Of a stretch of DNA of 24,107 nt, positions 1 to 24,107 are shown one piece after another. The notes beneath the pieces are model-generated. The model searched no databases and was not told where the DNA came from. It saw only the letters and a program-made list of their open reading frames with translations. The position numbers were made by a program, and so were the translations under genes. Source of the DNA: a virus. How positions within the stretch are numbered: position 1 is the first letter of the stretch; every line of letters starts with the position of its first letter. The stretch covers positions 1 to 24,107 of IMG/VR virus record IMGVR_UViG_3300009466_000018; one strand, 5' to 3'.

Positions 1-26
1 ATGTAGACCTTAAAGACTTCGACTAG
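1..26 (+). CDS. 3' tail of an upstream gene (partial)
   Basis: Only one forward frame is open from the window edge. It ends with a TAG at 24-26 and reads ...VDLKDFD-stop. The other two forward frames stop within the first 12 bases. This is consistent with the C-terminal tail of a gene starting outside the window, followed at once by a GC-rich hairpin and the next gene. It is too short to identify, and chance openness cannot be excluded. Confidence 0.35.
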
Positions 27-27
27 A

Positions 28-40
28 CCCGCTTCGCGGG
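28..40 (+). repeat. GC-rich TTC-loop hairpin, copy 1
   Basis: The sequence CCCGC-TTC-GCGGG is a perfect 5-bp stem with a 3-base loop, two bases after the preceding stop codon and 27 bases before the next ATG. No T-run follows, so it is unlikely to be a standard intrinsic terminator. Near-identical hairpins lie at 2381-2391 and 2824-2836, and a related one at 1827-1839, always between genes. An mRNA processing, stability or insulation role is inferred. Confidence 0.5.
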
Positions 41-67
41 GCCAAATCACACAATCATCCCATCATC

Positions 68-376
68 ATGACAACACGTTTCGAACCTAACCTCGTTCTA
101 CTTGACTCGCACGGTGTGTACATCCCTCAAATGTATTGCAGTGATGCTGACGAACATTGGGCTAACTGTGTAGGTGTTGACTACAACGATGTGCTTACTT
201 GTCAGGCTGGCCCAGATCATGAATGGTATTGGGAAGCGTGGCAGAACATCTTAAACAACGCAAGCATAGTTAGCGATGGTGTTACCTGGAGATTGCATCA
301 GGATGGTGACCTTTGGGAAGTCCCTGATGGTTACGAATTCGATGATGATTGCAGCATCCCGATAACACCTGTGTAG
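68..376 (+). CDS. hypothetical small acidic phage protein, 102 aa
   Basis: I do not recognise a family. The protein is acidic and rich in Trp, Tyr and Asp, with four cysteines (about residues 24, 34, 45 and 95) and no membrane segment or signal peptide. The ATG at 68 is preceded by an AC-rich, SD-less leader (ACAATCATCCCATCATC), the same type of leader seen before the next genes, which supports this start. It is the first complete gene of a run of small same-strand genes, as in the early regions of many phages. Function unknown. Confidence 0.7.
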   Translation: MTTRFEPNLVLLDSHGVYIPQMYCSDADEHWANCVGVDYNDVLTCQAGPDHEWYWEAWQNILNNASIVSDGVTWRLHQDGDLWEVPDGYEFDDDCSIPITPV

Positions 377-409
377 CCACGCCTGCCAACATCACATCAC
401 ACAAACATC

Positions 410-868
410 ATGGGACTCGATCAGTATTTGCAAGCTGACTATTACTTCTCAGGTACATGGCCAAACACTGCAGACAAAGCTGCACAGATTATACAAATCT
501 GTGATGTACCTGACAACTTACTTAACTTCCAACAGGTATCAGTACGCATCACATTGATGCACTGGCGCAACACACAGTGGCTGCACGATTACATAATCGA
601 ACACGCACAAGCTTGCTCCGATGATGCTGACTGTTATGTAGACACTCAAGTTCTGGAGGAGTTCATCAAAGACGCAACAGCAGTTATCGACGGCGAGGAT
701 CCTATCGACTGTATGTTTCCCAATCCCGATTGGGGGCATCTGCTCAAACACTACGATCGCAAACATACAGACCAGGACTATCTGACTCTCAAACACACAC
801 GCGACAAGTTTATTGAGATCATCAACACTTTGCCCGATGCTGACTTCTACTACCGATCAAGTTGCTAA
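410..868 (+). CDS. MGLDQYL-type phage protein, 152 aa
   Basis: The N-terminus MGLDQYL and the C-terminal signature DFYYRSSC are the two hallmarks, as I recall them, of a widespread phage family of about 120-170 aa that opens MGLDMYL and ends near DFYYxSSW. A central HWRN-xx-LHDYI segment corresponds to that family's YWRK-xx-IHKWF helix. The family has no established biochemical function; database labels such as kinase are not supported by any motif here. The start is firm because MGLD is the conserved N-terminus. An ACACAAACATC leader without a Shine-Dalgarno precedes it. It lies 33 bases after the previous gene and 4 bases before the next. Confidence 0.85.
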   Translation: MGLDQYLQADYYFSGTWPNTADKAAQIIQICDVPDNLLNFQQVSVRITLMHWRNTQWLHDYIIEHAQACSDDADCYVDTQVLEEFIKDATAVIDGEDPIDCMFPNPDWGHLLKHYDRKHTDQDYLTLKHTRDKFIEIINTLPDADFYYRSSC

Positions 869-872
869 CACC

Positions 873-1073
873 ATGATCAACCTAACCTCCGTCGATGAAT
901 ACGGTGTGACTTACGCCGTAGACACATTCCTGTCAGTTCAAGACGCCAAGGATGCACTGTGGCAACTTGAATGTTACCTAGACGATGCACAAACTCCCGC
1001 ACGTTACTACCAACTGCAAGACGCAATCTCTGACCTACGCACACAAATCTCTGAACATGAAGACAATGACTAA
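873..1073 (+). CDS. hypothetical protein, 66 aa
   Basis: The ATG at 873 is chosen over an in-frame upstream start at 813 because the latter would overlap the preceding gene by 56 bases. From 873 the gene starts 4 bases after that stop and follows the leader GCTAACACC. The product is small and acidic, with a predicted helical C-terminal half rich in Leu, Asp and Gln. I recognise no domain. It overlaps the start of the next gene, suggesting translational coupling inside the early operon. Confidence 0.65.
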   Translation: MINLTSVDEYGVTYAVDTFLSVQDAKDALWQLECYLDDAQTPARYYQLQDAISDLRTQISEHEDND

Positions 1074-1248
1074 GACTCAAGTTGTCGCCGAGTTTCGTGA
1101 ACTCTGGCGCGATTCAATTAGTTATGATCCTGCACTGCGAGGTGATCACGTTGCTAAGCGTGAAGCCTTCAACAACTTCGTGGATCTACTCAACAAACAG
1201 CGTCAGGTAACTGACTACCAAGCACACAACTGGAGCAACCCTTTCTAA
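1057..1248 (+). CDS. conserved small phage protein, 63 aa
   Basis: The ATG at 1057 (MKTMTKTQVVAEF) lies inside the end of the preceding gene; an alternative in-frame ATG is at 1066. The open frame extends further upstream, but that part is the previous gene in another frame. The body (VVAEFRELW, then KREAFNNFVDLLN, ending NWSNPF) matches a small family I recall from many phage early regions, of unknown function. It is helical and soluble, with no cysteines and no membrane segment. The overlap and lack of spacing suggest coupling with its neighbours. Confidence 0.7.
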   Translation: MKTMTKTQVVAEFRELWRDSISYDPALRGDHVAKREAFNNFVDLLNKQRQVTDYQAHNWSNPF

Positions 1249-1252
1249 GACC

Positions 1253-1429
1253 GTGGCAAACCATTTCCCTTACGACGTGTACACACTCGATTCTTACTCG
1301 CTGTCTTACCACGCTCTAGCGCAGTTCAAACAGATCCTCCTTAAAGAGAAGATGCCCGACGATGTTGTTTATCTAATCGAAGAGCAGATAATCCCCGCTC
1401 TCGAAGGGATCCTTCTTCAAGACTACTGA
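1253..1429 (+). CDS. hypothetical GTG-start protein, 58 aa
   Basis: A GTG-initiated frame of 58 codons fills the otherwise empty gap between two genes. It starts 4 bases after the previous stop and ends with TGA at 1427-1429. The product begins MANHFPYDVYTLDSY and is predicted to be mostly helical, with a Leu/Ile-rich C-terminal half. No family is recognised. The case for coding is the tight spacing, the fact that it occupies the whole gap, and the frequent use of GTG starts elsewhere in this window. Confidence 0.6.
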   Translation: MANHFPYDVYTLDSYSLSYHALAQFKQILLKEKMPDDVVYLIEEQIIPALEGILLQDY

Positions 1430-1459
1430 CCTTTAACTAACCCAACCCGCACAAACATC

Positions 1460-1807
1460 ATGAGACAGATCGAAAAGCAAATGCTCACCGCAATTCACAA
1501 TCGTAAAGACTGGAAGTCCGCTAACACTCAAGTAACCGTAACTTATTTCGCCCACGCTGATCGACTGATCGACCGCACAACTGTGTTCCTGCATGGCAGC
1601 CCGATTGCACAGATCAGCCCCGATACAGTTACGATCTGCGACTACGGCTACCAAACAACTACAACTAAGTCCAGACTAAACGCTATTCTAGGTGAGCTCT
1701 GCGGCGCTTCTATTTATCAGAAGGATCACGTCTGGTACGGTCATGCAATCGAAGAAGCCGATTGGGAGATCGAACCCAACACTTCACACTGTTTCGTCAG
1801 AGGCTAA
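1460..1807 (+). CDS. conserved phage protein of unknown function, 115 aa
   Basis: The N-terminus MRQIEKQMLTAIHNRKDWKS, the central GYQTTTTKSRLNAIL motif and the C-terminal QKDHVWY segment together match a small family that recurs across unrelated tailed phages and some plasmids. The repeated family features are a beta-rich core with a short LHGSPIA-like strand, followed by TKSRLN at the start of a helix. No function has been established that I know of. The ATG is preceded by GCACAAACATC, the same SD-less leader as at 410. A TTC/TCC-loop type hairpin follows the stop. Confidence 0.8.
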   Translation: MRQIEKQMLTAIHNRKDWKSANTQVTVTYFAHADRLIDRTTVFLHGSPIAQISPDTVTICDYGYQTTTTKSRLNAILGELCGASIYQKDHVWYGHAIEEADWEIEPNTSHCFVRG

Positions 1808-1826
1808 AGCACTATCATCGCCCGCT

Positions 1827-1839
1827 CCAGCTCCGCTGG
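1827..1839 (+). repeat. GC-rich hairpin, TCC-loop variant
   Basis: CCAGC-TCC-GCTGG is a perfect 5-bp stem with a triloop, in the same intergenic position and of the same size as the TTC-loop hairpins at 28-40, 2381-2391 and 2824-2836, but with a different stem sequence. The conserved shape with a changed stem suggests that structure matters rather than sequence. No T-run follows. Confidence 0.4.
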
Positions 1840-1880
1840 GCTGCCCTCATAGTGTACAATCAAATGCACACATTAACATC

Positions 1881-2129
1881 ATGAAACTTGTAAGCTCACG
1901 TCACATCGACATTGCCAACCTTAAAGGCGCCGTCGTAACTAACACGAATGGCGCCGAATTTTACGTTCTTGGATTCGAGGTTGACGTTGAGTCCCACACG
2001 ATCAACATCGTGATGCAACCAACTGACGGTAGTGGTCCCGTAGGTTTGCTGTGGGATCACATTAAAGACTGGACAATCGCACTGCAGCCAATTCACTGGC
2101 TCAACGACATTCTCACGATCACCAAATGA
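1881..2129 (+). CDS. hypothetical protein, 82 aa
   Basis: The ATG at 1881 follows the leader CACACATTAACATC, closely resembling the leaders of the genes at 410, 1460 and 2430, so it is preferred to the longer in-frame extension upstream to 1692, which overlaps the preceding gene. The product is a predicted mixed alpha/beta protein with a run of beta strands (VVTNTNGAEFYVLGF, then INIVMQP) and a Trp-rich C-terminal third. No family recognised. Its stop overlaps the next start (ATGA), a typical coupled arrangement. Confidence 0.65.
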   Translation: MKLVSSRHIDIANLKGAVVTNTNGAEFYVLGFEVDVESHTINIVMQPTDGSGPVGLLWDHIKDWTIALQPIHWLNDILTITK

Positions 2130-2374
2130 AACGCGCAGAACTGATCGACTTGTACGCTGACATCACCGTAAGCTCAATGGATTACAGCGAGCTCGAAATG
2201 TTTGTGTACAACGCAATCGCCGAGCAGCTCGAAAAGACAGACAAAGACGATCTGATCGACAGGTTCTACAAAGACATTTGTATGAGCAAACCCGAGGATC
2301 TGTGGGACATCGGACAAACAGTTTTAACTAAGGAGGAAGTCGAATCGTACTTGGCTTCGAAACAATGTAACTAA
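2126..2374 (+). CDS. hypothetical protein, 82 aa
   Basis: The gene starts at an ATGA overlap with the preceding gene, which fixes the start. The product is acidic and predicted to be almost entirely helical (MKRAELIDLYADITV..., LEMFVYNAIAEQLEK..., LTKEEVESYLASKQ). It contains no recognisable motif. It closes the first block of small genes; a GC-rich hairpin follows at 2381-2391. Confidence 0.65.
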   Translation: MKRAELIDLYADITVSSMDYSELEMFVYNAIAEQLEKTDKDDLIDRFYKDICMSKPEDLWDIGQTVLTKEEVESYLASKQCN

Positions 2375-2380
2375 GCAACT

Positions 2381-2391
2381 CCGCTTCGCGG
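2381..2391 (+). repeat. GC-rich TTC-loop hairpin, copy 2
   Basis: CCGC-TTC-GCGG, immediately followed by GCCGCCGCA. The combined unit recurs almost exactly at 2824-2845. It lies 6 bases after the preceding stop codon and 38 bases before the RlpA-like gene. No T-run follows. Confidence 0.5.
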
Positions 2392-2429
2392 GCCGCCGCA
2401 CACATTAACATCAACAACATCAATTTACA

Positions 2430-2747
2430 ATGAAACATTTGCTGTTCTTGCTGCCTTTTGCTGTCCTCAGTCCTCTCGAAGCTCGTACAGTTACAGCTAC
2501 AGTTTATCACGAATGGTATCACAATAGAATCACATACTGCGGTCAAACATACCAACACTGGGGTATCAGCGCAGCGCATCCCTGGTTACCCTGCGGCACG
2601 AAAGTTCGTGTCACCCACGCTGGCCGGTCGATAACTGTACCGATCACAGACCGCTGCGAATGTAACTCGATAGATTTGAGTGCAGGCGCTGCGGACCGAT
2701 TGGGGGTGCCCCTTAACGACATCCGCAAGGTACAGATCAGCTACTAA
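2430..2747 (+). CDS. exported RlpA-like double-psi beta-barrel protein, 105 aa
   Basis: Residues 1-18 form a classic signal peptide (basic MKH, hydrophobic LLFLLPFAVL, cleavage expected near A18). Residues 22-105 are a complete RlpA-like double-psi beta-barrel: TATVYHEWYHN, the GxxY....SAAHPWLPCGTKVRV block, then TDRC and the closing IDLSAGAADRLGV. RlpA proteins bind or cleave denuded glycan strands of peptidoglycan. By alignment to Pseudomonas RlpA, the His (H50) and Asp (D74) active-site positions are kept, but the Glu position is Gln (Q39), so lytic activity may be lost. Four cysteines (37, 55, 76, 78) suggest disulphides in the periplasm. There is no SPOR domain. Role inferred: cell-wall remodelling or binding during infection; it could alternatively be a small lysis factor. 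Confidence 0.85.
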   Translation: MKHLLFLLPFAVLSPLEARTVTATVYHEWYHNRITYCGQTYQHWGISAAHPWLPCGTKVRVTHAGRSITVPITDRCECNSIDLSAGAADRLGVPLNDIRKVQISY

Positions 2748-2751
2748 TCCC

Positions 2752-2787
2752 TTGACACACTCCACTAAACCCTGTGGGGCTAGTCTG
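2752..2787 (+). promoter_or_regulatory. TTGACAC...GGGCTAGTCTG element, copy 1
   Basis: A consensus -35-like TTGACA at 2752-2757 is followed by an AAACCC block and then GGGCTAGTCTG at 2777-2787. The same order of blocks occurs at 9087-9125. The TTGACA to TAGTCT distance is 23 bases, too long for a standard sigma-70 promoter, so this may be a non-canonical promoter or an activator site. It lies between the RlpA-like gene and the zinc-ribbon gene. Confidence 0.3.
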
Positions 2788-2823
2788 TTGACCACGCTGC
2801 TACGGTGATGGTTTGGGTTAACT

Positions 2824-2845
2824 CCCGCTTCGCGGGGCCGCCGCA
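2824..2845 (+). repeat. GC-rich TTC-loop hairpin, copy 3
   Basis: CCCGC-TTC-GCGGG (2824-2836), followed by GCCGCCGCA. It shares about 20 bases with the copy at 2381. It ends 9 bases before the next start codon. Confidence 0.5.
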
Positions 2846-2854
2846 TAATTTACT

Positions 2855-3277
2855 ATGAAGTTCTCGAAAGACAACCAACCACTACGGGAGATCACTCGAT
2901 GTCCCAAATGCGACACACCCGCTTTCTGTGTTCTTGAGACCCGCTCAAACAGAGATTACATAAGGCGTAGAAAGCACTGCAAAGAATGTAAGCATCGTGC
3001 CACCTTCTACGAAATCTCACAGGAGAAGTACCACCAACTCGAAGAAGACTCTAGGACTCTTCATCGTTTGCTCGGTCATCTACAAGAACTCGTAACGGGC
3101 AGAGGTGAGCCGATTGGCAAAGTTACAGTTCCAAATAAAGTTACGATCCCGTGCGATCAATGCGACCATGCGAACAGCGGTAGATGTTCGTTCGATTACC
3201 CTGAGGCGTTCACACCAGAAGCATACGATTGCTCTATGTTTATAGAAGAGTATAAGAACGCAAATCTGGTTAAGTGA
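2855..3277 (+). CDS. NrdR-like zinc-ribbon protein, 140 aa
   Basis: Residues 16-53 reproduce the zinc ribbon of NrdR, the repressor of ribonucleotide reductase genes: C16-x2-C19, then VLETR, I-R37-R38-R39, C42-x2-C45 and TFYE. NrdR normally continues into an ATP-cone domain of about 90 residues; that is absent here. Instead a helical linker (54-80) leads to a second cysteine cluster, C100-x2-C103, C111 and C126, which may bind another metal. The protein is therefore a DNA-binding ribbon on a different scaffold. It may mimic NrdR at host nrd operators without nucleotide control, or be a generic phage regulator. Start: the first ATG after the hairpin at 2824. Confidence 0.75.
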   Translation: MKFSKDNQPLREITRCPKCDTPAFCVLETRSNRDYIRRRKHCKECKHRATFYEISQEKYHQLEEDSRTLHRLLGHLQELVTGRGEPIGKVTVPNKVTIPCDQCDHANSGRCSFDYPEAFTPEAYDCSMFIEEYKNANLVK

Positions 3278-3322
3278 GAGCTGTTTTACAGAAAGTTCCC
3301 ACTATTAAGCGGTTCGATACGG

Positions 3323-3328
3323 TATAAC
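3323..3328 (+). promoter_or_regulatory. possible -10 box (TATAAC)
   Basis: The intergenic stretch 3278-3396 (119 bases) holds no ORF. It contains TATAAC, a five-of-six match to the -10 consensus, about 70 bases before the 57-aa gene, and a second AT-rich TGTGATAAAT near 3365. No convincing -35 box is correctly spaced, so this is a weak call. Confidence 0.25.
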
Positions 3329-3396
3329 AATAAGTTAAACAGTGGTAAAGATAGCGAACGCCGCTGTGATAAATTGATCCCGCTTTCCCTTAAGCC

Positions 3397-3570
3397 ATGC
3401 GTAAGCAGGAATCATCGGTCAAAGAGTTCGACATCTTCAGTAACCACAAGGGTGCGTGGGGCTACCTGTGCACAGTGGAAGCAAACAGCGAAAACGATGC
3501 AAAACTGGTTGCGATGAGGGACAACGGCATCTACCATCAGAACCAAGTGTCAGTTTATCCGAAAAAGTAG
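3397..3570 (+). CDS. hypothetical protein, 57 aa
   Basis: An ATG frame of 57 codons (MRKQESSVKEFDIFSNHKG...) occupies the gap between the zinc-ribbon gene and the next promoter-like element. The product is basic and polar, and a GYLCTVEANSENDAKLVAM segment resembles the compact strand-then-helix pattern of small host-takeover proteins, though no family is recognised. A longer frame overlapping at 3456-3674 is treated as a shadow because it lacks a plausible start context. Moderate confidence. Confidence 0.55.
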   Translation: MRKQESSVKEFDIFSNHKGAWGYLCTVEANSENDAKLVAMRDNGIYHQNQVSVYPKK

Positions 3571-3584
3571 TTAGTGTTAAATCC

Positions 3585-3613
3585 TGTACAGGGTGGTGGC
3601 TGTGTGCTACCAT
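3585..3613 (+). promoter_or_regulatory. probable sigma-70-like promoter, extended -10
   Basis: TGTACA (3585-3590) and TACCAT (3608-3613) are separated by exactly 17 bases, and TGC directly precedes the -10, giving an extended -10. The downstream sequence TCTGTACAAG (3614-3623) is repeated at the promoter at 4226-4254. It would drive the coiled-coil gene at 3671, leaving a leader of about 50 bases. Confidence 0.45.
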
Positions 3614-3670
3614 TCTGTACAAGGCGGCACCGGCCTCTAACGTGGCGCACACACTTCACTTTGTATCCTC

Positions 3671-4093
3671 ATGACCATCAAAACCTCCGATCTGGTCTCT
3701 CTCGGTGAGCGTGCTGCCCTTGCGTGGGATGAATGCGACCGAGCTCTGACTGCACTGAACGAATCCTTTGGCACTCCGTTCGAAGCTGCCAAAGATAACC
3801 TGCTGCGCGACATCAAGATCGCGGAGTCTGAAGGGATCGATCTCTCTATTTTCAGCGGAGCCGACAGCCGCTTCAAGTTCCCCGACCTGCACACGAACAT
3901 CGTTGTGCGGATCTCGCGTAAGCCCACGCCGCACACCAAACTCGAACGGCTCGCCGATAAAGTGGCGAAGCTGGAGCAAGAGCTTAAGGTTGCGAAGATG
4001 CAACTCAAGCACACTGCAGAGCAGCTCGTAGCACAGCACGAGTGCGATGAGCTCACCGACAAAATTACCCTGGCCTTCACCCGTCTCAAGTGA
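3671..4093 (+). CDS. hypothetical coiled-coil protein, 140 aa
   Basis: No family is recognised. The first half is helical with a mixed centre (SEGIDLSIFSGADSRFKFPDL). Residues 90-125 form a strong heptad coiled coil (LERLADKVAKLEQELKVAKM...), so it probably oligomerises. No membrane segment. The ATG at 3671 follows an AC/T-rich SD-less leader. The stop overlaps the next ATG (TGATG), so the membrane peptide that follows is probably translated by coupling. Confidence 0.7.
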   Translation: MTIKTSDLVSLGERAALAWDECDRALTALNESFGTPFEAAKDNLLRDIKIAESEGIDLSIFSGADSRFKFPDLHTNIVVRISRKPTPHTKLERLADKVAKLEQELKVAKMQLKHTAEQLVAQHECDELTDKITLAFTRLK

Positions 4094-4251
4094 TGCGTAG
4101 GAAACTCGAAAACTTCGCCCTGTTTACAGTGGCGAGCATCATCATGGCTTTCACCGCTTTCGGTGCCCTTGGCGTCAATCCTGGCGTCGCCCACCACTCT
4201 AAAGATTGCGGATCAACACAAAACCTTGACACTCAGTGCGCTAAGCACTAA
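4093..4251 (+). CDS. small single-pass membrane peptide, 52 aa
   Basis: The ATG at 4093 overlaps the previous stop (TGATG) and the frame runs 52 codons to TAA at 4249-4251. The product has a basic N-terminus (MRRK), a hydrophobic helix at about residues 8-32 (ALFTVASIIMAFTAFGALGV) and a short polar tail with two cysteines. It could be an inner-membrane peptide or a secreted peptide after signal cleavage near VAHH. Its last codons overlap the promoter at 4226-4254. Possible roles include lysis timing, superinfection exclusion or a membrane partner for the coiled-coil protein; none is demonstrated. Confidence 0.6.
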   Translation: MRRKLENFALFTVASIIMAFTAFGALGVNPGVAHHSKDCGSTQNLDTQCAKH

Positions 4252-4254
4252 TCT
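4226..4254 (+). promoter_or_regulatory. strong sigma-70-type promoter of the MoxR-VWA operon
   Basis: A perfect -35 TTGACA (4226-4231), a 17-base spacer and a -10 TAATCT (4249-4254). The spacer carries the inverted repeat AGTGC-GCTAA-GCACT, which could be an operator. Transcription would begin near 4261, just upstream of the hairpin at 4274-4298 and 75 bases before the DUF3150-like gene. The promoter is embedded in the end of the membrane-peptide gene. Confidence 0.65.
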
Positions 4255-4273
4255 GTACAAGAGCTTGCGCTCC

Positions 4274-4304
4274 AATCCCCTGTGTGATGCAGGGGATTTC
4301 TTCT
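4274..4304 (+). terminator. leader hairpin, possible terminator/attenuator
   Basis: AATCCCCTG and CAGGGGATT form a perfect 9-bp stem around the loop TGTGATG, followed by TCTTCT. It lies about 20 bases downstream of the predicted start of transcription and upstream of the MoxR operon. It could end upstream transcripts, or attenuate transcripts from the promoter at 4226. The T-run is imperfect, so the strength is uncertain. Confidence 0.5.
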
Positions 4305-4335
4305 ACCCACCACATCGACACCCATTTAACTAAGT

Positions 4336-5532
4336 ATGAACCACTACCTTCTGTCCTGCTCCATCTCTGCGGACGTCCGGCAATCTGTTCAGATCAAGTT
4401 CGACGATCTGAAACTCCCTCAACAAGTTATCGATACACTTGAAGCCAACAACACAGTCAGCATCCGCCCCCACTTGTCGAATGCACTGAAAGGCAAACTC
4501 GATGCGCTTCGTGTAAAACAGCGTCAACTGTACGACGCCTATTGCATCCACTACGGTGACGCACACTTCGTAACTGCTTCTTACTTCCAGGAAGCAAACG
4601 CGATGATCAAAGAGATCAAACGCGACGCTGAAACTTACAACGCAGAACTCAAAGACCTGTGGGAGAGCGAGTACACTCGCTGGCAAGAGACAGCTAACGG
4701 TATTCTTCGCCCCCTGTTCTCTGAAGATACAGAGTACTCCATCGCATTCGACGCTTACATGCGATTCTTCCCCACGCAGGAAGAGTATCGCAAACCAATC
4801 CGCGTCTCTGTTCTCGGTCCTCTGCCTGTATCTCTGCAGAAAGTTGAAGCTCCTATCGAGGGAGACATTGATTCTGTTCTTGCTTACGAGAATGCGATCA
4901 ACACTCAGCAAGTTCTGGAAGCTGCCAAAGCTTCTGCGTCTGATAAAGCTCTGACACTCAGTGCTCAGTTGCTCGATGATTTGGATGTACGCAACGTAAC
5001 TAAGATCGGGCGCCAACAAACTGGCTCCGATAAGAAACGCGGTAGCTGGCAAATCACCGCTGAGAAACTGAAGCTCATCAGTGACAGTGTTCCTGCATTT
5101 GGTGATCTATCTGTACTGGCAGATCGTCTGCTGCAGTCAGGCAATAATCTGCAATCCCCTGACCGTGGCGTGCGTACCAAAGCAGTAGAAGACTTCTACG
5201 CTGTGCAGGAAGAGATCCGCACGGAGCTCTCTAACATCTGCAACAGTCATAGCAATTCTCAGGGTCTGGAGAAACTGCAGCACTCTCTTGCACTCAGCTC
5301 CGAATACAAGTTGCTGTGCGAAAAGATCAAGACTGTCGAAAGCGCTAACGCTCTCAACCTGTTGATTAAAGATGCCAACACAGAAATCGACATTTATGAA
5401 CAGCGATCAAAGCAACTGCGCAAGCTGATTGCCCAACGCCGTGAACTTATCCAAGCCGCGAATCAAAATCTTGATGATCTGATCGGTGACGTCAACTCTC
5501 AACCTGAACAACAATTGGAGGCTGATTTCTAA
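4336..5532 (+). CDS. DUF3150-like helical protein of MoxR-VWA operon, 398 aa
   Basis: A large, almost entirely helical soluble protein with no catalytic motif. Size, helical character and position immediately upstream of a MoxR ATPase and a VWA protein match what I know of DUF3150-type proteins, which are found beside AAA+/VWA pairs in phages and integrative elements; sequence assignment is tentative. The C-terminal part (about 330-385, including IDIYEQRSKQLRKLIAQRREL) is a likely coiled coil. By analogy with other MoxR-VWA clusters, it may be the substrate adaptor or the protein complex remodelled by the ATPase. The ATG at 4336 follows an SD-less leader. Its stop overlaps the next start (TAATG). 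Confidence 0.7.
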   Translation: MNHYLLSCSISADVRQSVQIKFDDLKLPQQVIDTLEANNTVSIRPHLSNALKGKLDALRVKQRQLYDAYCIHYGDAHFVTASYFQEANAMIKEIKRDAETYNAELKDLWESEYTRWQETANGILRPLFSEDTEYSIAFDAYMRFFPTQEEYRKPIRVSVLGPLPVSLQKVEAPIEGDIDSVLAYENAINTQQVLEAAKASASDKALTLSAQLLDDLDVRNVTKIGRQQTGSDKKRGSWQITAEKLKLISDSVPAFGDLSVLADRLLQSGNNLQSPDRGVRTKAVEDFYAVQEEIRTELSNICNSHSNSQGLEKLQHSLALSSEYKLLCEKIKTVESANALNLLIKDANTEIDIYEQRSKQLRKLIAQRRELIQAANQNLDDLIGDVNSQPEQQLEADF

Positions 5533-5741
5533 TGGACCGAAAAGTTTACGTATTCAAAACAGACAACGGATATCTTTCAGACGTTGACCATTACACAACG
5601 GACGCAACACGAGCCGTTTCCTTTGTTGATTTCGATTCAGCGGCTACACGTCTAGCGGCAGTCATCGGCGTAATTAACAGACCAATCTCAATCGAAGAAG
5701 TCTCACTGCCTTTTCCTCTTCCGTTTCCTAAGCAACTCTGA
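5532..5741 (+). CDS. hypothetical 69-aa protein within the MoxR-VWA operon
   Basis: The gene overlaps the upstream stop (TAATG) and the downstream start (TGATG), so its reading frame is fixed by both neighbours. A GGAG at 5517-5520 is one of the few Shine-Dalgarno-like sites in the window, though its 11-base spacing is long. The product begins MDRKVYVFKTDNGYLS, a short beta-rich fold, and ends in a proline/phenylalanine tail (FPLPFPKQL) that could dock on a partner. No family recognised; the coupling implies a role with the ATPase and VWA proteins. Confidence 0.65.
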   Translation: MDRKVYVFKTDNGYLSDVDHYTTDATRAVSFVDFDSAATRLAAVIGVINRPISIEEVSLPFPLPFPKQL

Positions 5742-6928
5742 TGAACGACCAACTCTTCGGCAAACTTCAAAACTTTCGTGGTGCACTCAACGCTGCCACG
5801 CTCGAACGCGAGCATGTAATCGACGGGCTGCTCGCTTCCGTTATCTCGAAACAGAATGCCTTCTTGCTCGGTGCTCCGGGTACAGGTAAGAGCGATCTGG
5901 TTCGTAGTGTCTGCAAGGGTATTGCAGGCGCAAACTACTTTGGTTATCTCCTGACACCTACAACAGATCCCAGTGAGCTGTTCGGTCCTGTCGCAGTAAC
6001 CAAACTACTTAAAGATGAGTACACACGAGACGTTGATGGTTACTTGCCCTCGGCTCACATTGGTTTCCTCGATGAATTGTTCCGCAGTTCCTCTGCGATT
6101 CTTAACTCACTTCTCTCGCTGTTGAACGAACGTACATTCAACAACGGCAATCAAGTTATCGAAACTCCGTTGCAGTCGATCATCGCTGCGACAAATAGTT
6201 GGCCTCAGGAAGAATCGCTCCAAGCTTTCGCAGATCGATTCCTGTTCCGTCCGACTGTAGAGATGCTGAAGAAGCCTGTGTCTAAGCGGACACTCGATGA
6301 GTGGGCTTTGGGCATCGAAGACCGCCCACAGGTTGGCGAGTTTCTGACACTCTCCGAACTGAAGGAGATTCAGGAAGCCGCTAAGAAAGTGAAAGTATCT
6401 GACGACTTTCTAGATAAGTTTAATTCTGTGTGGCAGATGCTGTCACAACGCAGCATCACGATCTCCGATCGCCGCCGCGTACAGATCCTCAAGTTCCTTC
6501 GAGCTTGGGCAATCGTTCAAGGTGATGAGGAACTCTACCCTGAGCACATGCACAACAGTCTCGTACACATTGTGTACAACGATCTAGAAGATCAAAGCAC
6601 TATCATCGAAATCCTGGAGCAGGAGGTTCCCACGGCGGAGCGGCTGTTCGCTGATGCAAAGCGGGCGGCAAGCGGAATCATGACTGAGTTTGCAGCGCTG
6701 CGCTCGCGTCAACAGCAGAACAACATCAGTTCATTGAACGATCTTGTCGTTCATCTCCGTAAATACCATAAGGATATGAACACGGTTAAGGACAAAGTGG
6801 ATGAGCTTCTCGATGGATCTAGGATTCGCATGAGCATGGCCGTCCGATCCCGAGCCGTGAAACTATCGCAAAACCTTCAAAACAACTGCGACACAATCGC
6901 TCAAGCCCTCAACGAAATCACTCACTAA
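5741..6928 (+). CDS. RavA-like MoxR-family AAA+ ATPase, 395 aa
   Basis: A complete AAA+ module: Walker A GAPGTGKS (44-51), the RavA-type segment YFGYLLTPTTDPSELFGPV (66-84), Walker B FLDELF (109-114, D111/E112), the hallmark helix AILNSLLSLLNERTFNNG (119-136), sensor 1 ATNSWP (150-155) and arginine-finger candidates in DRFLFR (165-170). MoxR ATPases remodel or activate protein complexes, usually with a VWA-domain partner, and the partner is the next gene. The DELF...LLNER signature is closer to RavA than to CobS-type MoxR proteins found in cyanomyoviruses. The C-terminal 130 residues are helical and may be the substrate or VWA-binding arm. The start is at a TGATG overlap. Confidence 0.95.
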   Translation: MNDQLFGKLQNFRGALNAATLEREHVIDGLLASVISKQNAFLLGAPGTGKSDLVRSVCKGIAGANYFGYLLTPTTDPSELFGPVAVTKLLKDEYTRDVDGYLPSAHIGFLDELFRSSSAILNSLLSLLNERTFNNGNQVIETPLQSIIAATNSWPQEESLQAFADRFLFRPTVEMLKKPVSKRTLDEWALGIEDRPQVGEFLTLSELKEIQEAAKKVKVSDDFLDKFNSVWQMLSQRSITISDRRRVQILKFLRAWAIVQGDEELYPEHMHNSLVHIVYNDLEDQSTIIEILEQEVPTAERLFADAKRAASGIMTEFAALRSRQQQNNISSLNDLVVHLRKYHKDMNTVKDKVDELLDGSRIRMSMAVRSRAVKLSQNLQNNCDTIAQALNEITH

Positions 6929-6930
6929 TC

Positions 6931-8481
6931 ATGGATCTCCAGAAGAACTCTGAGTTTGTTCGTCTTGTAAACAACGAGCCACTGACCCTAGTGTGCTCCG
7001 CTCTCGCAGACTTCCTTTGGGAAGATTTCGTCCGCGACACAAAACCTAACGTCACCTACCTCGTTAACACTTACAACATCAAACAACTCTCTAGGTTCGG
7101 TAAGGAGGTATTCGAGCGCCTGTACAGCGCCGACGAAGTTAAGTGGCTGATCAGCGATGAGGACTTCGAGCAGTACTTTAGAGAAATCTGTAACGGTGAT
7201 ACTACTGCGACACCTAAGGGCTACAAGCCAGAGAACGCTATCTGGTATTCGATCATGGGAGATCTTTCCCAAGCTGCTGCGTGGCCCACGCTGCTTCAAC
7301 GTTGCGTGGGCGAGCAGTTCAACTCCGGCAACAACGCCGTTCGAATTCTCAACGAGATCTCAAAAGTTATCGAGGAAGCAATCCAACAAAACATGTTCGA
7401 TGTCCAGCTCCTAGTAGGTGCAGGGGACCAACTGCAACAACTAAGAGACCAGTACAACAAAGCTGTACAAGACGGAGACAAAACTGCAGCGAACGAAGCT
7501 CGTACACAAGGTAAGGAGCTCGGACAGAAGATACATGATGCCCTGCAGAATGTGAAATCTCAAGTTCAGGCAGAAGCCAACACGATCGTCGATAAAGTTC
7601 TCGGCGAGAGTGACGAACAGAACGAAGAGATCAGCAACTTGTTCGGTTCAATGCCTGGCAACGGCAAGATGCTGAGCGATCTGCAAGAGAAGAAGAACCT
7701 AGCTAATCGCTTGAGTCGGAACAAAACTCTTAAGCAGATCGCTAAGAAACTCGGTGCACTGCGACGGGTATGGACTGAGCGTAAACGAGCCAAACCTGCA
7801 AAATCCAATTACGAAGCAGTGACCGGCGCAAAGTTCAGCGACAGCGTGATCAACGCTTTCCCCACGGAGCTCGCGCTGGCTGGTTCTAAGGAAGGTCAAG
7901 CTCTCTTTGCTCTCAAGTACTCCCAGAAAACAATCCTCACCAAAGACTACACAGCATCCAGAACTGACTTAGGTTGCGGTCCTGTGATCATGTACGTCGA
8001 TGTCTCGGGATCGATGCACGGCGACCTGGAGCTCTGGAGCAAAGCAATCGCCTTAGTTATCTCCGAGCAGGCACTGACTGACAAGCGCTCTGTTCACATC
8101 CACCTGTTCGATACGGTCGTGGGACACAGTGTTGAGGTTAAGAGTGGCACACCTAACACGAAGGAACTGATCGACTTCGTTGCAGGCTGGACTCTCGGTG
8201 GAGGTACAAGCTTCAATGCGGTTCTCGCGCATATGGTGAGCCAGAAGGAAAGTCTGAAAAATTCCGACATTCTGGTTCTCACTGACGGGAACTCGGAGGC
8301 AAGTTCCTCGTGGATTTCACGGATAGACAATTTAAAACAAGAAACCGGCGCACAAATTACTACAGTGTGTCTGGATATGTCCGTACCTGAAGTATGCAAA
8401 CAGTTCAGCGACGAAACGTACTCAGTAGATACATCCAATAACATCGATTCAATCGATGTAATCCAGAAGTGCATCCGATGA
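6931..8481 (+). CDS. ViaA-like von Willebrand factor A protein, 516 aa
   Basis: The C-terminal third (about 350-515) is a VWA domain with a full MIDAS: D357-V-S-G-S361, T426 in GGGTSF and D452 in VLTDGN. Before it lies the ViaA-type region: a helical segment with a coiled coil (165-225), LKQIAKKLGALRRVWTERK (267-285) and the FPTELALAGSKEGQALFALKY block (310-330). This matches the LPSE-L...L arrangement of E. coli ViaA, the partner that stimulates RavA. It starts 3 bases after the ATPase stop codon, so the two form an obligate pair in one operon. The role is inferred to be substrate recognition through metal-dependent binding. The target is unknown. Confidence 0.93.
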   Translation: MDLQKNSEFVRLVNNEPLTLVCSALADFLWEDFVRDTKPNVTYLVNTYNIKQLSRFGKEVFERLYSADEVKWLISDEDFEQYFREICNGDTTATPKGYKPENAIWYSIMGDLSQAAAWPTLLQRCVGEQFNSGNNAVRILNEISKVIEEAIQQNMFDVQLLVGAGDQLQQLRDQYNKAVQDGDKTAANEARTQGKELGQKIHDALQNVKSQVQAEANTIVDKVLGESDEQNEEISNLFGSMPGNGKMLSDLQEKKNLANRLSRNKTLKQIAKKLGALRRVWTERKRAKPAKSNYEAVTGAKFSDSVINAFPTELALAGSKEGQALFALKYSQKTILTKDYTASRTDLGCGPVIMYVDVSGSMHGDLELWSKAIALVISEQALTDKRSVHIHLFDTVVGHSVEVKSGTPNTKELIDFVAGWTLGGGTSFNAVLAHMVSQKESLKNSDILVLTDGNSEASSSWISRIDNLKQETGAQITTVCLDMSVPEVCKQFSDETYSVDTSNNIDSIDVIQKCIR

Positions 8482-8496
8482 GCGAGGTGCAAAACT

Positions 8497-8673
8497 ATGG
8501 ATAATGTGTTTCAAGAAATAATAGAGGAATATAACGAGAGGTCAAACAGCGTCAGCCACGTGCGCGTCCGCGCTCCCGAAGCCCCTGGAGAGTTTTTTTA
8601 TGACTCCGACACAGGAAAGCTTTACGTGTCTGGCGCCGATGGTGAAGGCGAATTAAAGTGGTTTGCACTTTGA
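8497..8673 (+). CDS. hypothetical acidic protein, 58 aa
   Basis: The ATG at 8497 opens 58 codons to TGA at 8671-8673 and fills the gap after the VWA gene. The product begins MDNVFQEIIEEYNERSNS and ends with a strand-rich FFYDSDTGKLYVSG segment, resembling the short beta-hairpin repeats of phage structural or adaptor proteins. No family recognised. It is probably the last gene of the MoxR-VWA operon. Confidence 0.6.
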   Translation: MDNVFQEIIEEYNERSNSVSHVRVRAPEAPGEFFYDSDTGKLYVSGADGEGELKWFAL

Positions 8674-8683
8674 TGAACATCTC

Positions 8684-9097
8684 ATGCAACTAGATACCAT
8701 TCAAAAATCTCTAAAGCAGATTAGGAGAGAATATGAAGCACAAGAAGGAGGGATGCAGGAGCTTCTTCGATGGGTACAGGATATTCTAGAAAAAGAACTG
8801 TTAGATAAAAAACCAGGAGAGTACTCAAAGTTCGATTATCACGGGAACTTAATACTGTATGACTGTCCAACAGGGGAACCGGGATGCGGCTTCTTCTGGA
8901 TCTCGAACGACAAGACAAACATGGAGTATACATATGTAATATCAGATACGCTAGGTGAGCAGTACGGCATGTCCGTTACTGACGAGGATATAAAACTGAC
9001 AATCTTAGACCTGAAGGAGCTTGCCATAAATTTCGTAACGGAGTTCTTTCAATTCAAGCTTTACTCATCGATCGCCTCCGAAGGCTTTGACACCTGA
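8684..9097 (+). CDS. hypothetical protein, 137 aa
   Basis: The open frame extends upstream to a TTG at 8663, but this overlaps the preceding gene, so the first ATG at 8684 (MQLDTIQKSLKQIRREYEAQ) is preferred; the true start is not certain. The N-terminal 60 residues form a charged helix or coiled coil, followed by a strand-rich region with a CPTGEPGCGFFWIS segment and a helical C-terminus. No family recognised. AT content is higher than in flanking genes, with more AGA/ATA-type codons, hinting at a separate origin. Confidence 0.6.
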   Translation: MQLDTIQKSLKQIRREYEAQEGGMQELLRWVQDILEKELLDKKPGEYSKFDYHGNLILYDCPTGEPGCGFFWISNDKTNMEYTYVISDTLGEQYGMSVTDEDIKLTILDLKELAINFVTEFFQFKLYSSIASEGFDT

Positions 9098-9125
9098 GCA
9101 AATACCCGAGTAATGGGCTAGTATG
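9087..9125 (+). promoter_or_regulatory. TTGACAC...GGGCTAGTATG element, copy 2
   Basis: TTGACAC (9087-9093), AAATACCC, then GGGCTAGTATG (9115-9125), parallel to the element at 2752-2787. The TTGACA to TAGTAT spacing is 26 bases, so it is not a canonical promoter. It sits about 33 bases upstream of the gene at 9158 and overlaps the end of the previous gene. Confidence 0.3.
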
Positions 9126-9157
9126 CGCCTTGTCATGACCCCTTACCTTTCTTGAAC

Positions 9158-9931
9158 ATGACTTTTCAATTCCTTCTCAATGGCACACCTCTTGATGCGG
9201 GCGAAGCTGCCACGCTGATCAAGACCGTCAAGAACAGCAGGACTGCACCGACCATTGAGCTGAGTGAGGTCTTCGATATCTCGAAGCTCGATAGCAAAGC
9301 TTTGTTCGAGATGGCGGTCGATAAAGGATCGCAGGAACTGGCGTCGCTGGCCTGGAAGATCTCGGTCGGCAAGCCGGCGAAGAAGATGAAGGCCGGTCGT
9401 CCAGTTGTCCAGAAGACAGTCTGGGAGGGTCCGGAAGCTCTGATCGAGGAGCTTCATAAGTCTCAGTCTTACTGGGCTGTGGGAGCAGCGATGATCCTCG
9501 ATTACTTCTCCGAGATCAACGACTGGAGCACCCTCCGGAAGATCGCCATCTTCTACGTAAACGACATCGATGCGTCGGACAACAAAGTTCCGCACGACTC
9601 CGTTATGTACAAGGGGTTCACATGGTCCGAGGAACTGGATATGTACGATCCGATGGTCCTCCGGGCGGGTATTGACCGTAAGGACACGTTCCACGTCAGT
9701 CCGATGTATCTGTCTCTCCGTGAGGGGATGAACTGGTGCATGAAGAACGGACTCGTTGAGCAGAAGTCTCAGGTGTCGTACGGATCCCTAGACGGTGCTA
9801 AAGGCAATACGATGCAGCGTGTGTACTACAACCTGCGCCTGACGAAGCGGGGACAAGACGTCAGCCAGCTTTGGGCAGACTCGAACGAGTACATCCTTAA
9901 CTTCTTTACTGCCCGTCGCCAGGGTTCCTGA
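9158..9931 (+). CDS. hypothetical protein with possible C-terminal winged helix, 257 aa
   Basis: ATG at 9158 is chosen over a TTG two codons upstream. The N-terminal 75 residues are mixed and moderately acidic, then a basic patch KPAKKMKAGRP (about 73-83). The last 80 residues resemble a winged helix: a helix ending MKNGLVEQ and then YNLRLTKRGQDVSQLW, the strand-wing-helix pattern of many DNA-binding regulators. Function as a regulator is inferred. GC-rich codon use (CGG, GGT, CTC) differs from the adjacent genes. It has its own upstream element and is closed by a strong terminator, so it is probably a separate transcription unit. Confidence 0.65.
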   Translation: MTFQFLLNGTPLDAGEAATLIKTVKNSRTAPTIELSEVFDISKLDSKALFEMAVDKGSQELASLAWKISVGKPAKKMKAGRPVVQKTVWEGPEALIEELHKSQSYWAVGAAMILDYFSEINDWSTLRKIAIFYVNDIDASDNKVPHDSVMYKGFTWSEELDMYDPMVLRAGIDRKDTFHVSPMYLSLREGMNWCMKNGLVEQKSQVSYGSLDGAKGNTMQRVYYNLRLTKRGQDVSQLWADSNEYILNFFTARRQGS

Positions 9932-9961
9932 GCCAGCCTCCAGTAGCCCGAGTAGACTGCA

Positions 9962-9989
9962 AGCCTCGCTCCGGCGGGGCTTTTTATTT
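9962..9989 (+). terminator. intrinsic terminator
   Basis: AGCCTCGC-TCCG-GCGGGGCT forms an 8-bp stem (one G-T pair) with a TCCG loop, followed by TTTTATTTC. It lies 30 bases after the stop of the preceding gene. Only 19 bases separate its T-tract from the DNA polymerase ATG, so polymerase expression probably depends on read-through or on a promoter inside this short gap. Confidence 0.85.
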
Positions 9990-10008
9990 CTCTATCATCA
10001 TCTCCCTC

Positions 10009-11904
10009 ATGCAGGTTCGTTACATCCAAACAGCCGAACAGTTCAAGGAAGTTCTGCCCGAGTTGAAGCAGATTCCAAAGATGTGTTTGGACTGCGAAAC
10101 AACGGGTCTGCAAGCAACAATCGCGAAGCTCCGCTTATTACAGCTCTGTGATGCCACGCCGGATATCGAGGATCGTATTGTTTACGTTCTAGACCTCTTT
10201 AAGTTCAAACCAAACGAAGAGCTCAAGGAACTTATTGAGTCTCGCGCCATGCTTCTGGCGCACAACATGAACTTCGACTTTCAGTTCCTGCTATCGATCG
10301 GAATCGATTTCAAGAACAAGATCTTCGATACGTACCTAGCCGAACGAGTCCTACGTGCTGGATTTAAGGAGAAGCGGATCAGCCCGAAGTCTCAGAACAC
10401 GTACTTTACAGATGTCAGCTGCAGCCTAAAGGCCGTGGCAGAGCGCAGGCTCGAAATAGAAATCAGTAAGGAGCAACAGAAGTCCGATTGGGGCGCTGAA
10501 GAACTCGATATTGAGCAGATCGAATACGCGGCAGGAGACGTCGATATCCTCCCACGCATCGCGGCATCCCAGCTGGCTGAGCTGAAGGAAGAGAATCTCC
10601 TTTCGGTTTACGGTCTCGAATCTAAGTGCGTCCGCCCCGTGGCAATGATGAGCTACAGAGGATTCTGCGTTGATTTGGAAAAGCTCAACAAACTCAAAGC
10701 ATCTATCGAAGAGGAACTGGAGCAGAAAACCGAACAGTTCGTTAAGTCGCTAGACGATAGACTTCCGGCAGATATGAAACTCCCTCGGGGAATTGACGGA
10801 AAAGTCGCAGTCGGCAAGAGACCGAAAAAGGATTTTAATCCTGGATCAACGACGCAGGTTATTTCCGCCTTTACTGCTTGCGATATCGAGCTGCCTAGAG
10901 ACGCCAAGACGGAGAAGAAGACCCTCAACCAAATCGCCCTCGCAGAGTTTGATAGCGACGATCCCACGCTGAATCTCTACCGACAACGGGCGAAGGTCGA
11001 AACGAAACTGGAGCACATCACCAAGCTGCTGGAGAATGTAAATCCTGTAACGCTGCGGATTCACTCCGGCTACAACCAAACAGGTGCAAACTCTGGGCGT
11101 TTCACGAGCAACGGTGCCCCTAAGACAGCCAAAAGAGAGAAGAAAACAGTTTTTGCGGTCAACATCCAGCAAGTTCCCCGGGGTAAGGAATTCAGAGAGT
11201 GCTTCGTAGCTGAACCAGGATTCAAACTGGTGATCTGCGACTGGGCTCAGATCGAGCTGCGGCTCGGTGCGGAGCTGATCAACATTCCTCAGATGCGGCA
11301 AGCGTTCAAGGACGACATTGACCTGCACACAATGACCGCCAGTCTCATCTACAAAAAGGACTTACATGAAGTGTCTAAAGATGAACGACAGGACGGTAAG
11401 ACTCTGAACTTCGCCTTGTTATACGGAATGGGTTACCGAAAATACAAGACATATGCGGCACAGAGCGGCAAGATGCTATCCCTATCGGAGGCTAAAGTTG
11501 CGCACGCTGCGTTTCATGCTGCGTACCCACGCCTGCGTATGTGGCACCGCGAACGGGCGGCTCTGGTCGAAGATGGGTGGGCTTATGTACGTACAGCGTG
11601 CGGACGTCGCAGGCTCTTAAGTTACGATGACGCAACAATGATGTGCTCAGCTAACACTTTGATCCAGGGCAGCGGCGCAGACATTCTCAAGATCGCCATC
11701 GCAGATCTGAACGAACATTTAAACGAAAATGTGCGAATGGTTGCGTGCGTGCACGATGAAATCGTGCTAGAAGTTAGAGAGGATCTTGCTAATAAATACA
11801 AAGAGGTGCTGGAAACCGCCATGATCCAAGCGGCTCAAAAAGTGTTAACATCTGTCCCAGCATCAGCAGATGCGAATGTTGGCGATTCATGGGCCGCTAA
11901 ATGA
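10009..11904 (+). CDS. polA: family A DNA polymerase with 3'-5' exonuclease, 631 aa
   Basis: The replicative phage DNA polymerase. Exonuclease: LDCETTGL (D28/E30), AHNMNFDF (D90) and Y173-x3-D177. Polymerase: motif A DWAQIELRLG (D411), motif B with R460, K464, F468 and Y472 (KTLNFALLYGMG), and motif C VHDE (H582/D583). There is no 5' nuclease domain, as is usual for phage family A enzymes. F468 corresponds to E. coli Pol I Phe762, the residue used in viral ecology to class family A polymerases. Both catalytic centres look intact. The ATG at 10009 follows an SD-less CATCATCTCCCTC leader. The stop overlaps the next start (ATGA). Confidence 0.97.
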   Translation: MQVRYIQTAEQFKEVLPELKQIPKMCLDCETTGLQATIAKLRLLQLCDATPDIEDRIVYVLDLFKFKPNEELKELIESRAMLLAHNMNFDFQFLLSIGIDFKNKIFDTYLAERVLRAGFKEKRISPKSQNTYFTDVSCSLKAVAERRLEIEISKEQQKSDWGAEELDIEQIEYAAGDVDILPRIAASQLAELKEENLLSVYGLESKCVRPVAMMSYRGFCVDLEKLNKLKASIEEELEQKTEQFVKSLDDRLPADMKLPRGIDGKVAVGKRPKKDFNPGSTTQVISAFTACDIELPRDAKTEKKTLNQIALAEFDSDDPTLNLYRQRAKVETKLEHITKLLENVNPVTLRIHSGYNQTGANSGRFTSNGAPKTAKREKKTVFAVNIQQVPRGKEFRECFVAEPGFKLVICDWAQIELRLGAELINIPQMRQAFKDDIDLHTMTASLIYKKDLHEVSKDERQDGKTLNFALLYGMGYRKYKTYAAQSGKMLSLSEAKVAHAAFHAAYPRLRMWHRERAALVEDGWAYVRTACGRRRLLSYDDATMMCSANTLIQGSGADILKIAIADLNEHLNENVRMVACVHDEIVLEVREDLANKYKEVLETAMIQAAQKVLTSVPASADANVGDSWAAK

Positions 11905-12401
11905 GTGAGCTAGTTAAGATCGAAAAAACTGCCGAGAAAGAAGTCTTTGCTATTAAGTTAGGAAAGACTTACTTGGCGGTAGTAAATGCGGATGACGATC
12001 TGTATTTTCTCCCGTCTCTGTACGAATCACCGCTGGTAGCTTGCAACGCAGCTAGAGCAGAGAAACGGAAAAACAGTATTAAGCTGAACGTTAAGAAAAA
12101 AGTAAATAGTGCGCAATCTAAGAAAAGCACTAAGATAGCGAAGGTAAATTCCCTCTACACCGAGGAGGAGATGTCCTCGCGCCCCCACTTACGATTCCGA
12201 GAGGTTTGGGTGATCCTGAACCCACGCGGGGAGTTCGTCGAAAAAGCTATCGAGGATGCGACTCTCGTTAAGTATCAGACCGATAAAGCAAAAGCTGAGA
12301 TATTTAAAAGCTACGAAGACGCTCTGTTTAAGTTAAAGACACTCGATATGGTTGTTAAAAAAGGGCATTACCTTCGAAGATTTTTTGAAAAAATTAACTG
12401 A
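11901..12401 (+). CDS. hypothetical basic protein, 166 aa
   Basis: The gene starts inside the polymerase stop (ATGA), so it is translationally coupled to the polymerase. The product is lysine-rich, with a strongly basic centre (KRKNSIKLNVKKKVNSAQ at about 55-72) flanked by two similar strand-helix units: residues 10-52 and 100-160, each ending in a helix with A-x-x-A/L spacing. An accessory role for the polymerase (nucleic-acid binding or processivity) is suggested only by position and charge. No family recognised. AT-rich codon use. Confidence 0.65.
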   Translation: MSELVKIEKTAEKEVFAIKLGKTYLAVVNADDDLYFLPSLYESPLVACNAARAEKRKNSIKLNVKKKVNSAQSKKSTKIAKVNSLYTEEEMSSRPHLRFREVWVILNPRGEFVEKAIEDATLVKYQTDKAKAEIFKSYEDALFKLKTLDMVVKKGHYLRRFFEKIN

Positions 12402-12432
12402 AACAGGCTTGCTTATGAAGCTCCCAAAAGCT

Positions 12433-12441
12433 TGTTATGAT
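12433..12441 (+). promoter_or_regulatory. extended -10 promoter (TGTTATGAT), copy 1
   Basis: TG-T-TATGAT (-10 at 12436-12441) within AAGCTTGTTATGATCTCA. It is repeated nearly exactly at 13303-13310 upstream of a paralogous gene. No good -35 box is present, as is usual for extended -10 promoters. It lies 31 bases before the GTG start codon. Confidence 0.65.
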
Positions 12442-12472
12442 CTCAGTAGGTAAATTGTAGTTCTGTAGCCCT

Positions 12473-13270
12473 GTGGCCGTACGTCGCCGTCCTTCGTATG
12501 GATTTGATCTAGCAGGAGAGGCATTCGGGTTTCGGCCCGAAGTCGGCGTATCGAAACGCGCGTTATCTCAACTATTCCCTGAGTTGGGCTTAGCTACAGA
12601 TTTTACGAAAGAAACACAACCGGAAGAAGTAGAGAAGGACGAAACAATTAAAATTAAAACGCCGACGACAGAGACAGATTATTTCAGAGACACACAACTG
12701 AGTAGCGATAAAAGATCACAGAGACCTTCATTTAGAAGCGAATACACTGAAAAATCCTCAAGGTATGCACCTCCGTTAAGCGAAAGATATACTACAACGA
12801 CACAACAAGTGAGTCCTTCCGGGCCACAGGGGCGTGGAGCAAGTAAATTAGGATACACTCCCTCCGTAGCTTCTTCCGCTTCTCCTAACGTTCCTGCACC
12901 GATAACTCCGCCGACCCCTCAAACAAGTCCCTCCACGCCTCCAACGTCAACACCGGAGTACTACGCCCAAGTGCCCGCGCCGCCGCTAACCCCAACGCCT
13001 ACACCGAGTCCAGCGCCGCCCGCAGAACAACCTCGTCGTCTTTCTTTAGATGATATTTCTCATAAGTATGGGCAGTTCTCGACTTTTGGTCATAGGGATT
13101 ACCAAGCAGCAAGAGACGAAGGATACTCAGATGCTGAAATATTAAATTACTTGAATGAAGATATGAGACGACTGCACCCAGACAACAGACCAGGGGGATC
13201 AGCAGGGTTGTACGAGGAAATAATGAGAGGCAGCGTTGACTACTCGAAAGCGGTTAACATAGTGCGATAA
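12473..13270 (+). CDS. proline-rich probable virion protein with MAVRRRPSYGF tag, 265 aa
   Basis: The GTG start at 12473 is supported because the 5' sequence (GTGGCCGTACGTCG...) and the first 16 residues (MAVRRRPSYGFxLAG) are repeated in the gene at 13334. After this tag comes a low-complexity polar region, then a Pro/Thr/Ser-rich linker (about 139-190), then a folded C-terminus (FGHRDYQAARDEGYSDAEILNYLNED) of a helical A-x4-G-x-S-x3-I type that I associate with virion proteins of marine cyanophages. A structural or ejected internal role is inferred. The disordered linker suggests a tether. No Shine-Dalgarno is visible. Confidence 0.7.
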   Translation: MAVRRRPSYGFDLAGEAFGFRPEVGVSKRALSQLFPELGLATDFTKETQPEEVEKDETIKIKTPTTETDYFRDTQLSSDKRSQRPSFRSEYTEKSSRYAPPLSERYTTTTQQVSPSGPQGRGASKLGYTPSVASSASPNVPAPITPPTPQTSPSTPPTSTPEYYAQVPAPPLTPTPTPSPAPPAEQPRRLSLDDISHKYGQFSTFGHRDYQAARDEGYSDAEILNYLNEDMRRLHPDNRPGGSAGLYEEIMRGSVDYSKAVNIVR

Positions 13271-13302
13271 ATTTGACTTTATTTTCTTGGAGTTTAAAGC
13301 TT

Positions 13303-13310
13303 GCTATGAT
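13303..13310 (+). promoter_or_regulatory. extended -10 promoter (TGCTATGAT), copy 2
   Basis: TG-C-TATGAT (-10 at 13305-13310) within AAAGCTTGCTATGATCTCA, a near copy of the promoter at 12433. It is 23 bases before the GTG start at 13334. A TTGACT box lies 26 bases upstream of the -10, too far to be a standard -35. The first 32-plus bases after the promoter also resemble copy 1, so promoter and leader were duplicated together. Confidence 0.65.
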
Positions 13311-13333
13311 CTCAAAAGATAGAGTGTAGCTCC

Positions 13334-13645
13334 GTGGCCGTACGTCGTCGCCCTTCCTACGGGTTTTCTTTAGCCGGAGTATCACTGGGTAGCAAGGCAC
13401 AGAGTGCTGTGGATCGTGCACAAGTGCAATCAATCGCCCAAGCACCGATCAGCTTACAGAAACAAGTACAACAAGTTGCGAAAGCGACTGACTCCGGAAA
13501 AATCACTCAATCCGCTGTTAAAGCACTCATCAGCAGCGGGACTAGCGCAGCACGCATCGAGAAAGTTGCCGAGAAACAAGGGATTGATATCGGCAAACAA
13601 GCTCAGCAGCTGATCAACAAAGCACAGAAGAAAAAAAATAAGTGA
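13334..13645 (+). CDS. small probable virion protein, MAVRRRPSYGF paralogue, 103 aa
   Basis: GTG start, with the same leader and the same N-terminal tag as the gene at 12473 (MAVRRRPSYGFSLAG), after which the two sequences diverge completely apart from the C-terminal motif. The remainder is helical and Gln/Ala/Lys-rich: VQQVAKATDSGKITQSAVKAL and GTSAARIEKVAEKQGIDIG, again of the A-x4-G-x-S-x3-I type. The C-terminus is very basic (KAQKKKNK). Virion or DNA-associated role inferred. Its stop overlaps the next GTG start by 4 bases. Confidence 0.7.
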   Translation: MAVRRRPSYGFSLAGVSLGSKAQSAVDRAQVQSIAQAPISLQKQVQQVAKATDSGKITQSAVKALISSGTSAARIEKVAEKQGIDIGKQAQQLINKAQKKKNK

Positions 13646-14175
13646 ACCAATATTCAATTGAACTTGAACGTAATAACAAAAAGTTAGTCCTCGCCGTCCA
13701 GTCAAACGACACAGCCCACGTCCAGGCGCAAGCCGTGGACATCTGTAGAGCTGTGGATGCTACACAATACTCTATAAGCTACGAACAAATCGAAGAGTCT
13801 GCACTGGCCAAGTTATTTCGCGACTTAGCTTTTAATAACTTTGAATACACGAAGTGCTTCGAGTGGGAGGGTTCGTTCTCAAACAAACAGCCATGCTTCT
13901 ACGTATTCGGAAAACGAATATACGTCCGTTACTCGATTCTCCAATATCTGGACATCCCTAAGGACAACTACTACCCGAAGCCACGCTGCGGTAATGCAAA
14001 CTGCATTAACCCTCTGCACTTCGATTACAAATCGGCAAAGCACTCGAAACTCTCACCCGGCGACATTGAAATCCTTAAAGCACAGAGACGCGAAGGAGCG
14101 AGCGTCAACCAGATCGCCAAGATTTTAAAAGTACACAGAGCAACTATATACAGGCACTTACAACAAGTAGCTTGA
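13642..14175 (+). CDS. degenerate HNH plus helix-turn-helix protein, 177 aa
   Basis: The GTG overlaps the preceding TGA (GTGA). The N-terminal 65 residues are of unknown fold. Residues 72-128 follow the phage HNH pattern: CFEWEG, then GKRIYVRYSILQYL, then C116-x4-C121-I-N-P-L-H126 (compare CxNPxCVNPxHL). The first His of the canonical HxC is replaced (KPRC), so nuclease activity is doubtful. Residues 138-175 form a helix-turn-helix (SPGDIEILKAQRREG... VNQIAKILKVHRATIYRHL) of the resolvase/Mor type. It is probably a DNA-binding regulator derived from a homing-type endonuclease. Confidence in the HTH is good, in the HNH moderate. Confidence 0.8.
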   Translation: MNQYSIELERNNKKLVLAVQSNDTAHVQAQAVDICRAVDATQYSISYEQIEESALAKLFRDLAFNNFEYTKCFEWEGSFSNKQPCFYVFGKRIYVRYSILQYLDIPKDNYYPKPRCGNANCINPLHFDYKSAKHSKLSPGDIEILKAQRREGASVNQIAKILKVHRATIYRHLQQVA

Positions 14176-14198
14176 TTTAACCCAAAAACTTTCCGGCA

Positions 14199-14209
14199 CT
14201 GGTACCATG
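14199..14209 (+). promoter_or_regulatory. possible extended -10 promoter with palindrome
   Basis: TGG-TACCAT lies in the gap before the SSB-like gene, overlapping the palindromes TGGTACCA and ACCATGGT. The same TACCAT hexamer with a preceding TG is in the promoter at 3585-3613. No well-spaced -35 box is visible. It may be a promoter overlapped by an operator. Confidence 0.3.
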
Positions 14210-14252
14210 GTGCGGTTCGACTGCCATCGGACACTCAAACCAAACCGGAACC

Positions 14253-14897
14253 ATGAACGTTTTTATCCTCGGCCTTCGGGTCACAGCGGGCGCCGCTGAA
14301 GACGACGGAACTGTAAATGTACTTGCAGAGTCCCTGCCATCAAACGAAAAGCGTGTTGCGACGAAAGTCCAGCTGCTGCAGAAGGCTGATCACTACGTAG
14401 GCAAGCTTCTGAAAAAATTCGAAGAAGGACAAACCGTCTTAGCAATCGGTCCCACGCGGCCAACTCCTGACGGCGTGCTGCAGATGCAGCCCATGCTTGT
14501 AGTGACTGAAGAGAATTTCCAGGATCTCCTGGCGATCAACCTCTTCATCGCAACCGGCGGCCTGGGTCCAAAGGCTGAGGAGATGGAGATTGGTGATAAC
14601 ACCGTCACCAACCGGTCGCTGGCATGGCAGACCGAAGACCAAGAAACCGCATGGATGAAGCTATCCGCGTGGGGTGAGCTCTCGGCACAACTCGCTGAGC
14701 TAGCTCCTGGAACCCCGACGATTGGCGTGGGTAAAGTCTCAACCTCCGAAAAGGACGACAAGTCTTACCTCAACTACAATCTGGATAAGGTCCTTTACCT
14801 GCCTAAGGCATCACGTAAGGCACCTGTAAAAGCAGCCGACCCCGAAAAAGGGAAGGTTGCCGCTGCTGCTCTCGGTTCGATCGACTTTTCCCTCTGA
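14253..14897 (+). CDS. SSB-like single-stranded DNA-binding protein, 214 aa
   Basis: Residues about 118-185 look like the core of an SSB OB-fold: NRSLAWQTEDQETAWMKLSAWGELSAQLAEL, then PGTPTIGVGKVSTSEKDDKSYLNYNLDKVL, parallel to the W..v..wGkLAE.....KG..V.v.G pattern of SSB. Residues 36-90 may be a second OB-like domain. The C-terminus (GKVAAAALGSIDFSL) is a short linker plus hydrophobic tip, in the position of the protein-interaction tail of SSBs, although it is less acidic. Position between polymerase and primase-helicase fits. The start at 14253 follows AAACCGGAACC, with a weak GGA. Confidence 0.8.
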   Translation: MNVFILGLRVTAGAAEDDGTVNVLAESLPSNEKRVATKVQLLQKADHYVGKLLKKFEEGQTVLAIGPTRPTPDGVLQMQPMLVVTEENFQDLLAINLFIATGGLGPKAEEMEIGDNTVTNRSLAWQTEDQETAWMKLSAWGELSAQLAELAPGTPTIGVGKVSTSEKDDKSYLNYNLDKVLYLPKASRKAPVKAADPEKGKVAAAALGSIDFSL

Positions 14898-14909
14898 TCT
14901 CTGCTGACC

Positions 14910-15698
14910 ATGTTTATCGCTGGTGATTTTTCGGAATCCGAAATCCTCTGCAACATTCCGCCTCACACTCTGCGTATCGATCTTCAAGCTCGCCGCTGGA
15001 AGTCTGACGTTGATCCCGACAACGCCATCGTAGATCGCAACGACAACGGTATTCCCATTGAGTTCATCCTCATTGGGTTCACACCGTACTTCGGAAACCT
15101 CGGTATGCGTAACCAGGAGGAGTTTCTCCGTATCGCGTACATCGGTGTGTCTCCCAACCACAGGTTGCTCCCGCCCCGGTGCGTCACGACCTCGATGATC
15201 TCTGGCAAGTCCAGCCAGAAGAACTTCATCGCGTACTTCCAGACCCTGTATAACAACCGCATTAACTGTGCGTCTGTTATTACTTCAACCAAGTTCGTGA
15301 CTCGCTCCTTCAACGAGCGCGATCCGATGACCGGTGCTGATGGGGCGAAGATCAACTTCAACTGCCTGGACTTCAGCGACCGCCCTGCTCAAAACGACGA
15401 AGAGGAAAAGCTCCTCAAAGACGTGTCCCAGTGGCTGGCCGCAGACGGAACAGGTCTGGCAGCGAACGCACTGAAGAGCAGCATCCCTGGTGCTGACTTG
15501 ATCGAACTGCCTCTGGGTAGCGATCATGCTGCACTCAAAGCTGAGTTTGCAGCCACGCGGGGTCAAGCTCCTGAGCGCACGTTTGCTGCACCCGAACCCG
15601 AAGCTAAAGCCTTGAAGTCTGCTGAACCTCCTTCTCCTAAAGGAAAGAAGGTTGAGCTAACCGAAGAGCAAGCAAAAGCACTCGGGATCGATTTCTGA
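14910..15698 (+). CDS. SSB-associated hypothetical protein, 262 aa
   Basis: I do not recognise the fold. The N-terminal 170 residues are beta-rich with several aromatic strands (FILIGFTPYFGNLGM, FIAYFQTLYNNRI), followed by a helical segment, a Pro/Ala/Lys-rich linker (about 205-245) and a short terminal helix ending KALGIDF. That ending echoes the IDFSL tip of the preceding SSB-like protein, and the linker-plus-tip layout suggests it too contacts a partner in the replisome. It starts 12 bases after the SSB stop and is closed by a terminator, so the pair is one transcription unit. Recombination mediator or second ssDNA-binding protein are reasonable guesses. Confidence 0.7.
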   Translation: MFIAGDFSESEILCNIPPHTLRIDLQARRWKSDVDPDNAIVDRNDNGIPIEFILIGFTPYFGNLGMRNQEEFLRIAYIGVSPNHRLLPPRCVTTSMISGKSSQKNFIAYFQTLYNNRINCASVITSTKFVTRSFNERDPMTGADGAKINFNCLDFSDRPAQNDEEEKLLKDVSQWLAADGTGLAANALKSSIPGADLIELPLGSDHAALKAEFAATRGQAPERTFAAPEPEAKALKSAEPPSPKGKKVELTEEQAKALGIDF

Positions 15699-15725
15699 GC
15701 TAACGTAAACACGAAGCCAAGACCG

Positions 15726-15752
15726 GCGGTCTTCCTCGGAAGGCCGCTTTTA
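15726..15752 (+). terminator. intrinsic terminator
   Basis: GCGGTCTTC-CTCG-GAAGGCCGC is a 9-bp stem with one G-T pair and a CTCG loop, followed by TTTTATT. It ends the SSB transcription unit. The ATG of the next gene begins two bases after the T-tract, leaving no room for a promoter and ribosome-binding region, so the next gene probably depends on read-through. Confidence 0.85.
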
Positions 15753-15754
15753 TT

Positions 15755-16144
15755 ATGTACCTCAACTGCATCTCAACAAAAATAAAACAAGATGGTGAAT
15801 GGATTTGCCTCTTCGTAGAAGACGTAGGGTTCGCCTACAACGTGGGTCTCACGATTCACAAATCGAGACGTGCGGCGAACGATTGGTATCGAAACCGCAA
15901 GAACAAAAGAGCTCGCTCAGTCCTCACTAAGCAGAGACCCCGCTCATTGGCCACCTTACGTACAGCACTGGACATATTAAAGATTCACGTAGAAGTTACG
16001 ACCGCTAAACCCCTCATGATTATGCCCAGCACAGAGCGAACCGCTGCCTTAGCTAAGTACCTCAAGCGGCTGGGGTTTCAGGAACATCGACAGGATGAAC
16101 AACTTCTCTACTTGCTAATAACTCATCAAACGCCGGAAGAATGA
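15755..16144 (+). CDS. hypothetical protein, possible acetyltransferase-like fold, 129 aa
   Basis: The ATG sits directly after the terminator T-tract, and no alternative in-frame ATG exists before residue 88, so this start is likely despite the odd position. The N-terminal half is strand-rich and then very basic (HKSRRAANDWYRNRKNKRARS). The C-terminal half, with PLMIMPSTERTAALAKYLKRLGFQ, resembles the last strand-helix-strand unit of GNAT acetyltransferases, where the LGF follows a helix, but the acetyl-CoA binding loop is not visible. Its 3' end overlaps the antisense NblA-like gene by 83 bases. Confidence 0.55.
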   Translation: MYLNCISTKIKQDGEWICLFVEDVGFAYNVGLTIHKSRRAANDWYRNRKNKRARSVLTKQRPRSLATLRTALDILKIHVEVTTAKPLMIMPSTERTAALAKYLKRLGFQEHRQDEQLLYLLITHQTPEE

Positions 16145-16319
16145 CTTTGTTCCGAGCGCACCACGAGGCGAGGCTGGAAAACAATCGTTTATTGATTAAG
16201 GATTGCTTGTGCACCATCTCAAGAATCTGAAGGAGTCCATCCTTATCCAGCTTCTTAGCGTCCATCATCACACGCTTATGTAAAAATTCTTGCTCTTGGC
16301 TCATCCAATCGAGTTGCAT
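16062..16319 (-). CDS. NblA-like phycobilisome degradation protein, 85 aa
   Basis: Translated on the minus strand. Residues 5-53 (MSQEQEF, then MMDAKKLDKDGLLQILEMVHKQ and NKRLFSSLASW) align without gaps to NblA: L-S-x-E-Q-E-F at the start of helix 1, L at the turn, and the Q....R-LF/Y-xx-L helix 2. NblA tags phycobilisomes for Clp proteolysis in cyanobacteria and is carried by some freshwater cyanophages. The last 30 residues extend beyond typical NblA (about 55-65 aa). It is the only minus-strand gene between 68 and 21600. An alternative is a helical protein of unrelated function, as identity is modest and concentrated in EQEF. Confidence 0.6.
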   Translation of the reverse strand: MQLDWMSQEQEFLHKRVMMDAKKLDKDGLLQILEMVHKQSLINKRLFSSLASWCARNKVILPAFDELLASREVVHPVDVPETPAA

Positions 16320-16408
16320 ACCGCTGGAGCTGCTTCCTCAACGTTAATCACAAAAGCGGTCAGCGCTCAAGCTGTTTGCTAAGCTCCACACATTCTTCCG
16401 TTTTACGC

Positions 16409-16963
16409 ATGGCATCGTTTTACACAATCCCTGAAGGCGTAACGCATCAACTGATCAAACACAGCTACATCCAAGGATCAGTATTAGTCCCATATGATCC
16501 GGACGATACTCTGAGCAACCAGCTCCGAGCGCACAACCTCACAGTCACGACGAACAAGGATACTGATAACTTGGTTAACCCGATCTGGTGGACGACCATG
16601 CGGGACAAACAATACGACTGGGTTATCGCCAATACAACAGGTATCAACGATTACAGCGAGTACATACTTGACTACGGCATTCAAGTTGCTAAGGAAGGCA
16701 TAGCAGTGCTTGATCGACTTTCATTTATCGAACCGGTCACGAAGCGTAGGAACTTCCTGCTGTCGAACAAGCTGTCGAACATGATCATCTTGTCGCCACG
16801 GCCTCGCTTCAGCTCGGTCAGCGCGTCTCGTGATTCGGTCACGAGTTGCTGGTTTGTCTTTCAGCGTCCGGATAAGTGGATGGATGGCACACACGTGTCA
16901 TACGCTGTAAATTGGGACGCAGCTCAAACGCTCCCTCCCCTCGATGACATCGCAATCAAGTAA
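16409..16963 (+). CDS. degenerate N6-adenine methyltransferase-like protein, 184 aa
   Basis: The ATG at 16409 is preferred to an upstream TTG at 16376. The C-terminal half keeps the skeleton of phage-type DNA methyltransferases: YDWVIANTTG (69-78, where NPPF is expected), a helix, GIAVLDRLSFIEPVTKRRNFL (97-117), MIILSPRPRF (125-134) and DSVTSCWFVF (142-151). The catalytic NPPF/Y is NTTG, and the SAM-binding glycine loop is replaced by VPYDPDD (27-33), so it is probably inactive. It may retain DNA or protein binding, e.g. an inhibitory decoy. No Shine-Dalgarno. It overlaps the next gene by 20 bases. Confidence 0.7.
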   Translation: MASFYTIPEGVTHQLIKHSYIQGSVLVPYDPDDTLSNQLRAHNLTVTTNKDTDNLVNPIWWTTMRDKQYDWVIANTTGINDYSEYILDYGIQVAKEGIAVLDRLSFIEPVTKRRNFLLSNKLSNMIILSPRPRFSSVSASRDSVTSCWFVFQRPDKWMDGTHVSYAVNWDAAQTLPPLDDIAIK

Positions 16964-17300
16964 ACTTGAGAAGTTCCAGCGTGCTGTGTGCGATAGGTTA
17001 GATAAGACGAATGAAAAACTCGATCGGGTTATTGCCTTACTGGTATCAGCACAGCTCCTCGAAGAGTGCGTCTCCCCCGAGGGAGAGATCCGCGATGCCC
17101 AACAGTGCGCGGAGATTGTTGTTGAAAGTTATTCAGCAGGTCTTTGCCTCACCGAAGAGTTGACGAGCCGCACTCGGGATATCGAATACCAAAAATCCGA
17201 GTTCTTTGTAGATGAGGACGAAGATGAGGAAGAAGAGGATGATGATAGTGATGAAGATGATGGTCCCGAGGAACCTCGACTTTTCTCGATGGCGTTTTGA
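16944..17300 (+). CDS. acidic-tailed hypothetical protein, 118 aa
   Basis: The start is inside the end of the preceding gene, with a 20-base overlap. Residues 5-45 form a charged helix or coiled coil (KLEKFQRAVCDRLDKTNEKLDRVIALL), residues 50-85 are helical, and residues 90-110 are almost purely Asp/Glu, encoded by GAT/GAA-rich repeats at about 17210-17275. The tail ends with a short aromatic tip (PRLFSMAF). Acidic tail plus hydrophobic tip recalls SSB or DNA-mimic proteins that bind replication or restriction proteins; this is inference. It lies just before the nuclease gene. Confidence 0.65.
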   Translation: MTSQSSKLEKFQRAVCDRLDKTNEKLDRVIALLVSAQLLEECVSPEGEIRDAQQCAEIVVESYSAGLCLTEELTSRTRDIEYQKSEFFVDEDEDEEEEDDDSDEDDGPEEPRLFSMAF

Positions 17301-17312
17301 TTTAATCGACTA

Positions 17313-17336
17313 AGATGTGTCCAAGTTGACACATCT
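17313..17336 (+). promoter_or_regulatory. perfect 9-bp inverted repeat before the nuclease gene
   Basis: AGATGTGTC-CAAGTT-GACACATCT is a perfect palindrome with a 6-base spacer, 12 bases after one stop codon and 3 bases before the GTG start of the nuclease gene. There is no T-run, so a terminator is unlikely. It could be a dimeric repressor operator or an mRNA hairpin that blocks initiation of the nuclease. TTGACA is embedded in the right arm. Confidence 0.55.
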
Positions 17337-17339
17337 AAC

Positions 17340-18116
17340 GTGTCCCAAACACGACTTACTCTCAACGGATTACGTCATTACAGATGTGATGGTGTTGATG
17401 TTCCGCTTCCTTCCGTAACGAGCGTTCTTTCTGCCACGCAGACCGAAGAAACACGTAAGAAGTTAGCTCACTGGAACTTAGCTAACCCCGGCGCCGCCGA
17501 CATGGCGGCAGAGAGGGGCACATGGATACATAACAGCGTAGAGAATCACATTAGAGGCTTAGTGGTAAATCCTCCCGCTCAATACGCTCCTTACTGGAAG
17601 GATGTACCTGAAAAAGTCGACGAACTCTTAGAAGGCGGTCGCGTTCTGTGGAGTGAGAAGCCATACAACAAACCTGAATGGCACAAATATGTCGGTGAAG
17701 ATGGCGTGGGTCGTCTTCACTTTTACGATCCGATCAAAGCTCAGGGGTACGCGGGGTGCCCTGACATCATCTACCAGGACGGAAATGGCGAGTTAATCCT
17801 GGGTGACTTCAAGACCAGCAACGGTCCCTACAGTTATAAATTCCCCAGCTCGAAGGTCGAGATGGAGGACAAACTCCGGAAGGCTCTCGTCTCTGGAGTT
17901 TTTAAATTGAAGAAAACGAAGCTGCAATTAGCTGCTTATACAATCGCAGCGGAAGCTTGCTTAGGCATCAAAATCAACAAAACTCAGATCATCGTAAGTA
18001 CCGCAGTTCCTGAATTTTCTGTTCAAGTATTTACTTTTGGACCCGAGGATTTAAAAAAAGACAAACAAATGTGGTTCGAAGTCTTACGTAAGTTTTATGA
18101 GACTCGTCTTGAATAA
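17340..18116 (+). CDS. RecB/Cas4-type PD-(D/E)XK exonuclease, 258 aa
   Basis: Motifs of the PD-(D/E)XK superfamily in order: GTWIHNSVE (60-68, H64), the motif I/II pair GCPDIIYQ (139-146, D142) and LGDFKTS (154-160, D156-x-K158), and motif IV KLQLAAY (194-200, Q196 and Y200). This is the layout of Cas4/RecB-like and phage recombination exonucleases. It probably processes DNA ends during replication-coupled recombination or degrades host DNA. It starts with GTG, has a hairpin 3 bases upstream, and is followed by the primase-helicase. No C-terminal iron-sulphur cysteines of Cas4 are seen. Confidence 0.88.
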   Translation: MSQTRLTLNGLRHYRCDGVDVPLPSVTSVLSATQTEETRKKLAHWNLANPGAADMAAERGTWIHNSVENHIRGLVVNPPAQYAPYWKDVPEKVDELLEGGRVLWSEKPYNKPEWHKYVGEDGVGRLHFYDPIKAQGYAGCPDIIYQDGNGELILGDFKTSNGPYSYKFPSSKVEMEDKLRKALVSGVFKLKKTKLQLAAYTIAAEACLGIKINKTQIIVSTAVPEFSVQVFTFGPEDLKKDKQMWFEVLRKFYETRLE

Positions 18117-18130
18117 CCTCGGGTTTTTTG
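18117..18130 (+). terminator. possible weak terminator with distant stem
   Basis: CCTCGGGTTTTTTG immediately follows the nuclease stop codon. Its complement, ACCCGAGG, lies at 18041-18048 within the gene, giving an 8-bp stem with a loop of about 68 bases and a downstream T-run. A loop this size is unusual, so termination here is uncertain. Confidence 0.3.
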
Positions 18131-18136
18131 CTTAAA

Positions 18137-18191
18137 CCCCTGCACCCACGCGGGGATCCGTGGCACAATGGCTCTGCGCAGGGGAACCATG
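18137..18191 (+). promoter_or_regulatory. nested hairpin covering the primase-helicase ribosome-binding site
   Basis: CCCCTGC (18137-18143) pairs with GCAGGGG (18178-18184), enclosing a second stem CCACG/CGTGG (18146-18150 with 18159-18163). The right arm contains the AGGGG Shine-Dalgarno of the ATG at 18189. The first ATG, at 18168, lies within the loop. It is the only clear Shine-Dalgarno in this part of the genome and would be masked by the stem, suggesting translational control. Confidence 0.45.
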
Positions 18192-20948
18192 CTTTTTTTC
18201 TACTCCAAAAATCAAAAAGTTCGTCAATTTGTAAACCCCAAAACTGGAAAGATAAATCCAGGTGGAAACTTCAGATCATTCAATGAAAACTGGGAAGCGT
18301 CAGAAGGAGACGCCGAGACGATCGCCAAGGCCACGGCTGCCGGTGACGGTCTCTGCGCGTGGCATCTGGTAAACGGTAAAAGGGTTAAAGATTCGACCGG
18401 CACAATTAAAGCTGGTCTGGTGATTATCGACATTGATAATCAAGCAGATCACAAAGATGAGAATGGAAACAAAGTACAAAAGCAAGAGCTAACTGTAAAA
18501 GAATCGCTGGAGCTAGATATATGTAAAAAATACCTCAGCTTCGCGTATTACTCGCCAAGCACGACACCCGAGTGGCCCCGCTTCCGTCTCGTCTTTGGAC
18601 TCGAAAGACCCATTGTCGACCCAGATCTCTACCAGTGGTTCGTACGGGAGATTGCTGAACAGATCCCTGGTTCAGACCGGCGAGCAACCCAAGCTGTCAA
18701 CCTGTTCTACGGAGGTAAGTCCGATCAGGATTTGATCTGCTGGTCACACAAATACATACCGGTCTCAAAAATCAACGAGGGTCTGCAGGCTTACAACCTG
18801 ATTCCAAAAGAAGTCAAGCGAGACGACGACCCAACGGAGGCGCTGGAGATCGACACCACGCCGGATGGGATCGACGTTGGGAATCTGCTGAGCTCTTCGG
18901 TCAGATCGATGCTGGACGGGGCTCCAGTGGAGGATCGATCCTTCAGCATGACGGTCGCCCTGAAGGAGCTGATCGGCTGGGCCAACTGGCTCGGGGCGAA
19001 CGAGCTGCCGATTAAGCAGCAACCCCTTGACATGGCGCACCAAATATTCGAGAATATCTACGAGTACGACCCAGCCCTCGATGGCAAGTTCAACCGGATT
19101 CTCGGAAGCATCTCCGACGCGTCCACGCTGCTGCCCGCTGTCGCGATGGCGTCCGAGGATGGCGAGTCCGCCCCATGGAAAAAGATAAAATATGTAGACC
19201 GGGCTCTGTTCGATAGCAAGTGTCCCGACACGATCAAAGAACAAATCAAAGCTAAAAAACCAAAGCCGAGTAACTCGATCCTGAGCATCGAAGACTTCGA
19301 GATCGAAGCGACTCCCGAACCGACATCGACATTAACAGTCACAGAAGATCCCCCCGAAATGCCCTCCACTCCTCAGACTCCTGCGCAGTTAGTTCAAATT
19401 CAGAACAACAACAGGCAGTTCTCCGAAAATGACATAGCCGAAATCATCGTAAGTAATTACGGTGACAGCTTCTTATTTGATTCCAGTCTGGACGAGTTCT
19501 TTACCTACGACAACGACGAAGGTATCTGGTATCTTAACGACGAACAACATATCAAACGGCGCATCGTAAGCACTCTGGATACATTCATCCAAGCGGGTGT
19601 TCTGCCACGCTACAACTCGGCAACCGTTAACTCGGTGTTTCAGCTGTTGAAAGCGAAGCTGCTGCGCTCAGTTCGGGGCGGGCGCTCCTCGATCTGGCAG
19701 ACCAACCGTGGAAAGGTTGCCTTCGAGAATGGTGTGCTTGACACCAAGACTCTGGAGTTCAAGCCTGGGAATCATAAAGACATGTATTTCCAGACCAAGC
19801 TTGCATTCCAGTACGGCGAAGATCCCAACTGCCCGAAGTTCATCAACTGGTTGGAGTGGGCAGTCGGTGCTGACAAGGTGGTGATCATCCAGGCATTCTG
19901 CCGGGCTGTACTGACGGGATATACAACAGGTGAGAAGTTCCTGCACCTGATCGGTGCTGGTGGTTCCGGTAAGTCCACGCTGCAGCAGATCCTGATTGCT
20001 CTGGCTGGCTTCACAGGCACACATACATCTGACCTGGAAACGATTGAGACGAACCGTTTTGAAGCTCACAGCTTGATCGGTAAGCGCCTACTGCTCCTGA
20101 CAGACGAAGCTTCATTCAGCAAGCGTCTCGACACGCTCAAGAAACTGACGTCAGCTTCCGACACTCTGCGAGCTGAGCGGAAATACGGAACCCAGATCAT
20201 TAACTTCAAGCCCGAGCTGCTGGTCTCGATTGCTAGTAACGAGCACATCAGCTCCTCTGACATCAGCAGTGGTCTGGAGCGTCGGCGCCTCACCATCGTC
20301 ATGAACAACGTTGTGTCGCCCTCGAAGCGCCGCAATCTGATCAGCGTGTTCCCGGATCGCGTGGAGGGTGAGCTCGCCGATGAGTTGCCGAACATCGCAG
20401 CGTGGTGCCTGTCGATGGACTTCGACAAGATGCGCGACACACTGGCGAACCCGGTGAAGTACTGCCCGGATCTCAACACGACCAACATCGAAGCTCTAAT
20501 CTTCAACAACCCAATCGTGGCGTGGCTGTCCGAGTGCACCTTGTACGCACCGAATAGCCAGACTCCTCTCGGCGGCGGTGCATTCCGCCCCACCATCGAC
20601 GAACAGGAGCGAGGTCTCTACGTCAAAAACGCCAATTCAGAAATTTACGCGTCGTATGCAAACTTCGCTAAGTCAAACGGTTACAAGGCTGCAGCAAAGC
20701 CACGCTTCGTCGATCGTCTGAAGGAGACCGTTAACAATGTGCTCAAGATCCAAGGCATCGAGCCTAAGTTCATCAACGGCAAGGCGGTGATCAAAGGGCT
20801 TCGTATCAAGCCTTACGACCCCTCGACTGATCGAGCTGCTGCGGGTGACAACAGACTGCCATCCCCGGTAGAATTCGTCGCGAACCCCTCACTGTGGGGC
20901 GCAGCATTCCAAGCCCACGATCCAAATCCCGAACAAGAATCCAAATGA
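18189..20948 (+). CDS. AEP primase - SF3/D5-type helicase fusion, 919 aa
   Basis: The N-terminal 240 residues are a primase-polymerase of the AEP class: AGLVIIDIDN (D81/D83 metal ligands), YYSPSTTPEWPRFRLVF, and the NLFYGGK segment. A linker with an acidic and proline-rich stretch (to about 420) precedes a D5-like domain and an SF3-type helicase: Walker A GAGGSGKS (589-596), Walker B LLLLTDEASF (D639/E640), and the motif SNEHISSSDISSGLERRR. It should unwind the fork and lay down primers for the polymerase. Start at 18189 is preferred to 18168 because AGGGG lies 4 bases upstream. The stop overlaps the next start (ATGA). Confidence 0.92.
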   Translation: MLFFYSKNQKVRQFVNPKTGKINPGGNFRSFNENWEASEGDAETIAKATAAGDGLCAWHLVNGKRVKDSTGTIKAGLVIIDIDNQADHKDENGNKVQKQELTVKESLELDICKKYLSFAYYSPSTTPEWPRFRLVFGLERPIVDPDLYQWFVREIAEQIPGSDRRATQAVNLFYGGKSDQDLICWSHKYIPVSKINEGLQAYNLIPKEVKRDDDPTEALEIDTTPDGIDVGNLLSSSVRSMLDGAPVEDRSFSMTVALKELIGWANWLGANELPIKQQPLDMAHQIFENIYEYDPALDGKFNRILGSISDASTLLPAVAMASEDGESAPWKKIKYVDRALFDSKCPDTIKEQIKAKKPKPSNSILSIEDFEIEATPEPTSTLTVTEDPPEMPSTPQTPAQLVQIQNNNRQFSENDIAEIIVSNYGDSFLFDSSLDEFFTYDNDEGIWYLNDEQHIKRRIVSTLDTFIQAGVLPRYNSATVNSVFQLLKAKLLRSVRGGRSSIWQTNRGKVAFENGVLDTKTLEFKPGNHKDMYFQTKLAFQYGEDPNCPKFINWLEWAVGADKVVIIQAFCRAVLTGYTTGEKFLHLIGAGGSGKSTLQQILIALAGFTGTHTSDLETIETNRFEAHSLIGKRLLLLTDEASFSKRLDTLKKLTSASDTLRAERKYGTQIINFKPELLVSIASNEHISSSDISSGLERRRLTIVMNNVVSPSKRRNLISVFPDRVEGELADELPNIAAWCLSMDFDKMRDTLANPVKYCPDLNTTNIEALIFNNPIVAWLSECTLYAPNSQTPLGGGAFRPTIDEQERGLYVKNANSEIYASYANFAKSNGYKAAAKPRFVDRLKETVNNVLKIQGIEPKFINGKAVIKGLRIKPYDPSTDRAAAGDNRLPSPVEFVANPSLWGAAFQAHDPNPEQESK

Positions 20949-21535
20949 AAATCGGAAACGTATTTCTCGCAACTTTAGGTTTCGGTTGCGCTGCAATCGC
21001 TTCAGTATCAAACCCTGACTCAGCTGCTCTCGCTGCAGCGAGTTTTGGTGGCGGTTTGTTCAGCGCTGCAGTGTTGACTGACGGCGGACGCCGCCGGAAA
21101 GAAGAGGACGCCAGGATCGAATCCGCCCGAGTGGCGAAAGTGTTCTCGTTCCTTTACGAAAATAACCGTGGTTTGGTTAATCCTCAGCAGCTCGCCTTTA
21201 ATGCGGACATTTCGCCGGAACGGGCTGACATCTTCCTCGAAGCCCTGAGTCAAGATCAGAACGGGCAAGCGATCCAGACGCAGAGCGGCAAGGTCTACAA
21301 TTTTCCACACCCGTCAAACGCACTGGACGAACTGACGCGAAATGCAACCGCGTGGGCTGATGCCAAGTGCGAGCCACTCCTGAGTGAGATTGGTAGCCTT
21401 AAGCAGCAGATGACGATCATGCAGGCTCGTGCTGCGATCAATCAGATTCCAACTAATGAAAGTGCATCAAAAACGTTTGCATCCAATAACAATCCACCTC
21501 AGTCGCCCAGCGACCCGTGGAACAATCTGTTATAG
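20945..21535 (+). CDS. membrane-anchored protein with winged-helix-like domain, 196 aa
   Basis: ATG at 20945 overlaps the stop of the primase-helicase (ATGA), so it is preferred to an upstream in-frame start at 20894. Residues 4-48 contain two short hydrophobic segments (VFLATLGFGCAAIASV and LAAASFGGGLFSAAVL), likely one hairpin in the membrane. A basic stop-transfer (GGRRRKEED) precedes a helical region (60-125) with winged-helix character (VAKVFSFLYENNRGLVNPQQLAFNADI), a coiled segment and a disordered Asn/Pro/Ser tail. It could tether the replication complex to the membrane; this is inferred from position only. Confidence 0.65.
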   Translation: MKIGNVFLATLGFGCAAIASVSNPDSAALAAASFGGGLFSAAVLTDGGRRRKEEDARIESARVAKVFSFLYENNRGLVNPQQLAFNADISPERADIFLEALSQDQNGQAIQTQSGKVYNFPHPSNALDELTRNATAWADAKCEPLLSEIGSLKQQMTIMQARAAINQIPTNESASKTFASNNNPPQSPSDPWNNLL

Positions 21536-21561
21536 TTAAAGATACGCGCGTAAGGCGAACA

Positions 21562-21592
21562 AAAAGCCGGGGCCTAATTCAAGCCCCGGTTT
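21562..21592 (+). terminator. bidirectional intrinsic terminator between convergent operons
   Basis: CCGGGGC and GCCCCGG form a 7-bp GC stem with a 9-base loop. Read on the plus strand, TTTCG follows. Read on the minus strand, the stem is followed by C-TTTTT, a stronger tract. It is placed exactly between the convergent genes ending at 21535 and 21607, so it can stop transcription from both sides. Confidence 0.85.
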
Positions 21593-21606
21593 CGCTGTAT
21601 CTGGGG

Positions 21607-21921
21607 TCAGTCCTCTTCCGAATCCTCCGCAGGCCCAGCATCTTCGAGCAGTTTCAGATCGTACTCCTTCGCGATCTGTCGCATCATTTCCGGAGTGCGG
21701 TACTCGTTAAAGGCAAGCTGGCACCCGCCAGAGCATATATTTTTCTCAGAAAACCCCTGATAAGCGAGAACTTTTTCGAAAATTTCAAACCACGCGTGGA
21801 CAGAAGCGTCAATCATGTCTGCTTCCAGCGTGAACTCGTGCTCGGGAGCACTGTCCAATTCGTACCGAGGATTCTTGTACGAAATACTTATTTTTAAAGT
21901 TGAGGAAGCGGCTTCAAACAT
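21607..21921 (-). CDS. hypothetical protein, 104 aa
   Basis: The start is supported by AGGAGAG a few bases upstream on the minus strand, one of the best ribosome-binding sites in the window. The N-terminal half is strand-rich and acidic (LKISISYKNPRYELD), the C-terminal half is helical (WFEIFEKVLAYQG, then EMMRQIAKEYDLKLLED), with CSGGC as a possible metal or disulphide pair and a Glu/Asp-rich tail. No family recognised. Last gene of the minus-strand operon, overlapping the previous gene by 8 bases. Confidence 0.7.
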   Translation of the reverse strand: MFEAASSTLKISISYKNPRYELDSAPEHEFTLEADMIDASVHAWFEIFEKVLAYQGFSEKNICSGGCQLAFNEYRTPEMMRQIAKEYDLKLLEDAGPAEDSEED

Positions 21922-22291
21922 CTTTGCTCTCCTTAATGTGGTCAGCTACGATCTCTTGGAGATAATCCATAACACACTGTTTCTTAGCTGCAGCTAGATT
22001 AACCAGATGCCAGTAGTCTTGTGTAGGTAGATCAACACTGAGGAGAGTACGAGACGATCCAGGCGTGGTGATTTCGTAAACAGGAGATTTAGGAAGTTCA
22101 TTTGGAAAAAGTTGATTGCAAAGTTTTGCAATACGCTCCGCTTTAGAAGCGCAGTGCTTGTACTCATCAAAAAGCGTGGTCTTAATGAGCTCCGCAAGGG
22201 AGTTACAGATTTCTTCGTCGTCTAAACAGGCATAAAGACGATCTGTAAAGAAATCAATTGTGCTTTCACGCTGTTTTTGTTCATCAAACAT
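21914..22291 (-). CDS. hypothetical helical protein, 125 aa
   Basis: The frame stays open to 22360, but the ATG at 22291 (MFDEQKQRESTIDFF) is preferred because upstream extension lies inside thyX, and this ATG overlaps the thyX stop by 8 bases, the same overlap seen downstream. The product is mostly helical with four cysteines and a segment rich in Leu/Ala, ending ...VDLPTQDYWHLVNLAAAKK and a charged tail. No family recognised. Function unknown. Confidence 0.6.
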   Translation of the reverse strand: MFDEQKQRESTIDFFTDRLYACLDDEEICNSLAELIKTTLFDEYKHCASKAERIAKLCNQLFPNELPKSPVYEITTPGSSRTLLSVDLPTQDYWHLVNLAAAKKQCVMDYLQEIVADHIKESKDV

Positions 22292-22991
22292 GTTGCCAGC
22301 CCTCCAAACCGCTGGTAGTAGAAGAGGACTCCACGAGTGCTTCGTGGATGACCGGCACACATTCTGCCAGAATTTCTCCGATTTGCTTGGCGATCACCCT
22401 GTGTTCGAGCTGTGTGTCAGGGCGAGCACGCAAACCGACATAGAAAATCCAATCCCGGAGCGTACCTTGCATGTGTAAACGGGTAGGGGAACACATTGGC
22501 AGAATCTTTCGGGCGCACTCCTTAGCCACGCCGCTCTGAAGCATCGCCTCGTATATCTCTTGTATATCCTTGTAGACCTCGTGGATGCGTTCCTTCAGCG
22601 AGTCTTTAACTTCCCCATCAGGGAAGGGCAAACTGTTTTGACGGTTTTTAAAATCTTGTGCTCGCAGATCAAAGTCCCAGCACTTGTCATTCAGTGACTC
22701 TAGGATATCTGTAGGATCACTGTACCTCTGGGAAAGCTCTTGGAAGTGGAAAGCCCTGTGTCTAATTATCTGCGCACTGATAGCACGAGAAGTGCAGATG
22801 CTGAATGATGCGCACACCTGCTCATAAACAGACCAGTGACCGTGCTTAATGCAGTACTTTAAAAGGTTCTTGTACTCTTCGCGCTTGGGGTTCTTTGTGC
22901 TGACACGTGCGTGCTCGGATACCACGGCTTCTGCGTGGGGCGTGATCCAATCAAGTGACGCGAAGTGAAGGTCAGTTACTTGTGTCGACAC
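22284..22991 (-). CDS. thyX: flavin-dependent thymidylate synthase ThyX, 235 aa
   Basis: Converts dUMP to dTMP using FAD, NADPH and methylene-tetrahydrofolate. The ThyX signature RHR-x7-S is present (R77-H78-R79 to S87, followed by QRYSD). It is preceded by the HGHWSVYEQV segment (H52), with C-terminal LRDWIFYVGLRARPDTQLEHRVIA providing the dUMP/FAD-binding arginines, as in functional ThyX. Length is typical of the family. Start is a GTG at 22991, nested by 20 bases in the end of the upstream 58-aa gene. It supplies dTMP for phage DNA synthesis. The absence of other nucleotide genes here is not evidence of their absence in the genome. Confidence 0.95.
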   Translation of the reverse strand: MSTQVTDLHFASLDWITPHAEAVVSEHARVSTKNPKREEYKNLLKYCIKHGHWSVYEQVCASFSICTSRAISAQIIRHRAFHFQELSQRYSDPTDILESLNDKCWDFDLRAQDFKNRQNSLPFPDGEVKDSLKERIHEVYKDIQEIYEAMLQSGVAKECARKILPMCSPTRLHMQGTLRDWIFYVGLRARPDTQLEHRVIAKQIGEILAECVPVIHEALVESSSTTSGLEGWQHV

Positions 22992-23148
22992 CGATGGTCT
23001 CGTCAGATTCGTTCTGCAGCATCATAATGCCAGCAGCGATCTGGTCAGCGAGACCGGGGTTTTCTTTAACCACCTGACCGGCATAGCGATCACTCAGATA
23101 CTCCATCTGAGACGGATCAATCCCGATCTGGGGACCTGCGAAACGCAT
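22972..23148 (-). CDS. hypothetical small protein upstream of thyX, 58 aa
   Basis: ATG at 23148 to TGA at 22972-22974. The product begins MRFAGPQIGIDPSQMEYLSD, helical with Ala/Met/Gln-rich composition (AAGIMMLQNES), resembling short virion or scaffold-like proteins. It starts one base after the stop of the preceding 44-aa gene and overlaps the thyX start by 20 bases. No family recognised. Confidence 0.6.
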   Translation of the reverse strand: MRFAGPQIGIDPSQMEYLSDRYAGQVVKENPGLADQIAAGIMMLQNESDETIGVDTSN

Positions 23149-23149
23149 C

Positions 23150-23284
23150 TTATGTACGGGGGAATGTTTGCTGGTATCTTAACCGAGCTGTCACTTCGCT
23201 AGGAGTAGTGCGAGCAAGGCGCTGAGCATCTAAACCGAAGCGCTGTCCTGCCATCCGGACAGGAAAATCATTATCGACCATCAT
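23150..23284 (-). CDS. hypothetical mini-protein, 44 aa
   Basis: Starts with ATGATG at 23284/23281, overlapping the stop of the upstream gene (ATGA), and ends with TAA one base before the next ATG. This tight fit between two genes is the main evidence that it is coding. The product is basic and short: MMVDNDFPVRMAGQRFGLDA and an Arg/Thr/Gln-rich C-terminus. No family recognised. Confidence 0.5.
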   Translation of the reverse strand: MMVDNDFPVRMAGQRFGLDAQRLARTTPSEVTARLRYQQTFPRT

Positions 23285-23781
23285 TGCTGCTTACCTTGCA
23301 GTTTCTGCTTAGATAAAGCTAACAAGTTGTTCATCATATTGTGTGTGAGCACGGGGTAATCCTGCTGTACCAGCTTGGTATTAAGGAAGTTCTGGCTAGG
23401 GTTCTGGATCATTTTCTGCATCATGAGACGGCTCTGAGGAGTCGCCTGCTGCATACTCATCATGTATTCAGCCTGACTCATATCGTCAGCGCTGTCAGGA
23501 AGCGGCACGTTACGCTGGTTGTACCCTGCAGGGCCAACAAGTGCTGTAGACTTTTTAATGTTACCTTCCGAGTACTCAACAGGACCAACTGCAGGACGCG
23601 CATACAAGCCGCGATCTCGTGCAAACTGCGTGGCTACACGAGGACCGTTATCGAGCTGCATCACCCGACGGATACCCAGTCCGGGCTCCTGGTTAAGGCC
23701 CACGCCTCCGAGTGGCATGGCGAGTCCGCCCAGAGCTTCAGGCTCTTTGCCTGTTTGACTGGAGCCGGGGAGGATAGCCAT
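23281..23781 (-). CDS. Met/Gln-rich probable structural protein, 166 aa
   Basis: The N-terminus is Gly/Pro/Leu-rich and probably flexible (MAILPGSSQTGKEPEALGGLAMPLGG), the middle carries strand and turn segments (LDNGPRVATQFARDRGLYA), and the last third is helical and very rich in Met, Gln and Asn (YMMSMQQATPQSRLMMQKMIQ). Such composition is common in phage scaffold, head-completion or tail-associated proteins, and the adjacent HNH gene often sits near the packaging/head genes. No family is identified. Overlaps the genes on both sides by 1-4 bases. Confidence 0.65.
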   Translation of the reverse strand: MAILPGSSQTGKEPEALGGLAMPLGGVGLNQEPGLGIRRVMQLDNGPRVATQFARDRGLYARPAVGPVEYSEGNIKKSTALVGPAGYNQRNVPLPDSADDMSQAEYMMSMQQATPQSRLMMQKMIQNPSQNFLNTKLVQQDYPVLTHNMMNNLLALSKQKLQGKQQ

Positions 23782-24002
23782 TACTTGTCGCCTCGATTAG
23801 CGCTTCGGTCTCGTACTCTTATGTTACTCGAAGAATTATTTAAGGGGTTTTTGTCCTTGTGGTCCACATCCCGGCCATCACCTTTGTGAACCTTGCCGTT
23901 ACGTTCCATGTGACGGCGGGCCTTATTTCTAGCAGCCCGCCGCTTCTTCTGCTTATCAGTGCCGTGGTATTCCTTATATTCTTCTTTGTAATCTCTAGTC
24001 AT
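23781..24002 (-). CDS. short HNH-type protein, 73 aa
   Basis: A basic N-terminal helix (TDKQKKRRAARNKARRHMER) leads to the HNH-like module D47-H48-K-D50-x-N-P-L-N-N, then N60-IRV and N69-R70. The pattern VDHKDxNPxNN....NLRV...N is the compact HNH found in many phages near terminase and head genes. Length agrees with that family. Endonuclease activity in packaging is possible, or it may simply bind DNA. It starts at the ATG at 24002, overlapping the stop of the truncated gene before it. Confidence 0.78.
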   Translation of the reverse strand: MTRDYKEEYKEYHGTDKQKKRRAARNKARRHMERNGKVHKGDGRDVDHKDKNPLNNSSSNIRVRDRSANRGDK

Positions 24003-24107
24003 CTTCGATGACAGCTTTAGATTTCAGTTTACCGCAATTGATCTTGTGAACGACAGCCTCAACAAAAGACTGATCCTCGTTCAAATTGTCACGAACGATC
24101 TCAGCTA
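23995..24107 (-). CDS. C-terminal end of a truncated gene (partial)
   Basis: Open on the minus strand from the window edge to TAG at 23995-23997, giving 37 residues (...AEIVRDNLNEDQSFVEAVVHKINCGKLKSKAVIEDD). It is helical and acidic at the end. The last codons overlap the HNH start (ATGACTAG). The remainder of the gene is outside the window, so no family call is possible. Confidence 0.6.
   Translation of the reverse strand, partial: AEIVRDNLNEDQSFVEAVVHKINCGKLKSKAVIEDD

Follow-up and report, generated by a model that had tools for sequence, protein, structure and literature searches.

A conserved MoxR–VWA cassette with a putative DUF3150-type third protein in the replication module of an uncultured phage

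The window, by which we mean the whole 24,107-nucleotide stretch of viral DNA analysed, contains a conserved cassette in which a 398-residue protein (A398), a MoxR-class AAA+ ATPase and a ViaA-like VWA protein are encoded in this order upstream of a family A DNA polymerase gene (polA). A398 ends in an invariant Asp-Phe and appears to be a divergent DUF3150-type protein. We tentatively propose, with somewhat less than even confidence, that the three proteins form an AAA+ machine of mobile elements that would remodel replication or recombination complexes, with A398 as its dedicated adaptor or client. The features, all on the + strand, are as follows.

3671..4093, +, U140 (140 residues), upstream member of the cassette; C-terminal half predicted to be coiled-coil-like
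4093..4251, +, predicted small exported or membrane protein of 52 residues (MRRKLENFALFTVASIIMAF...DCGSTQNLDTQCAKH); overlaps the U140 stop
4274..4298 (about), +, terminator-like hairpin with a U-rich run behind it; lies between the 52-residue ORF and A398
4336..5532, +, A398 (398 residues), putative divergent DUF3150-type third component
5532..5741, +, B69 (69 residues), optional insert at the A398–MoxR junction
5741..6928, +, MoxR-class AAA+ ATPase (395 residues), placed in the RavA branch by model score, tree and PDB sequence matches
6931..8481, +, ViaA-like VWA protein (516 residues) with an intact MIDAS, by family scores and motif
10009..11904, +, family A DNA polymerase (polA), constant downstream neighbour and anchor of the replication module
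14253..14897, +, SSB-like OB protein ending ...ALGSIDFSL (PF00436 19 bits, under the cut-off of 26)
14910..15698, +, replication-module protein of 262 residues ending ...ALGIDF, with no assigned function

Layout and conservation of the cassette

The four open reading frames from A398 to the VWA protein lie where the initial annotation placed them and are as tightly packed as it stated, with a one-base overlap at each of the first two junctions and a gap of two bases at the third. Its outer limits of 4226–8673 have to be moved: the conserved cassette begins at 3671 with U140, and the 58-residue ORF at 8497–8673 was detected in the closest relatives only. The order A398, MoxR, VWA, and with it the ATPase–VWA pair, is kept in all 67 phage contigs that have complete copies; U140 normally precedes the trio and polA normally comes after it. 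In a search anchored on polA and limited to loci with at least 4.5 kb of sequence upstream, cassette genes were present in 35 of 38 loci, and no record was found that retains one member of the A398, MoxR and VWA trio but lacks another. Wherever it could be computed, dN/dS was below 0.1 for the genes from U140 to VWA, the sole exception being U140 against contig L009 (0.109). The cassette genes are real and under strong purifying selection, and both the conserved membership of the trio in phages and the identities of its parts are well supported. No RNA families and no tRNAs were found in the window.

U140 precedes A398 in 62 of 67 contigs and in distant relatives abuts it directly (gap of −4 to +9 nt); it matches no Pfam or PHROG family, and no homologue was detectable among the cyanobacterial plasmid genes scanned. 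The 52-residue ORF, missed in the first reading, is conserved in relatives, and equivalents alike in position and character (L002, L003, L005, L009, L010, L012, L014, L060 and others) have a hydrophobic start and usually two cysteines; it is absent from the most distant relatives. This ORF bears on the perfect promoter with which the operon had been credited. The TTGACA at 4226 does exist, but just three of the six positions of TAATCT agree with TATAAT, and the pair was not listed by a consensus scan. The element sits within and just past the 52-residue ORF, and TAATCT starts with the stop codon of that ORF. We reject the promoter reading of 4226–4254 on its overlap with the 3′ end of a conserved gene and its poor TATAAT match, and an own promoter of the operon is not supported. 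The supposed leader hairpin (RNA fold z = −2.28) looks instead like a terminator, since a U-rich run follows it and its pairing is preserved despite changes on both sides (5 of 11 pairs, eight relatives). B69 has no family match, and a copy was undetectable in 21 of 67 contigs; the view that it is a dedicated adaptor is rejected, the gene being optional and its FPLPFPKQL tail not conserved.

The ATPase, the VWA protein and A398

The ATPase motifs are present as originally described (Walker A GAPGTGKS, Walker B FLDE, sensor-1 AATN, LLNER and SDRRR) and are mostly invariant in 22 divergent relatives. The protein passes the gathering cut-offs of MoxR-class families, with PF20030 (bpMoxR) as its best Pfam match (184 bits, cut-off 27) and PF07728 at 81 bits (cut-off 22), and matches phrog_19600 at 245 bits. 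Among NCBIfam models only RavA (NF010054) matches strongly, with 138 bits against a curated cut-off of 681, and the PDB sequence matches are to RavA only. The model match spans 6–298 of 498 and the PDB match 8–270 of the profile; the former ends before the LARA region of the RavA domain layout (PMC4124505), and neither LARA nor a triple-helical C-terminal region was detectable in the ATPase. In the VWA protein, the MIDAS is intact as claimed (none of D357, S359, S361, T426 and D452 varies among the 30 sequences compared); with its DxSxS...T...D pattern it scores 33.4 bits against VWA_3 (cut-off 27) and 111 bits against phrog_24053. It matches the ViaA model (NF008230) over residues 238–502 at 70 bits, short of the curated cut-off of 500, and has a homologue in the VWA protein of Moorella phage MTATph1. 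Its predicted structure (mean pLDDT 67, pTM 0.48) is too weak for use. By these family comparisons the two proteins are closest to RavA and ViaA yet lie outside both family cut-offs: the RavA/ViaA-type core of the initial annotation stands, and membership of the RavA and ViaA families does not.

Three other roles can be weighed against these matches. CobST clusters occur widely among tailed viruses and have been interpreted as cobalamin genes (PMC8651126), and one bacterial DUF3150 locus carries a CobT-type VWA; an auxiliary metabolic chelatase, supplying cobalamin for nucleotide synthesis as proposed for phage CobS/CobT, is nevertheless extremely improbable here, given that no CobS model among the NCBIfams matched the ATPase at E ≤ 1, that the porphyrin-biosynthesis PHROG scored just 24.6 bits against 245 for the ATPase's own, and that no CobT domain or Pfam match was found. 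Very unlikely, too, is a conflict or superinfection-exclusion system akin to the VMAP/MoxR–vWA ternary systems (PMC7159879) from which PF20030 takes its name: VMAP-like, effector and beta-propeller proteins are all absent from the cassette, PADLOC returned no match of note, and PF20030 also matches in 12 of 14 control genomes and so is not specific to conflict systems. More weight, though still in the range of the doubtful, goes to a host-directed modulator, be it an anti-defence factor or a RavA–ViaA mimic whose target is a respiratory, photosynthetic or stress complex of the host. Fumarate reductase and complex I are interaction partners of Escherichia coli RavA–ViaA (PMC10585395, PMC3893208), the RavA and ViaA models score best among the curated ones, and occurrence on plasmids is compatible with such a role; against it stand the unmatched LARA region, the same PADLOC result, and a deep conservation and linkage to polA that resemble core replication and not a variable host-takeover gene.

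A398 consists of a beta/helical core, a variable acidic linker and a C-terminal -DF that is present in 63 of 63 distinct sequences, while the preceding 20 residues vary. That it is DUF3150-like, as had been suggested, is borne out by three independent lines: profile comparison, structure search and gene neighbourhood. Against DUF3150 the hhalign score is 42.1, where 40 block shuffles reached at most 22.8 (44.2 and 25.8 when plasmid homologues are added); the kinship is rated remote on an hhalign probability of 61–67%, and the TM-score is 0.42–0.54. Foldseek with the A398 model gave DUF3150 as the top viral match (E 1.5e-5). In gammaproteobacterial genomes, DUF3150 genes adjoin AAA+ and MIDAS-VWA genes and are often close to primase, YqaJ or DnaN genes; 12 of 14 DUF3150 proteins have Phe or Trp at the C-terminus. 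The DUF3150 model itself (PF11348) gave no hmmscan match to the window's A398 at E ≤ 0.5, its gathering score being missed, and is missing from the 25 families listed for 27 A398 members. We therefore regard A398 as a probable divergent DUF3150-type protein, linked remotely and falling below the Pfam cut-off. Direct homology to DUF6744 was rejected, as the hhalign score did not exceed those of shuffles. No DNA-binding domain was detected in A398, and its model has no PDB fold match at E ≤ 0.001. A tblastn search of phages and a degenerate-pattern scan of bacterial genomes (84,980 species) gave no relatives; homologues turned up only in the plasmid collection.

Genomic setting and a proposed role

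The cassette lies upstream of polA, with the SSB-like, exonuclease and primase genes downstream. Aphanizomenon phage CL131 has a MoxR–VWA–DnaN gene set. S-EIV1 has primase, exonuclease and ThyX in common with the window, yet no cassette was detectable in it. The argument from neighbourhood is weakened by the fact that any phage commonly has replication genes. The host of this uncultured phage is probably cyanobacterial, as judged from distant homology only; psbA-type photosystem genes were found in none of 17 larger relatives, so a cyanobacterial host is neither proven nor excluded by them. The SSB-like protein ends in SL in 55 of 55 (DFSL in all tails printed), and 41 of 45 relatives of the 14910–15698 protein have DF or EF at the C-terminus; the common -DF ends may have arisen by convergence.

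Homologues of A398 occur on five cyanobacterial conjugative plasmid records, with the A398–MoxR–VWA order intact in four. As the trio is found on these plasmids too, the cassette probably serves mobile-element DNA handling and not the building of virus particles. No polymerase directly adjoins the plasmid trio, so a role in replication rests on the neighbourhood in other elements. Of the phage-side targets first offered, virion assembly is thus disfavoured, and the replisome or recombination is favoured by the neighbourhood. A virion-assembly chaperone is quite unlikely in our estimate: conjugative plasmids, where the remote homologues sit, make no virion, the phage cassette keeps the replication setting given above, and A398 has no homology to structural genes. 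Its precedents are ATV p618, a MoxR ATPase whose binding partners are the VWA protein p892 and virion proteins (PMC4124505), and the virion role likewise proposed for the MoxR–vWA pair of group 2.2 jumbo phages (PMC7824862).

In the replication-remodelling machine that we tentatively favour, the MoxR ATPase would form the ring, the ViaA-like VWA protein would act as co-chaperone, and A398 would be the dedicated adaptor or client whose core holds or enters a nucleoprotein target. The flexible acidic tail of A398, with its Asp-Phe end, would dock on a partner, either the MIDAS site of the VWA protein or a replisome hub that the SSB-like protein and the 14910–15698 protein use as well. ATP use would then remodel or release A398 and its bound complex during phage DNA replication or recombination. 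A comparable contact has been suggested for NorQ/NorD, with an acidic patch on the target as the proposed ligand of the MIDAS motif (PMC9976466). Whereas the identities, the conserved trio, the tail and the replication-module setting are observed, contacts between the proteins, a DNA complex as target and the act of remodelling are inferred.

A wider generalisation, unlikely as it stands, is that the MoxR/CobS–VWA cassettes of phages, plasmids and integrated elements might constitute one class of DNA-complex remodellers, defined by third proteins (A398, DUF3150 and some DUF6744) whose flexible tails, ending in an acidic/aromatic peptide, would dock on the VWA MIDAS site or on a replisome hub. 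If this were true, many of the genes known in phages as 'CobS/CobT cobalamin' genes would act in replication remodelling and not in metabolism. Phage MoxR–VWA pairs have been interpreted as virion chaperones or as cobalamin genes. A DNA function in mobile elements is indicated by the conserved third protein, the core shared with cyanobacterial plasmids and the invariant -DF peptide. Two precise mutations suggest themselves, one that removes the final two residues of A398 and one in the MIDAS site, and the uncharacterised DUF3150 family gains a testable set of partners.

Comparison with known systems

ATV p618/p892 and the MoxR pair of Bacillus phage 0305phi8-36 are likewise virus-encoded MoxR proteins with a partner subunit; the ATV pair, unlike the phage cassette, is linked to virion tails (PMC4124505), and the available parts of PMC4124505 and PMC2147016 describe no DUF3150-type third protein for either. 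Moorella phage MTATph1, a Brevibacillus plasmid and deltaproteobacterial loci carry homologues of MoxR and VWA preceded by a third gene, whose product is a DUF6744 protein for which homology to A398 was not found. The models nearest to the phage ATPase core and VWA protein are those of E. coli RavA–ViaA, from which the phage pair differs in scoring far under the curated cut-offs, in the missing LARA match, in the addition of A398 and in being phage-borne. Proteobacterial cassettes of an AAA+ protein, DUF3150 and a CobT-like VWA protein follow the same three-part logic, with a third protein remotely related to A398 that usually has an aromatic last residue, but their ATPase is of the CbbQ/CobS type, the VWA protein can be of the CobT type and the gene order is different. 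On the conjugative plasmids of Acaryochloris marina (pREC1/pREC4) and Chroococcidiopsis (pCHRO.01 and CCNUC1 pA), where U140 and B69 were not found and the genes are annotated merely as hypothetical, MoxR/AAA and VWA, the A398, MoxR and VWA families and their order are as in the phage; the plasmid A398 homologues are remote (about 21–24% identity to phage A398), and they too end in Phe (DPVVGF, DPVAGF, DPEAGF).

Gene layout and the ATPase–VWA pair

In this 24.1-kb piece of an uncultured virus, four ORFs lie within 4336-8481 as the initial annotation had described; neighbouring ORFs overlap by 1 base at the first and second junctions and are 2 bases apart at the third. The genes considered here are:

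3671-4093 (+), U140, 140-aa protein, upstream cassette member
4093-4251 (+), 52-aa ORF that overlaps the U140 stop codon; its product has two Cys and a hydrophobic N-terminus
4336-5532 (+), A398, 398-aa protein
5532-5741 (+), B69, 69-aa protein
5741-6928 (+), MoxR, 395-aa ATPase
6931-8481 (+), VWA protein, 516 aa
10009-11904 (+), polA, family A DNA polymerase

The 395-aa product belongs to the MoxR class of AAA+ ATPases (PF20030, 184 bits; phrog_19600, 245 bits); the one of 516 aa is a ViaA-like VWA protein (phrog_24053, 111 bits). The pair had been assigned to the RavA/ViaA type; the likeness is real (138 and 70 bits), but the model cut-offs (681 and 500) are missed. The RavA match does not extend past position 298 of 498 and thus leaves the LARA region unmatched in the phage ATPase. 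A tree of homologues places the phage ATPase in a separate clade on a long branch; its neighbours there are deltaproteobacterial sequences, Moorella phage sequences and the MoxR of Aphanizomenon phage CL131, with the homologues from Ferrimonas and Marinobacter placed apart.

Elsewhere in the window, a gene at 2430-2747 (+), surrounded by hypothetical ones, encodes a small protein that has a signal-like N-terminus and a DPBB/RlpA-like lytic transglycosylase domain (PF03330, 68 bits). The 140-aa product of 2855-3277 (+) carries an NrdR-like zinc ribbon (PF22811, 28.7 bits).

Upstream region and conservation of the cassette

The sequence TTGACA-N17-TAATCT at 4226-4254 had been called a perfect promoter, a description that does not hold: its -10 agrees with the consensus at only 3/6 positions, and a consensus promoter scan did not report the element. 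It overlaps the 52-aa ORF at the 3' end, stop codon included. The initial annotation missed this ORF, which is conserved in nearer relatives only; the -10 begins at its stop codon. Conservation of the element is largely due to coding because of this overlap. The proposed leader hairpin (about 4274-4298) does exist, but the simpler reading is a putative terminator rather than a leader, since a U-rich run follows and the pairing is preserved despite two-sided changes at 5 of 11 pairs. A TTTAACTAA-like motif immediately precedes the A398 start and is kept in many relatives:

4325-4333, TTTAACTAA sequence motif; similar sites at 1432 and 2323

With at most one mismatch, TTTAACTAA occurs 11 times against 3.8 expected.

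IMG/VR scans gave 34 loci for the ATPase, 12 for the VWA protein and 55 for A398. Complete A398, MoxR and VWA genes are present in 67 of 71 distinct contigs, in that order in all 67, with U140 upstream of A398 in 62. In the most distant relatives U140, A398, MoxR and VWA are nearly joined, the gaps being mostly a few bases. B69, proposed as a dedicated adaptor, is better regarded as an insert because 21 of the 67 contigs have no detectable copy. A polA-anchored search found 38 loci whose upstream sequence is at least 4.5 kb long, 35 of them with cassette genes; the other three fragments had none, and searching their whole records found no MoxR. Against close relatives dN/dS is below 0.1 from U140 through the VWA protein, where computable.

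A398 and the DUF3150 proteins

A398 matches no Pfam family, has no sequence match among solved structures and gave no tblastn hit in 50,697 phage records. The suggestion that a DUF3150-like partner lies beside the MoxR–VWA pair is nonetheless supported by four lines of evidence. Aligned by hhalign with 14 DUF3150 proteins, the phage A398 alignment reaches 42.1 (probability 61%); none of 40 block shuffles exceeds 22.8, and reversing the alignment gives 23.8. Adding the plasmid homologues gives 44.2 (67%) versus a control of 25.8. The top viral structure library match of the AlphaFold model (pLDDT 82, pTM 0.69) is a DUF3150 domain protein (E 1.5e-5, TM 0.42-0.54). Gammaproteobacterial DUF3150 genes adjoin a Walker-A ATPase gene and a MIDAS VWA gene. 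A398 ends in -DF in 63/63 sequences and DUF3150 proteins in Phe or Trp in 12/14, in both cases after a variable acidic or Pro-rich linker. The relationship stays remote, as hhalign does not reach its standard confidence level.

Among related loci, one gammaproteobacterial genome (L241:621-7632) has the run YqaJ recombinase–AAA+–DUF3150–VWA–DnaN, its YqaJ protein likewise ending in an acidic run plus EWFY. Two paralogous DUF6744–MoxR–VWA loci of one deltaproteobacterial MAG (L107:2545-3495 and L108:1907-2854) encode DUF6744 proteins terminating in DADVGF.

Replication setting, plasmid homologues and known pairs

The cassette lies upstream of polA in this phage lineage, Aphanizomenon phage CL131 has a MoxR–VWA–DnaN run, and primase, YqaJ recombinase or DnaN genes occur near DUF3150 loci; the replication setting thus recurs across unrelated elements. 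The (I)DF peptide at the C-terminus of A398 recurs in two proteins of the replication module:

14253-14897, SSB-like protein, C-terminus ALGSIDFSL
14910-15698, protein with C-terminus ALGIDF (DF or EF in 41/45)

The flexible C-terminal tail of SSB is in general a partner-binding site (PMC9917605), and T7 gp2.5 needs its C-terminal phenylalanine for a polymerase function (PMC9917605 and reference cited therein). In NorQ/NorD, an acidic patch of the target is the presumed binding site of the VWA MIDAS motif (PMC9976466). From these precedents, the shared tails and the replication setting, we infer that A398 may be an adaptor or client of the ATPase/VWA machine; its tail would dock on the VWA MIDAS site or a replisome hub, and the ATPase would then remodel the complex bound. 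The families, gene order, conservation, tail and neighbourhood of the cassette are observed; the contacts of A398, any DNA binding and the activity of the machine are proposals.

A PLSDB tblastn search with A398 returned no more than five records, each of them a conjugative plasmid from a cyanobacterium (Acaryochloris or Chroococcidiopsis). Four carry the A398 homologue followed by a MoxR/AAA and then a VWA gene (profile scores of plasmid homologues 63-78, 250-304 and 159-182 bits, respectively); in the fifth the locus is apparently disrupted by insertion elements. The A398 homologues of the plasmid loci terminate in DPVVGF, DPVAGF or DPEAGF. A role restricted to virion assembly is unlikely because these plasmids make no virions. 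The window itself looks, on indirect evidence, like a cyanophage: the best matches to its exonuclease come from Synechococcus phages S-EIV1 and S-CBS4, and those to its primase and polA from S-EIV1 and from phages of Pseudanabaena. One further gene resembles that of S-EIV1 (42% identity over about 207 residues):

22284-22991 (-), thymidylate synthase ThyX (PF02511, 140 bits)

A full-text literature search, with most subscription journals outside its reach, returned no paper with DUF3150 and no description of the A398–MoxR–VWA trio. Among viruses, MoxR–VWA pairs have been described in ATV (PMC4124505), in Bacillus phage 0305phi8-36 (PMC2147016) and in jumbo phages (PMC7824862), and under the name CobST (PMC8651126). 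A MoxR from another subfamily (CGN) has also been described in a cyanophage (PMC9964418).

Follow-up and report, generated by a model that had tools for sequence, protein, structure and literature searches.

Genomic context of a minus-strand ORF in a putative cyanophage

The stretch of DNA analyzed here (the window) is the whole of IMG/VR virus record IMGVR_UViG_3300009466_000018, which is 24,107 bp in length. On its minus strand, positions 16062..16319 contain an ATG-to-stop ORF of 85 aa, supported as a gene by its relatives and its dN/dS, which we refer to as N1 and which is NblA-like. The genes flanking N1 (14910-15698, 16409-16963, 16944-17300, 17340-18116, and 18168-20948) are all encoded on the plus strand, as the initial annotation had observed. 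The 3' end of N1 shares 83 bp with the 3' end of a small convergent ORF (15755..16144, plus strand), while on its other side an 89-bp divergent intergenic stretch (16320..16408), containing blocks conserved within the clade, separates N1 from the next plus-strand gene. This divergent neighbor (16409..16963) has a partial match to the phage DNA methyltransferase family phrog_799 (5e-8), and the conserved neighbor on the opposite side of N1 (14910..15698, plus strand) is of unknown function. A further plus-strand gene (16944..17300) is followed by an exonuclease (17340..18116, plus strand; phrog_298, 2e-24) and, in the same module, by a D5-type primase-helicase (18168..20948, plus strand). The plus-strand genes of the window also include a family A DNA polymerase, a MoxR-vWA pair, and an SSB-like protein. 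Since polymerase, SSB-like, exonuclease, and primase-helicase genes are all present, it was correct to label this a replication region. The accompanying suggestion that the opposite orientation of N1 reflects separate regulation was not borne out, as no sigma-70-like promoter was found in the divergent intergenic stretch (16320-16408).

Several other features of the window were recorded as well. A terminator-like 10-pair stem with a T-rich tail lies at 15725-15748, between the 14910-15698 and 15755-16144 genes. The MoxR AAA ATPase gene (PF20030, 2.4e-54) and the vWA-domain gene that follows it occupy 5741-8481, with the second of the two found again in 39 loci. The gene at 12473-13270 exhibits 27-47% identity among relatives, while some of its neighbors exceed 90%, and it is apparently either fast-evolving or swapped. 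A ThyX-like thymidylate synthase is, like N1, encoded on the minus strand (22284-22991). The gene at 2855-3277 encodes a zinc-ribbon protein similar to the N-terminal part of NrdR, a repressor (PF22811, 28.7 bits).

The window also encodes a member of the cyanophage family Kyano_Gp96 (PF23790) at 1460-1807 (2e-29). This family was present in 15/30 records, and both G085 and G096 carry it twice. Judged by exonuclease, thymidylate synthase, and primase, the nearest isolate is Synechococcus phage S-EIVl, with identities of 36% for the exonuclease, 42% for ThyX, 28% for the primase, and 24% for the polymerase; unlike the phages described here, S-EIVl has neither N1 nor the second NblA-like gene N2 (see below). 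Kyano_Gp96 and the S-EIVl-like replication genes agree with the cyanophage setting that had been proposed for this DNA, and the host is probably a Synechococcus-like cyanobacterium. The photosynthesis gene psbA was found in 0/50 records, many of which are fragments, and this decides nothing either way. At least in the 2017 table for the S-EIV1 group (PMC5332604), hli and ptoX are listed, while nblA is absent.

N1 is a conserved and invariably inverted core gene

Over three search rounds, relatives of N1 were recovered from 28, 56, and then 78 viral loci. Among 13 sequences from the window's clade, N1 codons 1-56 had a pS of 0.705 and a pN of 0.045, with a pooled dN/dS of 0.022. The same 13 sequences gave a dN/dS of 0.179 for codons 58-78, where N1 and the convergent ORF at 15755-16144 share their DNA. 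The 83-bp overlap of the N1 3' end with a plus-strand ORF is what one might expect if N1 were simply a chance antisense frame rather than a gene. However, this explanation is refuted by the coding constraint, because the dN/dS of 0.022 was obtained from the codons outside of the overlap; it also conflicts with the presence of N1 in all 77 testable loci described below, even where identity falls to ~35-40%. Accordingly, we consider a chance frame to be extraordinarily improbable.

The orientation of N1 was tallied in a set of 126 loci, which include re-fetched records and the window's own locus (L029) and contain 53 distinct ORFs. Outside of L029, N1 was opposite in strand to the counterpart of the 16409-16963 gene in 125/125 loci in which this neighbor was found and opposite to the counterpart of the 14910-15698 gene in 124/124 loci. 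For a test with a starting point other than N1, loci were chosen by exonuclease, with a bait alignment built from N1-bearing phages; of the 378 relatives of this enzyme, the best 80 were used. Among these best 80 of 378, both neighbors were present in 77 loci, and N1 was located between them in 77/77 and inverted in 77/77, being retained down to ~35-40% identity. The remaining three of the 80 loci have one neighbor each: N1 is present in two, and in the third (L360) the record stops 632 bp before the exonuclease, short of the expected place of N1. With opposite strands in 125/125 and 77/77 loci, the inverted orientation that had been pointed out from the window alone is a fixed feature. In this widespread and uncultivated cyanophage lineage, N1 is a core gene that lies inverted.

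Sequence kinship between N1 and NblA

Cyanobacterial NblA is a ClpC adaptor for phycobilisome degradation; it is a helix-loop-helix protein of ~60 aa, and its dimer forms a four-helix bundle. The initial annotation had claimed that N1 resembles the NblA core and had proposed a search with the NblA family profile PF04485, which has a curated cut-off of 25 bits, as a means to check this. For the window copy alone, the resemblance falls below every threshold: it has no Pfam hit, and PF04485 has no hit in the window record or in the clade to which it belongs (0/13 records; G001-G013). L001 encodes the same protein as the window N1; a cyanobacterial NblA profile gave it 6.4 bits and rank 95 of 15,023 distinct ORFs. 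A separate count, in which 11/1,116 background ORFs scored at or above the window copy, includes N1 and N2 copies and was set aside.

The initial annotation had named the lack of a significant NblA profile hit as a refuting outcome; this outcome applies to the window copy by itself and was overturned only through the relatives of N1, for which the resemblance holds at the level of the family. PF04485 matched 11/16 aligned N1 members and was their commonest Pfam hit, the best being L067 (1.8e-5, 25.5 bits). When nine N1 proteins were scanned, three of which were among the earlier 16, PF04485 hit seven and missed two, with one over the cut-off (L321, 29.7 bits). Thus, two distinct members (L067 and L321) exceed the cut-off, while most members lie below it. 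Among 50 related records, 26 had a PF04485 match in a search at E up to 10, with all listed matches having E <0.004 and 2 exceeding the cut-off. NblA itself exceeded the cut-off in 58/146 cyanobacterial genomes. Alignment of 51 N1 with 42 cyanobacterial NblA sequences by hhalign yielded a score of 29.8 and a probability of 78 (81 in reverse) over 54 columns with no gap, and 0/100 column shuffles reached this score (best shuffle 22.1). Within the exonuclease-picked loci (best 80 of 378), the cyanobacterial NblA profile placed N1 at every one of ranks 1-29 among 8,820 distinct ORFs, with the first other ORF at rank 30. As these loci were picked by exonuclease, this result is free of PF04485 selection.

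In the reciprocal direction, searching 386 cyanobacterial genomes with an N1 profile produced three hits at E up to 0.01. The strongest is itself an NblA, with a PF04485 score of 66 bits, while another sits in a 6,621-residue frame and is probably due to chance; no N1-like gene was recognized with this profile in the 386 genomes. The closest cyanobacterial match to N1 was one of two tandem divergent NblA genes of a cyanobacterium (L330; G127:C1:4091000-4091600). In sequence searches of the PDB, the NblA structure 3cs5 aligned with N1 ungapped over the whole core at an E of 0.15, below three summed weak R2D2 hits. Other candidates were rejected: the thioredoxin and R2D2 matches from the PDB searches were partial or weak pieces summed, and the DUF4158 and PHROGs matches were partial with E above 0.001. 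No homologue was found by tblastn of N1 and two of its relatives against isolated phages (listed hits had E of 1 or worse), and a scan of genome contigs for N1 found none. The ~46 alignable columns of the family are too few for a tree. Judged by sequence, and as established at the family level through its relatives, N1 is apparently a remodelled descendant of NblA. We regard it as an NblA-derived variant rather than NblA proper, because the window copy lies under the profile cut-off and lacks the NblA C-terminal end.

N1 retains the N-terminal motif of NblA but not its C-terminal end

AlphaFold2 predicts two N1 helices (mean pLDDT 73.2, pTM 0.41, 36 sequences), helix 1 at residues 8-23 (16251..16298, minus strand) and helix 2 at residues 26-56 (16152..16244, minus strand), the latter of which includes LFSSL and resembles NblA. 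The motifs named in the initial annotation are all present, with SQEQEF at residues 7-12 (16284..16301, minus strand) as the counterpart of the NblA N-terminal motif, L24 at the turn, and LFSSL at residues 46-50. We tallied 77 distinct N1 sequences, which were pooled by a pattern that itself demands E, and F or L, in the motif. Within SxEQxF, F is present in 77/77 and Q in 75/77, and H is present two residues on in 77/77. Elsewhere, the turn L is found in 72/77, the post-core C in 74/77, and the P of the LP pair in 75/77. When N1 and cyanobacterial NblA were compared by segment, the N-terminal motif gave a z of 4.0 and helix 2 gave z values of 3.2 and 2.9, while the rest of helix 1 exhibited only a weak likeness (z 1.4). 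After the core, N1 is unlike NblA (z -1.9), with WCARN-V-LP--ELL in N1 versus KHxWGL in the NblA set. The C-terminal extension that had been singled out from the window is real, with conservation over approximately half of its length (residues 53-68); in the alignments, this segment (W53-L68, WCARN-V-LP-F-ELL; 16116..16163, minus strand) replaces the NblA C-terminal end. Foldseek searches of the PDB did not return NblA with either the first N1 model (pLDDT 57) or the second, nor did VIA-align with the second model, but these negatives say little because the query is a lone hairpin, which makes a poor query.

The N-terminal motif of NblA has been reported to bind ClpC (PMC4103541), and its C-terminal end has been reported to bind phycobiliproteins. 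Thus, N1 retains the reported ClpC-binding end and has swapped the reported phycobiliprotein-binding end, an exchange that may alter what it binds. Since the reported phycobiliprotein-binding end of NblA is missing, which the initial annotation had overlooked, the usual cargo is less certain for N1. As one end of NblA is kept and the other exchanged, the question of which end chooses the cargo becomes directly testable.

A second NblA-like family in related phages

The PF04485 scan of the 50 records also identified a second place in five of them, as well as a non-N1 place in G046. These places form a family, which we refer to as N2. Its five distinct members (L116:5983-6234, L118, L119, L120, and L121; consensus LTLEDEFVLTRIR-KA-SL-KERD-YLW...CRERAYK) have PF04485 as their best hit with E of 0.003-0.035, all under the cut-off, and N2 is encoded in at least 80 viral-contig loci (L122-L201). 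N1 is present in 18/50 N2 records and in 10/11 of those longer than 70 kb, while N2 is present in 7/35 N1 records, including all 6 that are longer than 50 kb. Related phages of 72-88 kb carry both genes, which lie ~30 kb apart in G032. The window record has no N2, but its length is insufficient for a conclusion. The N2 of L116 is located in the tail module, between minor-tail-like and peptidase-like genes, and a structural role is therefore possible. Compared with cyanobacterial NblA by hhalign, N2 scored 24.3 versus a shuffle maximum of 20.0. A direct hhalign comparison of N1 with N2 was not significant, and their kinship is suggested by the resemblance of each to NblA. Because N2 was first found via PF04485 hits, its high ranks with the NblA profile in the 15,023-ORF set are partly a matter of selection. 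A tblastn search of one N2 against isolated phages found no homologue (listed hits had E of 1 or worse).

Proposed function of N1

Our working interpretation, which we hold with slightly more confidence than doubt, is that N1 is a phage-specific remodelled NblA descendant that sends the phycobilisome to the host Clp protease and has a changed cargo-binding end. N1 would be made while the phage infects a cyanobacterium, probably a Synechococcus-like one, and would fold as the NblA two-helix hairpin, with the hairpins presumably forming a dimer. The kept N-terminal motif would dock N1 on the host ClpC chaperone, and phycobilisome proteins, putatively gripped by the changed C-terminal surface, would be brought to the Clp protease. 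As a result, amino acids would be freed and light absorption lowered, which may benefit the phage. In this sense, we infer that N1 may cause degradation of the antenna, as the initial annotation had suggested, by acting through host Clp.

Two other interpretations were considered. N1 could be a small two-helix protein without kinship to NblA that serves the replication module, such as a regulator or a replication accessory, and its likeness to NblA would then be convergent. The fixed place of N1 among replication genes, the absence of a profile hit in the window's clade, and the failure of Foldseek to find NblA would all suit such a protein, and short helical proteins do yield weak chance matches. 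Even so, we judge convergence to be quite unlikely, given that the match spans the complete NblA core without a gap and outscores every shuffle, two members are over the curated cut-off, N1 occupies ranks 1-29 among the 8,820 ORFs of the exonuclease-picked loci (best 80 of 378), and the search of 386 genomes returned a true NblA reciprocally. Alternatively, N1 could derive from NblA and still recruit ClpC, while its new C-terminal module delivers a different protein of the host to Clp, such as a defence, polymerase, or photosystem factor. This would fit an N-terminal motif that is kept (z 4.0) next to a post-core part that departs from NblA (z -1.9) but is conserved among N1 proteins, as well as a gene whose fixation in the replication module (77/77; best 80 of 378) makes it resemble a core gene more than an optional metabolic one. 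However, no alternative cargo is known, helix 2 is still NblA-like (z 3.2 and 2.9), and adaptation to a host-specific phycobiliprotein could equally explain the change, which makes a change of cargo seem rather unlikely to us.

A broader and more speculative proposal, which we consider unlikely, is that, throughout this lineage, NblA has become a core adaptor made of two parts, with N1 and N2 aiming host Clp, jointly or early versus late, at chosen proteins beyond or instead of the phycobilisome. N1, from the replication module, would be the ClpC-docking half with a new cargo end, while N2, from the tail module, would contribute the helix 2 signature. 

Most accounts of phage NblA treat it as a metabolic gene that is optional and derived from the host. 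The remodelled form described here is a core gene of a widespread lineage, in which related genomes add a second NblA-like gene. With one end kept and the other exchanged, N1 hints that reprogramming of host Clp by phages may occur.

Comparison with known NblA systems

N1 shares with cyanobacterial NblA (PF04485; 3cs5) an ungapped two-helix core, the SxEQxF motif, L or M at the turn, and the helix 2 pattern. It differs in its length of 85 rather than ~60 aa, with a core of ~54 columns, in the replacement of the KHxWGL end by WC..LP..ELL, and in a window copy that scores below the profile cut-off. NblA has been described from phages before, and N1 is a further, remodelled variant. In several cases, expression of phage NblA from other lineages has been reported to cause phycobilin loss or bleaching (PMC9602691). 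Like the N1 phages, Ma-LMM01, MaMV-DC, PaV-LD, S-SCSM1, S-TIM5, cyanopodoviruses, and uncultured marine cyanophages carry an NblA-related gene, but they belong to other lineages and have the gene in other places, and S-SCSM1 is the only one whose sequence was compared here. Its published NblA, 54 aa in length, went unmatched by PF04485 in a search at E up to 10 and serves as a yardstick. In the literature searched, which included PMC7760959 and PMC9837993 but few subscription papers, there was no report of nblA in S-EIV1-like phages or of two NblA-like genes in one phage.

A cyanobacterial parallel does exist for the presence of two such genes, as in Synechocystis, going by the title of a 2014 study by Baier (cited in PMC7966870), NblA1 and NblA2 reportedly form an essential heterodimer. 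The phage N1 and N2 are far more diverged than the Synechocystis pair and lie ~30 kb apart in G032, yet like that pair they are two different NblA-type proteins in a single genome.
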